A stretch of 64,000 nucleotides of DNA, from positions 124,001-188,000 of the forward strand of contig NZ_VNHY01000003.1 in NCBI RefSeq assembly GCF_008124865.1, read 5' to 3'. The translations under genes were made by a program, and so were the position numbers. Under the pieces are notes generated by a model. It worked only from the letters and a program-made list of their open reading frames with translations, did not search any database and was not told where the DNA came from. Source of the stretch: Fodinibius salinus. Lineage in GTDB: Bacteria; Bacteroidota; Rhodothermia; Balneolales; Balneolaceae. Below are positions 1-64,000 of the stretch, one piece after another (position 1 is the first letter of the stretch; each line of letters opens with the position of its first letter).

Positions 1-1
1 T

Positions 2-1219
2 CAGATGAGTGCCTTTTTGATGGCAACCTATTTGAACGGTCTGAATAAGGATGAGGTTGCAGCTCTGACACATGCGATGCTGCATTCTGGCCGTGTACTG
101 GATTTGAGCGACATTCCCGGCAAGAAAGTTGATAAGCACTCCACCGGTGGTGTGGGTGATAAGTTGTCGCTTATACTGGCACCTATCGTAGCTAGTTATG
201 ATGTGCCGGTGCCAATGATTTCGGGTCGCGGACTTGGTCATACAGGAGGTACACTTGATAAGATGGAGTCGATTCCCGGTTTTACCGTAGATATGTCGCT
301 GAAACGCTATCAGCAGATTTTAGCAGAATGCAAGATGGTGATGGCTGGTCAAACCGAAGATATTGCCCCGGCTGATAAACGATTATACGCACTGCGTGAT
401 GTTACGGCTACGGTGGAGTCAATTCCGCTTATTGCCGGGAGTATTATGAGTAAAAAGTTGGCCGAAGGTATTGATGCCCTGGTACTGGATGTTAAGTTTG
501 GGTCAGGTGCCTTCATGAAAACGATTGAGGATGCAAAAAAGCTGGCACAAACGTTAGTAGCTATTGGAGAAGATTTTGGCAAAGAGACTGTCGCATATCT
601 CACAAATATGAATCAGCCGCTGGGATATAAAATCGGAAACTGGCTGGAGGTGGAAGAGGCCGTGAACTCACTACGTGGTGATGGACCAGAAGACGTAATG
701 GAAGTAACACATATGTTGGCTGGTACTATGATTATGCTCGGCGATAAAGCAGAATCGGTATCTAAGGGTATCGAAATGAGCAAAGAAGCAGTTCATAATG
801 GGCAGGCATTTGATAAATGGCTGCAGCTGACGGAAGCTCAGGATGGAGATACAGAAGTACTCAAGGATTTTGATCAGTACCCGAAGGCCGAATATGATAT
901 TGAATATAGTGCTCCTGAGTCGGGCTATCTGTCAGCGATTGATGCCTATAAGATAGGCATGGCTTCTTTAGAGCTGGGGGCTGGTCGAAAAGTCAAAGAA
1001 GATGATATAGATCCCACTGCTGGAATTGTGCTAAAGCATAAAGTTGGGGCAAAAATTAAAAAAGATGAAACATTAGCCGTGGGTTATACGAACAACAAAG
1101 AAAGCAAAGAAACAGTAACTGATATGTTAGCGGAAGCATTTACACTTTCTGATGATAAGCCCGATCAACCACCGATGATTACCCATCGTGTTGATAGTAA
1201 GGGTATTCAGGAAATATAG
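2..1219 (+). CDS. Pyrimidine-nucleoside (thymidine) phosphorylase, 5' end outside window
   Basis: Phosphorolysis of thymidine/uridine to free base and (deoxy)ribose-1-phosphate, a cytosolic nucleoside salvage reaction. The reading frame is open to the window edge, and the first in-window Met sits in the family segment MSAFLMA, which normally lies about 35-40 residues into the protein, so the N-terminus is missing. Visible: the phosphate-binding KHSTGGVGDK motif (about residues 44-53 of the fragment), GRGLGHTGGTLDK shortly after, and a complete C-terminal alpha/beta domain. About 405 of an expected 430-440 residues are present. The family is clear; thymidine versus general pyrimidine specificity cannot be settled by eye. 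Confidence 0.93.
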   Translation, partial: QMSAFLMATYLNGLNKDEVAALTHAMLHSGRVLDLSDIPGKKVDKHSTGGVGDKLSLILAPIVASYDVPVPMISGRGLGHTGGTLDKMESIPGFTVDMSLKRYQQILAECKMVMAGQTEDIAPADKRLYALRDVTATVESIPLIAGSIMSKKLAEGIDALVLDVKFGSGAFMKTIEDAKKLAQTLVAIGEDFGKETVAYLTNMNQPLGYKIGNWLEVEEAVNSLRGDGPEDVMEVTHMLAGTMIMLGDKAESVSKGIEMSKEAVHNGQAFDKWLQLTEAQDGDTEVLKDFDQYPKAEYDIEYSAPESGYLSAIDAYKIGMASLELGAGRKVKEDDIDPTAGIVLKHKVGAKIKKDETLAVGYTNNKESKETVTDMLAEAFTLSDDKPDQPPMITHRVDSKGIQEI

Positions 1220-1307
1220 GATGTTAATAATTGCAATATCCTAAAAATCCCATAACTTAATTAAGTGTTCAGGGCAAGGGCAATACTAAATAAAAGCCAA
1301 TAATATT

Positions 1308-2093
1308 ATGTTTAAACGATTTATTCGCGCAATAAAGTCACTTTTCGGTGGATTTGTAAGCTCAATGGAAGATCCGAAACTGATTTTGGAGCAGAATATT
1401 CGGGATCTCAATGATCAGATTCCCCAGATGAATGAAAATATAGCCACAGTGAAGGCGAATATGATGATGCTTCAAAAAGAAGTGAAGAACTATGAGAAGC
1501 AGATCGAAGATCTGACGGCAAAAATAAAGTCTGCTATTAATGCAGACCGCGATGACATTGCTGAAGGGTATGCAATGCAGCTTGAGAAGGCTAAAGAAAA
1601 TCTTGCCAGTTCTAAAGAGCAGCTTGAATTTGCCGAACAGGCTTATGAGAAAGCATTGAAGGTTAAGAAAGCCTTTATTCGCGAAAAGGACCAAAAGATA
1701 CAGGAAGCGAAAGAAGCGTTACGTGCCAGTGAACGTGCTGAATGGCAGGGAAAGGTAGCTGATGCGCTGGAACAGTTTGAGACAGGTGGACTTGATCAAA
1801 CGCATGATGAAATGGTTAATCGCCTGAATGAACGCACTGCCAAGAATGAGGCACGTATGGAATTGGCGCTCGACAGTATTGATACTGAAACCATGGAGAT
1901 TGAAGCCAATGCAGAAAAGCTGCGTGCCAGCGAACTGGTTAAGCAGTTTAAGGTTGATATGGGTAAAGCGGATGCTACCGAAGAAGAAAAAAGCGTTGGT
2001 TCCTCGGATGAAGAAGAAATTAATATTGAAGATAAGTCCTCAGATAAAGAACAGAATAAAACGATCGGCAATAAAGAACGATCAAAATCTTAG
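1308..2093 (+). CDS. pspA: PspA/IM30 (Vipp1) family membrane-remodelling protein
   Basis: PspA/Vipp1 proteins are bacterial ESCRT-III relatives that bind and remodel the inner membrane under envelope stress. Seen here: an N-terminal amphipathic segment beginning MFKRFIRAIKSLFGG, then the signature stretch with EDPKLILEQNIRDL, then long charged helices with heptad character to about residue 215. The last 40 or so residues form an acidic/serine tail (SSDEEE and similar) that lies outside the usual 220-230 residue core. The gene leads a tight run with two coiled-coil proteins (gaps of 9 and 11 nt), which suggests one transcript. No psp-type sigma-54 regulator is adjacent. Confidence 0.9.
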   Translation: MFKRFIRAIKSLFGGFVSSMEDPKLILEQNIRDLNDQIPQMNENIATVKANMMMLQKEVKNYEKQIEDLTAKIKSAINADRDDIAEGYAMQLEKAKENLASSKEQLEFAEQAYEKALKVKKAFIREKDQKIQEAKEALRASERAEWQGKVADALEQFETGGLDQTHDEMVNRLNERTAKNEARMELALDSIDTETMEIEANAEKLRASELVKQFKVDMGKADATEEEKSVGSSDEEEINIEDKSSDKEQNKTIGNKERSKS

Positions 2094-2102
2094 CATACTG
2101 TT

Positions 2103-2558
2103 ATGTCAAATGACAGCCGGAGCGAACGCGAACGTTTAAAAGAAAAGTACAAGACGCATTATCGTAAAATGCGTGAGACGAAAAAGCGCGTGTCGCGAGC
2201 AAAAAAGACACAGAATATTGCTGAGGCACTCAAGAGTATGGATAAGCGTAAAATGCTCGATACCTTTGACGATTTTCTGTTTTCAGTTAAGCATAAAGTC
2301 GCACAGGTAGAAGCCCGGCTTGATGTAGCCATGGAGGGACTGTCGGATGACATTGATGCTGAGGCCCAAAAACAAGAATTTGATGAAGAAATGAAGCGAG
2401 AACAGGCCAAAGAGACACTCCGAAAGGTGAAAATGGAGATGGGGCTTTTATATGAAGAACTTAAAGAGCAGGCTGATTCTCTGAAAGTGGAAAAGACAGT
2501 AGGAAATAAATCAGATGGCTCATCAAATGATCCAGCGACCCGTCCAGAACATAAATAA
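2103..2558 (+). CDS. Charged coiled-coil protein of the PspA gene cluster
   Basis: No family recognised. The 151 residues are almost wholly charged and helical: a very basic N-terminal third (many Lys/Arg, pattern KKRVSRAKKTQ), a central helix containing VKHKVAQVEARLDVAMEGL, and a Lys/Glu-rich C-terminal coiled coil ending in a polar Ser/Asp/Pro tail. There is no signal peptide or membrane segment, so it is probably cytosolic. It lies 9 nt after pspA and 11 nt before the next gene, so co-translation with both is likely. A PspA partner or a diverged PspA-like helical protein is plausible but only inferred. Confidence 0.75.
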   Translation: MSNDSRSERERLKEKYKTHYRKMRETKKRVSRAKKTQNIAEALKSMDKRKMLDTFDDFLFSVKHKVAQVEARLDVAMEGLSDDIDAEAQKQEFDEEMKREQAKETLRKVKMEMGLLYEELKEQADSLKVEKTVGNKSDGSSNDPATRPEHK

Positions 2559-2569
2559 TAACGAGTATT

Positions 2570-3466
2570 ATGAGTGACGAGCAATCCATAAATTTTACCA
2601 AAGAAGCTTTTATGCACCCCATTAATTTGGGAATGCTGTTGGTTTCTACCGTCACGGCACTGCTGCTGACGGACGTGGGGTTAGCTCCAAATGTATTGCT
2701 GAGCATTATTTTTGGCCTGGAGCTAATGTATTTGGGTACGGTGCCGCGGCTGCCGCGATTTCGAAAGGATTTGAAAATGCGAAAACTTCAGGAACGAAGT
2801 CCTGCCGCTGCTGAACGGTCAACATTTCAGGAGTTGGACAAAAAAAGCCAAAAACGATTTCTGATACTCAAGCGTCTGGCCGAACTTATCAAAGAAAATT
2901 TTGATACGATGCCTTACAGCTCGCAGGGCCTGCTGGAGAATATCCGTAATAAAATTCAGGAGCTTATTTCCAACTATCTTACTCTGCTCGATCTGCATAA
3001 GCGATATCAGCTTTATATGAATACCTCAGTCGAAGAGAGCTTAAAACGTGAAGTACAGGATGAAAAAGAATATATTAAGCAGTTAGAATCTGATCGTTTG
3101 AAGCATACTAAAGCACGAAGAGTTAAAATTTTACAAAAACGCTTAAAGAAATTTGAGATTGCAAAAGAAAAATATTTAGTCTGTGAAACGCACCTTGAAA
3201 CCATCGAAGATGCTGTGCGATATATTTACGAGCAGTCGATGACCATGAGCAATCCCGAAGAAATTGGATTTCAGTTGGATAACTTACTTGAAGAGGTCGA
3301 AGAAACATCGCAACTTATTGATGATCTGGATGAGGATATTTTACCTTTTTATTCCGATCTTGATGATCTGGACTTAGATTCAGATTTTCTTGAATTAGAT
3401 AATGACGAACAACAAACAACCGAATCGGGGTCGAAAGTGAATTCTTCGAGCCGGATAAAAGAATAA
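2570..3466 (+). CDS. Membrane-anchored coiled-coil protein of the PspA gene cluster
   Basis: Unrecognised 298-residue protein. Residues about 15-55 hold two short hydrophobic segments (around GMLLVSTVTALLLTDVGL and VLLSIIFGLELMYLG) that could form a hairpin or two membrane helices. The rest is a long charged helical region (about 60-255) rich in Lys, Glu and Leu, followed by a strongly acidic tail (DLDDLDLDSD). The layout suggests a membrane anchor holding a cytosolic coiled coil. It follows the 151-residue gene by 11 nt and precedes the enoyl-CoA hydratase by 7 nt, so it is in the same transcription unit. It may be the membrane docking partner of PspA (inference). Confidence 0.75.
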   Translation: MSDEQSINFTKEAFMHPINLGMLLVSTVTALLLTDVGLAPNVLLSIIFGLELMYLGTVPRLPRFRKDLKMRKLQERSPAAAERSTFQELDKKSQKRFLILKRLAELIKENFDTMPYSSQGLLENIRNKIQELISNYLTLLDLHKRYQLYMNTSVEESLKREVQDEKEYIKQLESDRLKHTKARRVKILQKRLKKFEIAKEKYLVCETHLETIEDAVRYIYEQSMTMSNPEEIGFQLDNLLEEVEETSQLIDDLDEDILPFYSDLDDLDLDSDFLELDNDEQQTTESGSKVNSSSRIKE

Positions 3467-3473
3467 TTTACTT

Positions 3474-4253
3474 ATGAGTAAGTCTTTTAACACGATCACT
3501 CACAATACCGATGATTCTGGTGTTACTACCCTAACAATTGACCGTCCCAACAAACTGAATGCGTTGAATGATGAGGTACTTAATGAACTGGCGCAGTTTT
3601 TTAAAAGTGTGCAAGTTGATAAAGACCTGCGGGCTGTTATCATAAAAGGAGCCGGAGACAAGGCTTTTGCAGCGGGTGCAGATATTAAAGAGCTGCAGGA
3701 GTTGGGCAACCGATCCGGTCGAATGGCCTCCCAAAAGGGACAACAAATTTTTCAGCTGATTGTTGATACTCGGAAACCGGTTATCGCAGCTATTAATGGT
3801 TTTGCTCTTGGAGGTGGCCTTGAATTGGCAATGGCTTGTCATATGCGGATAGCAGGGCAAGATGCTGTATTAGGACTGCCCGAGGTAGGGTTAGGATTGA
3901 TTCCCGGATATGGTGGTACTCAGCGATTGTCAGAACTAATTGGTCGTTCCCGCGCACTTGAAATGATTTTAACTGGTAAGCAGATTAGTGCAGATGAAGC
4001 ATTCCAAATGGGGCTGGTAAATGATGTTACAGATGGTGATGTATATGAGACAGCACAATCACTTGCCGATGACATTTTAGAAAATGGTCCTATAGCTATT
4101 CAAAGTGCTCTCAAGGCAGTGTACCATTCGGGCAATCAAAATGGTTATCAGATTGAGGCTGACCTCTTTGGGGAGCTTTGCGATACAGATGACTTTATTG
4201 AAGGTACAACAGCGTTCCTTGAGGGACGAGACCCCAATTTTGAGGGACACTAA
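3474..4253 (+). CDS. Enoyl-CoA hydratase/isomerase (crotonase) family protein
   Basis: Crotonase-fold enzyme, most likely adding water to 2-enoyl-CoA in fatty acid or amino acid breakdown. At 259 residues it has normal length. Visible: the oxyanion-hole segment AFAAGADIKEL, the GFALGGGLELAMAC segment with the first catalytic Glu, and LPEVGLGLIPGYGGTQRL with the second Glu, so hydratase activity is expected rather than only isomerase. It starts 7 nt after the membrane coiled-coil gene and ends at a hairpin terminator, which closes the pspA transcript. The reason it is carried with membrane-remodelling genes is not evident. The exact acyl-CoA substrate cannot be told. Confidence 0.9.
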   Translation: MSKSFNTITHNTDDSGVTTLTIDRPNKLNALNDEVLNELAQFFKSVQVDKDLRAVIIKGAGDKAFAAGADIKELQELGNRSGRMASQKGQQIFQLIVDTRKPVIAAINGFALGGGLELAMACHMRIAGQDAVLGLPEVGLGLIPGYGGTQRLSELIGRSRALEMILTGKQISADEAFQMGLVNDVTDGDVYETAQSLADDILENGPIAIQSALKAVYHSGNQNGYQIEADLFGELCDTDDFIEGTTAFLEGRDPNFEGH

Positions 4254-4333
4254 TTTTCTTTACCTGGAAACCCAATTATGATGGATAGTAGGATACTTTA
4301 GTAGTTGGTATTTCTATTACAAAGTAACTATTG

Positions 4334-4358
4334 GCAGCCCTCAGGGCTGTCAATTTTT
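4334..4358 (+). terminator. Rho-independent terminator after the pspA-crotonase unit
   Basis: GCAGCCC, a TCA loop, then GGGCTGT form a 7-bp stem (one G-T pair), followed within 4 nt by five T. It sits about 80 nt after the crotonase stop and before the CorC-like gene, so it also argues against the TTG at 4331 as that gene's start. Confidence 0.7.
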
Positions 4359-4378
4359 ATCTAGCACCCCATGTATTA

Positions 4379-5638
4379 ATGATTGAACTGTTATTTATAG
4401 TTTTAACTATTCTTTTCTTTGGCTTTTTTGCAGGATCAAGCATCTCGTTCGTTACCTCTGGACGGCTAAAGCTGGAAATTGAGTCGCGCAAAAATACGTG
4501 GACCGGACGCTTGCTAAACACTTTCGTTAATCGGCCGGAATGTTATCTTACTACCTCTCTGGTGGGTACGGTAATTGGGACGGTTATCTTTGCTACGCTA
4601 TTGCACTTGTTTGGTCAGCAGACATTTGAAAACTACTATCAGAGTTGGGTTGGTTCATTTCCTTCTATATTTGCAATTATTCTGTTATTAACAATTGCCG
4701 GTTCATTTCTCCTTGTTCTTTTCGGGCAGTTTGTGCCTCAAACACTCTTTAATATTCATGCAGAACGATGGGTCAAAGTATTCGTTCTTCCTCAACAGTT
4801 TTTCCGATGGATATTTACCCCTATCAGCTTTTTAGCTACACAATCTTCATATTTGTTTGCAGGGATAGGCAGTTCAGAAGAGGGTGGTTCTAACCAAGAG
4901 CAAGGAGCTATTTTTAAACAGTTGTTGGATACGCATGGACGGGACATTGACGAAGAAGACTCAGAAATGTTAAATAATGTGCTTGAGCTGTCAAATAAAA
5001 GAGTCAAAGAGTCAATGATTCCTCGTACAGATATTCTTGCCGTAGAAGAAAGTATGAGTATTGAAGAGACCTTACAGCTTTTTATTTCATCGGGATATTC
5101 AAAGCTGCCGGTTTATCGGGAGAGCATAGATGATATCATCGGCGTTATGTTTGCTTATGACTTGTTTAACGATCCCGATTCACTGACCGAAATTATACGT
5201 CCTATTAAACTGGTTCCAGTTTCACAAAAGTCAAAAGACCTGCTTTCAGAATTTCGAGACTCAAATATTTCAGTTGCTATCGTTATTGATGAATATGGCG
5301 GTACCGCGGGGATGATTACCATTGAGGATTTACTGGAAGAGGTGGTAGGGGATATTCAGGATGAGTATGACACCGAAAACCATTTTGTGAAAAAACTTTC
5401 TGATGACACCTATATTATGAGTGCCGGTATCGAGACTGAAGATCTGGTTGGAAAATATCCCGAAATTAATCTTCCGGAAGATTCAGGAGATTTTGAAACC
5501 GTGGCCGGATATATCATCAATGCGCTTGGACGAATCCCCAAAGTAAATGAAGAGCTAGTAATCAATGGCTATAAAATTATCATCAGTAAGGCTACATCCA
5601 GCCGTATTGAACGAGTCAAAATAGTTGTTTTAGATTAG
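4379..5638 (+). CDS. CorC/HlyC (CNNM) family membrane protein with CBS domains
   Basis: Family of integral membrane proteins linked to Mg/Co ion transport or resistance. Order of parts: an N-terminal CNNM/DUF21 region with about four membrane helices (first at residues 2-22), a CBS pair (around ESMIPRTDILAVEESMSIEET and NISVAIVIDEYGGTAGMITIEDLLEEVVGDIQDEYD), and a C-terminal CorC/HlyC-associated domain (SAGIETEDLVGKYPE onward). ATG 4379 is preferred because an upstream TTG in frame at 4331 overlaps a terminator hairpin and would add a non-family extension. It is followed 44 nt later by the AAA ATPase. The older name hemolysin should not be read as a toxin function. Confidence 0.88.
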   Translation: MIELLFIVLTILFFGFFAGSSISFVTSGRLKLEIESRKNTWTGRLLNTFVNRPECYLTTSLVGTVIGTVIFATLLHLFGQQTFENYYQSWVGSFPSIFAIILLLTIAGSFLLVLFGQFVPQTLFNIHAERWVKVFVLPQQFFRWIFTPISFLATQSSYLFAGIGSSEEGGSNQEQGAIFKQLLDTHGRDIDEEDSEMLNNVLELSNKRVKESMIPRTDILAVEESMSIEETLQLFISSGYSKLPVYRESIDDIIGVMFAYDLFNDPDSLTEIIRPIKLVPVSQKSKDLLSEFRDSNISVAIVIDEYGGTAGMITIEDLLEEVVGDIQDEYDTENHFVKKLSDDTYIMSAGIETEDLVGKYPEINLPEDSGDFETVAGYIINALGRIPKVNEELVINGYKIIISKATSSRIERVKIVVLD

Positions 5639-5682
5639 CATAGTGCTTAATGGTGAATAATTTATAAGTGAGAAGAGAAATT

Positions 5683-7395
5683 ATGTTTAATCACTACCCA
5701 GACTGGGCGCAGCAGCTTGCACAAAAATATCTAAGCCGAACCATAAATCAGTTTATTCTGCATGGCAATGTACATGATTTAGTTCCGCTCAATAAAGAAG
5801 GGGAGACTGACTTTGTACGTTTAAAAGAATTCTTTTCCAAGGAGTTCTTTGGTGCGCGGGACTATGTTATCTTTTATGATCGCTCATCAGGCATATATTT
5901 TCGGGATCAAGAGACACAAAAAGATTTCAATCGTGCACTTTCGGGTCGCGATTCACTTCTGGGAACCGATTATGCAGATAATCTGCCGAAAGATCCCGTA
6001 CGTGTTTTTTCTTTGCTGGAGCAGTACTTTCGCGTGCGTTTCGATAACAAAAAGAGTATCGCACTTGTCATTGACTATGCCGAAACTATCGTACCCATGA
6101 ATGAGGCGGGATCAACGGGGTCCGAAGATCGAACCGCCATGGTGTATCTGTCACGATGGGCACAGGATCCTATGTTTTTAGCTGCTGACTTTACCACTAT
6201 TTTACTCACCGAAAATCTTGCGGATCTTAATAAAACCCTTGTCCAGCATCCATATGTTAATGAGATTACGATTCCTATACCCGACCAGCAAGAACGAAGT
6301 GCATTTATAGAGTTTGAGACCTCTGCAGATGTGTTTAGTGATATTTCAGAAGTCCCCCAAAAGGTAGTGGCCCAGCAGACGGCAGGGCTTAATTTTATCA
6401 ACATTAGAGGAATTTTATCCAATGCCAAGCAGCAGGATCAAAAAATATCTACGAAACGCCTTTCGGAAGCCAAAAAAGAGCTTATTGAAGCCGAGGCATA
6501 CGGCCTCTTGGAATTTGTAGAAACCGAATATACACTTGATAATGTTGCTGGCCATACAGCCGTCAAAAAACATCTGCGTCAGGCCGTAAAAGCATTGAAT
6601 AACGGTCGTAAAGACGTGCTTCCTATGGGATACTTAGTTTGCGGTCCGGTAGGTACCGGCAAGACTTTTATGGTAACATGCTTTGCCAGTGAAGTGGGTA
6701 TCCCTATGGTAAAGCTCAAAAATTTCCGAAGCCAATGGCAGGGAGTGACAGAGGGGAATCTGGAAAAGATTCTGGGACTTCTCAAAGCCATGGCGCCTGT
6801 GGCCGTGATGATTGATGAAGCCGATGCATATCTCGGCGACCGCGACCAGAGTGGGGACAGCGGTGTGTCTAGCCGCGTGTTTTCACAGATTGCATCATTC
6901 ATGAGTGATACCAGCAACCGGGGCGAAATACTGTGGTTTCTGATGACTGCTCGTCCGGATCTTATGCCGGTAGATTTAAAGCGTCAGGGTCGGGCCGAGG
7001 AGCATTTAGCACTATTCCCGCCACATACTAAAGAAGACCGTATCGAATTGTTTGAGGCTATGAAAAATAAATCTGGCTTACAGCTAACCGAAGAATATGT
7101 GCCAAAACTTATAAAGAAAGATAGTAATCGACTGTCAGGTGCTGATATGGAGGCTGCACTGACGCGCGCTAAATTTCGTGCTGCGGCACAGAATTCAGAG
7201 AAAGTAACACCCGAAATACTAGATGCAGCACTAAATGATTTTCTGCCGCCCACTTATCCGCAGGAAATAGAGTTACAGACGCTCAGTGCTGTTATTGAGT
7301 GCACTTCTAAAGAGCTGCTGCCCGAGCGGTATCGAGAAATGGATCGTGGGGAAATCCTTGAGAAGATTGAGAATTTGAAGCTTCGGGTTGGATAA
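5683..7395 (+). CDS. AAA ATPase with a degenerate N-terminal lobe (Ycf46-like layout)
   Basis: Cytosolic AAA protein of about 570 residues. The C-terminal half carries a working ATPase core: Walker A GPVGTGKT near residue 320, a pore-loop-like segment SQWQGVTEGNLEK, Walker B VAVMIDEADAY near 375, and an arginine-finger region around DLKRQGRAEE; the sensor-1 Asn position reads as Thr (LMTARPD). The N-terminal 270 residues resemble a second AAA lobe with a Walker-B-like ALVIDYAE but no P-loop. ATG 5683 follows a purine-rich stretch and is preferred over GTG 5668. It lies downstream of pspA (with crotonase and CorC genes between), so a Vps4-like role on PspA polymers is possible but unproven. 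Confidence 0.83.
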   Translation: MFNHYPDWAQQLAQKYLSRTINQFILHGNVHDLVPLNKEGETDFVRLKEFFSKEFFGARDYVIFYDRSSGIYFRDQETQKDFNRALSGRDSLLGTDYADNLPKDPVRVFSLLEQYFRVRFDNKKSIALVIDYAETIVPMNEAGSTGSEDRTAMVYLSRWAQDPMFLAADFTTILLTENLADLNKTLVQHPYVNEITIPIPDQQERSAFIEFETSADVFSDISEVPQKVVAQQTAGLNFINIRGILSNAKQQDQKISTKRLSEAKKELIEAEAYGLLEFVETEYTLDNVAGHTAVKKHLRQAVKALNNGRKDVLPMGYLVCGPVGTGKTFMVTCFASEVGIPMVKLKNFRSQWQGVTEGNLEKILGLLKAMAPVAVMIDEADAYLGDRDQSGDSGVSSRVFSQIASFMSDTSNRGEILWFLMTARPDLMPVDLKRQGRAEEHLALFPPHTKEDRIELFEAMKNKSGLQLTEEYVPKLIKKDSNRLSGADMEAALTRAKFRAAAQNSEKVTPEILDAALNDFLPPTYPQEIELQTLSAVIECTSKELLPERYREMDRGEILEKIENLKLRVG

Positions 7396-7550
7396 TTAAT
7401 CCTGTTGCTCATTTTATTAAAATTATGCGCATGGTTTTGCTTAAAGGTGCTGGCTGGGCGGATATCCAACATCTTGTGGGGATACTGTCTGTTATGGCGG
7501 TTGTGATATTACCTGCAGCAATTTTCCGATATCGTAAATCTACTTCATAA
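7395..7550 (+). pseudogene. 3' remnant of an ABC-2 type transporter permease gene
   Basis: In the frame ending at TAA 7548-7550 the translation contains NPVAHFIKIMRMVLLKGAGW, then ADIQ, a hydrophobic stretch and FRYRKSTS. This matches the conserved C-terminal end of ABC-2 permeases (NP-x-Y-F-hydrophobic-R-x-hydrophobic-LKG, a last membrane helix, then a basic R-x-R-K tail). The recognisable coding begins immediately after the AAA ATPase stop. Nothing of the other 300 or so residues and no ATPase partner gene is present. A short ORF from ATG 7425 could give a 41-residue peptide, but a deletion remnant is the simpler reading. The following stretch to 7746 shows nothing recognisable. Confidence 0.6.
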
Positions 7551-7746
7551 AATCTTGTCATCCTAGATCATCTGTTGAACTCGATGAAATATATTTTCAG
7601 GATCTTAGTATAAATGCAAAAATTACAGTAGGAAAGATCGAGCGGCATAAATTATAAAGTTGCAATATTTGTAATTTCTCTTTCATAAGAGATGCCAATC
7701 TAATATTCTTATAGTTCACTTCATTTAAACAATTTTGGCTTAGCCG

Positions 7747-8898
7747 ATGGCTGACAAACTGGAATCAATTAGAAAACTACTCGACGAAACGGACAAAAAA
7801 ATTATAGATGCGCTAGCAAAGCGCCAAGAGCTGGTACGTGAAGTTTCATCCTTTAAGCTGGATGAAGAACGCAATATTCGTGATAAAGAACGCGAAGAAC
7901 AGCTGTTGAATAAAATCACAAAGCTGGCTCGCGAAGCCGGTCTGGATCGCTATTTTGCCGAAGAGCTTTTTAAAGATATCATTCATCACTCCGTTCGATT
8001 TCAAACGCATACCCTGGTTGATCATCAAAATGCCAAAAAAGATGATGAGATTGTCCAGGTAGCATACCAGGGAACCGACGGAGCATTTAGTCATCAGGCG
8101 GCTTATCGTCATTTTGAGGAGCGATATACCGAAGTCCACTCCTACGGTTATAACACCTTTCAGGAGGCAGCAGAGGCAGTTGAAAATGAAGAAGTTGACT
8201 ATGCCATACTGCCGATTGAAAATACCACCGCCGGCTCCATCAATGATACTTATAACATCTTGGGTGAGGACGATCTGCATATTGTTGGGGAAGAAGCGTT
8301 ACGAATAGTTCATTGCCTGCTAGCCTTAGAGGATGTGGCGGTTGAACGTATTCGTCGCATCATGTCGCATCCGCAAGCTATTTCACAGTGCAGTACTTAC
8401 CTGGCAAAACTGCACGACTGCAAAATTGAGTCGTATATTGATACAGCGATGTCTGCTAAAAAAGTGTTGGAGGATGGCGATCTTTCGCAGGCTGCGATCG
8501 CCGGGAGTTATGCTGCAGAAATTTATGGACTAAATATTTTGAAGCGTGATATCGCTAATCAACCTGAAAACTTCACGCGCTTTGTGGTTGTGGGGCGTGA
8601 TTTGGTAGAAGTAGATCAGCAGATACCGTGCAAAACGTCACTACTGATGGTAACCTCACACGATAAGGGGGCTCTTATCAAATGCTTGAATGTGATTGAC
8701 GATCATGATATTCGAATGACCAAGCTGGAATCTCGGCCTAAACCTAATGCACCGTGGAAATACCAGTTCTATCTCGATATTGAAGGTAATATTGCAGAGC
8801 CTGATACACGGGTAGCGTTGGAAGAGCTGGAGCAGGAAGCCAGTTCACTGAAGGTGCTTGGTTGCTATCCGGCCCAGGTTGGGAATGGAGATGACTGA
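7747..8898 (+). CDS. pheA: Bifunctional chorismate mutase / prephenate dehydratase (P-protein)
   Basis: Makes phenylpyruvate from chorismate via prephenate in phenylalanine synthesis. Three parts in order: an AroQ-type chorismate mutase helix bundle (about 1-90, with IRKLLDETDKKIIDALAKRQ and a later basic helix), prephenate dehydratase (about 97-285, starting VAYQGTDGAFSHQAA and containing the NFTRFVVVGRD signature), and an ACT domain (about 293-375, with the ESRPKPNAPWKYQFYLDIEG motif that binds phenylalanine). At 383 residues the length is typical. Feedback inhibition by phenylalanine through the ACT domain is expected from the family. It stands alone with no aromatic-pathway neighbours. 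Confidence 0.95.
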   Translation: MADKLESIRKLLDETDKKIIDALAKRQELVREVSSFKLDEERNIRDKEREEQLLNKITKLAREAGLDRYFAEELFKDIIHHSVRFQTHTLVDHQNAKKDDEIVQVAYQGTDGAFSHQAAYRHFEERYTEVHSYGYNTFQEAAEAVENEEVDYAILPIENTTAGSINDTYNILGEDDLHIVGEEALRIVHCLLALEDVAVERIRRIMSHPQAISQCSTYLAKLHDCKIESYIDTAMSAKKVLEDGDLSQAAIAGSYAAEIYGLNILKRDIANQPENFTRFVVVGRDLVEVDQQIPCKTSLLMVTSHDKGALIKCLNVIDDHDIRMTKLESRPKPNAPWKYQFYLDIEGNIAEPDTRVALEELEQEASSLKVLGCYPAQVGNGDD

Positions 8899-9030
8899 TC
8901 AGTGAACAGTTATTGAGTAGCTAGTGGTTAATCAAGTGTTGGGTCTGGGTGCTGAAGTTCGGAGTTCTTATCAGTTATTCCTCACTCATCCCCTATCCTT
9001 TATATAGCATTCTGCACACAGGGTCAGCCA

Positions 9031-9492
9031 TCAAAAAATTATCGTATCATCATTTTGCCATTCCTGGTAGTACCGGATGAGGTTAGAGATAGAATAGAAT
9101 AACAAAAAGACCGCTACGAGATAAGCTACAGAATCGGGATTGGCAATGATAAGCACCGCAATAATAAGGGTGAGTACGCCCAGCAGGGCAAACTGAAAGC
9201 CGAATAAAAGTATCAGACCGAAAAAGCCCAAAAAAGTAGCAAATATTGTGGGAATAAGTCCCGGAAAGAGGAAGATAACAAGCCCGCTTACAATAGGAAC
9301 AGCTGCAACTGTAGGTGATACCTTGTACATCACAAATAGTAATCCCAGTCCCACGAGGTAGGCTCCTGCTATCAGGTATAAAAAGTTAGGATAGCCAAGT
9401 GTGAGGACACCGGTAGTCAGTGCCAATAAGGCATTGATAATTTGATGCTCTCTGCTTCTATTTTCTATGCGAATACGGTATTGTTCAAGCAT
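9031..9492 (-). CDS. Small integral membrane protein, DUF308-like
   Basis: A 153-residue protein made almost entirely of hydrophobic segments, with about five or six short membrane helices between residues 18 and 140, a basic N-terminus (QYRIRIENRSREHQ) and a polar, acidic C-terminus. The small Gly/Ala/Leu-rich repeated helices recall HdeD/DUF308 proteins, but no motif makes the assignment firm. It lies 23 nt downstream of xseA on the same strand and may be cotranscribed with it. Function unknown. Confidence 0.7.
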   Translation of the reverse strand: MLEQYRIRIENRSREHQIINALLALTTGVLTLGYPNFLYLIAGAYLVGLGLLFVMYKVSPTVAAVPIVSGLVIFLFPGLIPTIFATFLGFFGLILLFGFQFALLGVLTLIIAVLIIANPDSVAYLVAVFLLFYSISNLIRYYQEWQNDDTIIF

Positions 9493-9515
9493 ATCATACG
9501 ACGTTTTGTTTAATA

Positions 9516-10709
9516 CTAGTGCAATTCAACTTTCCCATCTTTCCATTCAATCGTTAATTCTTCATCAGTATCAAAATCATCAAGTGACTTAACCCATCCA
9601 TCCTCTTGCCAGATACGCGAATAGCCCTGTTCCAATGCGGTGTTGGGATTTTGAAGCTCCAGCCGATGGCGCAAATTATTCAGCTTCTCATGTTTTTGCA
9701 TCAGCTGTACCTCATTACGATGTTGCAGTCTTTCGGTAAGATTTTGGAGCCGCTCGCGATTATTAGTCACTTTCTGCTTAACTGCCATCAGTGCATGGGA
9801 TTGCACCAGTTGTTGCACGCGTTCTTTTTGGTTGGTGATACGCCGGTCGATGGTTTCTTGCAGTTGTGTTGAGAGGTCATCGACAAAGAGACGAATTTCA
9901 TTTACATCCGGCGTAGCTACAATAGCCGCCTGCGTGGGTGTAGCGGCACGGGCATCAGCCACAAAGTCTGAGATACTGAAATCAACCTCGTGTCCCACAG
10001 CACTGATGGTCGGCACTTTACAGTCAAAGAGGGCACGAGCCACCGCTTCTTCATTAAACGGCCAAAGGTCTTCCAGCGAACCACCGCCGCGACCAACGAT
10101 CAGTAGATCTACGTTCTGTTTATTTGAAAAAAAGTTGATGGCTCTGACTAGTTCTGGAGCAGCATTCACACCCTGCACGCTTGCATGATGAAGATGCACA
10201 GTTGCCAGTGGCCAGCGTCGTTCAAGGGTATCACGGATATCATGGAAAGCGGCCCCTGTGGCCGAGGTTATCACCCCAATATCGAAAGGAAAGGGAGGTA
10301 ACGCTTTTTTATGTTCATCGTCGAACAGTCCTTCATCTTTAAGGTCATTCTTCAGTTTCTCGAAGGCTTCTTGCAGAGCCCCTTTGCCCGCCTGTTCCAG
10401 CGAGCGCACAATTAGCTGATATTTTCCATGTGGCGGATACACCTCGATGTCGCCTCCGGCAATAATATGTTGTCCATCTACTACTTCGGCGTCAATAGAA
10501 CGGGATACTCCGCGCCAGATTACGCATGAGAGTTGAGCATCTTCATCCTTAAGTGTAAAATAGGTGTGTCCGCTGCGGCTGGTGCTGGCATTACTGACTT
10601 CTCCCTCCACCTTTACGTCCATAAAGTTGCCTTCCAGCAGTGTTTTAATATCTTGTGTAAGCTCCGAAACTGAGAAGGTAGATGCAGCAAAAAGATCAGA
10701 TTGAGACAT
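9516..10709 (-). CDS. xseA: Exodeoxyribonuclease VII large subunit
   Basis: Catalytic subunit of ExoVII, which degrades single-stranded DNA in repair. It has an N-terminal OB-fold tRNA_anti-like domain (about 8-100, VKVEGEVSNASTSRSGHTYFTLKD), a central catalytic domain with GVITSATGAAFHDI, DLLIVGRGGGSLEDLWPFNEE and SAVGHEVDFSISDFVADARAATP, and a C-terminal coiled coil ending in a short beta segment. The 397-residue length is usual for phyla with compact XseA. No small subunit gene (xseB) is seen beside it or elsewhere in the window. It is divergent from pyrC with 92 nt between. Confidence 0.95.
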   Translation of the reverse strand: MSQSDLFAASTFSVSELTQDIKTLLEGNFMDVKVEGEVSNASTSRSGHTYFTLKDEDAQLSCVIWRGVSRSIDAEVVDGQHIIAGGDIEVYPPHGKYQLIVRSLEQAGKGALQEAFEKLKNDLKDEGLFDDEHKKALPPFPFDIGVITSATGAAFHDIRDTLERRWPLATVHLHHASVQGVNAAPELVRAINFFSNKQNVDLLIVGRGGGSLEDLWPFNEEAVARALFDCKVPTISAVGHEVDFSISDFVADARAATPTQAAIVATPDVNEIRLFVDDLSTQLQETIDRRITNQKERVQQLVQSHALMAVKQKVTNNRERLQNLTERLQHRNEVQLMQKHEKLNNLRHRLELQNPNTALEQGYSRIWQEDGWVKSLDDFDTDEELTIEWKDGKVELH

Positions 10710-10747
10710 AAGGGAAAAATTTCAGCTGACAGCTGTTTGTAGAGTTA

Positions 10748-10776
10748 TTGAATTCTGATTAAAACACGTATATTTG
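10748..10776 (+). promoter_or_regulatory. Bacteroidota-style promoter of pyrC
   Basis: TATATTTG at 10769-10776 matches the TAnnTTTG -7 box, with TTG at 10748-10750 as the -33 element 18 nt upstream. It would start RNA about 20 nt before the pyrC ATG. Spacing and position fit; it has not been tested. Confidence 0.5.
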
Positions 10777-10801
10777 CAATTAAAAATAACGGAAAGTTTG
10801 T

Positions 10802-12097
10802 ATGAGTCATACTCCAAATTTATTGCTCCAGAACGTACGTCCAATCGGCGGTAATTTTGACGGTACGGATACCGTAGATATCCGTATAGCTGAAGGTCAA
10901 ATTGTCGAAATTAGCGCGGAATTAGATTCCAAAGAAGACGAAGAGCTACATGATGCTAATGGTAGCTATCTTTCCGGCGGATGGATGGATATGCACGTGC
11001 ACCTGCGGGAACCAGGATACGAGCATAAAGAGACTATTGAAACAGGGTGCAAGTCAGCGGCTTTTGGTGGATTTACTGAAGTTGCCTGTATGCCTAATAC
11101 GAATCCGGCTATCGACAGCCGCGATGTGGTAGAATTTGTAAAGAACAATGCTGAGCAATTTTCTGTTGATGTACATCCTATTGGTTGCGTATCCAAAGAA
11201 CGCAAAGGGAAATCAATAGCCGAGATGGGCGATATGAAAGAGGGCGGGGCGGTTGCTTTTAGCGATGATGGTGATCCCGTCTATAATTCGCAGCTTATGC
11301 GCGTGGCGCTGGAGTATTCGTCCATGTTGGATATGCCGATCATTAATCACGAAGAGGATTTAAAACTATCTCGACCGGGTCATATGCACGAGGGACGTGT
11401 GTCGGCACGGTTAGGACTGGACGGTACACCGGGTATTGCCGAAGAAACGATGATTGCCCGTGATATCTTGCTGGCTAAGTTTACCGGCGGACACATTCAC
11501 GTGGCGCACATCAGTACGGCCAAAGCGGTGGATTTAGTCCGACAGGCCAAGGCCGACGGGGTGAATGTTACCACGGAAGTTTGCCCTCATCATTTTGATT
11601 TGACGGACGAAGAAATTGAGCGCCGCGATTTTGATACCAATGTAAAGATGCATCCACCACTGCGCACCCAAAAAGATGTAGAGGCCATGATAGAGGGGCT
11701 TGCTGACGGTACTATTGATGCCATCTGTACCGATCATGCTCCGCATGCCATCCAGGAAAAAGAAGTAGAGTTTATCTATGCGCCTAATGGCATTATTGGT
11801 CTTGAGACGGCCTGGAGCATAAGTGTGCGACAGCTATTAGATTCCGGAGCCTTAGAATTGGCAGAGTTGATAACAAAGTTTGTAGAGAAACCGCGCGAAA
11901 TATTGAATATTGATATTCCTAAAATTGAAGAAGGTACACCGGCTAATTTGACGCTTTTCAATACCGATCAGGAATGGTCGTATCGGGAGGAGCTGGTGCA
12001 GTCTAAATCTCACAATTCACCCTACTTGGGAGAATCATTAAAAGGTCGCGCAGAGGCTATTTATAATAACGGACAGTTTGTTATCAATACGATTTAA
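10802..12097 (+). CDS. pyrC: Dihydroorotase
   Basis: Closes N-carbamoyl-aspartate to dihydroorotate in de novo pyrimidine synthesis. The amidohydrolase metal site is visible: DMHVHLREPGYEHKET near residue 63, the metal-bridging region, IINHEED, HIHVAHISTAKA, and ICTDHAPHA near residue 305. At 431 residues it belongs to the class I type related to multifunctional CAD enzymes and allantoinases; the HVHLREPG signature favours dihydroorotase over hydantoinase. It is transcribed away from xseA from a TAnnTTTG-type promoter. Confidence 0.94.
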   Translation: MSHTPNLLLQNVRPIGGNFDGTDTVDIRIAEGQIVEISAELDSKEDEELHDANGSYLSGGWMDMHVHLREPGYEHKETIETGCKSAAFGGFTEVACMPNTNPAIDSRDVVEFVKNNAEQFSVDVHPIGCVSKERKGKSIAEMGDMKEGGAVAFSDDGDPVYNSQLMRVALEYSSMLDMPIINHEEDLKLSRPGHMHEGRVSARLGLDGTPGIAEETMIARDILLAKFTGGHIHVAHISTAKAVDLVRQAKADGVNVTTEVCPHHFDLTDEEIERRDFDTNVKMHPPLRTQKDVEAMIEGLADGTIDAICTDHAPHAIQEKEVEFIYAPNGIIGLETAWSISVRQLLDSGALELAELITKFVEKPREILNIDIPKIEEGTPANLTLFNTDQEWSYREELVQSKSHNSPYLGESLKGRAEAIYNNGQFVINTI

Positions 12098-12157
12098 TTG
12101 CAGAATGAATGGACGCTCGAGGCGTTAGTAAGTTCTAATTTATAACTACAGTCCATT

Positions 12158-14128
12158 TTGTTGACTCGATTTATTGTTACTACCCTGTTTTTATTTTTTA
12201 GTTTGCTGGTGAGTGGACAGGCTCAGCAGTTCCAGGACGCCGAGTTTGGTGTCATACCGGATTCGCTGGCTTCTCTTCAGCTACCGGCAGACTACGCTGA
12301 TGCTTCCTACATGATCACCAATCAAGAGCGTGATGTTCGATTTCAGGAGGAAGGAAATTCGATTGTAGCCATCATGGATTACCATGTACGGCTTAAGATA
12401 TTTGATAACTCTAACCCTGAAGCCTCTCTCATAACGATTCCCTATTATTTTGAGAATGATATGGAACAAGTTTCGGATATCAGGGGGTGGACGCATCTGC
12501 CTTCCGGGAAACGGGTACCGTTGCAGTCGAAAGATATACGTACGGTTAATATTAATGCCCGTTATAATGTTAAAGAATTTCGGATGCCGTTGGTGCAAGA
12601 CGGATCTATTCTTGAGTATCGCTATACTATTAAGCGTAAATATATCGAAGAGCTCCCTGATTTTTATTTGTCGCACAGTGTACCAACTGCTGCAGCCAAG
12701 ACCAGTATTACTTATCCCCGTTATATGCGATACAATGTAATAATGGAGAATAACAGTACTCCCATTCAAAATGATATTGTACTCAGGGATACCAGTTCGG
12801 TACCTAAAATTTTTACGATCCCTCAGCCTCTTCCGGTTGTTACTGAACGGTGGATGGCTTACAATATTCCGCCTACTACAAAGAAGAGTTACATTTCTTC
12901 GCTGGATGATTATCGTGCCAAGATTAAGTTTATGCTCAGTGAGTTTGGCATTCCAAGGCAGTCATTGGAAAATAGCTGGGCCGTAGCAGTAGCAAGGATG
13001 CGGGAGAAGACCAATCCGCTAAAAATTATTACCGAAAATAAGAAAGCACGTGCAGTGGGGGATTCGTTGGCCACCACTTTGGACTTTTCTTCTAATTTGG
13101 CTCTGCAAGATAGCATTTATCAGTATTTAAACAGGCGGATGAGTTTTTCGGGAGCACACCATGCATACAGCGAAACAACAGATACCGTTGTCTTGAACGG
13201 TAATGCTGCTGATCAAGCGGCTATTAATCAGACGTTGATAGCAATGCTCCGCGGAGCGGGTATTGAGGCTTATCCTGTATTGATTTCAACCAAACAATCG
13301 GGCAAAATTAACAAAGATTTTCCTTCGTTCTACCAGTTTAACGGTCAACTGGTACAAACGGTGGTTAACGGGCAATCTTTCTTACTGGATGCCAGTTTTT
13401 CTCACGGTCGTCCGGGTCTTATTCCTTTTGACTCCTATAACAGTCCTGGATTATTGTTCAAAACGGATACCTTTGAATGGGTTGATATCGCTCCATCTGC
13501 CAGCCGTTTTGATATACAAGTAGCGTTTGATGGGGCACTCAGTAAAAAGGGCACGCTCTCGGGATCACTTGAAATTACAGAAAAAGGGTACCCTGCCAGA
13601 GAGGTCCGCCGGCAGCAGGCAAATGGGAAAAATGATGGTGGGATTTTGCGGAGCACACTCTTTGAACGATATCCTGATATGGCTATAGACAGTGCAGAAG
13701 TTATCACTGATGTACGGTCAGATAGTGTGGTGTTATCGGGGCAAATTACCATCGAAAATTATGCACAGAGTTTTTCTAATGGACTTGAATATCCTCCGAT
13801 GCTGGTGGGATATCGGCAAGAAAATCCATTTGAAAGTACAGCTCGTACCTTACCGGTTACGTTGGATGCTCCAGAACGACTCAAGGTTTCGTATTCCATT
13901 GCACTCCCGTCAGGGTTTTCTGTTAAGGAAGGAAAGCAAAATCAGTCAATGGGCTTTCCGGGGGCAAAATTCCGGGAACAATATGATATGCAAGCCAATA
14001 GGCTAAATTATGGTTATCAGATTAATATTGCTCAAAAGAATTTTTCCACCGCATTATTTCCGCGATTATACGATTTATATGAGCGGTGGGTAGAGCTTAG
14101 TAACAGCACGTGGCTCATTGAGCGATAA
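12158..14128 (+). CDS. Secreted DUF3857 protein with a transglutaminase-like fold lacking catalytic residues
   Basis: A 656-residue exported protein. A signal peptide (about 1-22, ending near SGQAQQ) is followed by a DUF3857 domain (about 55-215), a transglutaminase-like core (about 300-430) and a beta-rich C-terminus. In family members with an active core, a GDC-K-DKA segment precedes LLRAAGIEAYPVL; here the equivalent reads GNAADQAAINQ before MLRGAGIEAYPVLIST, so the Cys is missing, and the usual FNHV His region reads FNGQLV. It is therefore probably a non-catalytic cell-envelope protein. The start is TTG (12158 or 12161); no ATG lies before the signal peptide. Confidence 0.82.
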   Translation: MLTRFIVTTLFLFFSLLVSGQAQQFQDAEFGVIPDSLASLQLPADYADASYMITNQERDVRFQEEGNSIVAIMDYHVRLKIFDNSNPEASLITIPYYFENDMEQVSDIRGWTHLPSGKRVPLQSKDIRTVNINARYNVKEFRMPLVQDGSILEYRYTIKRKYIEELPDFYLSHSVPTAAAKTSITYPRYMRYNVIMENNSTPIQNDIVLRDTSSVPKIFTIPQPLPVVTERWMAYNIPPTTKKSYISSLDDYRAKIKFMLSEFGIPRQSLENSWAVAVARMREKTNPLKIITENKKARAVGDSLATTLDFSSNLALQDSIYQYLNRRMSFSGAHHAYSETTDTVVLNGNAADQAAINQTLIAMLRGAGIEAYPVLISTKQSGKINKDFPSFYQFNGQLVQTVVNGQSFLLDASFSHGRPGLIPFDSYNSPGLLFKTDTFEWVDIAPSASRFDIQVAFDGALSKKGTLSGSLEITEKGYPAREVRRQQANGKNDGGILRSTLFERYPDMAIDSAEVITDVRSDSVVLSGQITIENYAQSFSNGLEYPPMLVGYRQENPFESTARTLPVTLDAPERLKVSYSIALPSGFSVKEGKQNQSMGFPGAKFREQYDMQANRLNYGYQINIAQKNFSTALFPRLYDLYERWVELSNSTWLIER

Positions 14129-14276
14129 TTACCATACTGAACTTGTTTCACCATCTCCTGCTCTGTAGCTTAAACCACTAAGGAAATTTTAACTGACAGA
14201 TTTTGAATTAAATTTAGGGTGACACGGGTTTCTCAAAAACCTGCAGATAGTCTTCCTTTAATGGAATAAAACTCAT

Positions 14277-14933
14277 ATGCTTTTAGCTTTAGAAACAGCT
14301 ACAGACGTATGTTCAGTTGCTTTCTGTGATGACAGCGGTACGATTCACGAACGGCGTACAGAGCAGCATGGCTCGCACTCTGAACAGCTTTTTCTTTTTA
14401 TTGAGGAATTGCAGGAACAGCACAATTTTTCTATTCCTGATTTGGATGCTGTGTTGGTGAGTGAAGGCCCAGGCTCTTATACCGGACTGCGCATTAGTGC
14501 CAGCGCTGTTAAAGGCTTGTTATTTCAGGTTGATACCTCTCTCTACGGCATTAATACGCTGGCTTCATTTGCGATGCAGGCGATGGAAAACAGCCTAGCG
14601 ACACAAACGATCCATAGTATTATTGATGCGCGACGCGTGCATGTCTATCATCAAAAATTTACTGCTGATGAAGGTCTGCATGCTGCTGATGATGTGGAGA
14701 TTATTCCTATAGAAACATTGGAATCAATGGTACAAAAAGACGATATCATTGTTGGGACGGGCTTAAATCGTATCAATGAGGAAGCTTGTAAAAAAGCTAT
14801 AACCTTTGGGCCAAAAGTTATTACCGCAAAATCATTAATTGCCTTGTATCAGGATGGATTCTCTGCCTTTGTTAAAAAGGTTGAGCCCGAATCGTTTGAG
14901 CCGAAGTATTATACTTCGAATCAGGGAAGCTAA
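14277..14933 (+). CDS. tsaB: tRNA threonylcarbamoyladenosine biosynthesis protein TsaB
   Basis: Partner of TsaD and TsaE in forming the universal t6A modification at tRNA position 37. The ASKHA-fold N-terminus starts LALETATDVCSVAF, and the conserved SEGPGSYTGLRISASAVKGL segment is at about residues 62-81. At 218 residues it has normal length; the C-terminal lobe is weakly conserved, as is usual. tsaD and tsaE are not in the window. The 284 bases to accD downstream show no gene. Confidence 0.92.
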   Translation: MLLALETATDVCSVAFCDDSGTIHERRTEQHGSHSEQLFLFIEELQEQHNFSIPDLDAVLVSEGPGSYTGLRISASAVKGLLFQVDTSLYGINTLASFAMQAMENSLATQTIHSIIDARRVHVYHQKFTADEGLHAADDVEIIPIETLESMVQKDDIIVGTGLNRINEEACKKAITFGPKVITAKSLIALYQDGFSAFVKKVEPESFEPKYYTSNQGS

Positions 14934-15217
14934 AATAGCTTTGAATTATTCCATATTGCTTGCAAAGTTGTCGAATTGAGGATAGCTACGACTATCATTA
15001 GGATACTATTCAGCAATATGGTTTATGGGTTTGAATTTCGCAGCGGTAATAGGGGCTGAATACTGCTTTGTGATTTTACGTAATTGTTCCCACAGCTTAA
15101 TATTCTTATTAGAATATGTCAGTAGGTGGTATAAAAATCGGGAAAATAAAAGATTTTAGCTTCAGGCCAGAATCGTTATTTTTGGGATCCATTTATAGAA
15201 AATGAAAATGACTCTCT

Positions 15218-16069
15218 ATGGCTTGGTTTAAACGTAAAGACAAAAATATACAAACCGATCAGCGAAAAGAGATGCCGGAAGGTGTCTGGGTAAAAGTTCC
15301 GAAAACCGGTGAAACGGTGCATCGGCGCGAACTCGAAGACAATCAATGGGTTGATCCGCTGAGTGGATATCACTTTCGTATTGGAAGCGACGAATACTTC
15401 TCTTTCCTATTTGATGATGGGGAGTTCGAAGAGATTGGCCAGGATATTGTCCCCACCGACCCGCTGGAGTTTGAAGATCGCAAGAAATACAGCGATCGTC
15501 TTGACGAGTATCAGGAAAAAACAGGTCAAAGTGATGCGGTACGTGTTGGTATCGGCAAGATGAACGACCTGGATGTAGTTATTACCTGTATGGATTTTAG
15601 TTTTATTGGTGGTAGTATGGGCTCAGTGGTAGGTGAACGTATTGCCATGGCCATTGATCATGCTCGTGAAAATGAGCGCCCCCTTATTATTATTTCACAA
15701 TCCGGCGGTGCCCGAATGATGGAAAGTGTGTTGAGCCTGATGCAGATGGCAAAGACATCGGCCAAACTGGCACAGCTCGAAGAATCAGGTGTGCCTTATA
15801 TTTCGCTGATGACCAATCCCACCACCGGAGGTGTTACGGCTAGTTTTGCGATGCTTGGTGATTTTAATATTGCTGAGCCGGAGGCACTTATCGGTTTTGC
15901 CGGTCCGCGCGTTATCCGTCAAACTATTGGTCGTGATCTGCCCGACGGGTTTCAGCGTTCGGAATATTTGCTTGAACACGGCTTTTTGGATTTCATTACG
16001 CCGCGTAACCAGATAAAAGGCAAGCTTACCAACTTGATCAAGATCCTTCTCCACAAGCACGAAAAATAA
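15218..16069 (+). CDS. accD: Acetyl-CoA carboxylase carboxyltransferase subunit beta lacking the zinc-ribbon cysteines
   Basis: Together with AccA, transfers the carboxyl group from carboxybiotin to acetyl-CoA to make malonyl-CoA for fatty acid synthesis. The crotonase-like carboxyltransferase core is intact: ISQSGGARMMES, YISLMTNPTTGGVTASFAMLGD, IAEPEALIGFAGPRVIRQT. In most AccD an N-terminal CxxC...CxxC zinc ribbon occupies residues 27-49; here the four positions read Val27, Thr30, Asp46 and Ser49 while the flanking MAWFKRK and YHFRI segments are kept. The start ATG overlaps a 9-codon ORF (15202-15231) in another frame. accA is not in the window. Confidence 0.93.
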   Translation: MAWFKRKDKNIQTDQRKEMPEGVWVKVPKTGETVHRRELEDNQWVDPLSGYHFRIGSDEYFSFLFDDGEFEEIGQDIVPTDPLEFEDRKKYSDRLDEYQEKTGQSDAVRVGIGKMNDLDVVITCMDFSFIGGSMGSVVGERIAMAIDHARENERPLIIISQSGGARMMESVLSLMQMAKTSAKLAQLEESGVPYISLMTNPTTGGVTASFAMLGDFNIAEPEALIGFAGPRVIRQTIGRDLPDGFQRSEYLLEHGFLDFITPRNQIKGKLTNLIKILLHKHEK

Positions 16070-16232
16070 CCATAGAGAACACTGTTGGTTTTGCAGGGTG
16101 AGGTATATTGATTGATTCGGCTGGTTAATGAGCAGCTAGCCGAAATTGTAGAATCTGAGACTGTGTATTAACCCAATAGGAATCATGGTTTTTACGGTGG
16201 TAACACGCGGCGCCATCTTTACAATAAATTGA

Positions 16233-18387
<2,155 letters not shown>

Positions 18388-18414
18388 ATTTCCCTACTAA
18401 AATTTATTAGAGAT

Positions 18415-19158
18415 TTATTCATACCAGTTCCGTAGCCGAACGTCAATCTGTTTATTTTTAGCATTTACCAACTGTTTAAACTGTTTTATATCCTGCCCGC
18501 GATAATGATAGGGGTATACAATAGCTGGCGCAAAATCGATCACAGCATCAGCCGCTTGTTGCACATCCATAGTATAGGGTAAATTCATGCACACAAAGGC
18601 AATATCAATATTTTTGAGTGCACGCATTTCAGGAGTACCTTCAGTATCACCTGAAATATATATTTTGTCGCTATTATCACTAATTAGGTACCCAATTCCA
18701 TCTCCTTTGGCGTGATACTTTTTCTTACTCGGTGGTAAATTGTACATAGCCACTGCCCGGATATTAATTCCCAATAGATGAGTCTGTTCCCCGTTTCCCA
18801 GCACTGTAATTTGATTAGAAAATTTGTTTGGTAAGGCATCAGCAACAGTTTGGGGAACAATGAGCTGGGCATTTTCAGTATCCAGTGCATCGAGTGTTTC
18901 AATGCTTAGATGATCCCCATGAGTATGGGTAATCAATATGATATCGGGTTTATCCAACCCATCAAAAGCACTGGCACTGCCCACAGGGTCAACATATATG
19001 TCGGTTCCATTTCTGCTCATTACCAGCGTTCCGTGCTGAATCGGTTGAACAGTGAGCGAATCATTTAGGGTTTTAATTTGGTCGGCCGTGGGACGCTGGG
19101 CCTGTACTTGTAGGCTAACAAAACATAATAGGATAACAAGGGTAGAAAAAAACTTCAT
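18415..19158 (-). CDS. Exported MBL-fold metallo-hydrolase (UlaG-like)
   Basis: A 247-residue metallo-beta-lactamase fold protein with an N-terminal signal peptide (about 1-20, cleaved after VQAQ). The metal motif THTHGDH is at about residue 77, followed by Asp (SGDTEGT near 158) and a C-terminal YPYHYRG His. The short, simple domain recalls UlaG-like hydrolases. A periplasmic location is predicted from the signal; the substrate is unknown. It is convergent with dprA (27 nt apart) and divergent from rpoN. Confidence 0.85.
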   Translation of the reverse strand: MKFFSTLVILLCFVSLQVQAQRPTADQIKTLNDSLTVQPIQHGTLVMSRNGTDIYVDPVGSASAFDGLDKPDIILITHTHGDHLSIETLDALDTENAQLIVPQTVADALPNKFSNQITVLGNGEQTHLLGINIRAVAMYNLPPSKKKYHAKGDGIGYLISDNSDKIYISGDTEGTPEMRALKNIDIAFVCMNLPYTMDVQQAADAVIDFAPAIVYPYHYRGQDIKQFKQLVNAKNKQIDVRLRNWYE

Positions 19159-19200
19159 AATAACTGGGTTTAATAGGCTAATTTTACCGTTATAAAATCA

Positions 19201-19216
19201 TGGTACAATTTTTGCC
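19201..19216 (+). promoter_or_regulatory. Candidate sigma-54 (-24/-12) promoter upstream of rpoN
   Basis: TGGTACAATTTTTGCC has the GG-N10-GC spacing and close identity to the TGGCACG-N4-TTGCW consensus. It lies about 107 nt before the rpoN ATG, pointing toward it. A second similar element at 19261-19275 (TGGCTAAATTTTGCC) has 9 nt between GG and GC, which is off-register. Autoregulation of rpoN is the implied consequence; untested. Confidence 0.45.
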
Positions 19217-19322
19217 TTCATTCATTAAATAGTATCTTCATTAAACATAGCTCGCTAAAGTGGCTAAATTTTGCCATTGGGCCTCTTTTTGAAGGATTTG
19301 TAATAACCAGCAATTGTTAAAT

Positions 19323-20855
19323 ATGCTTAAGAGCAGTCAAAATCAACAGATGAATCAGCAACAGTCGCAGCAACAGCGGCTGTCGCCCCAGCAGATCCAG
19401 TATATAAAATTGTTGCAGCTGCCGACGGTGGCTCTGGAGGAAAGAATTAAGGAGGAGTTGGAAGAGAATCCCTTGCTGGAAGAAGGAGAAGATGAAGGTT
19501 TGTCGGATGAATTTGAACAGTTTGATGAAGATCAACCACAGTCGGAACAAGATGATGAGCTGGAGCCGGTGGATGAAAATGAGGAGATCGACTGGGATGA
19601 ATATATGGAAAATACCGAGTATGACGGTGAAAATTATGGTAGCAGTCGCGGGTACAGTGGAGGCGGAGATGAAAGCTGGCGTGATTTGCCCAATCCGTAT
19701 CATGAGTCACTGCTCGAAGAGCTGGAACAACAGGTTGGGCTGCTTAATTTGAATGAGGAACAGAAGTTAATTGCAGATCAAATTCTAGGCTCGCTGGATG
19801 AAGACGGCTATTTTCGACGTGAAATTGAGGCTGTGGTGGACAATATAGCGTTCAACCATGGTACATTAACGGATGCCGAGGAGGTAGAAAAAGTACGAAA
19901 GCAGATTCAGCAGCTTGACCCGCAAGGTATTGCTTCGCGGGATCTACGTGATTGCCTGTTGACTCAATTGGAGCTTAGTGAGGAAGATTCGGAGGCAAAG
20001 CAGCTGGCCATTAAAATGTTGCGTGATCATTGGAATTTGTTTGAGAAAAAACATTTTTCAAAGCTTAAAAATAGGCTTGATACTGACAGTGAGATGTTGA
20101 AGGAGGTTTTTGAGGTGGTCAAAGGATTGGATCCCAAGCCGGGTGGCACAGGTAATGCAGTGGATGACACTAAAAATTATATTGAACCGGATTTTGAAGT
20201 TCGTTATCAGCCGCCGACTGTGGATGAGGAGGATCCCGATGAAGAGGGAGATTTTATTATTGAGCTTAATGATGGCAATGTGCCTCCGCTACGTATTTCT
20301 CCGAGGTATAAGAAAATGTGGAATGAATTAAAAGACGAAGATAGCGATCGGAAACAGAAGAAAGAAACCAAGAGCTTTATTAAGAGTAAAATGGAGTCGG
20401 CCCAATGGTTTATTGATTCTATTCGCCAGCGGCAAAATACACTGATGAATACGATGCAGACTATTGTAGCACTGCAAGAAGAGTTCTTTAAGCACGGTGA
20501 GGGACTAAAGCCAATGATACTGAAAGATATTGCAGATCGTGTTAATCTGGATATTTCAACTATTTCGCGAGTGGTTAACGGCAAATATGTGCAAACACAT
20601 TTTGGGGTTTTTGAGCTTAAATATTTTTTCAGTGAAGCCCTTGAGACCACCACTGGTGAAGAAGTATCCAGTCGGGAAGTTAAAAATGCCGTTCAGAATA
20701 TTGTGGACAATGAAGATAAACAAAGCCCCTTGAGTGATAAGGCTATAGCTGATAAGCTCAAAGAGCAGGATTATAAAGTGGCACGCCGCACAGTCAGTAA
20801 ATACAGAGAGAAATTAAATATTCCCGTCGCTCGACTTCGTAAACAGATCGCCTAG
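19323..20855 (+). CDS. rpoN: RNA polymerase sigma-54 factor
   Basis: Alternative sigma factor that needs AAA enhancer-binding proteins to open promoters. Region I is Gln-rich with the typical SPQQIQYIKLLQLPTVALEERIKEELEENPLLEE (shown in parts: residues about 20-52). An acidic region II follows (about 52-115), then the core-binding domain, an HTH (LDISTISRVVNGKYV near residue 405) and the C-terminal RpoN box ARRTVSKYREK (about 490-500). ATG 19323 gives a family-like start; TTG 19314 is possible. Its stop overlaps the convergent membrane-protein gene by 4 nt. Confidence 0.96.
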   Translation: MLKSSQNQQMNQQQSQQQRLSPQQIQYIKLLQLPTVALEERIKEELEENPLLEEGEDEGLSDEFEQFDEDQPQSEQDDELEPVDENEEIDWDEYMENTEYDGENYGSSRGYSGGGDESWRDLPNPYHESLLEELEQQVGLLNLNEEQKLIADQILGSLDEDGYFRREIEAVVDNIAFNHGTLTDAEEVEKVRKQIQQLDPQGIASRDLRDCLLTQLELSEEDSEAKQLAIKMLRDHWNLFEKKHFSKLKNRLDTDSEMLKEVFEVVKGLDPKPGGTGNAVDDTKNYIEPDFEVRYQPPTVDEEDPDEEGDFIIELNDGNVPPLRISPRYKKMWNELKDEDSDRKQKKETKSFIKSKMESAQWFIDSIRQRQNTLMNTMQTIVALQEEFFKHGEGLKPMILKDIADRVNLDISTISRVVNGKYVQTHFGVFELKYFFSEALETTTGEEVSSREVKNAVQNIVDNEDKQSPLSDKAIADKLKEQDYKVARRTVSKYREKLNIPVARLRKQIA

Positions 20856-22414
20856 AGACTTACTGTAAGGCTTAGCACGTCTTTAAGGTAATTGTTACTA
20901 ATTACCCAAATTAACCCTGTAAGAATCAGCCCTACGTAAATTACGATAGTACTCGAAAGATAAAGCAGTCGGCGCGATCGATTAAATGTTACCACATCAA
21001 GAGCAGTAATAATAAAGCAGCTGATCTGAAGTAAAATGGCACAAACAGTACAGCTTATAATTATAAAAGTTCCGCTACCGCTGGTAAAAAATACAACTGC
21101 TAAGGTTATTAACAGGAGGTTAATATGCAACGGCCATGAATAAAGTGTTGCCAGCTGTGAAGGAGAACTAAGTTGTTTCCCAGTGAGAGATAACCACAAT
21201 ATGCTAATTACAGCAATAGCCAGGCTTATTATTGAAATCCAGAATCCAAGACCCAAAGCGGAAGTCCCCAATGTTGCTGCTCCGGGCAGATGATGGAAGA
21301 AAGCCGAAAGTCCACTAGGGTTTGTAAGTGTTTTTACAGAGATATACGTGCCAATAATAAGAGCACAAGCGTTTTGAAAAAGTAGTATGATGGCCGGTGT
21401 CGGCGTTCGGAAATGGCGTTTAGCTACGTCATTAACAAAAAATTGATGGCCGGTAAAGTAGCGGAAAAGCGATTTTCTATATATGGGGCTTGCCCGATAG
21501 TGCAGGCCAACGGACAGCCAGATAATGAGCAATAATATCACCACTGAGGAGGATGATTTTGGAGCAGGGATACTACGATTGGGCAGGGGAAAAACAATAT
21601 CCTTTTTTTGGGTAAGGGATTGAAAAGTCGATTTCGATTGGGGAAAAGATTTCAACATTGAAAGCAGCCAATCATCTTTTACCAGAATAGTAGGCATCTC
21701 GGTGGATTTGGGGGTAGCTTCAATCACCTTTTTGAAAGGTAACAGGTAATCCTGTAATGATGCTGAAGGTATGTAGTGGTAGCCCTTAATTAACGGATGC
21801 GGAGAAACCGAAAGTTTATCTAGGTTTTTAGAACTGACGACAAGTTCGCGAATCATAAAATCAACGGGTAATTCATGGGACGGCAGTGCTTGGTCGGGAC
21901 TTAAAATTCCGTAGATATCAACATCAGCAACATTTTTTATTTGATTAATGAAGGGAGCAATAGCAGCTTGAAATGATTGCCGATGGATGGCCCCGTATGA
22001 AAACAACCCGATACTCTTAACAGAGGGCTGAGAGATAAGAGCAGAAATTTTCTGCTGAAACTGTTGTATAGATACCGAATCGGTACTCGAGAATGTATAG
22101 GTTAGTGGATAGCGAACATTGAGTTGTCCGTAAACAGTTAATTGAAGGCTGTCAATTTTTGTCCAGACTGCCGAAGGTAGCGGTGGAGAAACCTCGAGAA
22201 TAGAAATTCCTATGTCGTTGAATTGTTCAAGTTCTTGTAATGCTACTTCAGTTTTTTGGGGAGGATCCCACCGAACGCCAAGCTGATGTTGCGCTTTGGA
22301 AATAGATGTTCCAACTATAATCAGAAAGAAGCAAAGTAACAGGCCGCGAAAATTAAAATACGCCAATGTACAAGAAGGAAATGAGAGGTTATTTAGGGTC
22401 AAATGTTTTTTCAA
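20852..22414 (-). CDS. Large exported/membrane protein with TIM-barrel-like N-terminal half
   Basis: Unrecognised 520-residue protein. Residues about 20-42 form a signal or first membrane helix. Residues about 45-280 form an extracytoplasmic domain with alternating hydrophobic strands and helices (LGVRWDPPQKTEVALQELEQ..., SILEVSPPLPS, VDIYGIL), recalling glycoside-hydrolase-like barrels but without catalytic motifs I can name. From about 290 to the end there are seven or so membrane helices. The start overlaps the 3' end of the Lrp-type regulator by 26 nt, so the two are probably cotranscribed. Function unknown. Confidence 0.72.
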   Translation of the reverse strand: MKKHLTLNNLSFPSCTLAYFNFRGLLLCFFLIIVGTSISKAQHQLGVRWDPPQKTEVALQELEQFNDIGISILEVSPPLPSAVWTKIDSLQLTVYGQLNVRYPLTYTFSSTDSVSIQQFQQKISALISQPSVKSIGLFSYGAIHRQSFQAAIAPFINQIKNVADVDIYGILSPDQALPSHELPVDFMIRELVVSSKNLDKLSVSPHPLIKGYHYIPSASLQDYLLPFKKVIEATPKSTEMPTILVKDDWLLSMLKSFPQSKSTFQSLTQKKDIVFPLPNRSIPAPKSSSSVVILLLIIWLSVGLHYRASPIYRKSLFRYFTGHQFFVNDVAKRHFRTPTPAIILLFQNACALIIGTYISVKTLTNPSGLSAFFHHLPGAATLGTSALGLGFWISIISLAIAVISILWLSLTGKQLSSPSQLATLYSWPLHINLLLITLAVVFFTSGSGTFIIISCTVCAILLQISCFIITALDVVTFNRSRRLLYLSSTIVIYVGLILTGLIWVISNNYLKDVLSLTVSL

Positions 22415-22865
22415 TAGGCAGTGTTGTGGTCTCTTTAAAGCTGCTCAAAACAACGTTCGACCGACTTTTGCTTACTCCATTCCACGACTGTAAGCGAGAA
22501 AGTAATTTTTCGAAAGAGGCCGTATTTTCAGTACGAATTTTTAAAATATGAGAACCGTCCCCAGTAATAGAATGACATTCTAGTATTTCAGGCTCGGAAC
22601 AGGCTTTGTCAACAAATTTTGAGTAATTATCAGAACCGTCAACCTCTACGAAAACGAAAGCAGTGATATCAAACTTGAATTTTTTTGAGTCCAGAATAGC
22701 ACGATATTCCTGGATCAGTTCTTTATCTTCCAGCTTTCGCATTCGCTCAGAAACAGACGGAACGGATAAGTGCACAATGTCAGCTAACTTATTGCGTTGA
22801 GAACGCCCGTCTTCTTGCAGGTGTTTCAGAATTTTAATATCAATTTCATCAAGTCCTTTAGCCAT
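22389..22865 (-). CDS. Lrp/AsnC family transcriptional regulator
   Basis: DNA-binding feast/famine regulator of 158 residues: an N-terminal winged HTH (DEIDIKILKHLQEDGR...LSVPSVSERMRKLEDKELI, about 5-55) and a C-terminal RAM/ligand-binding domain (about 70-145, with GDGSHILKIRTENTASFEKLL). The effector is probably an amino acid by family. It is divergent from serS across a 200-nt AT-rich gap and is translated with the downstream membrane protein. Lrp proteins often regulate themselves and a neighbour, which makes the membrane protein a candidate target (inference). Confidence 0.9.
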   Translation of the reverse strand: MAKGLDEIDIKILKHLQEDGRSQRNKLADIVHLSVPSVSERMRKLEDKELIQEYRAILDSKKFKFDITAFVFVEVDGSDNYSKFVDKACSEPEILECHSITGDGSHILKIRTENTASFEKLLSRLQSWNGVSKSRSNVVLSSFKETTTLPIEKTFDPK

Positions 22866-23065
22866 TGGGAAATATTTTTCCTTAATTTTCTATGATTTGT
22901 TAAAAATAACTTTAAATAATTAGGACTTCAATTCATTTTATGTATAAATGATTGTTAAGAAAAAGCAATCTAAAAGTTGTGAAAATAGGGTTTTAAAGTT
23001 CAAACATTTCACAAAACTCTTTTATCTTTAGCTAAACCAATATCGATTAAAAATATCCAAGAAGA

Positions 23066-24340
23066 ATGCTAGACGTTACATATATCCGCCAAAATGCCGA
23101 AAAAGTAAAGCAGGCAATGCAAAATAAAGGGGAGTCCGAAACTAAAGTTGTGGATAAAATTATCGACGTGGATAAAAAATGGCGTTCGCTTGTAGAAGAA
23201 ACGGATGAATTGCGGGCAGAGAGCAATACCAAAGCCCAGAAAATTGGGGAGCTGATGGGCAGCGGCAATAAAGAAGAAGCCCAGGAGATGATTAAATATA
23301 CTAGTGAGTTAAAGGAAAAAATTCAGGATAAGGAAAAAGATTTACGTTCCGCCAAGGAAGAGCGCGACGAGCTGTTGCTCCGCATTCCCAATGTGCCGCA
23401 CAAATCGGTACCGGTAGGCCAGACCGAAGATGACAACGAGGTGTTTAAAACATGGGGTGATCCTGTGGAAGAAGAGTGGCGCAAGCCGCATTGGAAGTTG
23501 GTTGAAGATGCCGAATGGATTGATTTTGAGCGCGGAGCCAAAGTAACGGGAGCAGGGTTCCCGTTTTATAAGGGGGCGATAGCTAAACTGCAGCGGGCAC
23601 TTATTAATTATTTTTTGAATAAGGCAGAAGAGCAGGGCTATACCGAGTTGCAGGTTCCATATTTTGTGAACGAAGATTCGGCCAGAGGTACGGGACAAAT
23701 TCCCGACAAGGAAGATATGATGTACGAAATACCTCGAGATGATTTTTTCATGATTCCTACTGCCGAAGTCCCGGTTACTAATTTCCACCGTGATGAGATT
23801 TTGCCTAAAGAAGAGCTGCCGGTCTATTATGCTGCTTACACACCGTGTTGGCGCCGTGAGGCTGGTTCATATGGTAAAGATGTACGAGGACTTAATAGGC
23901 TACATCAGTTTGACAAAGTAGAATTAGTAAAGCTTGTCCATCCTGAAACTGCTTACGATGAGCTGGAAAAACTGCTTGGATATGCCGAATCACTGCTCGA
24001 AAGTCTGGGTATTCCGTACCGAACCCTGTTAATGTGTACTGGTGATATGGGATTTACGCAGACTAAGAAATATGATCTCGAGGTCTGGAGTCCGGGTCAA
24101 CAGCAGTGGCTGGAAGTGAGCTCGTGCTCGAATTTTGGAGGCTTCCAGGCGCGGCGGATGATGCTTCGGTACAGGAAAGATAACGGAGACACAGAAATAT
24201 TACACACACTTAACGGTTCGGGATTGGCACTGCCCCGTGTAGTAGCAGCTATTTTAGAAATTTATCAGCAAAAGGATGGAAGTGTAGAAGTGCCTGAGGT
24301 ACTACAGCCATTTTTGGGAACCAAGGTTCTAACACCATAG
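23066..24340 (+). CDS. serS: Serine--tRNA ligase
   Basis: Charges tRNA-Ser (and tRNA-Sec where present) with serine. N-terminal antiparallel coiled-coil arm (about 1-105, Lys/Glu-rich), then the class II core: motif 2 in CWRREAGSYGKDVRGLNRLHQF (residues about 270-290, quoted here as CWRREAGSYGKD and LNRLHQF), the TFGGFQARR-type region read as SNFGGFQARRM, and motif 3 LNGSGLALPRVVAAILE. At 424 residues it has normal length. A purine-rich AAGAAG directly precedes the ATG. It may be read through into the DUF432-MscS pair 18 nt downstream. Confidence 0.96.
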   Translation: MLDVTYIRQNAEKVKQAMQNKGESETKVVDKIIDVDKKWRSLVEETDELRAESNTKAQKIGELMGSGNKEEAQEMIKYTSELKEKIQDKEKDLRSAKEERDELLLRIPNVPHKSVPVGQTEDDNEVFKTWGDPVEEEWRKPHWKLVEDAEWIDFERGAKVTGAGFPFYKGAIAKLQRALINYFLNKAEEQGYTELQVPYFVNEDSARGTGQIPDKEDMMYEIPRDDFFMIPTAEVPVTNFHRDEILPKEELPVYYAAYTPCWRREAGSYGKDVRGLNRLHQFDKVELVKLVHPETAYDELEKLLGYAESLLESLGIPYRTLLMCTGDMGFTQTKKYDLEVWSPGQQQWLEVSSCSNFGGFQARRMMLRYRKDNGDTEILHTLNGSGLALPRVVAAILEIYQQKDGSVEVPEVLQPFLGTKVLTP

Positions 24341-24357
24341 AAATAAAAATTACTATT

Positions 24358-25134
24358 ATGCAGGATATTTGGGGAAAGGTTCAGTTGGCCGAAGGAGAGA
24401 TTCATTATTTTGAGGTTGGTGATTTGCATCTCTGGTGCACTTATAGCGATCAGGAGGTTTGGCTTGCATCCGCATATTCTAGTGAGCTACCCGATAATAT
24501 TTCTGAAGAGCATCCTCCTGATGAGGTCTCATGGTCAAGGTGGGCAACGAGAAATAATGCTAACAAAATTGAAATTCAGCCGGTATTTCCTGATCTCTCG
24601 CTGGTTGTGAATTCCGAATATGCGCTTAAGGTAAGTCCTGATACGCAAATTGAGATATTTGCTCGCATTCCAATTTGGATACGAATATCAATTGCTGAGA
24701 ATGATTATCAGCTTACAGAATTGCCTACTGTTTTGCTATCGCGGACATGGTTTGGCACCTTTACAGAAGGCGAGCTCTGTTATTATGCTACAACCAAAGC
24801 CCGTAGAACCTTGGCAGGTATAGATAAAAAACCGTATTTGGTAAGTTGCCCGATTACGATATCCAATAAGTCAGCTACGGTACTCGATTTCGAAGATTTT
24901 TGTTTCCGCGTTGAGCGATTGGGTATGTATAAATATGAAGAAGAGTTATGGGCAGATGAAACAAAAATTATTTTTCACGGTGAAGAAAGCAATAGCGATG
25001 TGATTATGACCGGTAAACTTCCACAAGGTATCAAAAGCGAACAGGCGGTAGCTACGCCACGCAAAAAAATTCAGAAGAGTTTAGCCACACGTACCTTTAA
25101 ACGTCTAATTGAAGACACTTTTACACTGAGCTGA
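24358..25134 (+). CDS. DUF432 family protein
   Basis: 258 residues, without signal peptide or membrane segment. The N-terminus (IWGKVQL-x-EGEIHYFEVGDLHLW) and the middle segment (PTVLLSRTWFGTFTEGELCYYATTKARR) look like DUF432 proteins, whose genes are often beside MscS-type channels in archaea and bacteria; that is how it lies here, 22 nt before an MscS gene. The protein is probably beta-rich and cytosolic. A partner role for the channel is inferred from position only; its biochemical function is unknown. Confidence 0.7.
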   Translation: MQDIWGKVQLAEGEIHYFEVGDLHLWCTYSDQEVWLASAYSSELPDNISEEHPPDEVSWSRWATRNNANKIEIQPVFPDLSLVVNSEYALKVSPDTQIEIFARIPIWIRISIAENDYQLTELPTVLLSRTWFGTFTEGELCYYATTKARRTLAGIDKKPYLVSCPITISNKSATVLDFEDFCFRVERLGMYKYEEELWADETKIIFHGEESNSDVIMTGKLPQGIKSEQAVATPRKKIQKSLATRTFKRLIEDTFTLS

Positions 25135-25156
25135 TAATATACTATATCAAAAAATT

Positions 25157-26011
25157 ATGTTCGATTTGGAGCAATATATATCTGAAGAAATGCTGCATAC
25201 TATCTTTTCTGTTGCAGTAATAATCGTCGTTTGCCTACCAATCTTGTTTATTGTTCGGGGATGGGCGAAGCGATTTTTCACGAAGAAATATACCCCTCAT
25301 TACGGCATGCTAGCCAGTAAGTTAGTGTTCTATTCGGGACTTATTGTTGTGGTAGTTACTGTAATGGGACAGCTGGGTATCAGTTTGGCACCGTTGTTGG
25401 GAGCAGCAGGTATTGTGGGTGTGGCACTGGGCTTTGCGTCTCAAACCAGTGTATCGAATATTATCAGCGGTTTGTTCCTGATTGCAGAACAACCGTTCAA
25501 GGTTGATGATATTATTACTATAAATACCACTACCGGTATTGTAATGTCGATTGATGTGCTGTCGGTAAAGTTGCGCACTTTTGATAATAAGTTTGTGCGC
25601 ATACCAAACGAAATGATCATCAAGACAGAGGTTACGAATTTGACACGGTTTCCCATTCGCCGATTTGATGCAAAAGTTTCGGTAGCCTATAAAGAAAATA
25701 TCGGTCGCGTACGTGAGCTGTTGTTGGAGGTAGCTAGAAATAATGAATACTCGTTAAGTGAGCCAGAACCACAGATTATTTTTGATGCTTTTGGCAGTTC
25801 TTCTATTAACCTGGATTTTAGAATTTGGGCACCTGCAGATGATTGGTTACTAGTTAAAAATACCATTCAGGAAGAGGTGAAGGCTAAGTTTGACGAAGAA
25901 GGTATTGAGATACCATTTCCTCATGTATCATTTTATACTGGTTCCGACTCTACAGCATTACCCGTGGAGGTTCTTACTAAGACCAAAGATCAAAATCCGG
26001 GCGATGATTAG
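25157..26011 (+). CDS. MscS family small-conductance mechanosensitive channel
   Basis: Membrane channel that opens under hypo-osmotic stress. Residues about 12-32 and 55-75 are membrane helices, and TM3 with its Gly/Ala pore face is at about 78-108 (LLGAAGIVGVALGFASQT, then SVSNIISGLF). The MscS beta domain follows (DIITINTTTGIVMSIDVLSVKLRT...VRIPNEMI) and an alpha/beta C-terminal cage to residue 284. It follows the DUF432 gene by 22 nt and overlaps the convergent small membrane protein gene by 4 nt. MscS-like identity is firm; conductance class is unknown. Confidence 0.93.
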   Translation: MFDLEQYISEEMLHTIFSVAVIIVVCLPILFIVRGWAKRFFTKKYTPHYGMLASKLVFYSGLIVVVVTVMGQLGISLAPLLGAAGIVGVALGFASQTSVSNIISGLFLIAEQPFKVDDIITINTTTGIVMSIDVLSVKLRTFDNKFVRIPNEMIIKTEVTNLTRFPIRRFDAKVSVAYKENIGRVRELLLEVARNNEYSLSEPEPQIIFDAFGSSSINLDFRIWAPADDWLLVKNTIQEEVKAKFDEEGIEIPFPHVSFYTGSDSTALPVEVLTKTKDQNPGDD

Positions 26012-26256
26012 TAATATCTGCCGGTATTTTTTTGTGTAGTAAAGATTCGGTAGATCAGGTAGATTCCAGCCGCTGCCAAGAGAATAACTATCACTGTTCC
26101 CCAAAAGATATAGGCTAGGTAAGGCACGAGTATCACACAAAGAATGCTCACAATAAATCGAACAGGATTAGAATAAAAGCTGTAAGCATTAAACCCGATG
26201 GTAAGAAGACGAAGAAATCGCTGCCACATGATAATATAAAGTTGTTGCCAATTCAT
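26008..26256 (-). CDS. Small predicted membrane protein
   Basis: 82-residue ORF with a polar start (MNWQQLYIIMWQRFLRLL), two hydrophobic segments (about 28-50 and 52-70) and a basic, tyrosine-rich end. The hydrophobic pattern and the absence of any other ORF in this stretch make it plausible, but no family is recognised. Its 3' end overlaps the mscS stop by 4 nt on the other strand. Confidence 0.5.
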   Translation of the reverse strand: MNWQQLYIIMWQRFLRLLTIGFNAYSFYSNPVRFIVSILCVILVPYLAYIFWGTVIVILLAAAGIYLIYRIFTTQKNTGRYY

Positions 26257-26462
26257 TCCGGCATACGAAGAGAAGAGCTAAAAGATTCATCCTGAGGTAG
26301 AGATGAGAACTGGTATGGGGGGCGAAACTTTTTAGATACACCTTAATAATCAGGACTCCGGCCAGAGTAAAATTATTTTTATACCCAAGTGTGGATGCCT
26401 GGGAAGTGGTGGGTTTTGTATTGTTGAATTAAGTTTTCACACTTGATTCATACTTGGTGTAT

Positions 26463-26508
26463 TAAAAAACGAGGATCTTATCCTGTTCCGAATTATTCGA
26501 ATCAGGAT
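26463..26508 (-). terminator. Possible terminator after the dus gene
   Basis: On the minus strand an imperfect hairpin (ATCCTG...CAGGAT with an inner CGAAT/ATTCG stem) and an overlapping AGGAT-AAG-ATCCT stem are followed by CG and six T. It lies just beyond the dus stop. The stem is weak. Confidence 0.4.
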
Positions 26509-26522
26509 TTAAGTTTAACATG

Positions 26523-27515
26523 CTAGGAAGCCACTGCAAATACCTCTTCCTCCATATATTCTTTCAGAAGATCAATGATAGGCTGCATCTCTTTTTCTTC
26601 CATGATGTTGCCGCGCAGCTGACGACTGTTGTGCATGCCCTTTAGATATTTACCATAGTGTTTTTTCATGACGATGACACCATAGCGTTCGCCGTGATGA
26701 TCGACAGAGCGGCGAAGCTGGTCGATACACAAGTTGAGACGATCTTCAACAGAAGGTTCCGGCAGCAGCTCACCTGTTTCGATGTAATGGCGCGACCGTT
26801 CAAAAATCCAAGGATTGCCAATCGCACCGCGGCCGATCATCACACCGTCAACGCCGGTTTCGTCGAACATGCGTTTGGCATCTTCGGGGGAGGTAACATC
26901 GCCATTGCCAATAATGGGTATTTCGAGCCCCTTGGTGTTTTTAAGCTTCTTAAGCCACTCCCATTGGGCATCTCCCTTATACTTTTGATTTCGGGTGCGG
27001 GCGTGAACAGTTAGCGCTTTGATACCAAGATCTTGCAACATCAGAGCTGCTTCCTGTATACGAATACTTTTATAGTCCCAGCCCAGCCGCGTTTTGACGG
27101 TAACAGGCCGATCTGAAACAGCATCGACTACCGATCCCGCCATACTTTCCATTAAATCCATATCTTTGAGACAGGCACAGCCAGCTCCTTTTTTGACTAT
27201 ATTATAGACGGGACATCCAAAATTGATATCTACCACATCGGCATCATGCTCTTCGGCTGCTTGGGCAGCGCCTTCCATAGCTTCTTCGCGTCCGCCAAAA
27301 ATTTGCACGCCGAAGGGACGTTCTTCCTCACTGAAATCCATCTTGTGCATTGCCTGTTTGGTATCGCGAATAATAGCTTCAGAGCTAATAAATTCGGTAT
27401 AGACAATGCTGGCCCCTTTTCGCCGGCACATCATGCGAAAAGGGGAATCCGTTACATTTTCCATCGGTGCCAAAAGAATAGGCTTATTACCTAAATCAAT
27501 ATTGCCAATCTTCAT
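26523..27515 (-). CDS. tRNA-dihydrouridine synthase (DusB-like)
   Basis: FMN enzyme reducing uridine to dihydrouridine in tRNA. TIM-barrel start LGNKPILLAPMENVTDSPFRMMCRRKGA, FMN/substrate motif INFGCPVYNIVKKGAGC with the catalytic Cys of the GAG(C/A) loop near residue 112, then TVKTRLGWD, ALTVHARTRNQKY and the GVMIGRGAIGNPWIF phosphate-binding segment. The 330-residue length and motif set fit the single-Dus type of Bacteroidota and Firmicutes (DusB-like). Which uridine it modifies is not visible. Divergent from the aldolase gene. Confidence 0.92.
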   Translation of the reverse strand: MKIGNIDLGNKPILLAPMENVTDSPFRMMCRRKGASIVYTEFISSEAIIRDTKQAMHKMDFSEEERPFGVQIFGGREEAMEGAAQAAEEHDADVVDINFGCPVYNIVKKGAGCACLKDMDLMESMAGSVVDAVSDRPVTVKTRLGWDYKSIRIQEAALMLQDLGIKALTVHARTRNQKYKGDAQWEWLKKLKNTKGLEIPIIGNGDVTSPEDAKRMFDETGVDGVMIGRGAIGNPWIFERSRHYIETGELLPEPSVEDRLNLCIDQLRRSVDHHGERYGVIVMKKHYGKYLKGMHNSRQLRGNIMEEKEMQPIIDLLKEYMEEEVFAVAS

Positions 27516-27692
27516 AGAAGGTACTGTTTTGTAAATAATTTTCTTGTTGGTAAAAATACCAATTTTTTTGTTAAGATCGAGATAGCTTTGTTTAGTTGAA
27601 AAGGCTGTGGGTAGTACTAGTCATTTGATATTTTATCACTTATATTTACGATCTATAAACTAAAATTTAGATGAAAAAAGCGGGATACTGTC

Positions 27693-28769
27693 ATGGCAAT
27701 AGCATCAAAAAGTATTGAAGAACTTCTCGGAGATGAGGCTGAGGATTTACTGACTCATGAATGTGAAACGATTCCCAAAGACAAGCTGCATGTTCCAAGT
27801 TCATCTTTTGTGGATGACGTGTTTATGCAGACGGATCGGAATCCTCGTGTCCTCAAAAATTTGCAGGCGCTCTTAGATCATGGACGGTTGGGCGGTACGG
27901 GGTACGTTTCTATTCTGCCCGTTGACCAGGGAATTGAACATTCGGCAGGTGCCTCTTTTGCTCCTAATCCTGATTATTTTGATCCCGAAAATATTTTAAA
28001 GCTTGCTATTGAGGGCGGATGCAATGGTGTGGCTACCACATTTGGTGTGTTGGGATCGGTAGCGCGCAAATATGCTCACAAAATTCCATTTATTGTGAAG
28101 CTCAATCATAATGAGCTGATGACATATCCCAACAATTATAATCAAATTATGTTTGGTACGGTCGATCGTGCTTTTGATATGGGCGCTACTGCAGTTGGTG
28201 CTACTATCTATTTTGGGTCTCAGGAATCAAGTCGTCAGATTCAGGAAGTAGCACGTGCCTTTGAGCGGGCGCACGAACTTGGAATGGCTACCATCCTTTG
28301 GTGCTACACCAGAAATTCTGCATTTAAAGTTGATGGTACAGATTATCATTCTGCGGCTGACCTAACCGGGCAGGCTAATCATCTGGGAGTTACTATCCAG
28401 GCGGATATCGTAAAACAAAAACAGCCCACCTTAAACGGCGGTTATCGAGCGCTCAACAAAGGTGATTCTTCGTATGGTAAGTTGGATGAAGATATTTATG
28501 ATGAGCTTTCCAGTGACCATCCAATAGACTTAACCCGTTACCAAGTAGCGAATAGTTATATGGGACGTTCCGGGCTAATAAATTCCGGTGGTGCGTCTGG
28601 CGACAATGATTTTGAACAGGTGATTCGAACAGCAGTGATTAACAAACGTGCCGGAGGTATGGGACTCATTACCGGCCGAAAGGCATTTCAGCGACCCATG
28701 GAAGAAGGTATCCGTATTTTAAACTTTATCCAGGATGTATATCTGGATGATGATATTACGGTAGCATGA
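27693..28769 (+). CDS. fbaB: Class I (DhnA-type) fructose-bisphosphate aldolase
   Basis: Cleaves or forms fructose-1,6-bisphosphate in glycolysis and gluconeogenesis through a Schiff-base lysine, without metal. The TIM barrel shows [29 protein letters not shown] (in parts), the [12 protein letters not shown] segment, [12 protein letters not shown] and the end [15 protein letters not shown] that binds phosphate. At 358 residues with a 50-residue N-terminal extension it is like E. coli FbaB, not the zinc class II enzyme. It stands alone between dus and a membrane-protein gene and ends at a hairpin terminator. Confidence 0.92.
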
Positions 28770-28783
28770 TCAAACCCATTTTG

Positions 28784-28819
28784 GAAAGGCCTTATGGGAC
28801 AACGCTCATGAGGCCTTTC
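28784..28819 (+). terminator. Hairpin terminator after fbaB
   Basis: GAAAGGCCTTATG and CATGAGGCCTTTC form a 13-bp stem with one G-T pair around a 10-nt loop, starting 14 nt past the stop codon. The T-run after it is poor (TCTATAAAA), so it may need help or act as an RNA stabiliser. Confidence 0.6.
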
Positions 28820-28920
28820 TCTATAAAACTGTTTGCCACAGCATACGGTACATAAATGGCTCGCAATTTCCGCTCCTATTTGATATTAAGCGGTATCTCT
28901 TTAACAATTATCTACTCTTC

Positions 28921-30021
28921 TTGCCTGATAACGAACGCCAAATAGAAGAAAATCCCCAAAAGTATTTTTCCAAAAAATACCTGGTGATATCAATTGGGTT
29001 GAGTATCGCCACTATGGCTTTTCTGATATACCTGACTTATACGCCGGGGGTACTGAAGCATTTGAAACCCAAGCGATTGCCGGGTATTGTTCTAGCGGTA
29101 ATTGTGTCTTTCTTACGGCTCTGGTTTTCGGCGGCCAAGATTCGATATCTCTCCGAAAAAGTGCTGGGATGGATGGCCTCGTTTCGAGTGATGTTAAGCT
29201 GGGATTTTACCTCATCTATTACACCTTCAACAATTGGCGGAGCTCCGATGGCCACCTATGCAATGACCAAAGAAGGTTTTAACTTTGGCCAATCAACTGC
29301 CATTATTCTCTACAGTGTACTGCTCGATCAGCTTTGGTTTGCCGTGGCTGTACCCATCCTACTTGTTTCAGGCCTGTTCTTCGAAGTGGTACCTAACAAT
29401 ACCGGGATGGTGGGGCATGCCTCGATGGCGCTGTTATATATAGGTTTGCTAAGTTATGCCGGACTGATGGCCTACGGAGTGCTTAAAAATCCCAATGCCA
29501 TCAAAAAAGTTGTAAACTTTGTTTTCAAGCTTCCGTTTTTAAAAAAATGGAAAGACAATGTGGCTGATGAGGTGGATAATCTTGTTGAGTATTCTCACGA
29601 ACTGCGCAAGAAACCAACCAGCTTTTTATTAAAAGCATTCTTCTTATCTACCATGTCATGGTTGTGCCGAATAGCCCTGCCTACTATTGTAGTACTTAGC
29701 TTACTTCCCGCTGATGTTATTTTATCAGTGCTTCGGAGTTTAGCTATGAATCTGGCATTCTTGATTATGCCCACACCTGGCGGCAGTGGAGGGGTAGAGG
29801 GACTTTTTGCCATATTTCAGGGTCCACTCATAGACCGGAAGGCTTTTATCGGGCTGGCTGTATTTGCATGGCGTGTAATTAGTTACTATATCACTGTGGG
29901 GCTGGGAATGATGGCTACAACTTGGTATATAAACCGTTCAGTTGTGGAGCTGAAAAGCGATGACAACGATTCTCAAGAGTTAGATGCAAGTGATACTTCA
30001 TCTTCAAAATCAGTAGAGTAA
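28921..30021 (+). CDS. Lysylphosphatidylglycerol synthase TM-region (UPF0104) family membrane protein
   Basis: Integral membrane protein of 366 residues with about eight helices (first at residues 20-42) and the family pattern around FTSSITPSTIGGAPMATYAM and IMPTPGGSGGVEGLFAIFQ. It has only the transmembrane, flippase-like half of MprF proteins; no lysyl-transferase domain is fused, so lysyl-lipid synthesis is not implied. Lipid or polyprenyl-glycan handling is likely by family. The start is TTG 28921; the stop overlaps the radA ATG by one base (TAATG), so the two are coupled. Confidence 0.85.
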   Translation: MPDNERQIEENPQKYFSKKYLVISIGLSIATMAFLIYLTYTPGVLKHLKPKRLPGIVLAVIVSFLRLWFSAAKIRYLSEKVLGWMASFRVMLSWDFTSSITPSTIGGAPMATYAMTKEGFNFGQSTAIILYSVLLDQLWFAVAVPILLVSGLFFEVVPNNTGMVGHASMALLYIGLLSYAGLMAYGVLKNPNAIKKVVNFVFKLPFLKKWKDNVADEVDNLVEYSHELRKKPTSFLLKAFFLSTMSWLCRIALPTIVVLSLLPADVILSVLRSLAMNLAFLIMPTPGGSGGVEGLFAIFQGPLIDRKAFIGLAVFAWRVISYYITVGLGMMATTWYINRSVVELKSDDNDSQELDASDTSSSKSVE

Positions 30022-31391
30022 TGCCTAAAGATCGCCTTCAATATGTTTGCGGAGATTGTGGACATACTTCAACCAAGTGGCTGGGGAACTGCCCAAATTG
30101 TGGAGCGTGGCATACTTTCAAAAAGTACAAGGTTGAGCGAAAAACAAAGTCAGAAAAAGAGCATAAGGGTAAGGTTGACGGACTCAAAGATTCGCAGCCA
30201 CCTCAAAAGCTCGACGAAATTGATACCGAATCCCAAGAGCGATTTTTAAGTAACATCCAGGAATTTGATCGCGTACTCGGCGGCGGATTTGTTTCCGGAT
30301 CATTTGTACTTATTGGAGGAGATCCGGGCATTGGCAAAAGTACGCTTACGCTGCAAATTGGAGAAGCAAATTCCGATTTAGAAATTCTTTATTGTGCCGG
30401 TGAAGAATCGGCCGCACAAATTAAGCAGCGCGCCGAGCGGGTGGGAGTGAGCTCAGATAATTTTTATATCTACACTGATACAGATATTAATAAGGTGCTA
30501 AACGAAGCCCAGAAGCTAGATCCTGATTTACTAATTGTTGACTCTATTCAGACCGTTTATCGCACTGAACTGACAAGTATGGCCGGCAGTGTGCAGCAGG
30601 TGAAAGAATGTGCAGCTTTGCTACAGCAGCTAGCTAAGAAGCAGGATATTACAACGCTGGTAATCGGTCATGTTACGAAAAAAGGTGATATCGCGGGACC
30701 ACGCGTATTGGAACATATGGTAGATACAGTGCTGCAGTTCGAAGGTGATAGTAATTATAACTACCGTATGCTGCGGAGTATTAAAAATCGATTTGGCCCG
30801 GCGCAAGAGGTAGGGGTATTTGAGATGAAAGAATCTGGTTTGATTGACGTACTGAACCCCTCGCAGCTTTTTCTCTCAGAATATGACAGCAAGGTCAGCG
30901 GTAATGCTGTAATTTGTTCGATTGAAGGTTCGCGTCCGCTGCTGGTTGAAGTACAGGCCTTGGTTACGCCCAGCAATTACGGCACGCCGCAGCGAACGGC
31001 TAATGGATTTGATTATAAAAGACTTTCGTTGCTACTGGCAGTATTAGAAAAACGGGGTGGCTACCAGTTTTCCGGGCAGGATGTGTATTTAAACATCGCC
31101 GGTGGATTAAATATTAACGATCCCGCTGCAGATCTTGGCGTAATGCTGGCACTGGTATCCAGCCTGTTGGATACTCCAATTTCCGATGAAATGGCCTTTC
31201 TGGGAGAAGTGGGACTGGGCGGAGAAGTGCGGGCGGTGAATAAAGTTGATCACCGTCTGGGCGAAATACAAAAACTCGGTTTTGAGCACGCCATCGTGCC
31301 GAAGGGTAACAAGCCGCAGAGCGTAGAAGGGTTAAATGTTATGGAAGTCACAAATATTATGAGTTCCATAAAAAAAGCCCTTCAAGATTAA
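30021..31391 (+). CDS. radA: DNA repair protein RadA (Sms)
   Basis: RecA-like branch-migration helicase used in recombination repair. Domains in order: a C4 zinc finger (VCGDCGHTSTKWLGNCPNCGAW, residues about 8-29), a RecA-like ATPase with Walker A GGDPGIGKST (near 94-103) and DLLIVDSIQT, the RadA-specific KNRFG motif (near residue 256), and a C-terminal Lon-like domain (about 290-456). At 456 residues it has normal length. Coupled to the upstream membrane-protein gene; its 3' end contains one arm of a bidirectional terminator. Confidence 0.96.
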   Translation: MPKDRLQYVCGDCGHTSTKWLGNCPNCGAWHTFKKYKVERKTKSEKEHKGKVDGLKDSQPPQKLDEIDTESQERFLSNIQEFDRVLGGGFVSGSFVLIGGDPGIGKSTLTLQIGEANSDLEILYCAGEESAAQIKQRAERVGVSSDNFYIYTDTDINKVLNEAQKLDPDLLIVDSIQTVYRTELTSMAGSVQQVKECAALLQQLAKKQDITTLVIGHVTKKGDIAGPRVLEHMVDTVLQFEGDSNYNYRMLRSIKNRFGPAQEVGVFEMKESGLIDVLNPSQLFLSEYDSKVSGNAVICSIEGSRPLLVEVQALVTPSNYGTPQRTANGFDYKRLSLLLAVLEKRGGYQFSGQDVYLNIAGGLNINDPAADLGVMLALVSSLLDTPISDEMAFLGEVGLGGEVRAVNKVDHRLGEIQKLGFEHAIVPKGNKPQSVEGLNVMEVTNIMSSIKKALQD

Positions 31392-31403
31392 CTAAAGAGC
31401 TTT
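31374..31403. terminator. Bidirectional terminator between radA and rpsU
   Basis: AAAGCCCTT and AAGAGCTTT form a 9-bp stem with one G-T pair and a 12-nt loop. On the minus strand it is followed by seven T (rpsU side), on the plus strand by TTTTCT. It overlaps the last codons of radA. Confidence 0.7.
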
Positions 31404-31423
31404 TCTATAAAAAAGTCGTTTTT

Positions 31424-31618
31424 TTAAAACTGGTGACGACTGCGACGCTTCTGTTCACGAATACTTTTCTTAAGCGCTTCTCGTCGTTCTTTTGAAGGCT
31501 TAGTATATTGCTGATTCTCTTTGTATTCATTGAGAATGCGCGAACGTGCAACCAGTTTTTTGAACCGGTTAACGGCTCGGTCTATGCTTTCGTTGTCTTT
31601 TACTTTAACTCCAACCAT
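31424..31618 (-). CDS. rpsU: 30S ribosomal protein bS21
   Basis: Small basic protein of the 30S platform near the anti-Shine-Dalgarno end of 16S rRNA. The translation from ATG 31618 starts MVGVKVKDNESIDRAVNRFK and ends in an Arg/Lys-rich helix (REALKKSIREQKRRSRHQF). About 64 residues, normal for the family. An in-frame TTG at 31627 would add MQY and is better spaced from the only strong Shine-Dalgarno-like motif nearby, so the start may be TTG. It is monocistronic and convergent with radA. Confidence 0.93.
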   Translation of the reverse strand: MVGVKVKDNESIDRAVNRFKKLVARSRILNEYKENQQYTKPSKERREALKKSIREQKRRSRHQF

Positions 31619-31634
31619 ATATTGCAAATTGTTT

Positions 31635-31640
31635 TCCTTT
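31635..31640 (-). promoter_or_regulatory. Shine-Dalgarno-like AAAGGA upstream of rpsU
   Basis: AAAGGA lies 7 nt before TTG 31627 and 16 nt before ATG 31618. Most genes in this window lack such a motif. In Bacteroidia rpsU keeps a strong Shine-Dalgarno because bS21 helps hide the anti-Shine-Dalgarno, giving feedback control; the same may hold here. Confidence 0.5.
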
Positions 31641-31846
31641 CAATTTCTTGGACGCAAAATATAATAATCTTTTTGGAAAGGTACACATCTTAATAAAAAA
31701 GATTAACACTTAATGTTTGGGTTTCCCTTTTACGAGAAGTTGACTAAGAGTTCTTTGTGTTCAGGGTATCAGATAGGAGACTACTAAGATGAAAGCAATA
31801 CAGATGATTTAATAAACGCATAAAGCACTAAAAGTTGAACCAGACT

Positions 31847-32467
31847 CTAAAAAATTACATTAATTCCTATCCCAAGCTCAAAACCGGCTGCTGAATAGAA
31901 AAAGGTATCGTCCCGTTCAACTTTAACAGTATTTGAGGAGTCATTAGTGGGTTCAACAGATGTGATGGTTGATTTTTCGCCATTAATGATTCGATAGCCG
32001 GATCGTACGAAAATGGAACTAAATCGTAAGAAATCCCAATCAAGCTCAATAAATGGTTTGAACTGATTTCCTCTTGATGTAAAATTAACATCTCCTACCT
32101 GAGGACCGGATCCTTTTTTCTCTGCATCCACATCAAGAAGGTCTATTTTGCTAAAACTTACACCAAACTTGAAATTTAGAGAATTAGGCTCTGCTAAAAT
32201 GTAGGCCAAACTGCCTCCAAATGAGCCGCTCGCTACTTTTCCATAGCCGATAAGTAAATGTAAACCCAATTCAACAGGGACTCTATCATAATCAGAAACC
32301 ATCCACCGCAAGCCAACAGCTTGTACATTTCGCTCTGAGGCTTCCTGTACCTTTAGCTTTGGCATATAGATAGTCTGAATACCAACCTTAGATTTAACCG
32401 ACTGCGCTTGAACGCTTATACTGATTAGGAATATGCAAAAAAGAAGTAATGAGCGAGTTTTAGACAT
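31847..32467 (-). CDS. Putative outer-membrane beta-barrel protein
   Basis: 206 residues with a signal peptide (about 1-21, ending VQAQS) and then alternating hydrophobic/polar strands with aromatic ends typical of small barrels (VGLRWMVSDY, ELGLHLLIGYG, FKFGVSFSKI, FIELDWDFLRF, FVRSGYRI, AAGFELGIGINVIF). The last strand ends in Phe, a common outer-membrane signature. No family named. Porin-like transport or a structural role cannot be distinguished. A remnant of another barrel gene lies upstream. Confidence 0.7.
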   Translation of the reverse strand: MSKTRSLLLFCIFLISISVQAQSVKSKVGIQTIYMPKLKVQEASERNVQAVGLRWMVSDYDRVPVELGLHLLIGYGKVASGSFGGSLAYILAEPNSLNFKFGVSFSKIDLLDVDAEKKGSGPQVGDVNFTSRGNQFKPFIELDWDFLRFSSIFVRSGYRIINGEKSTITSVEPTNDSSNTVKVERDDTFFYSAAGFELGIGINVIF

Positions 32468-32530
32468 TGAGTATCAAAAAATTTGTTATGGATCTGATAA
32501 TGCCTGGTCAGCATCTTACATAATCAAAGC

Positions 32531-32728
32531 CTATAAGTTGATCTGAAGATTGAATAGAGCCATACCCAACTTGTTATCCATAGGATTAAATCGAAGTAAG
32601 TATCCAGAATTTGCCACTAGAATAAACGAATCAAATAGCTGAAATGAAACGTCAATTCCCATTCGAGGTTCCAGCATAACCCCTTCAATCCCCGCCACAG
32701 ATTTTATAAAAGAAGCATCAAATGAGTA
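32531..32728 (-). pseudogene. 3' remnant of an outer-membrane beta-barrel gene
   Basis: The minus-strand frame ending at TAG 32531-32533 is open back to a stop at about 32731 and reads YSFDASFIKSVAGIEGV, then a Met and strand-like segments (MGIDVSFQLFDSFILVANSG, LLRFNPMDNKLGMALFNLQI, ending NL). It looks like the last strands of an outer-membrane barrel. Only an internal ATG (32677) could start it, giving 48 residues. No signal peptide or N-terminal half exists, because the frame is stopped just after the TIGR02757 gene. A truncated gene is the likely reading. Confidence 0.5.
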
Positions 32729-32752
32729 TTAATAGTGAGCTGACGTAAAATT

Positions 32753-33595
32753 TTAGTTTAATACTTCTGGGTTTAACACAAACTCTTCTGGCAGCCCATC
32801 TTCATCTACCCCCAAGCCAAATAGGGCATAGTCATATTTGGCAGGATCTTGAGGATCGAGCAGTTGTAATGCTTCTGTTAGTTCTTCTACCGCCCACCAG
32901 TCGTTATAGGTTCTCGTTAATAGCCCAAGTGCTCGAGCTTGCCGAGCTACATGCACGTCCAAGGGGATATATAGTTCTGAGGGAGGCATAAAGTCCATAA
33001 TCCCCAAGTCAACACAACTTTTGTTGCGCACGGCCCACCGTAAAAATAGATACAACCGTTTACATGCACTTTTTTTATCGGCACTGGATACGTGCTTGCG
33101 CGTACGTTGTGGAGCTTCGGGACGTTGTCTAAAAAACTGTTCATGGAAAACTGACATTAGTGGCCGTTCATTTTTAGATGCTCGTTTGTAACAGAAAGAC
33201 CAAAAGTCTTCAAACGAATTATAATCCAAAAGAATGGACTGTAATATTTTAACCAGCCATTCCATGTCCACCGGTTTAAAGGTACGGTGTTTGAATCCTT
33301 CGAAGTGTTGGGCATCGCGATCAGTAAAGTTGGCGATGAATTCGGTAGGTTGGTTACCCATCCGGTTCAAAAAATCCCGCACTTTACGGATGACCACGTC
33401 GCGGCGCCCCCAAGCCATGGTGGCAGCAAAGAATCCGGCTAGCAGCTGATCTTCTTTATTTTGGAACGCATGCATGAACAGCACTGGGTCGTCATCAATA
33501 TATTCTGGTTGTTCAACACGCTCCACCCATTTATTTAAGAAGGGTTTGAGTTCTTTTATTTGTAGTTCAGAACGTTTGCTAAGCTCTTGGCTCAT
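32753..33595 (-). CDS. TIGR02757 family protein (DUF2400)
   Basis: 280-residue cytosolic protein of a conserved family in Bacteroidota, spirochetes and some Proteobacteria, with no established function. Helical; recognisable segments are DPVLFMHAFQNKEDQLLAGFFAATMAWGRRDVVI (in parts), KRLYLFLRWAVRNKSCVDLGIM and ELYIPLDVHVARQARALGLL. The last segments (LDVHVARQARALGL, WAVEELTEALQLLDPQDPAKYDYALFGLG, in parts) recall the helical HhH-glycosylase fold, and it lies 89 nt downstream of mutY on the same strand. A DNA-repair link is only suggestive. Confidence 0.85.
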   Translation of the reverse strand: MSQELSKRSELQIKELKPFLNKWVERVEQPEYIDDDPVLFMHAFQNKEDQLLAGFFAATMAWGRRDVVIRKVRDFLNRMGNQPTEFIANFTDRDAQHFEGFKHRTFKPVDMEWLVKILQSILLDYNSFEDFWSFCYKRASKNERPLMSVFHEQFFRQRPEAPQRTRKHVSSADKKSACKRLYLFLRWAVRNKSCVDLGIMDFMPPSELYIPLDVHVARQARALGLLTRTYNDWWAVEELTEALQLLDPQDPAKYDYALFGLGVDEDGLPEEFVLNPEVLN

Positions 33596-33684
33596 TGATC
33601 AATATTAATTTGAATACCTATCATCTTGATTGTGAACGTTTGACAGATGCTGAGACGAATTCAGTATGACATTGGAGTTGGTAT

Positions 33685-34779
33685 TCAAATCTCCAGCTCC
33701 TGTTGTCCTTTATCTAAATTCATCAGTTTTTCAGTAAGCTTACGATTGGCTTTTGGAAAGGGATAATCTTCGAGCTCATCTATGGTTATCCACCGGATCT
33801 CTTGGCTGGTATTTGGCTGTGGAGTTCCCGCTTCAATTTCACACAGGTAAGCATGCATGGTAATTTTGAAATGCGAATACGCATGATCGAGCTTCATAAA
33901 CGGTTTTGAAATTGAAACATCAACGTCCAGCTCTTCCCGAAGCTCTCGTATTACTGTATCCTCCATTTTTTCATTCTCTTCCTGTTTGCCTCCCGGGAAT
34001 TCCCACATGCCCCCCAGCATGGCATCATCGGGTCGGAGGGCAATAAGTACTTCCTCATTGTTATTCATGATAATTCCCACACCTATCTGATGGTGCGGAC
34101 GCTTTTTAGCTGGTGATTTATATGGGATGTCTTCTGTTTTTACCGTTTTATGAGCTACGCAATTTGCCTGCAGGGGACATTTCTCACACTCTGGATTCGA
34201 GGGGGTGCAAACCATGGCGCCAAGTTCCATTACCGCTTGGTTGAAATCACCGGGGCGCTCTTCTGAGATCAAATCATCTGCATAATCCTGGATGGTATTT
34301 TTTGTTTTAGTACTCCGAACATCATCTTCAATGCCGAAGTATCGGCTCAGCACGCGAATTACATTGCCATCAACCACAGCGTGCTTTTTTTGGTAAGCGA
34401 TACTCAGCACGGCCGAAGCGGTATAAGGGCCTACGCCCTTGAGTTCATTAATTTCTTCCCAGGTGTTGGGTACTTTGCCATCAAACTCCTCAACTACCAG
34501 TTTAGAGGCCGCATGAAGGTGGCGTGCCCGACTGTAATACCCAAGCCCTTCCCATACCTTAAGCACGTCTTGTTGGTCAGCTTTGGCCAGATCGTGAACA
34601 GTGGGGAAGCGATCCATAAAGCGTTTAAAATAGGGGGTAGCCTGATCGACGCGTGTTTGCTGGAGCATAATTTCAGAAATCCAGATTTTGTAAGGATCTC
34701 CGCAGTCGCGCCAAGGCATGTCGCGCTTATTATTGTCGTACCAAGCCAATAAATGATTTCGAAAATCAGTGTCAGTCAA
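33685..34779 (-). CDS. mutY: A/G-specific adenine glycosylase
   Basis: Removes adenine mispaired with 8-oxoguanine. HhH-GPD core (about 1-215) with SEIMLQQTRVDQATPYF (catalytic Glu in SEIML), LKGVGPYTASAVLSIAY and DGNVIRVLSRYFGI with the following conserved Asp region, then the iron-sulfur cluster loop CTPSNPECEKCPLQANC (C-x6-C-x2-C-x5-C), and a C-terminal NUDIX-like domain (about 230-350) with EFPGGKQEENEKMEDTVIRELREEL that reads 8-oxoG. At 364 residues it is full length. Its N-terminus lies 45 nt after the convergently placed propeller gene on the same strand. Confidence 0.95.
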   Translation of the reverse strand: MTDTDFRNHLLAWYDNNKRDMPWRDCGDPYKIWISEIMLQQTRVDQATPYFKRFMDRFPTVHDLAKADQQDVLKVWEGLGYYSRARHLHAASKLVVEEFDGKVPNTWEEINELKGVGPYTASAVLSIAYQKKHAVVDGNVIRVLSRYFGIEDDVRSTKTKNTIQDYADDLISEERPGDFNQAVMELGAMVCTPSNPECEKCPLQANCVAHKTVKTEDIPYKSPAKKRPHHQIGVGIIMNNNEEVLIALRPDDAMLGGMWEFPGGKQEENEKMEDTVIRELREELDVDVSISKPFMKLDHAYSHFKITMHAYLCEIEAGTPQPNTSQEIRWITIDELEDYPFPKANRKLTEKLMNLDKGQQELEI

Positions 34780-34824
34780 TGAGTTGTAAGGTTCAACGGA
34801 TTAAAAAGAGTAGCAGAAACAAAG

Positions 34825-36378
34825 TTAATTACCGGTATCGCCGGGACGAACCGCTTCGATGACTTTAACAGTGATGTCTTTGGAGGCAGCAGCTCCATAT
34901 TGATCAGTAGCAATAATCCGAAATTGATTTTTACCAACTTGACGAGCGGTAGGTGTCCATTTAAATACACCGGTAGTTTCGTCAATTGATGCTCCCTGCG
35001 GCATGTTTACACCCAAAAAGCGAATTAGGTTACCGTCCATACCGTCGGGATCAGTAGCCGAAATAGGCAGCGAAAATTCTTCACCTACCGGAATGCTGAC
35101 GGTCCGAACGGGTGCAAACCGCGGCGGAGCATTATATGAGCTAACATCAATATTAAAAGTCGTACTGTCGGTTTTGCCGCTGCTCGTAGTAGCAATTAAC
35201 TTTACGTGATGCTGGCCAATGTCATCTGCAGTGGGTTGCCAGTAGAAACTAAGCCCACGCACTTCTGCATTGTTAATGTCTGGTGACTGGTAGGTAATTT
35301 TTAAATTTTTGACTGAAATATTGTTCTCAAATTTAATCGGCAACAACAGCGGTTTCGAATTGGGTACCGTTTGGTCGCTTATTTTTTTCAGTGATAAAGG
35401 CCCCTGTTGTTTAGTGGATTGTCCGGGTTCCGAAGCCGCTTTACTGACACTTCGAATTTTGCTTATTTGATTATATTCACACAGCCAGAGCGTTCCTTTT
35501 GTAACCGTAAAATAGTTGCCTGCTTCTTGATTATCCTTCCAAATGCTAAGCTTTTGATTCTTATAGGAAGTCCAAAGCCTGCCCGACTGACCTCTGATAA
35601 TCATCCAGTCATTCCAGGATGCTATTTTTGTTGTCCCTTCACCGATTGTCCCCACTGTAGATAAATTTCCGGCGTTGTCGATTTCATAAATGTTACCATC
35701 GGAATTTGATCCATAGAGTGAAGAGTTGACCAAGTAAATATGGTCAAGTGATTTAGACAGCTTAAATTCGTTAACTATTTCAATTGCTTTATCCTCTTTT
35801 GGATCCTTGAACTTATAGAGCTTGTTTCCCCGTGCAAGGGCAAAAAGCTGCTTGCCGGATACTTCAAGATCAATAATTTTCTCATCGTTTAGCCTCGAAC
35901 GGGATATATATTGTACTGTTGAATCAACTGAAGAAGCACTGCGCAGTGATATTTTACCCAGCCCTTTTTGGCCCATTGCTACATATAAATCCTGACCTAT
36001 TCGTTTTACATCCATAGGATTTGCAGGCAGTAAGGTAGCGGAATAGACTCCCAGTAATGAAGTGGGTTCGAGAACGGTCAATCGCCGATTACTGCCAAAG
36101 ATATAGGCAAATCGAATATCAGCGGAAACTGTGTTGCCGCGCTTTTGCATACCCGTTGAAGTATAAAGCCACTGCAGGCTGTCTTGATGTGCGCGAAAAA
36201 CGGCCATACCCTTACTTTTTGATAGAGCATAAAAGTGAGCGGGGGAACTGCTAATTGTAACCACCGATGGAATTTGCATCGTGTAGGAATAATCCTTTTG
36301 CAGGGTGGGTTGTGCGGTAGCTTGGGTAACTATTCCCGTAATTGTACTGATAAGTATTATGGCGATAAAATTTCTCAT
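34825..36378 (-). CDS. Exported beta-propeller-like protein with C-terminal Ig/cadherin-like domains
   Basis: 517 residues. Signal peptide (about 1-22, ATAQ). Residues about 30-310 are strand-rich with repeated short blades (for example MAVFRAHQDSLQWLY, LYVAMGQKGLGKISL, LFALARGNKLYKF, NIYEIDNAGNL), suggesting a WD/LVIVD-type propeller. The end has two Ig-like repeats: WQPTADDIGQHHVKLIATTS and FKWTPTARQVGKNQFRIIATDQYG, the He_PIG pattern, with a DPDGMDG calcium-type loop. Probably secreted or surface-bound; ligand unknown. The gene precedes mutY on the same strand but is functionally unlike it. Confidence 0.75.
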   Translation of the reverse strand: MRNFIAIILISTITGIVTQATAQPTLQKDYSYTMQIPSVVTISSSPAHFYALSKSKGMAVFRAHQDSLQWLYTSTGMQKRGNTVSADIRFAYIFGSNRRLTVLEPTSLLGVYSATLLPANPMDVKRIGQDLYVAMGQKGLGKISLRSASSVDSTVQYISRSRLNDEKIIDLEVSGKQLFALARGNKLYKFKDPKEDKAIEIVNEFKLSKSLDHIYLVNSSLYGSNSDGNIYEIDNAGNLSTVGTIGEGTTKIASWNDWMIIRGQSGRLWTSYKNQKLSIWKDNQEAGNYFTVTKGTLWLCEYNQISKIRSVSKAASEPGQSTKQQGPLSLKKISDQTVPNSKPLLLPIKFENNISVKNLKITYQSPDINNAEVRGLSFYWQPTADDIGQHHVKLIATTSSGKTDSTTFNIDVSSYNAPPRFAPVRTVSIPVGEEFSLPISATDPDGMDGNLIRFLGVNMPQGASIDETTGVFKWTPTARQVGKNQFRIIATDQYGAAASKDITVKVIEAVRPGDTGN

Positions 36379-36394
36379 AATTCTTTTCTATGAT

Positions 36395-37372
36395 TTACAA
36401 CCAGTGATGTCGTTGATACCAGTGAATAGTTCGTGAAATACCCTCGTTTAGGGAGTATTGTGCGTTAAATCCCAATTCTTTTTCGGCTTTTTGGGCGGAG
36501 CAGGTCCATTCAAGCACTAACTCCTTAGCCTTGTCACGATTTAAAACGGGATAAATCCCAAAAAATGATGCAGTTTTTTCTATTGTTCCTGCTATTTTCT
36601 TTACGGTCGAAGGTTTAACATAAATGGGGATATTTTTTTTACCCAGAACTTTGGTCGTGGTTCCACGAATCTGATTCCAGGTATAGATCTGGGGACCAGT
36701 TATAAAATAGGTCTTAATTTCTTTTGGTTGATATTCGGCTGCTTTTAGAATGCCATTTACGACATCAGCCACATACACCATTGAGATGCGTGGGCGGTGT
36801 CCATTACCGATGATGGGGCATATGCGGTTATTCATCATTTTGAAAAATGAATAGATCTGATCTTCGCGCGGACCATAAACTGCAGGGGGGCGAAGAATGG
36901 TGATAGAGATCTCATTGTTGCCAATATCATGAACAATTTCCTCCATCTGTTTCTTTGATTTGCCATACATGCTTACAGGATTCATGGGCTGATCTTCGGT
37001 TACCGGCCCGTTTTGGCTGGGTCCTGCAGCTGCCAGTGAAGAGAGCACTATAAACTTGTTAACTCCCTGCTTTTGAGCAATACGCAGCAGATTTTCAGTT
37101 CCTTGTACATTGGTATGGGCTAGCTGATCGTATGAAGGCGCTTTTACACGGCCGGCAAGATGAAATATTACATCCGCATTTTTAACGGCTTTTTTTAGCA
37201 TATTTAGGTCATCCAGGTCACCGTTTACGCGCACAAAATTTTTGTTTTTCAGCCATTTTTCGTTGTTGCGAATCATGCATCGGACTTCGGTATATTTATC
37301 CGATTCAATTAGCTGGTCCACCAAATGGCTGCCAATAAAACCTGTCCCACCAGTTACAAAGGCTTTCATCAA
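36395..37372 (-). CDS. NAD(P)-dependent epimerase/dehydratase (SDR), candidate ceramide reductase CerR
   Basis: Extended short-chain dehydrogenase of 325 residues: FVTGGTGFIGSHLV (nucleotide-binding GxxGxxG), DVIFHLAGR, and the catalytic YGKSKK (Tyr-x3-Lys) near residue 151. Such proteins act on nucleotide sugars or lipids. In Caulobacter a protein of this family (CerR) reduces oxidised ceramide, and here the gene lies within 2.6 kb of serine palmitoyltransferase, divergent from the glycosyltransferase pair; that role is inferred from position. A nucleotide-sugar epimerase supplying the glycosyltransferases is the main alternative. Confidence 0.83.
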   Translation of the reverse strand: MMKAFVTGGTGFIGSHLVDQLIESDKYTEVRCMIRNNEKWLKNKNFVRVNGDLDDLNMLKKAVKNADVIFHLAGRVKAPSYDQLAHTNVQGTENLLRIAQKQGVNKFIVLSSLAAAGPSQNGPVTEDQPMNPVSMYGKSKKQMEEIVHDIGNNEISITILRPPAVYGPREDQIYSFFKMMNNRICPIIGNGHRPRISMVYVADVVNGILKAAEYQPKEIKTYFITGPQIYTWNQIRGTTTKVLGKKNIPIYVKPSTVKKIAGTIEKTASFFGIYPVLNRDKAKELVLEWTCSAQKAEKELGFNAQYSLNEGISRTIHWYQRHHWL

Positions 37373-37486
37373 ATTTTGTATATTTGGAAACTTAAATAGT
37401 TAGTGATTATGTATTGCAAAGCTAGGTTATTAAGCAATTTTATATCACAGCTAAGATACAAATATCAATGATGCATTGGAAAATTT

Positions 37487-38641
37487 ATGAGTGATCTTCG
37501 AGTAGCAATTTTTACCGGAAATTATAATCATATTCAGGATGGGGTATCACTTACACTAAATAGGCTGGTAGCTTATTTAGAGGAGCAGGATATTCCTGTA
37601 CTAGTATTCGGCCCTACCGTTGATGAGCCTGAGATTGATCATGAGGGAGAGTTTGTGTCTGTGCCGTCGGTACCAATGCCCGGCCGACAGGAATATCGCA
37701 TCACTGTCGGATTTCCTGATGCGGCCCAACGCCGACTTCATGAGTTCGAACCTACACTTATCCATCTGGCCACGCCTGATTTGTTGGGTTTTCGAGCTAT
37801 GCGATGGGCACAGGGCAACGATATTCAAATCGTTTCATCTTATCATACCCATTTTACCAGCTATCTGAAGTATTACAACCTTGGCATGCTTAAAATGTTG
37901 GGCTGGAAATATCTGGAGTGGTTTTACAGCCAGTGTAAACATATTTATGTGCCTTCACCGTCAATGGCTAATGAGCTTAACGAAGAAGGTATTGACGAGG
38001 GCATTCGTATTTGGGCGCGTGGTGTTAATACCGATCAGTTTTCACCTGATTTTCGTGATATGGAGTGGCGCCGGTCGGTGGGGTTTGACGATGATGATCG
38101 AGTCGTGACATTTGTGTCGCGATTGGTATGGGAGAAAAACTTACAGACTTTTGTGGATACAGTTAAGAAGCTTCAACAAACACATCAAAATATTAAGCCG
38201 ATGATTGTGGGTGATGGTCCGGCCTTAAAGGAGTTGGAACATATGTTGACTGATGCCCACTTTACCGGTTTTATTACCGGTGATGAGTTGAGCCGTGCAT
38301 ATGCCAGCAGTGATGTGTTCCTGTTTCCATCTGAGACAGAAACATTTGGCAATGTAACACTTGAGGCAATGTCGAGTGGCTTGCCCTGTGTGGTCGCTGA
38401 CGCAACGGGCAGCCGGTCATTAGTGGAGTCGGGCGTCAATGGATTTTTGGCACCGCCCAGAGATACCGAAGTCTTTGCAGAATGTATAGAAAAGATTGTT
38501 GAAGATGATGAGCTGGCTACAGAAATGGGAGAAGCAGCGCGCCAAAAAGCACTAGCTTATTCGTGGGACAATGTAAACGGCAAGCTGTTGGATAATTATC
38601 GCGAAGCTCTGGACGAGCCACGGCCAGCACTTAAATTTTAG
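37487..38641 (+). CDS. GT4 family glycosyltransferase (SQD2/MgtA-like)
   Basis: GT-B fold retaining glycosyltransferase of 384 residues. The N-terminal acceptor domain starts LRVAIFTGNYNHIQDGVSLTLNRL with SYHTHFTSYLKYY; the C-terminal donor domain has VTFVSRLVWEKNLQTFVDTV, the DGPALKELE turn and the E-x7-E motif in FPSETETFGNVTLEAMSSGLPCV. The pattern is closest in memory to lipid-acting GT4 enzymes such as sulfoquinovosyltransferase and MgtA. It precedes a second GT4 by 16 nt and a serine palmitoyltransferase, so a sphingolipid head group acceptor is plausible (inference). Confidence 0.87.
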   Translation: MSDLRVAIFTGNYNHIQDGVSLTLNRLVAYLEEQDIPVLVFGPTVDEPEIDHEGEFVSVPSVPMPGRQEYRITVGFPDAAQRRLHEFEPTLIHLATPDLLGFRAMRWAQGNDIQIVSSYHTHFTSYLKYYNLGMLKMLGWKYLEWFYSQCKHIYVPSPSMANELNEEGIDEGIRIWARGVNTDQFSPDFRDMEWRRSVGFDDDDRVVTFVSRLVWEKNLQTFVDTVKKLQQTHQNIKPMIVGDGPALKELEHMLTDAHFTGFITGDELSRAYASSDVFLFPSETETFGNVTLEAMSSGLPCVVADATGSRSLVESGVNGFLAPPRDTEVFAECIEKIVEDDELATEMGEAARQKALAYSWDNVNGKLLDNYREALDEPRPALKF

Positions 38642-38657
38642 TCTTAAAAAGCATATT

Positions 38658-39797
38658 GTGCGTATACTTTACGTCTCGCATACACATCCGCCCGAAGGAA
38701 AGATCCTGGAAAATGTAGGCGGAATGCAACGAGTAAGCCAGCAACTTATTAAAGAGCTGAAGCACCAAGAGTCAGTTCGTGTTTTTACAGAAACCATTAA
38801 TGTTTCTGAAGAAGGGAAGATTGCTTTTAACACCGCCTCATTTTTATTCAGGCAGATATTTCGGCTTCCACATAAAATTGAGGAATACAATGCTGATGTG
38901 GTATTGTTCTCTTCGATGGTAACGGCTAGTATATCTTACTTTATCAAACACAAGGTTTCGGTGCCGATGGTGACTATAAATCACGGCCGGGATGTTACGC
39001 TACCCGTAAAATTATATCAGTGGTTTGTACCCAAGATATTTGAGAGCCTGGATGGGGTCATCTCGGTATCAAGGGCTACACGTGAGGAATGTATCAAACG
39101 TGGGATGTCGCCCGATAAGGGCGTTGCGCTGGCTAATGGTTTTGATATGGCAGCGTTAAATAATTTTCCCGATAAGGCAGAATCCCGCCGGCGTTTACAA
39201 CAAAATTTTCGTATCCCGCTTGATAATCATTTTATGTTACTTACCGTAGGACGAAAAGTAAAGCGTAAAGGGCATGAATGGTTTATCCGGGAGGTTATGT
39301 CAAAGCTTGATGACCGCATTATTTATGTGACTGTGGGTGACGGCCCCGAATTTGAAAGTATTGAAGAATTGGCGGAACAGGTTCCATATAGCGACCGCAT
39401 ATTTTTGCTGGGACGCCAGCCCGATGAAGTATTAAAACAGGCCTATGCTGCTGCTGATCTTTTTGTGATGCCCAATATCCCCGTTGAAGGAGATATGGAA
39501 GGTTTTGGCATTGTGCTGTTGGAGGCCAATATGGCACGGACACCGGCTGTAGCATCAGATCTTGAAGGTATTAAAGATGTTATATCGCAGGGCCAAAACG
39601 GGTATCGGGTTCCTACACTTGATGCGGAGCAATTTGCAGTAAAAGTACGAAGTATGCTGGAGGGACAATTGGAACATTTTTCTCGTCAAACACGTACCTA
39701 TGTACAAGAACAGTTTAGTTGGTCTCATGTGGCCCAAGAATACGTCGATTTTTTAGAAACTGTAGTACAAAACCACCATAGCAGGCATATCAATTAA
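38658..39797 (+). CDS. GT4 family glycosyltransferase
   Basis: Second GT-B retaining glycosyltransferase, 379 residues, start GTG 38658. Visible: LRILYVSHTHPPEG-like start (RILYVSHTHPPEGK), an acceptor domain with TINHGRDVTLPVKL, donor domain LLTVGRKVKRKGHEWFIREV, YVTVGDGPEFESIEELAE, and PVEGDMEGFGIVLLEANMARTPAVAS containing the E-x7-E pair. It is unlike its neighbour in sequence, so it probably adds a different sugar to the same product. It is the middle gene of a same-strand run ending in serine palmitoyltransferase and an acyltransferase. Confidence 0.87.
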   Translation: MRILYVSHTHPPEGKILENVGGMQRVSQQLIKELKHQESVRVFTETINVSEEGKIAFNTASFLFRQIFRLPHKIEEYNADVVLFSSMVTASISYFIKHKVSVPMVTINHGRDVTLPVKLYQWFVPKIFESLDGVISVSRATREECIKRGMSPDKGVALANGFDMAALNNFPDKAESRRRLQQNFRIPLDNHFMLLTVGRKVKRKGHEWFIREVMSKLDDRIIYVTVGDGPEFESIEELAEQVPYSDRIFLLGRQPDEVLKQAYAAADLFVMPNIPVEGDMEGFGIVLLEANMARTPAVASDLEGIKDVISQGQNGYRVPTLDAEQFAVKVRSMLEGQLEHFSRQTRTYVQEQFSWSHVAQEYVDFLETVVQNHHSRHIN

Positions 39798-39887
39798 TAT
39801 TATCTTATTCATAATTTGATTGATGTTTAATATGGAAGTATATTTACAATGATAAGCACTCTCCAAAAAAGCCGAAAATAAGAGCGA

Positions 39888-41132
39888 ATGGCCGAATCCA
39901 ATTCTGATGTAAGAACAAAAGATATTTTCTCCAAGGCTTACGATTTCACCAAAGCGGATGAAATCAAAGATCGGGGGCTTTATCCTTACTTTAAACCTCT
40001 GCAGGCCACGGATGGAACTACCGTTCAGATTGATGAACGTGAAGTAATTATGGCTGGCTCCAATAACTATCTGGGGTTAACCAATGACCCTCGTGTTATT
40101 GAAGCGGCACGTGAGGTTCTTAAATCTTATGGAACGGGTTGCACCGGATCGCGTTATTTAAATGGCACGTTGGATCTGCATCTCGAACTTGAAGAGAAGC
40201 TTGCAGACTTTATGCGCAAAGATTCATGCGTGCTTTTTAGTACCGGTTATCAAACCAACGAGGGTGCTATACAAACAATTGCCGGTCGCCGTGACGTTAT
40301 TTTTTCAGATAAAGATAATCATGCTTGTATTGTTACGGGCACGCTTGTTTCTAATGCCAAGACCATGCGATATCAGCATAACAATATGGAACAGCTGGAA
40401 AAGTTGTTAAATCGTGCTGATGAAAAAGCAGGCAAGATTATTGTCAGTGACGGCGTTTTCTCAATGTCAGGGACCATTGCCAAAGTTCCTAAACTAGTAG
40501 AACTAAAGAAGAAGTTTGATACTCGCCTTTATCTTGATGATGCTCATGCCATTGGGGTAGTGGGTGAAGGCGGTCGGGGATCGGCTTCTACGCATGGTCT
40601 GATGGACGAGGTTGATCTGATTAGCGGAACATTTTCTAAGTCATTTGCATCCCTCGGTGGCTTTTTGGTGGGTGATGAAGAAGTAATTGAGTTTATTCGG
40701 CACAATTCTCCTGCGCACATTTTTAGTGCATCTATGCCACCTGCTAATGTGGCTACGGTACTAAAAGCGCTTGAGATCTTGCAGGATGAGACCTGGAGAC
40801 TCGAGCGGCTGGAAGAAATTTCTGATTATATGCGTAATTCTCTCAAAGATATGGGATTCAATGTTTGGAGTTCCCAAACACCTATTATTCCAGTTGTTAT
40901 TGGTGAAATGATGGAGTGTTTCGAATTTTGGAAAGGGCTCTTTGAGGCGGGAGTTTACGTAAATGCAGTAGTACCGCCGGGAGTCCCCGAGGGACAGTCG
41001 CTTGTTCGAACCAGCTATATGGCCACGCACACCGAAGACCATCTCAATCGCATTTTAGAAGCTTTCCGCAAAGTGGGGATTGAACAGGGTATCATCGATC
41101 AAAACGGTCATTCACTACTCGGGGACAATTAG
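39888..41132 (+). CDS. spt: Serine palmitoyltransferase-type alpha-oxoamine synthase
   Basis: PLP enzyme joining serine to palmitoyl-CoA (or acyl-ACP), the first step of sphingolipid synthesis. The 414 residues contain RGLYPYFKPL near the start, GSNNYLGLTNDPRV, YGTGCTGSRYLNGTLDLHLELE (in parts), the cofactor-binding LYLDDAHAIGVVGEGGRGS, and the PLP lysine in GTFSKSFASLGGFLVG. The N-terminal PYF motif and overall pattern resemble Bacteroides serine palmitoyltransferase more than KBL or BioF. A GNAT-like acyltransferase starts 3 nt after its stop. Two glycosyltransferases and an SDR are next to it, so this looks like a sphingolipid locus. Confidence 0.83.
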   Translation: MAESNSDVRTKDIFSKAYDFTKADEIKDRGLYPYFKPLQATDGTTVQIDEREVIMAGSNNYLGLTNDPRVIEAAREVLKSYGTGCTGSRYLNGTLDLHLELEEKLADFMRKDSCVLFSTGYQTNEGAIQTIAGRRDVIFSDKDNHACIVTGTLVSNAKTMRYQHNNMEQLEKLLNRADEKAGKIIVSDGVFSMSGTIAKVPKLVELKKKFDTRLYLDDAHAIGVVGEGGRGSASTHGLMDEVDLISGTFSKSFASLGGFLVGDEEVIEFIRHNSPAHIFSASMPPANVATVLKALEILQDETWRLERLEEISDYMRNSLKDMGFNVWSSQTPIIPVVIGEMMECFEFWKGLFEAGVYVNAVVPPGVPEGQSLVRTSYMATHTEDHLNRILEAFRKVGIEQGIIDQNGHSLLGDN

Positions 41133-41135
41133 ACT

Positions 41136-42269
41136 GTGGCACATTCTCATCGTACTAATGGAATTACACTTGCAACTTCTAAGGAAGAGCGCAAGCAGTT
41201 TATCGACTTTCCCTATCAGCACTATGCTGAAGATGAGTACTGGGTAGCTCCACTTAAGATGGAGCAGAAAAAACTTATTGATGAAGAAAAAAACCCTTTT
41301 TATGAAAATGGCGAAATTGCCCTTTTCCTTGCTGAACAAAATGGTGAGATATGTGGTCGCATAGCAGCTATTTGTGATCACCGCTACAATAATCATCATG
41401 ACAGTAATACTGGTTTCTTTGGATTTTTTGAGTGTATTGATGATCAGTCAGTGGCAGACTTGTTATTTAAAGTAGCCGGAGATTGGCTTCGTGAGCAGGG
41501 GTATACCGATATCTTGGGGCCGGCTAATCCCAGTATGATGGATGAGATAGGTATTTTGGTGGATGGATTTGAGTACTATCCCAGTATTATGATGCCTTAC
41601 CATAAACCATATTACAATAAGCTCATTAAAAATGCCGGTCTTGCCAAAGAAATGGATATGTATGCTTTTAGGGCCACACAGGAAAATGTTAAGTTGGATC
41701 GTATGTACCGGGCCGAAGAAATCGTGCGCCGTCGCCTGCCGCTTCTTGAAATTAGAGAAATCGATTTAAGTCAGATTGACCAGGAAGTCGAAATTGTACG
41801 ACGAATTTTTAACGAAGCCTGGTCGGGGAATTGGGGATTTATTCCTCTTACGAAAGAAGAGTTGGCCGACCTGGCCCAAGACTTAAAACTTATTTTAGCT
41901 ACAAAGGTAGCACATATTGCCGAGGTAGATGGAGAGCCAGTTGCCTTTTCTATTGCACTTCCCGACTTAAACCAAGCGCTCCGGCATATGGATGGTACGC
42001 TCTTTCCGACGGGTATTTTTAAACTGTTATGGCACCGGCGAAATATTGATCAGATTCGTACAGCTTTGATGGGCGTTTTACCTAAATATCAGGGTAAGGG
42101 TATAGATGCACTTCTTCACAAAGAGGCCATTGTTAACGGTAGAGAGGTTGGATACCATTCATCAGAGCTGAGCTGGGTTTTAGAATCCAATAAAGCAATG
42201 ATACAGGTTGCCGAAAAAATTGGTGCTCATATTGAAAAGACCTACCGGATGTACAGTAGTGAGCTTTAA
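41136..42269 (+). CDS. GNAT-like acyltransferase, candidate bacterial ceramide synthase (bCerS-like)
   Basis: 377 residues starting at GTG. The fold is a GNAT-type acyltransferase of the larger N-acyltransferase kind: segments GEIALFLAEQNGEICGRIAAICDHRYNNHH (in parts), GFFGFFECIDD, and GPANPSMMDEIGILVDGFEYYPSIMMPYHKPYY (in parts), and a C-terminal half with VLPKYQGKGIDALLHKEAI, the acyl-CoA loop. Immediate coupling to serine palmitoyltransferase (3 nt) points to N-acylation of the sphingoid base, as for Caulobacter bCerS. The sequence by itself does not prove the substrate. Confidence 0.8.
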   Translation: MAHSHRTNGITLATSKEERKQFIDFPYQHYAEDEYWVAPLKMEQKKLIDEEKNPFYENGEIALFLAEQNGEICGRIAAICDHRYNNHHDSNTGFFGFFECIDDQSVADLLFKVAGDWLREQGYTDILGPANPSMMDEIGILVDGFEYYPSIMMPYHKPYYNKLIKNAGLAKEMDMYAFRATQENVKLDRMYRAEEIVRRRLPLLEIREIDLSQIDQEVEIVRRIFNEAWSGNWGFIPLTKEELADLAQDLKLILATKVAHIAEVDGEPVAFSIALPDLNQALRHMDGTLFPTGIFKLLWHRRNIDQIRTALMGVLPKYQGKGIDALLHKEAIVNGREVGYHSSELSWVLESNKAMIQVAEKIGAHIEKTYRMYSSEL

Positions 42270-42437
42270 AGTTTACTGTTTAAGAAGATTGTTATTCAAC
42301 TTCGGTAAGGTTCTTGATGGTAATAAGCCAATTTTTATACTCCGAAATTTATCAAAAATTTTGTACTTTCAACCTGCTTGATGAGCACCTATTATCATTA
42401 AGTATGATGAACAAATTTTGACTTAAATTTTGGATGT

Positions 42438-43832
42438 ATGAGCGATTACCGTGTTGAAGAAGATTCAATGGGTGAAATTAATGTTCCCAAAGATGCTTAT
42501 TATGGCGCACAAACCCAGCGAGCGATAGATAACTTTCCTGTAAGTGATATTCGATTCAGCCGAAATTTCATTGAAGCCTTGGGTATGGTTAAAGAGCATG
42601 CCGCTAAGGTCAATGCCGCTCTTGGCGAAGTTGATGAAGGGATAGCCAACGCTATAAAGCAGGCTGCGCAAGAGGTATCTGAAGGTGCATTTGATAAAGA
42701 TTTTGCTATCGACATTTTCCAGACGGGTTCCGGTACTTCCACCAATATGAATGCTAACGAGATTATTGCTCGTCGTGCCAATGAGATAAAAGATGATGAT
42801 GTAGAGGTCGATATTCATCCTAATGATCATGTCAATTATGGGCAGAGTTCTAATGATGTAATTCCGACGTCTATTCGTTTATCAGCAGTATTAGCTGTAA
42901 AAAATACTCTCATACCTGCACTTAAAGAACTTAAAGAAGAATTTCAGGCAAAAGGCAACGAATTTTCCGATGTAGCGAAAACAGGTCGTACCCACCTGAT
43001 GGATGCGATGCCGGTAACCATCAAGCAGGAGTTTGATGGTTATTCTCGTCAGCTGCAGTTGAACATTGAACGACTGGAGTCGGCGCTGGAACGGATGACA
43101 GAACTTCCGCAGGGTGGTACCGCGGTAGGAACAGGCTTAAACACAAATCCGAAGTTTGGAGCCGAGATGGCGGCATCATTGTCAGAAGAAACGGGTATTG
43201 ATTTTAGTGAAGCTGAAGATCACTTTGAGGCACAGGCAACAGTTGACGCCCCGGTAGAACTGAGTGGTCAGCTCAAAACCATTGCAGTGGGACTTATGAA
43301 AATGGGTAACGATCTGCGATGGATGAACTCCGGTCCCAATAGTGGCATTGGCGAAATTAAACTCGAAGCGCTACAGCCGGGCTCATCAATTATGCCGGGC
43401 AAGATAAATCCAGTGATTGAAGAGTCAATAACTATGGTTTGTGCTCAGGTTATTGGTAATGATTCGGCCATTACTGTAGCGGGACAGTCCGGTAATTTTG
43501 AGCTTAACGTAATGCTGCCGGTAGTGGCACATAATCTGTTGGAATCTATTACTATACTGGGAAATGCCGTCGCTAATTTTGCTCGAAAATCGGTTTCTCG
43601 ACTAACTGTTAATAAAGACAAGGTAGCTGATATGGTGGGACGAAATCCGGTATTAGTTACCGCATTGAATCCGCTTATCGGGTATGATAAAGCTTCCAAA
43701 ATAGCTAAAAAGGCATTTAAAGAGGAGCGTCCTGTGAAAGAAGTCGCTCGTGAGATGACAGATTTGAGCGATGAAGAATTGGATGAAGCACTAGATCCCA
43801 TTAAGATGACGAAGGGCGGTTTTATGGAATAA
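42438..43832 (+). CDS. fumC: Fumarate hydratase class II
   Basis: TCA-cycle interconversion of fumarate and malate without iron-sulfur. Aspartase/fumarase superfamily; 464 residues. Visible: an N-terminal VEEDSMGEINVPKDAYYGAQTQRA region, FQTGSGTSTNMNANEIIA, HPNDHVNYGQSSNDVIPT, TGRTHLMDAMPVT and the loop PGSSIMPGKINPVIEE with the catalytic Ser. Aspartate ammonia-lyase is the relative to exclude; the AYYGAQTQRA/HPNDHVN pattern fits FumC. It stands alone, 168 nt after the ceramide-type genes. Confidence 0.95.
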   Translation: MSDYRVEEDSMGEINVPKDAYYGAQTQRAIDNFPVSDIRFSRNFIEALGMVKEHAAKVNAALGEVDEGIANAIKQAAQEVSEGAFDKDFAIDIFQTGSGTSTNMNANEIIARRANEIKDDDVEVDIHPNDHVNYGQSSNDVIPTSIRLSAVLAVKNTLIPALKELKEEFQAKGNEFSDVAKTGRTHLMDAMPVTIKQEFDGYSRQLQLNIERLESALERMTELPQGGTAVGTGLNTNPKFGAEMAASLSEETGIDFSEAEDHFEAQATVDAPVELSGQLKTIAVGLMKMGNDLRWMNSGPNSGIGEIKLEALQPGSSIMPGKINPVIEESITMVCAQVIGNDSAITVAGQSGNFELNVMLPVVAHNLLESITILGNAVANFARKSVSRLTVNKDKVADMVGRNPVLVTALNPLIGYDKASKIAKKAFKEERPVKEVAREMTDLSDEELDEALDPIKMTKGGFME

Positions 43833-44065
43833 GAGTGGAAGGCTTTGTAAAACTATAATACTATCCCGACTCCCGTCAGGTGGAGAAAGATCTTAAATTG
43901 CAGTACTATTTTTGATCAGATTAATAAAGCAACGAACTGTGATTATGTTTAAGGTTCTTCGTCGCTTTTTCCTCGGAATAAAATAGCCAACGTTAGTTCA
44001 AATTTTTAAAAACAATTTTAGTACTTGCTGCTGTATTAGTCAGCGGCGCTAATTCAACGGATATT

Positions 44066-46507
44066 ATGGCACCTACAAAAACAAAAGAAAGCACACAGTC
44101 TGAGGCTGAAATTGATATTGAAAATCGCAAGGAAGAAATTCTCCAAGATTATAAACTGGCGGTAAAGAGCCGTGAAGTTTCCTATATCGGTCGCAAAGAA
44201 ACGCTTACCGGAAAGGCCAAGTTCGGTATTTTTGGAGACGGTAAGGAGCTTCCCCAGATTGCCATGGCCAAGTATTTTAAGAACGGTGATTTCCGTGCTG
44301 GATATTACCGTGATCAGACTTTCATGATGGCTATTGATCAAGTAACTATACAGCAATTTTTTGCTCAGCTGTATGCACATGCTAATATCGAAGAAGAACC
44401 GAATTCCGGCGGTCGCCAAATGAATGCCCACTTTAGCACACGAAGCCTCAATGATGATGGCAGTTGGAAGGATCTGACAGAGATGAAAAATACGTCTCCC
44501 GATATTTCCCCCACCGCCGGACAGATGTCACGCCTGCTTGGATTAGCACAAGCTTCACAGATTTATCGTAATCACGATGAGCTGTTGGACAAAGAAGAAT
44601 TTCAAAAGTTTTCAGATGACGGTAGTGAAATTGCGTGGGGCACAATTGGTGATGCCAGTACTTCGGAAGGGGTCTTTTGGGAAACTATCAATGCTGCCGG
44701 TGTGCTGCAGGTCCCGATGGTACTTTCTGTATGGGATGACGGCTATGGCATTTCAGTACCGCGCAAATACCAGACCACCAAAGAAAGTATTTCTGATGTT
44801 CTGGCTGGTTTTCAGCGTACTGAAGATCAAGAGGGACTGGAAATTCTGACCGTTAATGCTTGGGATTATCCTGCGCTAATGAAGACCTATGAAGAAGCTG
44901 CTGCTATTGCACGGGAAGAACATGTTCCGGTGCTTATTCATGTAAAAGAAGTTACGCAGCCACAGGGGCATTCTACCTCAGGTTCGCATGAGCGATATAA
45001 GTCGGATGAACGCCTGGAGTGGGAAGAAGAATTCTGCTGTATCAACAAAACGCGTCAGTGGTTGATCGACGAAGATATTGCTACTGCTGATGAAATTGAA
45101 GAGATCGAAGAGGCTGCCAAATCAGAGGTAAAAGATGCTCAGAAAGCAGCATGGAAATCCTTTAAGGGAGAGCTCAAAGAAGAGCTCAAAACAGCTACTG
45201 CACTTATAGATGATTTATCTTCAGAAAGTTCGCACGCTGATGCGCTTAAAGAGGTTAAAAAGGAGATGAAGGCACCGATGGTTCCGTTGCGCAAATATAT
45301 TGTTTCAGGAGTGCGTAAAGCCCTTCGCATTGTCCGTGATGAGCAGCTGGAAAGCAAGAATAAGCTAAAGCAGTGGCTGGATGAAAGTAATCAGGCAAAT
45401 GAAGAGCGGTACGATACGCATTTGTATAGTGAAACAGCAGATTCACCGCTTAATGTAGAAGAAGTGACACCTACTTATTCGGATGATCCCGAAGAAGTAG
45501 ATGGACGTGTTGTATTGCGTGATAATTTTGATAAGCTCTTTGAACAATATCCTGAGACGCTCGTTTTTGGTGAGGACACCGGTAAGCTGGGTGATGTAAA
45601 TAAAGGACTTGAAAATATGCAGGATAAATATGGCGAACTGCGTGTCCGCGATACCGGCATTCGTGAGGCTACTATTTTAGGACAGGGCATTGGGATGGCG
45701 CTGCGCGGACTCCGACCCATTGCCGAAATTCAGTATCTCGATTATCTGCTGTACTGTTTTCAGGGATTAAGTGATGACCTTGCCACTGTTCGCTACCGCA
45801 GCATGGGCGGACAGAAGGCACCGCTGATTGTCCGTACGCGGGGGCATCGTCTTGAGGGAATATGGCACACCGGTTCTCCCATGGGTATGATTATCAACGG
45901 AGTTCGGGGGCTACATGTGTGCGTGCCCCGCAATCTTACGGAAGCGGCAGGCATGTACAATACGCTGTTGCAGGGTGATGATCCTGCACTGATGATTGAA
46001 CCGCTCAATGCGTATCGCCTGAAGGAAAAAATGCCGGATAATCTGGGTGAATTTACGGTGCCGCTCGGTATTCCCAATATTGTTTCAGAAGGTAGTGATA
46101 TTACTATTGTTTCTTATGGATCTACTTGTAACATTTGTGAATCGGTACTTCCGGAACTTGAAGAAGTTGGCATTTCTGCTGAGCTTATTGACGTGCGTAC
46201 ATTGTTGCCGTTCGATCGCAACCAAGATATTGTAGCATCGCTCGAAAAAACGAATCGCATTTTGTTTGTGGATGAGGATGTGCCGGGCGGCGCGTCGGCC
46301 TATATGATGAACAAAGTACTTCAGGAGCAGAAAGGGTATTATTATCTGGATTCTGAACCTCAATGTCTCACCGCTAAAGCACATCGTGGAGCATATGGTT
46401 CTGATGGTGATTACTTTTCCAAGCCTAATGAAGAGGATATCTTTGAGGCGATATATGCGCTTATGAGTGAGGCTAATCCGGCCCAATATCCACCGATTTA
46501 TGAATAA
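44066..46507 (+). CDS. Fused E1 alpha/beta 2-oxoacid dehydrogenase (branched-chain or pyruvate type)
   Basis: 813-residue thiamine-diphosphate E1 component with alpha (about 20-300) and beta (about 470-810) parts in one chain, joined by a highly charged helical linker of about 150 residues. Alpha part: YYRDQTFMMAI and GDASTSEGVFWETIN...SVWDDGYGIS, where the usual ThDP motif GDG...NN reads GDA...DD. Beta part: VFGEDTG, RVRDTGIREATILGQGIGMAL, AEIQYLDYLLYCF, then a transketolase C-terminal domain with DVRTLLPFD. Fused forms of this sort are common in Bacteroidota. E2 and E3 genes are not in the window, so the substrate cannot be fixed. Confidence 0.9.
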   Translation: MAPTKTKESTQSEAEIDIENRKEEILQDYKLAVKSREVSYIGRKETLTGKAKFGIFGDGKELPQIAMAKYFKNGDFRAGYYRDQTFMMAIDQVTIQQFFAQLYAHANIEEEPNSGGRQMNAHFSTRSLNDDGSWKDLTEMKNTSPDISPTAGQMSRLLGLAQASQIYRNHDELLDKEEFQKFSDDGSEIAWGTIGDASTSEGVFWETINAAGVLQVPMVLSVWDDGYGISVPRKYQTTKESISDVLAGFQRTEDQEGLEILTVNAWDYPALMKTYEEAAAIAREEHVPVLIHVKEVTQPQGHSTSGSHERYKSDERLEWEEEFCCINKTRQWLIDEDIATADEIEEIEEAAKSEVKDAQKAAWKSFKGELKEELKTATALIDDLSSESSHADALKEVKKEMKAPMVPLRKYIVSGVRKALRIVRDEQLESKNKLKQWLDESNQANEERYDTHLYSETADSPLNVEEVTPTYSDDPEEVDGRVVLRDNFDKLFEQYPETLVFGEDTGKLGDVNKGLENMQDKYGELRVRDTGIREATILGQGIGMALRGLRPIAEIQYLDYLLYCFQGLSDDLATVRYRSMGGQKAPLIVRTRGHRLEGIWHTGSPMGMIINGVRGLHVCVPRNLTEAAGMYNTLLQGDDPALMIEPLNAYRLKEKMPDNLGEFTVPLGIPNIVSEGSDITIVSYGSTCNICESVLPELEEVGISAELIDVRTLLPFDRNQDIVASLEKTNRILFVDEDVPGGASAYMMNKVLQEQKGYYYLDSEPQCLTAKAHRGAYGSDGDYFSKPNEEDIFEAIYALMSEANPAQYPPIYE

Positions 46508-46565
46508 TTATACTTCGTCGGCCGACTGAAGGGGATGAGAGTAGAGAAGGGAAACTCTTCCTCCT

Positions 46566-47849
46566 CTAAATTAATCCCCGTGCCTTAAGCTCCAGGTACT
46601 TATTAATGGTATTGACCGAAAGGTCTTGTGGTCGTGTGAGGATCGTTTGAATGCCATGCTGATTTAAGATGCGCACGATGCTTCTTTTTTCAAAGGCAAA
46701 CTTTTCAGCCATAGTTTTTATATAAATATCCTCCTCATCCTCTGGAGTACTATCAAGCAGATCATCCAGCTCAGTATTAATAAAAAAGATATTCACCAGT
46801 AAATGCTTAGAAGCAATATGTTTTAGCACAGGCAGTTTGCGCTTCATGCTGCTGAGCGTCTGGAAGTTAGTGTACAGCAGTATCAGGCTGCGCTGGTGGA
46901 CCTTATTATGCAGAAAGGTAAGGAGCCGGTTAAAATCCGATTCCATGAAATTAGTTTCTACATTGTAAAGGGCCTCCTGGATGCGGTAGATGTGGCTCCG
47001 TTTCTTTTGGGCAGGCACAATCATATTTTCGTGGTCGCCAAAAGTAACAAAGCCCGCCTTATCATGTTTGGTGAGTGCAATATTCGAGATCGCCAGACTA
47101 CTGTTAATTGCATAGTCCAGCAGGCTTAATCCCTCAAAGGGCATCTTCATAACACGTCCGGTATCAATGACGCTGTATATTTGCTGCGATCGTTCATCCC
47201 GATACTGGTTTACCATCAAATCATTAGCGCGTGCCGTGGCCTTCCAGTTGATAGAACGCACATCATCACCGCGCACATATTCTCTGATTTGATCGAACTC
47301 CATAGTGTGACCAATACGCCTGATTTTCTTGATGCCCACATCCTGCAGTTGATCCGAGATAGCTTTTAGTTCCAGCTGACGCATTTGAATGAAAGATGGA
47401 TAGACCGGCACACTTTGTTCTTCATTAAAACGGAGTCGGCGTTCAACAAGTCCCAATGGTGATGAGGCATACACATTTAAAGCACCGAAGCTATATTCAC
47501 CGCGTTGGGTAGGTGTTAACTCATAACTTATTTCAGTAGATTTGTGGGCATCAGCTTTGAAGTCGAAGTGATGATTGCGCCGCTGAAATTGAAACGGAAG
47601 CTCATCGATAATTGTAAATGAGGCATGAAACGGATAGACGTGGGACAGTGTAATCGAAATGTGATTTGGATCCCCGTTGGAGAGTCGTTTTGGTAAGTTT
47701 CTACCTGCTTGTACCGGTTGGTTATATCGAAAGAGCATCAGGCTGTCAATGACGATGCATATACCCATAGCCAGCAACAGCATTTTTGCTGCAGCATAGA
47801 GCAGGGGGTAAAAATAGCCAAGTATAAAAATACCGGCTATAACGGCCAA
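46566..47849 (-). CDS. DUF58 domain-containing membrane protein
   Basis: 427-residue membrane protein: two N-terminal helices, a periplasm-type beta region (about 50-150), and a C-terminal vWA-like DUF58 region with RRIGHTMEFDQIREYVRGDDVRSINWKATARANDLMVNQYRDERSQQIY (in parts). DUF58 proteins occur next to MoxR ATPases in envelope or metal-insertion complexes. The start is uncertain: TTG 47849 is the first standard codon, but an in-frame upstream extension (IVRFLRNIYLKDRLFTLL) looks like the family's native N-terminus and has no ATG, GTG or TTG. It follows moxR with little space. Confidence 0.87.
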   Translation of the reverse strand: MAVIAGIFILGYFYPLLYAAAKMLLLAMGICIVIDSLMLFRYNQPVQAGRNLPKRLSNGDPNHISITLSHVYPFHASFTIIDELPFQFQRRNHHFDFKADAHKSTEISYELTPTQRGEYSFGALNVYASSPLGLVERRLRFNEEQSVPVYPSFIQMRQLELKAISDQLQDVGIKKIRRIGHTMEFDQIREYVRGDDVRSINWKATARANDLMVNQYRDERSQQIYSVIDTGRVMKMPFEGLSLLDYAINSSLAISNIALTKHDKAGFVTFGDHENMIVPAQKKRSHIYRIQEALYNVETNFMESDFNRLLTFLHNKVHQRSLILLYTNFQTLSSMKRKLPVLKHIASKHLLVNIFFINTELDDLLDSTPEDEEDIYIKTMAEKFAFEKRSIVRILNQHGIQTILTRPQDLSVNTINKYLELKARGLI

Positions 47850-47896
47850 CAGGGTAAAGAGTCGGTCTTTTAGGTAGATATTTCGGAGGAAACGGA

Positions 47897-48901
47897 CTAT
47901 CGCGGTACCTCAATTTGTTCTAAAATTCGGCTTATTACTTCATCGGCATTGGTTCCTTCCATTTCTTTTTCGGGAGTCAGTATCAGCCGGTGTCGTAAGA
48001 CCGGAGGTGCCATCTGTTGTACATCTTCTGGAATTACGAAATCACGTCCCATAACAGCGGCCCAGGCCTGTGAAGCACGCATTAAAAATACAGATGCCCG
48101 CGGTGATGCTCCCATGTGGATGGCACTGTGATTACGGCTGCGCTGAGTAATTTGGGTAATATATTGCATCAGCGATTTTTCAACATGAACCTGGGTTACT
48201 TTTTGTTGGTTTTTGATCAGACGTTTAGACTCAACTACGGCCTCGAGCTGATCGGGATTTGTTTTATGGTTTCGTTTGTGGGCACCTTCAAGAATTGCCG
48301 TTTCGTGATTCGATTCGGGATATCCAACTTCAATTTTAAACAGAAAACGATCAAGTTGAGCTTCAGGCAGCTTGTATGTGCCCTCTTGCTCAATAGGATT
48401 TTGTGTTGCCAGGATGATGAAAGGTTCATCCATTGTATAAGTAGTGCCGTCAACAGATATTTGTCGTTCTTGCATCACCTCAAAAAGAGCAGCCTGTGTT
48501 TTAGCGGGCGAACGGTTTACTTCGTCAATGAGCACTACATTGGCAAAAACCGGACCTTCTTTAAAATTGAATTCTGTTGTTTTGGGATTAAAAACCGAAG
48601 TGCCAATTACATCCGAGGGCATAAGATCGGGGGTAAACTGTATGCGCGAAAAATCCGTAGAAATGGTTTGAGCCAGTAGTTTGGCCGACAACGTTTTAGC
48701 TACGCCAGGTACACCTTCGATAAGTACGTGTCCATTAGCCAGCAGAGCCGTAATTAACAGGTCGATCATTTTCTGCTGGCCCAAGATAATTTTACTGATT
48801 TCTGCACGTATTTGATCAGCCATTTCTTGGATGCCCGAAAGATCGGTGCGATCTTCGAATGAAGGTGCAAAGGTGTTTGATTCTTCAGATGTATTATTCA
48901 T
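47897..48901 (-). CDS. MoxR family AAA ATPase
   Basis: AAA chaperone-type ATPase of 334 residues: Walker A GVPGVAKT (near 64), FTPDLMPSDVIGTSVFN, Walker B VVLIDEVNRSPAKTQAALFEVMQERQI, sensor 1 LATQNPIEQEG and the arginine-finger region AQLDRFLFK. MoxR ATPases usually act with DUF58 and vWA proteins to assemble or switch on partner complexes. The start overlaps the DUF4350 stop by 4 nt, and DUF58 follows 47 nt downstream, so the whole set is one operon. Confidence 0.93.
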   Translation of the reverse strand: MNNTSEESNTFAPSFEDRTDLSGIQEMADQIRAEISKIILGQQKMIDLLITALLANGHVLIEGVPGVAKTLSAKLLAQTISTDFSRIQFTPDLMPSDVIGTSVFNPKTTEFNFKEGPVFANVVLIDEVNRSPAKTQAALFEVMQERQISVDGTTYTMDEPFIILATQNPIEQEGTYKLPEAQLDRFLFKIEVGYPESNHETAILEGAHKRNHKTNPDQLEAVVESKRLIKNQQKVTQVHVEKSLMQYITQITQRSRNHSAIHMGASPRASVFLMRASQAWAAVMGRDFVIPEDVQQMAPPVLRHRLILTPEKEMEGTNADEVISRILEQIEVPR

Positions 48902-50091
48902 CGTGATGATTGTTGGTAAAAGGTTTCAATTTGGTTATTCAGCTTCCAAAGTTCTTTTGCAGAAATATCTTGTTTCTTTTTAATAGCTGTAATTTGCTCA
49001 AAGAGATGTTGTACTGTTTCAATATCTGTATCAGTTCGCTGGGCTACTCGCTGTACAAAATTGGGATGTTCACGTCCGACATCCACATTCAACTCTTCGC
49101 GGATATAATCCATCAAGTAAATAATTTTCTTGTCCGACAGTTCTTTACGGTTGCCGCTCTGATGGGATAATCGACCAATGGTTTCAATAAACTGCAGCGT
49201 CGTATTTTGGGGTTTCTCAATTATTGGGATGATGCGCTCACGTCGTTTTGCACGAAAGATAATAAATAAAAACAGTCCGCAAAGTGTGGTAATCCATGCC
49301 CATTTTAGAGAATCACGGGACACGATATAACGGAGCGGAGAGCTGTTTGTAGCCCGGCCTGCCTTGTAATATTCATCCCATGCTGTGGGAGCTTTTGGCA
49401 GATATGACAAAGTGCGAAAGGCATAGGTTGCCTGACTATAATTTCGCATATAATAATTGGTGAAAATATAAGGCACAGTATGAATATAAAAAGCTCCATC
49501 CCCGTTTTTGATTCTAATAAAGTTTGACTGATCTTTTTCGGTGGTGCCCAATACGGTGGTGTTTGCAGTATCAAAATCAGTAAAATGGAATTCTGCAAGT
49601 TGTTTAGAATACCCCCAGCCCCCAGGTTTTTGCAGCCGCTTGTTTGTAAAAGAAAAATGAACGGTATCTTGTTGCAAGAGTTTAAGACCGTTTTCGAAAA
49701 TAGGAGCTTCAGATAGTGAAATTCCGAGCGTATCGGCTAATGTACCCTGAATTCGGTAAGCAGAAATAAAGATATTTTTTCCTTCTTTCACTTGCCGGAC
49801 TAATCTTTCAGTCTCAAATTTGTCGGGACTAAATTTATTATTAATGAAAATGATGTTCTTGCCCTTAAGTGAGTCGTCAGTGGTGTAAACAGGCTTATTT
49901 TGGTAGCGGAGATCTTCCTCAGGAAAAAGTTGAGGCAACTTATCTCGCATAATAAAACACCCATATGGTATTTTAGAGATACCTGAATAACTTTCTGTCC
50001 AGTTGATGGGTTTGGGCTGACTCCATTCATACACAAAATAGGCCAGAAGAGAAACGGTTAAAATACTTATGTATAGATGTTTCTTTTTCAC
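48898..50091 (-). CDS. DUF4350 domain-containing membrane protein
   Basis: 397 residues with a membrane helix near the N-terminus (about 5-22) and another at about 270-290, followed by a C-terminal cytosolic helical part. The extracytoplasmic part has GISKIPYGCFIMRDKLPQLFP and FINNKFSPDKFETERLVRQVKEGKNIFISAY (in parts), a DUF4350-like fold. It overlaps DUF4129 (upstream) and moxR (downstream) by 4 nt each, the classic translational coupling of this gene set. Function is unknown; a role in the MoxR complex is inferred. Confidence 0.82.
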   Translation of the reverse strand: MKKKHLYISILTVSLLAYFVYEWSQPKPINWTESYSGISKIPYGCFIMRDKLPQLFPEEDLRYQNKPVYTTDDSLKGKNIIFINNKFSPDKFETERLVRQVKEGKNIFISAYRIQGTLADTLGISLSEAPIFENGLKLLQQDTVHFSFTNKRLQKPGGWGYSKQLAEFHFTDFDTANTTVLGTTEKDQSNFIRIKNGDGAFYIHTVPYIFTNYYMRNYSQATYAFRTLSYLPKAPTAWDEYYKAGRATNSSPLRYIVSRDSLKWAWITTLCGLFLFIIFRAKRRERIIPIIEKPQNTTLQFIETIGRLSHQSGNRKELSDKKIIYLMDYIREELNVDVGREHPNFVQRVAQRTDTDIETVQHLFEQITAIKKKQDISAKELWKLNNQIETFYQQSSR

Positions 50092-50804
50092 TCTACAGAC
50101 TGCATTTGTGTTGTCATTTCTTTAAATCGGCTGTGCATATGTTTAAAATCATCACCAGAAATTGAAAAGCCGCCGTACTCGGTAAATTCATAGTAGCGGG
50201 TAACTTCACGAAATAGATTACGCAATCGTGATTCCTTAATTTCGTGAAGATAATCGTGGTTGGTTTTATTTTGTTTCCATTCTATATACCCACCTTGTTG
50301 CAGTTGATGTAGTTTCTGCTGGTATAAATATCGAATAGCTAACCGGTATTGTTGGTTATCAATAGCCTTGGTGACCAGCCGGTCCCAATTGTGTGTTTCA
50401 TTTTCAGCTTGGTTGATACTAAATTCTTGGGGACGCTCAGCCGTGCTACCTGCAAAAAGTTGCCGGAGATTTCCTTTTAGGTATTGGTTTATCAAAAGGA
50501 TGATAAGACCGCCAAACAGCACATATAAAAGTATTTTTAGTAAACCGCGGATGGTAGCATTACTAAAAAATTTATTGAGCTGTTCGCCAATCCAGCTTTT
50601 AATTTTATTCAGCAGTGATTGTTCTTCTTTAGGTGTTCGCCCATAATTAAATGCTTCGTCATTACTATATTCCGCCCAATCTTCTTGTGCAGGTTGCCGT
50701 ACCTCTACCGCTGTAGAGTCGGTTTGTATGGTTTGCTGTGCACCTAGAACTGAAGGTTGCAATGCAAACAAAAAAAGTATGAAAAAGAGGCGGTATAGAT
50801 GCAA
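50088..50804 (-). CDS. DUF4129 domain-containing membrane protein
   Basis: 238 residues: signal peptide or first helix (about 5-22), an extracytoplasmic acidic stretch with FNYGRTPKEEQSLLNKIKSWI, one membrane helix (about 95-112, LLYVLFGGLIILLINQYL), and a C-terminal cytosolic domain with YRLAIRYLYQQKLHQLQQGGYIEWKQNKTNHDYLHEIK (in parts), the DUF4129 hallmark of Tyr/Leu helices. It overlaps DUF4350 by 4 nt and follows the membrane-protein gene by 10 nt. Confidence 0.85.
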   Translation of the reverse strand: MHLYRLFFILFLFALQPSVLGAQQTIQTDSTAVEVRQPAQEDWAEYSNDEAFNYGRTPKEEQSLLNKIKSWIGEQLNKFFSNATIRGLLKILLYVLFGGLIILLINQYLKGNLRQLFAGSTAERPQEFSINQAENETHNWDRLVTKAIDNQQYRLAIRYLYQQKLHQLQQGGYIEWKQNKTNHDYLHEIKESRLRNLFREVTRYYEFTEYGGFSISGDDFKHMHSRFKEMTTQMQSVE

Positions 50805-50814
50805 AATGGGGTAG

Positions 50815-51690
50815 TTAGCTTTCAGCTCCAGCTGAGTCGTCGATTTGTTGGATACGTTCGGTTAGTTCTTTGCCTTCTTTACGTTCTATGAGGTTGTAGT
50901 AGTGCATCCCCAAGCAAATATACACGATGGTGTAGAAAACATAGCTAAGAGAAGTAGTTAGGCCATAAAAAATGGAAAAAATAGGTCCCAGTGTTTGTTC
51001 CATGGTTTCAGGATCTTCCAAGCCTGAAAATCCCGAGAAAAAGCTAACAATTATAAACGGGAAAGTAATGGCATTAGTCATAAGGGAGGAAAAAAGATAC
51101 ATAATAACGACTAGCCCGAAAGTGTACCACCAGTAGTTTGTTACCAAATGCCAAGAGCGTGAAAAGGCATCTCCGAAATCAACATCTTCCATTACATATA
51201 CAGCAGTGGTAAGAATAAGTTTAATAGAAATAAAGATGCCCGGAAGGATAAAAAAGATAATGCCAATGCCGGTCGCCAGTCCAATGGCCAGGGAAATTAG
51301 CAGAAGCATTAGAAAATCAGATTTAACGCCCGGCCAAATATCTTGAGGTTCAATGGAATTATTATCGACTGTTTCGTCTGCGACTAGTTTTATGTGGTGA
51401 TATACGACTGCGGCTAGGGCCGTCATGGCCAGCATACCAAATATTGAACCCGAAAGTGAAGACGCAATTACCTCGGCGATGTAAGCTCCTGACTCTATAT
51501 CTTCAGGGTCCATATTAAAGGGCGTAGTTACGAGTTGTGAAACGGCAATACCGGCTACAACAATCAATGGTACTACAAAATAGAGAATACTTTTGCCCAG
51601 CGATCGAAAATGTTCCCGAATATAGAAGAAAGGAGCAGAAACCAGATCTCCAAAATCTTGTACTTTTTTAATTTCAAAATTATTAGCCAT
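50815..51690 (-). CDS. Multi-pass membrane protein of the MoxR-DUF58 operon
   Basis: 291 residues from ATG 51690, with about six hydrophobic helices starting around residue 35 (SILYFVVPLIVVAGIAVSQL) and a charged start (NNFEIKKVQDFGDLVSAPFFYIREHF). A longer start at 51768 would extend across the spoIIM-like gene and add a Cys/Ile-rich segment that does not look native. No family named with confidence; it resembles the DUF4013 or glycerophosphodiester-phosphodiesterase-membrane-domain type proteins found in these operons. It overlaps the SpoIIM-like gene by 8 nt. Confidence 0.78.
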   Translation of the reverse strand: MANNFEIKKVQDFGDLVSAPFFYIREHFRSLGKSILYFVVPLIVVAGIAVSQLVTTPFNMDPEDIESGAYIAEVIASSLSGSIFGMLAMTALAAVVYHHIKLVADETVDNNSIEPQDIWPGVKSDFLMLLLISLAIGLATGIGIIFFILPGIFISIKLILTTAVYVMEDVDFGDAFSRSWHLVTNYWWYTFGLVVIMYLFSSLMTNAITFPFIIVSFFSGFSGLEDPETMEQTLGPIFSIFYGLTTSLSYVFYTIVYICLGMHYYNLIERKEGKELTERIQQIDDSAGAES

Positions 51691-52651
51691 TGCTAGAAGT
51701 TTTTTTATTGAACATTTGATGGGGATAATACACAAAGTACCAGAGTACAAAAAACAATGAACTGCCAATAATAAATAGGCTCAGCCCAATCGGCATTGCG
51801 GTGTAACGGGTAACGAATGATTCTAAAAGTCCTGCCATGACAAATAATGGAATTAGGCCAACAGTCATTTTGAGCCCCTCTTTGGCGCTTCGCTTAAATG
51901 ATTGGCTGCGTTTAAAGCTGCCGGGGAACAGCAGGCCGTTACCCATTACAAATCCGGCAGCACCGGCAATAATAATAGCTGAAAGCTCGAGCGTGCCATG
52001 AATAAAAATCACTAAAAGAGATTTAGTGAGTAAGTTATGACTAAAAAACATTGAGAGAAAAGCACCAATCATAATGCCATTTTTCATAAGGATGACTCCC
52101 GTGCCCAGCGAAGCCAGCAAGCCCCCAAGGAACGCTACAAACGAAACGCGTACATTATTAAAGGTGATGCCTAAAAACATATCCATCGAGTGATCCATTT
52201 TATATACTGCCATAGGATCATTTTGCTCAATATTAGTCAGTGTCATATTTACATACTGATCACCCATGATCATGCGGGTAAACATGGCATCATTGGCGGA
52301 AGAGATGGAACCAATAGCAATAGCCGTTATAAAAATCAGGAAGGCTGCTGCCAGTTTTACCCTGTGTTTATAAAAAAGAGTGGGTAATTCGTTCTTCCAA
52401 AAGTTAACAACACGTCCTTTTTCTTCTTTTTTATTCTTGTAGATTCGTTTGTGAACACGGGAAGCCAGCTGATTAAGGTATGCCGTTGTTTTACTTTGGG
52501 GATAAAAGGTCTGAGCCCAAGAGAGATCGTCGGTAAGTTGCACATACAGGTCGGCCAGCTCGTCAGCATCTGCCTTGTCGGGGTGATCAAGAAGTTGCTC
52601 AAACTCCTCCCATTTGTCGGCATTTTCCCGAAGAAATTTAACCTCTCTCAT
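51683..52651 (-). CDS. Stage II sporulation protein M (SpoIIM) family membrane protein
   Basis: 322 residues: an N-terminal cytosolic helical part (about 1-95, MREVKFLRENADKWEEFEQLL), then about five membrane helices with the SpoIIM-type segments FNNVRVSFVAFLGGLLASLGTGVILMKNGIMIGAFLSMF (in parts) and HGTLELSAIIIAGAAGFVMGNGLLFPG (in parts). Outside endospore formers this family is a general membrane component; nothing here suggests sporulation. First gene of the minus-strand operon running to DUF58, opposite the RDD gene. Confidence 0.9.
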   Translation of the reverse strand: MREVKFLRENADKWEEFEQLLDHPDKADADELADLYVQLTDDLSWAQTFYPQSKTTAYLNQLASRVHKRIYKNKKEEKGRVVNFWKNELPTLFYKHRVKLAAAFLIFITAIAIGSISSANDAMFTRMIMGDQYVNMTLTNIEQNDPMAVYKMDHSMDMFLGITFNNVRVSFVAFLGGLLASLGTGVILMKNGIMIGAFLSMFFSHNLLTKSLLVIFIHGTLELSAIIIAGAAGFVMGNGLLFPGSFKRSQSFKRSAKEGLKMTVGLIPLFVMAGLLESFVTRYTAMPIGLSLFIIGSSLFFVLWYFVYYPHQMFNKKTSSNG

Positions 52652-52784
52652 ACTGTTTCTCTTCCCGTCTAATTATATTTGAACCCGAAAATGATTTGGA
52701 TCTAAGTAATAAATTAATATTCTTCTTTAAGAAAGAGAATTTATCAGATTAGCCAAAATATTTTATGGCTTCAAGAGTAAATCT

Positions 52785-53504
52785 TTGATGAAAAATTTGA
52801 ATATTGAGACCTCACAACACGTACAGATTGACTATGAGCCAGCTGGTATAGGTCCCAGAGTAGGAGCATTTGTGATCGATTCTTTTCTAATTGGCTTGTT
52901 TCTTATTTTTAGTATCCCCTTCGTTTTTGGCGGTGCTTCTGGTCAGAGATGGGTTATTATACTTTTTTTCGTACTACCGGCCATGAGCTATCACCTGTTA
53001 TTTGAACTGTTTTTTAATGGGCAATCCATTGGTAAGAAGGCCGTGAATATTCGTGTTATCAAAACGGATGGGACACCTGGCACATTGGGTAGTTATTTGC
53101 TCCGATGGATATTTCGGCTGTTTGAAATTACAGTAACATCAGGTCTAATTGCCTTTTTTTCGATTATTATTAACGGTGAGGGACAAAGGCTGGGTGATAT
53201 GGCAGCAGGAACAGCAGTAGTTAAAACAAAGAATAACACAGGTCTTAATGATACTCTATATGCTGATATTCAAGAGGGCTATACACCGAAATATCCACAG
53301 GCGGCGGCACTTGATGACAGTGATATTTCGGTAGTGAAAGAGGTACTGCGCGATGGGTACAAATATGATCGCGGCACACAACGTAATATACTGCTAAAAA
53401 CCCGCAATGCTGTTTGCAAAAAGATGGGAATGGAGGCTGATGATCAGAATCCAAAAGCCTTTCTGGAAACTATTGTCAAGGATTATAATGTTGTTCATGG
53501 GTAA
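52785..53504 (+). CDS. RDD family membrane protein
   Basis: 239 residues. The RDD domain (about 20-155) has GPRVGAFVIDSFLIGLFLIF, YHLLFELFFNGQSIGKKAVNIRVIKTDG and LLRWIFRLFEI, with the Arg and Asp-Asp positions of the family. A cytosolic helical tail (about 165-239, KEVLRDGYKYDRGTQRNILLKTRNAVCKKMG, in parts) follows. RDD genes are regular neighbours of SpoIIM, DUF4129 and MoxR genes; this one is divergent from spoIIM across 133 nt. Confidence 0.9.
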   Translation: MMKNLNIETSQHVQIDYEPAGIGPRVGAFVIDSFLIGLFLIFSIPFVFGGASGQRWVIILFFVLPAMSYHLLFELFFNGQSIGKKAVNIRVIKTDGTPGTLGSYLLRWIFRLFEITVTSGLIAFFSIIINGEGQRLGDMAAGTAVVKTKNNTGLNDTLYADIQEGYTPKYPQAAALDDSDISVVKEVLRDGYKYDRGTQRNILLKTRNAVCKKMGMEADDQNPKAFLETIVKDYNVVHG

Positions 53505-53562
53505 ATATATATACCAATATTGTATTAAGTAGATAAGTACGAATTGGTAAAATGCTTTATGA

Positions 53563-54756
53563 CTATTGGCTATGTTGTAACAACAGTTGGTCGGTACCGT
53601 TGCGTACGGCAACATAGATATCGAAAGAACCATCGTTGTTATAATCACCGATTTCAATATCAGTTGTAAGTGGGAAGAAGTTTTTAGGAATCCAGCTGTC
53701 GGACTGATCATTAAAGAAACCGTTGCCATTATTAAGAAGCAGGCGAAGCCCGCCGTCGTAATTTCCTACAGCTAAATCAATAGCACGATCTCCGTCAAAA
53801 TCGGCAAACTCAGTATCAAAAGTATTGGACGACAAATCAGGGAGACGATCTGTGGTTTGATCCACAAAGCTACCTTGCTTATTAATAAGCAATCGATCTT
53901 GTGAAGAGGCCCCTCCTTGTAGGTTTGAGTTGCCTACAAAGAGATCAAGGTCACCATCGGCATCTACATCTGCCAGTTCTACATCACGACTTTCTTCGAC
54001 TTGATTTAAAAATGGATACCGTCCCGACTGGTCAGTAAAAAAGCCGGACCCGGTATTGATGAGAACACGATTGCTATTTTGATTGGCAATGATGATATCC
54101 TCAAGATTATTACCGGTTATGTCACCAAAGACGACATCTCTGGTGATGCCGGTAAATTGTGGAAGGCGCTGCGTGGATAAGTCATCGAAAGAGCCGTTGC
54201 CATTATTGCGCAGCAGGCTATTTTGTGTTTCGCTACCAATGAGCATGTCCGGCAGCCCATCATCATTAAAGTCGGTTAAATCGACCGATGTAAAAGCACC
54301 GTTAACAGGGATTTGATTACTAAGATCTGAGAAATTGTTCTGACTATTAATATACAACTCGCTGTTTTGCGTGCTGTTAGTTGCAAGATTTACAAAGAAA
54401 ATATCTGTGCGCCCGTCACTATTAAAATCAGTGGTAATGACAGATTGGGAATTATTGGCTTGAGACGAGATAATGGAGGTAGAGAATGTCCCATTGCCAT
54501 TGTTAAAAAGTATGAGATTTCGTGCAGTTGGCAGGGCAAGAGCAATATCCAGATCACCATCGCCGTCAAGATCAGCGGTTGAAGCATTGTTGGATGTTCC
54601 TGAAAGATTGGAAGGCAGGCTATCGGTTGCTGTATAAAAAACGCTGGCAGTATCAGGTCTGCCGCCATCATCTCCGTCGTCATTAAGATTTAGCTGGCAC
54701 GAACTGCTAATCAGCCCCACAAATAAAATTATGCAAATTAGGTAGCTGATCTTCAT
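53563..54756 (-). CDS. FG-GAP/VCBS-repeat lipoprotein (integrin-like beta-propeller)
   Basis: 397 residues with a type II signal peptide (hydrophobic core then LISSSC) and acidic Asp/Gly residues just after the Cys, as in surface-exposed lipoproteins of this phylum. It then has seven FG-GAP-like repeats, each with a calcium-type loop such as DLDGDGDLDIALA, DFNSDGRTDIFFV, DVDADGDLDLFVG and DYNNDGSFDIYVA, and NNGNGxF between blades. It is probably a secreted propeller binding Ca. Ligand and role unknown. It shares strand with cyoE but has no obvious functional link. Confidence 0.85.
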   Translation of the reverse strand: MKISYLICIILFVGLISSSCQLNLNDDGDDGGRPDTASVFYTATDSLPSNLSGTSNNASTADLDGDGDLDIALALPTARNLILFNNGNGTFSTSIISSQANNSQSVITTDFNSDGRTDIFFVNLATNSTQNSELYINSQNNFSDLSNQIPVNGAFTSVDLTDFNDDGLPDMLIGSETQNSLLRNNGNGSFDDLSTQRLPQFTGITRDVVFGDITGNNLEDIIIANQNSNRVLINTGSGFFTDQSGRYPFLNQVEESRDVELADVDADGDLDLFVGNSNLQGGASSQDRLLINKQGSFVDQTTDRLPDLSSNTFDTEFADFDGDRAIDLAVGNYDGGLRLLLNNGNGFFNDQSDSWIPKNFFPLTTDIEIGDYNNDGSFDIYVAVRNGTDQLLLQHSQ

Positions 54757-54776
54757 AATTGATATCCCTTACGAGT

Positions 54777-55682
54777 TTAAAGTAACAGCAGATCAATAAT
54801 TACAAAGGCCCAAACTGCAGGCAGATAACCAAAAGAAGCAAACATCAACTTTTTGGCGGATGATTTGTTACGTTTAAAAACAAAATGGATACCATAGTAG
54901 AGAAATACAAGACTGCTGGCGATAGCGCCTACCAAATAGAGCCAGCTGTTCATCCCAACGAGATATAATCCTGCAGAGACCGGGAGAAGTGCAATAAGAC
55001 AAGGTAAAATCATTGCTGAAGCTTTAAATCCTTTGCCATCGTTTTTAGGTAGCATCTGAAATCCGGCGGTAGAATAGTCATCCTTACAGACCCAGGCAAT
55101 AGCCATCACGTGAGGAACCTGCCACAAAAATACAATGGTAAACAAAATCCACATCGTGGTACTGCCCAAATGTCCGGTAGCTGCCGCCCATCCGCCAACA
55201 GGAGGTAGTGCACCCGGGATAGCTCCGATAAATACGTTAACAACGGAGATGCGCTTCATGGGCGTATAGATGCCGAGATATATCAATGTGGTGAGAAGGG
55301 ATACGATCCCGGCGACAAAATTAACAACGGCCAACAGGTAGATGAGTCCGCCAAAAATTAATCCCAAAGAGAAGATAACGCTTTGCTTAGGACTAATTTT
55401 ACTTGCCGGCACGGGTCGTTGTTGAGTGCGTTTCATCTTGCCGTCAAAACGCCACTCCAAAAATTGATTGTGTGCTGCTGTGCCTGATGCAATGAGCCAA
55501 GTACCAATTGTGGCATGCAACATGGTCATATAGCTAATCTCACTTCCCGATCCCAGGATAAAACCGATAAGCATACTGGCCAACACAGTAAAAGTAATGC
55601 CGGGTTTTGTCAGCTCGTAATAAGCTGTAAGCTTTTCCGTATTGATAGCGTTTAAAAGGGTAGTATCTGTGCGAATATTCAT
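54777..55682 (-). CDS. ctaB: Protoheme IX farnesyltransferase (heme O synthase)
   Basis: UbiA-family prenyltransferase that attaches farnesyl to heme b, making heme O for the cytochrome oxidase assembled downstream. 301 residues, about eight or nine membrane helices. Visible: YYELTKPGITFTVLASML, the Asp-rich region AHNQFLEWRFDGKMKRTQQRP, NVFIGAIPGALPPVGGWAA and YSTAGFQMLPKNDGKG. It is divergent from ctaA; both genes serve heme A supply for the oxidase operon to their right. Confidence 0.93.
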   Translation of the reverse strand: MNIRTDTTLLNAINTEKLTAYYELTKPGITFTVLASMLIGFILGSGSEISYMTMLHATIGTWLIASGTAAHNQFLEWRFDGKMKRTQQRPVPASKISPKQSVIFSLGLIFGGLIYLLAVVNFVAGIVSLLTTLIYLGIYTPMKRISVVNVFIGAIPGALPPVGGWAAATGHLGSTTMWILFTIVFLWQVPHVMAIAWVCKDDYSTAGFQMLPKNDGKGFKASAMILPCLIALLPVSAGLYLVGMNSWLYLVGAIASSLVFLYYGIHFVFKRNKSSAKKLMFASFGYLPAVWAFVIIDLLLL

Positions 55683-55848
55683 GCTTTGAGAGTACTTTAA
55701 ATCATGCTCAATTTATGGATTTTTCTCCTAAATTGTTATTCTCACAGAGACATAATTTCTATTATAATTGGACTTATTCTACTGGACTTTAAGTTCAATT
55801 GAGACAACAGAATTTGTAATTACATCGGCTAAGCCTGAAAGATTTATT

Positions 55849-56790
55849 ATGAAACTGAATACCTATCAGAAAGTTGCACTCAGTACCGTAGCAGCAACGA
55901 TTTTCCTCATCTTCGTTGGCGGATTAGTTCGTGCTTCAGGTGCGGGATTGGGGTGTCCCGACTGGCCTAAATGTTTTGGTATGTGGATGCCACCTATATC
56001 TCCAGCAGAACTGCCAAACAATTACGATCTGTCAGAGTTTAATGTTTTCAAAACGTGGACGGAGTATGTTAATCGTCTGATTGGGGTTATCATTGGTCTT
56101 CTCATTACAGTTACTTTTGCACTTTCATTCCGATATCGAAAAGATAAACCCAAAGTGTTGTATAGTTCAGCAACTGCATTTGTACTGGTACTCGTGCAGG
56201 GATGGCTAGGCGGGCAAGTGGTGCTGACAGGCTTAAGGGAATGGCTGATTACACTGCATATGCTGCTTGCGATGCTTATTATGGTTACACTTATTTATGG
56301 AGTATTTCGAGCATCAGTAGATGAGCTTAGAATAACCCTGCCTAACCAAAAACGACAGTGGCTTTTGGTAATGGTAGCCATTCTATTTTTTTGCAGCTTT
56401 ATCCAGATTGGATTAGGTACGCAGGTACGTGAAGCAATTGATGTGCTAAAGAATATGACCGTTTCTCCCCCTCGTGATACTTGGATATCAGAAGTAGGAG
56501 TCGTTGATAATATTCATCGAAGCTTTTCTTGGCTAGTACTGATTGCAGGAGGTGGGATATTGTATATTAGCCGGTGGTGGGTAACTGACGCGCCAAGAAT
56601 TCGTAAAATCGGGCTTATCATCTTTGGGCTAATCCTTTTGCAGATAGTTACAGGTATAGGACTGTATTACCTTGGATTGCCGCCTGTTTATCAGGTTGTT
56701 CACCTAACAGGTATTGCTTTTCTGGTAGCTTTCGAATTTTTATTCCTTCTGCTGGTATTGCATGCAGATGAAGTTCCTGTCGAGGGATAA
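55849..56790 (+). CDS. ctaA: Heme A synthase (COX15/CtaA)
   Basis: Oxidises the heme O methyl group to give heme A. About 313 residues from ATG 55849; an upstream TTG 55768 would add 27 residues unlike the family. Eight membrane helices with heme-binding His in LITLHMLLAM, NIHRSFSWL and VHLTGIAFL, the signature LVRASGAGLGCPDWPKCFG with its paired Cys, and WTEYVNRLIGVIIG. Divergent from ctaB and transcribed toward the caa3 operon's 3' end. Confidence 0.92.
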   Translation: MKLNTYQKVALSTVAATIFLIFVGGLVRASGAGLGCPDWPKCFGMWMPPISPAELPNNYDLSEFNVFKTWTEYVNRLIGVIIGLLITVTFALSFRYRKDKPKVLYSSATAFVLVLVQGWLGGQVVLTGLREWLITLHMLLAMLIMVTLIYGVFRASVDELRITLPNQKRQWLLVMVAILFFCSFIQIGLGTQVREAIDVLKNMTVSPPRDTWISEVGVVDNIHRSFSWLVLIAGGGILYISRWWVTDAPRIRKIGLIIFGLILLQIVTGIGLYYLGLPPVYQVVHLTGIAFLVAFEFLFLLLVLHADEVPVEG

Positions 56791-56869
56791 GTCAAACCTG
56801 AGGATAATCTTCAATTATCGTTCTGTTTTTTATCTTCGTGATAGAAAAAGCAGTTTAGTTAATTCTAAT

Positions 56870-56902
56870 AAAAAAGCCGATTAGCATTATTGCCAATCGG
56901 CT
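56870..56902 (-). terminator. Terminator of the cytochrome oxidase operon
   Basis: On the minus strand AGCCGATT and AATCGGCT form an 8-bp stem around a 12-nt loop, followed by TTTTTTATT. It lies 144 nt past the CtaF stop and is placed to end the act-cta transcript. On the plus strand there is no T-run, so it is not a ctaA terminator. Confidence 0.8.
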
Positions 56903-57045
56903 GTAGATAACAATCAAACTGAAAGATGATTCTGATCCTCTTCTTCCGTTTCCAGAAGGGATCCTAACAATTGCAGATTTTCCTTTGGTCTAGAATAGCT
57001 GCTGGTTTTTGCAGAGCCTTTTCAACCAAAAATTGGTTTGTTGCT

Positions 57046-57378
57046 CTAAAATGCAGGCATCACTTCTGGTCGGAATAGAGTATCAAGGAGGGTTAGCCCC
57101 ACAAGTAGTCCAAAAAAGGCGATAGAAGCAATAAAGAGCATGGTATTAAATCGTTCATCCCAGTAAAGGTTCATAAAAAATGCAGCAACCAGCGTTGCTT
57201 TAAATATAGCAATGCCCATGGCTACAATAATTGACCATGGCTCAGGGATATGAATATAGTGCACGCCAACAGTGAGAATAGTAAGAATGAATAATGCGCC
57301 GGCAACGCCAAGAAGAGTTTTATCTGTTGATATATGATGTCCGCTCATGAGTACAAATGCTTTAGAGTTATCAGTCAA
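57046..57378 (-). CDS. ctaF: Cytochrome c oxidase subunit IV (CtaF-like)
   Basis: 110 residues with three membrane helices (about 20-40, 47-69, 78-100) and the pattern YIHIPEPWSIIVAMGIAIFKATLVAAFFMNLYWDERFNT (in parts), matching the bacterial subunit IV of caa3 oxidases. It is the last gene of the operon, overlapping CtaE by 8 nt. Confidence 0.9.
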   Translation of the reverse strand: MTDNSKAFVLMSGHHISTDKTLLGVAGALFILTILTVGVHYIHIPEPWSIIVAMGIAIFKATLVAAFFMNLYWDERFNTMLFIASIAFFGLLVGLTLLDTLFRPEVMPAF

Positions 57379-58027
57379 TTAGGTAGAAAAGTGGAAAGAG
57401 GAAAATCCAGATAATATCTACAAGGTGCCAATAAAGGCCAGTTATTTCGACTGGTGTATAATATTCGCTGTTAAAGTGTCCTTTCATGGATCTCCATAAC
57501 AGCCAAACCATCAATCCGATCCCAATAACAACGTGAATACCGTGGAGACCGGTCATAAGGTAATAAAGGCTAAAAAACACGTTAGCTTTTGGATGGTCAA
57601 TCCCTTCAAACGCATAAAATTTTCCAGGAAATATCCCGAGATGAAATTTGTGTGTCCATTCGAAATATTTAATTACCATAAATACAGCGGCCAAGGCCAG
57701 GGTAATGCCCAGATTAATTGCAATATTTTTTTTCTGATTGAGCTGTGCCGATTTAATGGCCATTGCTACTGTAAGGCTACTGCCGATGAGTACTACCGTA
57801 TTAACAGCACCCCAGAGAGTATTAAGTTCTTCAGAGGCTAGCGTAAATAGTTCGGGATACCAGAGCCTGTACACAATATATGCTGCAAAAAGTCCTCCAA
57901 AAAAGAGAATCTCCGTTACAAGGAATATCCACATTCCCATTTTAGCAGCGTCGAACTGCTGGTCGGCATCCACAAAATGATGCTGCATAAATCTGGAGTG
58001 CGATGCGGATGATGAATGATTTGCCAT
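57371..58027 (-). CDS. ctaE: Cytochrome c oxidase subunit III
   Basis: Seven-helix oxidase subunit, 218 residues. Visible: MGMWIFLVTEILFFGGLFAAY (first conserved helix), FYAFEGIDHPKANVFFSLYYLMTGLHGIHVVIGI (in parts) with the conserved GLHG-x-HV, and the end GLYWHLVDIIWIFLFPLFYL. Supports the oxygen-reducing core made by subunit I. It follows ctaD by 36 nt and overlaps ctaF. Confidence 0.94.
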   Translation of the reverse strand: MANHSSSASHSRFMQHHFVDADQQFDAAKMGMWIFLVTEILFFGGLFAAYIVYRLWYPELFTLASEELNTLWGAVNTVVLIGSSLTVAMAIKSAQLNQKKNIAINLGITLALAAVFMVIKYFEWTHKFHLGIFPGKFYAFEGIDHPKANVFFSLYYLMTGLHGIHVVIGIGLMVWLLWRSMKGHFNSEYYTPVEITGLYWHLVDIIWIFLFPLFYLID

Positions 58028-58063
58028 AATCAGATTATACTATTTTGGAAATTAAGTTATCAG

Positions 58064-59803
58064 TTATTCGGCATTAATTTCTTTGCCTTCTGCTTCTATG
58101 TCTTCGGCGTGACTGTGTCCATTACCGGAATCAGCAAGGCCAAGCTGAAATTCTTCCATCGGCTTATGATAGTCATATGGACCGTTAATGATAACGGGTG
58201 TATGATGGAAATTATGTAGTGGCGGTAATGTGTTAATTTGCCATTCAAGTCCTCGACTGCCCCAGGGGTTTGGGGTAGCCTTCTTACCGTCGAATAATGA
58301 TTTCATTAGGTAGTAGAAGACCATCAGAAAGCCAAGACCAAGAATGTAAGAACCAATGGTCGAAACTTGGTGAAACGGCTGGAATTGCTCAATGTAGTTA
58401 AAGTATCGTCGGGGCATACCTTGTGATCCCATTACAAACTGGGGAAGAAAGGTAACATTAAAGCCAACGAAGATGATACCGCAGGCAATTTTTGCCATTA
58501 GTTCATTGTACATGCGACCGGTGATTTTAGGCCACCAGTAGTGTAAACCAGCCAAGAAAGCCATCACCATACCACCTACCATCACAAAGTGGAAGTGAGC
58601 TACTACGTAATAAGTATCGTGCAGGTGCACATCCAATGCAATAGAACCGAGAACAATGCCTGTGAGCCCACCTACGAGAAACAGAAAGAAAAATCCAAAG
58701 ATATAGAGTAGAGGTGATTTTAAATCAATCGAACCCTTATAAAGGGTAGCAGTCCAGTTAAACATTTTGATTCCCGTTGGGATACCGACGAGAAATGTCA
58801 AAAAGGAAAATACCATTGAGGCCAGCGATGCCTGCCCGGAAACGAACATGTGATGTCCCCAAACAAGGAACCCAATAAAAGCAATGGCTAAAGATGAAAT
58901 AGCAATTGCCCAGTATCCAAAAATGTGCTTCCTGGTAAATGTAGTAATCACTTCAGAGACTACACCAAAGCCGGGAACAATCATGATATATACGGCCGGG
59001 TGGCTGTAAAACCAGAAAAAGTGTTGATAGAGTACCGGGTCACCGCCAAGTGCAGGATCAAAAATTCCGATTCCGAGAATGCGCTCCATGGCAACAAGCG
59101 CTAGCGTAATTGCAAGTACCGGAGTAGCAAGAATTTGAATGATACTTGTTGCATATAAACCCCAGCAGAAGAGCGGGAGTTTGTCCCAGGTGAGGCCGGG
59201 TGCCCGCATTTTGTGGATGGTGGTAATAAAGTTAACGCCTGTTAAAATAGACGAAAATCCGATGACAAATACACCAAAAGTCATGGTTGTTACCGCACCG
59301 CCCGTTGATGAGGAATACGGGGTGTAGAATGTCCACCCGGTATCTATACCACCATTGAGGATCGCAAATATTGAAATTGTAGCACCAGCAAGATATAGGT
59401 AGTAGCTCAGCAGGTTTAGCCTGGGAAAAGCTACGTCTTTGGCTCCAAGCTGCAGCGGTAACACAAAGTTACCGAGTGCTGCTGGTACCGAGGGTACCAG
59501 AAATAAGAAAATCATAATGGCCCCATGCAGTGTAAACAGCTGATTGTAGGTGTTGGCCTCGATAAAAGTCTTGGCGGGGGTCCATAGTTCAGTACGTACC
59601 AGCAAAGCCATAATACCACCTACGAAAAAGAAGAAGGTGATAGACGCAAGGTACATGATACCGATTTTCTTGTGATCAACAGTGGTAAGCCATGACCACA
59701 AACCGGTTTCTTCGTTCAGATAGTTGCTTTCCGGATCTTCTTCCGGCTTGAACCGTTCTACCTGAATTTTCTTTAGACTTTCATTCGTTTCTGCAGTATC
59801 CAT
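58064..59803 (-). CDS. ctaD: Cytochrome c oxidase subunit I, A2-type (caa3 oxidase)
   Basis: Catalytic subunit reducing O2 to water, with low-spin heme and the heme-CuB centre. 579 residues, 12 or so helices. Ligand regions seen: [16 protein letters not shown] (low-spin heme His), [18 protein letters not shown] (CuB His with the Tyr cross-link), VWGHHMF (CuB His pair) and [19 protein letters not shown] (heme His). The YSHP motif replaces the GHPEVY of A1 enzymes, so this is an A2-type oxidase, as in Rhodothermus. It starts 1 nt after ctaC. Confidence 0.96.
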
Positions 59804-59804
59804 A

Positions 59805-60755
59805 TTACTTCAGTGTTTTAATGTATTCGATAATCGCGCTAATTTGTTCTTCGTTGAGTTGTCCTTGGTAGGTATTCATTACCGCAGGATATCCCTTGAC
59901 AACTTTGGCGTTTGGTTCTAAAATAGATTCCCGGATATAGTTTTCGTCAACAGTGACGGATGAACCGTCAGAAAGTTGTTCCTGACTGTCAAATTTACCC
60001 TTCCAGGTTGGTCCGGTTAATTTTTCTCCACTTGGTGAGTGGCATGTTGTACAGGCATATTCTTTGGCTAGCTGTTTACCCCATTCTTCGGGTGCCAAAT
60101 CTTCGGGCTTGCTGCCACCGCCGGAATTATTAGCCAGCCACGTTTCAAATTCTTCTTGGCTGTGTACAATCACTTCTCCAAGCATATCGGAGTGACCGGT
60201 ACCGCAGTATTCAGTGCAATAGACAGTGGACCGTCCGGTATCAGGTGCATTAAACCACATTTCGGTGTATCGTCCCGGTACTACGTCCTGCTTGAGACGA
60301 TAGTCGGGAACATAAAAGGAGTGAATAACATCGTTGGAACTCATAATAAGCTTTACCGGCCGGTCAGCAGGGACGTGAAGCTTACCATTAGAACGTGCAC
60401 CGTTTTCATATTTAAACTGCCACACCCATTTTTGGCCGGTTACATTAATTTCATAGGCATCATCCGGTGCAACTTGTTGATTCATAAAGACTTCATATCC
60501 CCATCCAAAAACGATAAGGACTAAGATAAGTGGGATGACTGACCAAGTAACTTCTAGGGCATTGTTATGAGTGATGACAGGAGTTACTTCATCTTCTGAC
60601 TGCCGTCGGTATTTAATTACAAAGTAAACGATTACGGCAATTAGCCCGACCGTTAATACCAAACTGCTTAGATGAACAAACCAAAACAGCGTATCAGTTT
60701 GTTCGGCCAGCGTTGATTTTGCCGGAGGTAAAAGGAGATCGTTAAGCCAGTCCAT
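59805..60755 (-). CDS. ctaC: Cytochrome c oxidase subunit II with fused cytochrome c domain
   Basis: 316 residues: two N-terminal membrane helices (about 25-45 and 70-90), a cupredoxin domain with the CuA site ([12 protein letters not shown] and [12 protein letters not shown], residues about 150-195), and a C-terminal class I cytochrome c (about 225-316) with the heme motif CTTCH. The fused heme domain makes this a caa3-type oxidase. The cytochrome c segment is similar to the C-terminal domain of ActE at the right edge. Its start overlaps the SCO gene by 14 nt. Confidence 0.95.
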
Positions 60756-61578
60756 TCGTATCTGTTATTTGCTTTTCGTTATTAGAATATCGGTGTCGCA
60801 TCCACATAAAACCGAGGAATATACCCAGAATTATCATGGTCGCAAAGCCGCCCACTTTCATAATTCTCCATGCCACGGGCACGTAGGTGTTAGAGTCTGC
60901 ATCATACTGGTAGCAGTATAACAACACCTGATCGGAGGTACTACCTATATTACCATCTGCGGCTTCGTATAGGGCGTTTCGCATGTTAAATTCATCAAAT
61001 TTGAGTCCATACAAATAGCGCGTAATGATTCCATCGGGACTCAAAAACATGATAGATGCCCCGTGAGCGTACTGCCCGTTTTGCAGCTTGCGTACATCAA
61101 ATCCTACAGCTTTAATAAGTTGTTGAATATTCTTCTTGTTGCCAGTTAGAAAATGCCAGCCGTTCTCGGCATTTGTTCTGTCCAGCTTTTTTAAAAATCG
61201 TTTCTTGTTTTCAGCAGCCATCTTTGTCGTTTCACTGGGATCAAAACTAAAAGTCACAATATTGTACTCGGTGCCGGGGCTCCATTTAAGGTCGTTAACA
61301 CCTTTAAAGATGGCTTCTTTTACCATGGAACAGAGCTGCGGACACTCATAGTATACCGGATTCAACAGCACCGGTTTTCCATCATTAAATAATTCTTTTA
61401 ATGTCAGCGAGTCTCCTTTGGCATTGGCAAACCGTAAGTCGAGCGGAATTTGTTCACCCAGCTGCTCGGTTACGCCTACATCCTTTAGATTACTCGGCTT
61501 TTGTTTATTTAGTTGAGCAAAAGATCCTACTGGTTGTAAAAGCAGGCTCAATATTGCTATTAGCCCAACATATTTCAT
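60742..61578 (-). CDS. SCO1/SenC family copper chaperone
   Basis: 278 residues: signal peptide (about 1-22), thioredoxin-like SCO domain with the copper-binding ECPQLC (CxxxC) near residue 80 and His in QYAHGASIMFL near residue 165, and a C-terminal membrane helix (about 245-262, MIILGIFLGFMWMRH) followed by a charged tail. It delivers copper to the CuA site of subunit II. Position just before ctaC with overlap fits that role. Typical SCO proteins anchor at the N-terminus, so the C-terminal anchor is a variant seen in this phylum's operons. Confidence 0.92.
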   Translation of the reverse strand: MKYVGLIAILSLLLQPVGSFAQLNKQKPSNLKDVGVTEQLGEQIPLDLRFANAKGDSLTLKELFNDGKPVLLNPVYYECPQLCSMVKEAIFKGVNDLKWSPGTEYNIVTFSFDPSETTKMAAENKKRFLKKLDRTNAENGWHFLTGNKKNIQQLIKAVGFDVRKLQNGQYAHGASIMFLSPDGIITRYLYGLKFDEFNMRNALYEAADGNIGSTSDQVLLYCYQYDADSNTYVPVAWRIMKVGGFATMIILGIFLGFMWMRHRYSNNEKQITDTNGLA

Positions 61579-61594
61579 TATGTTGCATTAGTTG

Positions 61595-62143
61595 TTACTG
61601 ATCGGCAGCAATTTCGTTGATTGCGCTGTCGATCGGAATTCGATAGACTTTATTTTCTAAATCAACAACACCAAAATTATCAAGCTGATTCCGTGCTTCT
61701 TCTTTCATTTGGCTTACTTGGTAGTATTCACTGTCTGCTGATACATTCTCTTTGGTTAATCGCTCATTATATTGATACATCTCAAAGAGAGCTTTTACAA
61801 ATATGATAACAAGAATTGTACCTAAAACACTCCACCAGATCAGCCGTTTATAATTAAGCCGATCGTCCATGACTCCGTGTTCAACTGAGTCAGCAACCCT
61901 CTGGTCAGAAATTTCAACATCAACATTAGTAACCTGTTGTTCAACAGGCTTTTCTTCTTCCTGGATGGTATCAAAAGCATCCTCGCCACCTTTTTCATAC
62001 TCAGTTGTCCACATCAGGATCACTGAAACAGGGACATCATATTTCTCGGACAGTTTGTCCAGATTCTTTTTGGACTGATCTAGTGCCTTTTGTGCAACTT
62101 TTTTCTTAAAAGCGGCAGTATAATTGTTTTCTTCGCTTGCCAT
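61595..62143 (-). CDS. Transposase-type HTH domain fused to a membrane helix, in the respiratory operon
   Basis: 182 residues. Residues about 8-60 (TAAFKKKVAQKALDQSKKNL, LSEKYDVPVSVILMWTTEYEKGG) match the pattern of IS3 OrfA-type HTH domains: a basic first helix, then a Leu/Tyr recognition helix ending in W. An acidic linker follows (about 60-105), then one membrane helix (about 108-130, LIWWSVLGTILVIIFVKALF) and an extracytoplasmic C-terminus. Not a transposase: no catalytic partner or terminal repeats. It lies between actF (59 nt) and the SCO gene (16 nt). Function unknown; membrane-tethered DNA or protein binding is possible. Confidence 0.72.
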   Translation of the reverse strand: MASEENNYTAAFKKKVAQKALDQSKKNLDKLSEKYDVPVSVILMWTTEYEKGGEDAFDTIQEEEKPVEQQVTNVDVEISDQRVADSVEHGVMDDRLNYKRLIWWSVLGTILVIIFVKALFEMYQYNERLTKENVSADSEYYQVSQMKEEARNQLDNFGVVDLENKVYRIPIDSAINEIAADQ

Positions 62144-62202
62144 AGGGTGTATAGCTTGTGATCGCAGTGGGCAAACCCTAACTGCGTTCAGATAATTATT
62201 GA

Positions 62203-63387
62203 TTAATGTTTGTTTAGCGATTCTGCAAGTGTTGGATCTTTGACGGGGATCATCTTATTCTGCTTAAACCGATAGAAAAAGAGACCCATAAAAATACCGC
62301 CAAGACCAATAAAGCTTGTGATTGTCATCCAGCTTAAATGGAAACCGTGGTGGTTTAATACTGGCATTACAATCCAGTAGAGTTCTACCAAGTGGGCAAC
62401 CAGTATTAATACCGACACTGTATTGACAATCTTGTGATTTGTCTTGGCTCCTTTAGAAAGCAGTGCTATAAAGGGAATGACAAATCGTGCAAAAAGATAA
62501 AAATAAGCTAAATATTCATACCCGCCACTGAGTCGTTCCAGGTACCATACCGTCTCCTCAGGAATGTTTGCATAATAGATCAAGAGAAATTGACTAAAAG
62601 CAATGTATCCGTAAAATACGGTGAAACCGAACAACTGCACGCTCAAATCATAAATATGACCGTCTTCCAGGGTATTCGTTAATAATCCCTTTTTCCATAA
62701 GTACATTACAATAAGGATGAGGGTAGCAAACAACCCTTGAAAGCTCATAGCAAAATAATAAACGCCAAAGATTGTGGAATACCAGTGTGGATCAAGTGAC
62801 ATTAGCCAGTCGAAAGATGCAAAGGCCAGCGTAATTGCAAAAATAAATATGCCCGGACCGCTAGTACGGCGGAGAAGTGTTTGTAATCCCCAGTTGCCAG
62901 TTTTATCCATTTCAACCGACTTTTGATACATTCTATAACCCAAAAAACTCCAGATAGCAAAATAGATTACCTGTCGAATAATAAAGAAGGTGCTATTGAG
63001 GTATGGTTGCTTACCTTGCAGTACTGGGTCGTGGGCAACTGCTTCGGGGTGTGTCCAATGATACAGAGAGTGCATACCCAGCAATATCGGTATGATAAAT
63101 AGGCCCCAAATCCAGAGATTTGAAGAAATCGTCTCGGGAATACGTCGTAGTGCTGTACTCCATTCTGATCGCGTCAGGTGCTGGAGCATTACGAAAAACA
63201 GGCTGGCCAGTGCTATGCTCGAAAAGAAGGAAAAACTTACCAAATAGGAGAAGAAAAACTGATCGTGTTCTAGAAAATATCCTACACCAGTAGCCAGTAA
63301 TCCTACAATACCCACGCCAAACAACGACTGGGTAATGTTTGAATCAGCAGGAAATTGCAGTGTATCAGTTATTTTGGGCTTGCTCAT
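62203..63387 (-). CDS. actF: Alternative complex III subunit ActF (quinol:cytochrome c oxidoreductase)
   Basis: 394-residue membrane protein of alternative complex III, which oxidises quinol and passes electrons toward the oxidase. About ten helices, with WTHPEAVAHDPVLQGKQPYLNSTFF, IRQVIYFAIWSFLGYRMYQKS, FDWLMSLDPHWYSTIFGVYYFAMSFQG and YYANIPEETVWYLERL, all typical of ActF/ActC quinol-site subunits. Position between the cytochrome subunit and caa3 genes matches known ACIII operons. ActF rather than ActC is chosen by order and length. Confidence 0.88.
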   Translation of the reverse strand: MSKPKITDTLQFPADSNITQSLFGVGIVGLLATGVGYFLEHDQFFFSYLVSFSFFSSIALASLFFVMLQHLTRSEWSTALRRIPETISSNLWIWGLFIIPILLGMHSLYHWTHPEAVAHDPVLQGKQPYLNSTFFIIRQVIYFAIWSFLGYRMYQKSVEMDKTGNWGLQTLLRRTSGPGIFIFAITLAFASFDWLMSLDPHWYSTIFGVYYFAMSFQGLFATLILIVMYLWKKGLLTNTLEDGHIYDLSVQLFGFTVFYGYIAFSQFLLIYYANIPEETVWYLERLSGGYEYLAYFYLFARFVIPFIALLSKGAKTNHKIVNTVSVLILVAHLVELYWIVMPVLNHHGFHLSWMTITSFIGLGGIFMGLFFYRFKQNKMIPVKDPTLAESLNKH

Positions 63388-63433
63388 AAAATGGAACCAA
63401 GTTAATTATGGTCGTTAATACGTTTTAAAAATC

Positions 63434-64000
63434 TTATTCACTATTGTCGCTCAGTGATTTTATGTATGCAATGAGCGAATTAATTTTACTGTCGCTAAGG
63501 TGGTCGTAAGGAACCATTGATGGTGGAAAGCCTTTTGCAATTTTGGCACCCGGCTCAACAATAGATTCGCGTAAGTATTCTTCATCAGCGACTACAGTTT
63601 CACCGTTTTCAAGTGCTCGCTCATTACCATAAAGGTTTTTCCATGTTGGACCGACAAGTCGTGATCCATCCGTAGAGTGACAACTTTCACAAGCATTGGC
63701 TGAGGCTATGGATTTGCCCCGTTCTATGGAAACTTCGCCCCCACCAGATTTAGATTCTTTTTTTGCTTCAGCTTTAGCCAACTTTTGCTTGTGAGATTCT
63801 TTAATCGAGGCGATATCTACATCATAATTTTCTCGAACTTCTTCTTCTGGCACATTCTGGCTGCGTTGTAATGCGCGAACGTAAGCCACAATTGCCCACC
63901 GGTCTTTTACAGAAATTTGATGATTATATGCTGGCATATTTCGAATGCCATTTGTAATGACAGAATAAATATAGCCGTCACTTTGGTTTCTCAGGCGATC
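63434..64000 (-). CDS. actE: Alternative complex III cytochrome c subunit (ActE-type) with a second C-terminal heme domain, partial
   Basis: The gene runs off the right edge; the in-window part begins with [21 protein letters not shown] and continues [23 protein letters not shown], the end of an ActE cytochrome c domain whose heme motif lies outside. After a charged linker (Lys/Glu/Gly/Ser-rich) comes a second cytochrome c domain with CESCH, then [25 protein letters not shown] and a closing IAYIKSLS. This closely follows the CtaC cytochrome c domain pattern. It lies 46 nt upstream of actF. Confidence 0.85.

Follow-up and report, generated by a model that had tools for sequence, protein, structure and literature searches.

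Gene organization of the locus

The window analyzed here is a 64,000-nucleotide stretch of the Fodinibius salinus genome, which carries a divergent group of genes between positions 36395 and 42269. The minus strand encodes an extended SDR of 325 amino acids (36395-37372), a candidate ceramide reductase (CerR). The intergenic region that follows (37373-37486) is the presumed promoter region for cerR on one side and GT1-GT2-spt-bcerS on the other, judging from the gene layout and a reading of the sequence. On the plus strand are two GT4-type glycosyltransferase genes, GT1 (37487-38641; Pfam and NCBIfam) and GT2 (38658-39797; Pfam), which together fill positions 37487-39797 between the SDR and the serine palmitoyltransferase gene and share the strand of the latter. 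The serine palmitoyltransferase (Spt, 39888-41132, plus strand, 414 amino acids) is identified by NCBIfam, a PDB match, a phylogenetic tree and diagnostic residues, and is followed on the same strand after 3 nt by a YghO-like GNAT (41136-42269, 377 amino acids, GTG start), a candidate bacterial ceramide synthase (bCerS) based on homology, tree and linkage. The open reading frames thus agree with a previous sequence-only reading that placed a GNAT-like acyltransferase 3 nt behind Spt and an SDR nearby. That reading also held that a dedicated acyl carrier protein is absent from the locus, and the single PF00550 protein detected genome-wide is indeed located on another contig. GT1 and GT2 fall inside the region considered at that time but were passed over.

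A further gene on the minus strand (34825-36378) starts 16 nt downstream of cerR and adjoins cerR across the Balneolales. Its product matches Pfam He_PIG and is predicted to contain a leader helix, a β-propeller and an Ig-like C-terminus (pLDDT 83.9, pTM 0.58), with the propeller portion matching BamB and PorZ. This conserved neighbor may at most be a candidate member of the pathway.

Identity of the PLP enzyme

The PLP enzyme scores best with the NCBIfam model SerpalmtaseCFB (492.6 bits), followed by KBL (386) and BioF (382), with all three scores below the respective cut-offs of 640, 460 and 426 bits. The Spts of the Aureispira (487 bits) and Rubrobacter (444 bits) clusters likewise fall short of the SerpalmtaseCFB cut-off, indicating that this model is narrow and that its cut-off is not defining for the enzyme. 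Against PDB sequences, the S. multivorum Spt is the closest match (412 bits), ahead of KBL (275), CAT (235) and SulA (224). In the tree, the enzyme falls with the Spt of S. multivorum and those of the Sphingomonas and E. coli clusters, and a 94/91 split separates this group from KBL, BioF and SulA. The PLP lysine Lys251 and the catalytic residues His145, Asp217, His220 and Arg374 are invariant, and Ala281 is found at the position of Lys281 in SulA. Tree, profile scores and Ala281 together uphold the original naming of this enzyme as a serine palmitoyltransferase that does not group with KBL or BioF.

Enzymes of the alpha-oxoamine synthase family, to which the window enzyme belongs, often have their names mixed up, and an enzyme of KBL or BioF type would make the locus unrelated to sphingolipids. 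Both the tree and the profile scores side with Spt and rule out this identity, and a BioF is already encoded on another contig of this genome and exceeds the model cut-off (431.8 versus 426.45 bits), leaving this explanation a negligible chance. The enzyme could also be viewed as a cysteate acyltransferase, and the GNAT as a capnine N-acyltransferase, in a locus that makes a capnine-type sulfonolipid. Sulfonolipids are present in Salinibacter, a member of the related Rhodothermota (PMC1586193), and SulA, the cysteate fatty acyltransferase of Alistipes, shares the fold and chemistry class of Spt (PMC9304779). SulA carries Lys281. The window enzyme has Ala at this position and clusters with Spt, and the Lys is borne by the SulA-like cysteate acyltransferase that the genome does contain, encoded by a separate gene on another contig. 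Furthermore, the window locus is kept in Balneolales families that have no SulA homologue. Ala281 rules out a sulfonolipid identity for the window PLP enzyme, and a sulfonolipid product of this locus is considered very improbable. The genome also encodes a second GNAT paralogue whose distribution follows sulA at the family level, with two genomes (G015 and G016) carrying the sulA homologue and no second paralogue; this pattern hints weakly at a capnine N-acyltransferase.

Candidate ceramide synthase and ceramide reductase

Ceramide-cluster members from Sphingomonas and E. coli served as references in place of the Caulobacter proteins. The window GNAT shares 35-39% identity with the acyltransferases encoded in the Spt clusters of Rubrobacter (39%), Sphingomonas (38%), E. 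coli (YghO, 35%), Streptomyces and Aureispira, with E values down to 1e-96. In the tree it groups with Spt-adjacent GNATs of the Rhodothermota, and its AlphaFold2 model (pLDDT 93.4) has a tandem GNAT fold. A sequence search of the PDB returned no useful relative, and neither Pfam nor NCBIfam offers a model specific for bacterial ceramide synthase. The suggested comparison with bCerS was borne out by full-length homology to the Sphingomonas and E. coli cluster GNATs and by linkage to Spt, making this protein a candidate bCerS. The E. coli reference locus contains an acyl-AMP ligase, an SDR, acp, spt and yghO, while the GNAT of the Sphingomonas reference locus is found near LptF/LptG.

Alignment of the SDR reveals an N-terminal TGxxGxxG motif and the catalytic S/Y/K residues, with the sequence YGKSK. 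The protein is 36% identical to the Aureispira cluster SDR and 30-32% identical to those of Rubrobacter and Streptomyces. A CerR profile built from five Spt-linked SDRs gives 267.8 bits for the window SDR and 85.2 bits for the next best protein of the genome, as was anticipated for a CerR, and the SDR is consequently regarded as a candidate ceramide reductase. CerR is reported to be periplasmic in Caulobacter (PMC11087976); the window protein begins directly with the cofactor motif, with no evident leader in its sequence.

Conservation of the gene arrangement

Of the distinct Balneolota loci whose upstream sequence reaches far enough, 38/38 keep the SDR on the minus strand divergent from GT1 and a downstream Spt-GNAT pair on the plus strand, so this arrangement is not the product of chance. 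The linkage is fixed through the order, with GT1 located between cerR and spt, on the spt strand, in all 38. A GT2-type or second glycosyltransferase is present in 31 and was not detected in the other 7, these being the loci of one Balneolales family plus a handful of others. The gap between Spt and GNAT measures 3 nt in most loci of the same genus; for almost all remaining Balneolales loci it lies between -8 and 80 nt. The GNAT itself was found in 39/39 genomes of the order Balneolales.

Loci outside Balneolota were collected by a genome scan with an order-level GNAT alignment, which replaced a wider alignment too diverse for this use; because of this choice, the sample is biased towards relatives of Balneolota. 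Within it, the GNAT directly adjoins Spt in 34 of 51 loci. In 15 genomes the GNAT is apart from Spt, and 14 of these encode an Spt elsewhere (52-55% identity). The compact cassettes of Rubrobacter and Streptomyces hold the same three genes as an Spt-GNAT-SDR run. Aureispira, Ignavibacteria, Zixibacteria and Gemmatimonadota have these genes in the same divergent SDR(-)|Spt-GNAT(+) arrangement as the window, in contrast to which neither they nor the cassettes have a GT1 or GT2 match between the SDR and Spt.

Comparison with the Caulobacter system

The Caulobacter/Rhodobacteria cluster (aasR, cerR, acpR, spt and cerS, the last equivalent to bcerS; PMC11324152, PMC11087976) has a homologous neighborhood of Spt, bCerS and extended-SDR CerR, as judged via the Sphingomonas and E. 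coli proteins. Several differences are apparent. The cerS gene is described as "always" lying in a different operon from aasR-cerR-acpR-spt (PMC11324152), whereas here bcerS follows spt after 3 nt and cerR runs divergently. The Fodinibius salinus unit has no dedicated ACP or acyl-ACP synthetase and includes two GT4 genes. The Caulobacter glycosphingolipid likewise requires two sequential GT-4 enzymes, Sgt1 and Sgt2, of which Sgt1 is ceramide-specific (PMC6445935); the likeness to GT1 and GT2 is one of enzyme class. In contrast to the Balneolota glycosyltransferase genes, which are fixed next to spt, the sgt genes occupy a separate locus and respond to phosphate. Overall, the match of the locus to the Spt, bCerS and CerR set, as first proposed, withstood the tree and residue, homology and linkage, and profile tests applied to its three members.

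Proposed pathway

Ceramide is best known from animals and plants. The window locus very probably follows the bacterial route to ceramide and probably attaches sugars to the product, a reading to which we assign a probability of roughly 75% from the gene content and its comparison. In the proposed pathway, for which we infer the enzyme activities, the order of acylation and reduction, the identity of the sugars and the ceramide acceptor of both glycosyltransferases, Spt would convert L-serine and an acyl thioester to 3-ketosphinganine. The bCerS candidate would then N-acylate the long-chain base, and the CerR candidate would reduce the 3-keto group. Finally, GT1 followed by GT2 would add one or two sugars to give a glycosphingolipid destined for the outer membrane. 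The unit resembles a gene cluster for glycosphingolipids, as GT1 is built into the conserved arrangement at every Balneolota locus and GT2 into most. A sphingolipid flippase or transport gene was not identified.

The roles of the SDR and of the glycosyltransferases can each be read differently. The best NCBIfam model for the SDR is HpnA (135 bits, cut-off 368), followed by sugar epimerases, and the characterized B. thetaiotaomicron reductase BT_0972 appears to be another type of SDR (PMC9278070). These observations, and the finding that no SDR match adjoins the Spt-GNAT pairs of Rhodothermota, would fit a sugar-nucleotide or HpnA-like, hopanoid-type epimerase that works with GT1 and GT2 while another enzyme reduces the ketone. 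We consider this improbable, given the separation of the window SDR from every other locus of the genome in the CerR profile search and the occurrence in Ignavibacteria, Zixibacteria, Gemmatimonadota and Planctomycetota of SDR homologues that adjoin Spt-GNAT with no GT1 or GT2. The specificity of the glycosyltransferases is not readable from sequence, and GT1 and GT2 could instead be mere neighbors that act on diacylglycerol or another lipid, the ceramide remaining plain or being decorated otherwise. GT1 resembles lipid glycosyltransferases; its best model is N-acetylglucosaminyl phosphatidylglycerol synthase (172 bits, cut-off 480), and its best models include the glycerolipid enzymes GlcN-PG synthase and monoglucosyldiacylglycerol synthase, all far under cut-off. 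In Rhodothermota and Ignavibacteria, the Spt-GNAT pairs have no GT1 or GT2 match next to them. The invariable position of GT1 within the Balneolota unit and the ceramide specificity of Caulobacter Sgt1 speak against such independence, which we regard as unlikely but the more serious of the two alternatives.

Implications for the outer membrane

Lipid A is the usual lipid of the outer membrane and is naturally missing in Sphingomonas, which has glycosphingolipids; it is apparently missing in Balneolales as well. Profile searches of three enzyme families, with positive controls in E. coli, Caulobacter and Bacteroides, found LpxC and LpxB in 0/39 and LpxK in 0/23 Balneolales genomes, while Omp85 is present in 39/39. 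The absence of matches to these lipid A enzymes despite the presence of Omp85 suggests that Balneolales have an outer membrane without lipid A. Work on Sphingomonas and on conditional Caulobacter mutants points to sphingolipids as a lipid A replacement (PMC10964400), and by analogy with Sphingomonas we infer glycosylated ceramides as a candidate substitute. In open-access literature, no paper was found that links Balneola with lpxC and LPS; the few that mention Balneola and sphingolipids did not appear to make the connection to a lipid A substitute, and nothing direct was found on Balneolota with LPS or sphingolipids.

It is tempting to extend this proposal to the whole of Balneolales as an order with an LPS-free outer membrane, in which glycosphingolipids made by spt-bcerS-cerR-GT1(-GT2) replace LPS and are joined by sulfonolipids in the family of the window; we hold this tentatively, at slightly less than even odds. 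The proposal bears on the question of why lipid A is essential in nearly all cases and what may take its place. Within a single 6-kb unit, the locus offers a candidate gene for each step between serine and the added sugars. If the proposal is true, it would represent a lineage-wide and probably ancient case of LPS replacement beside that of Sphingomonas, and Balneolota would provide a natural, lineage-wide test system in genera such as Rhodohalobacter, Gracilimonas and Fodinibius.

Organization of the locus

The genome of Fodinibius salinus (2.86 Mb, 98.5% complete; family Balneolaceae, order Balneolales, phylum Balneolota) encodes in the window, which spans G000:C3:124001–188000, a serine palmitoyltransferase (Spt; 39888–41132, + strand), a GNAT protein that is the candidate bacterial ceramide synthase (bCerS; 41136–42269, +) and starts 3 nt past Spt, and an SDR that is the candidate ceramide reductase (CerR; 36395–37372, −). 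These ORFs agree in coordinates and strand with those of the sequence-only reading. Absent from that reading are two GT4-type glycosyltransferases located between the SDR and Spt, GT1 (37487–38641) and GT2 (38658–39797), both on the Spt (+) strand. In each of the 38 distinct Balneolota loci whose upstream sequence is long enough, a divergent SDR is found and GT1 precedes the Spt–GNAT pair; a GT2-type or second glycosyltransferase is present in 31 of the 38. Beyond cerR, most of these loci encode DUF2400, MutY, and a propeller protein (34825–36378, −), a cerR neighbour across the order that is made up of a leader, a beta-propeller with a BamB- and PorZ-like fold, and an Ig-like domain. In much of the family, the 3′ side of the locus is occupied by a class II fumarase/aspartase-type lyase (42438–43832, +) and a fused pyruvate dehydrogenase-type E1 alpha-beta protein (44066–46507, +).

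In the proteobacterial ceramide cluster (aasR, cerR, acpR, spt, cerS; PMC11324152), cerS is found in another operon; in the window and in several other phyla, by contrast, the candidate cerS lies directly 3′ of spt and cerR is a divergent gene. The locus has no dedicated acyl carrier protein, as had been noted previously, and the single PF00550 protein found in the genome is encoded on another contig. Members of Ignavibacteria, Zixibacteria, Gemmatimonadota, and Planctomycetota have an SDR(−)/Spt–GNAT(+) arrangement in which no match to GT1 or GT2 is found, and in Rhodothermota the Spt–GNAT pair stands alone; consequently, the glycosyltransferases look like an addition to the unit in Balneolota. 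Synthesis of the Caulobacter glycosphingolipid requires two GT-4 enzymes acting in sequence (PMC6445935). The simplest reading of the Balneolota unit is a glycosphingolipid cluster; we infer the acceptor and specificity of GT1 and GT2, as well as the step order and cellular location in the proposed pathway.

Identity of the synthase and candidate reductase

The top NCBIfam model for the window Spt is SerpalmtaseCFB (492.6 bits), ahead of KBL (386) and BioF (382), related alpha-oxoamine synthases. This score is below the model cut-off of 640, as are those of the Aureispira and Rubrobacter cluster Spts. Comparison with PDB entries gives 412 bits for Sphingobacterium multivorum Spt, 275 for the best enzyme named KBL alone, and 235 and 224 for the sulfonolipid enzymes cysteate acyltransferase and SulA, respectively. 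In a 35-protein tree, the window enzyme falls among the Spts, split from KBL, BioF, and SulA (94/91). The residue that distinguishes SulA from Spt is Lys281, which is Ala in Spt (PMC9304779); in the window enzyme this position, 30 residues past the PLP Lys251, is Ala281, and the remaining Spts of the order that were read there share it. Together, the scores, tree, and Ala281 therefore uphold the earlier Spt assignment, with the enzyme grouping with neither KBL nor BioF.

The window SDR contains the cofactor motif and the catalytic Ser/Tyr/Lys, and its top NCBIfam model is HpnA, far under the cut-off. A CerR profile built from five cluster SDRs, with the window protein excluded, scores the window SDR at 267.8 bits and the next locus in the genome at 85.2 bits. 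Bacteroides BT_0972 was found through similarity to the yeast reductase (PMC9278070) and appears to be a different type of SDR; reductases thus do vary between bacteria.

The candidate ceramide synthase

A tblastn search of plasmid records identified GNATs, including E. coli YghO, that are 27–39% identical to the window GNAT. These are encoded within Spt–GNAT–SDR runs in Rubrobacter and Streptomyces, in the SDR(−)/Spt–GNAT(+) arrangement in Aureispira, near LptF/LptG and an SDR–ACP–Spt run in Sphingomonas, and next to spt, acp, an SDR, and an acyl-AMP ligase in E. coli; the five ceramide genes of PMC11324152 are the counterpart of the latter two clusters. Full-length pairwise identity between the window GNAT and the GNATs of these five taxa is 35–39%. 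The AlphaFold2 model (pLDDT 93.4, pTM 0.90) adopts a tandem GNAT fold, and its top PDB matches are tandem-repeat GNATs, with FemX and an N-myristoyltransferase lower in the list.

The GNAT is found in 39/39 genomes of the order; among 51 named non-Balneolota loci, 34 place it next to Spt. Fifteen genomes have the GNAT at a site not adjoining Spt, and 14 of these encode Spt elsewhere (52–55% identity). At twelve loci of Ignavibacteria and relatives (L087, L089–L091, L093, L096–L100, L106, L127), the bCerS-like GNAT lies away from Spt, and all twelve genomes have Spt elsewhere (52–55% identity). A quick tree with some long branches places the window GNAT with the Spt-adjacent GNATs of Balneolota and Rhodothermota, and the paralogue from the same genome away from it.

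Two more YghO-like GNAT clades occur in the family (locus L049:8104–9246, +, which is G000:C3:220103–221245 in the F. salinus genome; loci L053, L147, and L148), one of which groups with a Bacteroides GNAT encoded beside topoisomerase IV subunit B and coaD. These proteins are possible N-acyltransferases for sulfonolipids, with imperfect sulA co-occurrence.

A probable second long-chain-base pathway

The F. salinus genome encodes three alpha-oxoamine synthases of the Spt family: the window Spt, a BioF that scores above its model cut-off, and a SulA/cysteate acyltransferase homologue located outside the window (L051:7238–8476, which is G000:C2:554237–555475 on another contig, +). The latter has Lys at the diagnostic position and scores 473 bits against cysteate acyltransferase, 435 against SulA, and 229 against Spt, and the organism probably makes sulfonolipids as well. 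Within a few kb of this gene are a fatty acid hydroxylase superfamily protein (PF04116; L051:603–1238, −) and a sulfotransferase family protein (L051:1423–2550, −), both possible lipid-modifying enzymes. Among the sampled genomes, SulA homologues above 640 bits are present in 22 of 23 from Balneolaceae and in 0/16 from the other four families. Since the window locus occurs in every sampled Balneolales genome and SulA in one family, the sphingolipid genes are apparently the more ancient trait, shared across the order.

Implications for the outer membrane

Profile searches of Balneolales detected LpxC and LpxB in 0/39 genomes and LpxK in 0/23, with E. coli, Caulobacter, and Bacteroides controls positive in each Lpx search; Omp85 was found in 39/39. 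Taken together, these gene contents suggest that the outer membrane is free of lipid A. Lipid A is naturally absent from Sphingomonas, which contains glycosphingolipids, and Caulobacter growth without lipid A depends on a sphingolipid (PMC10964400). In light of the undetected Lpx genes and these precedents, the proposal that glycosphingolipids may replace LPS in Balneolota is a serious, unproven hypothesis, to which we assign slightly less than even odds (about 0.45).
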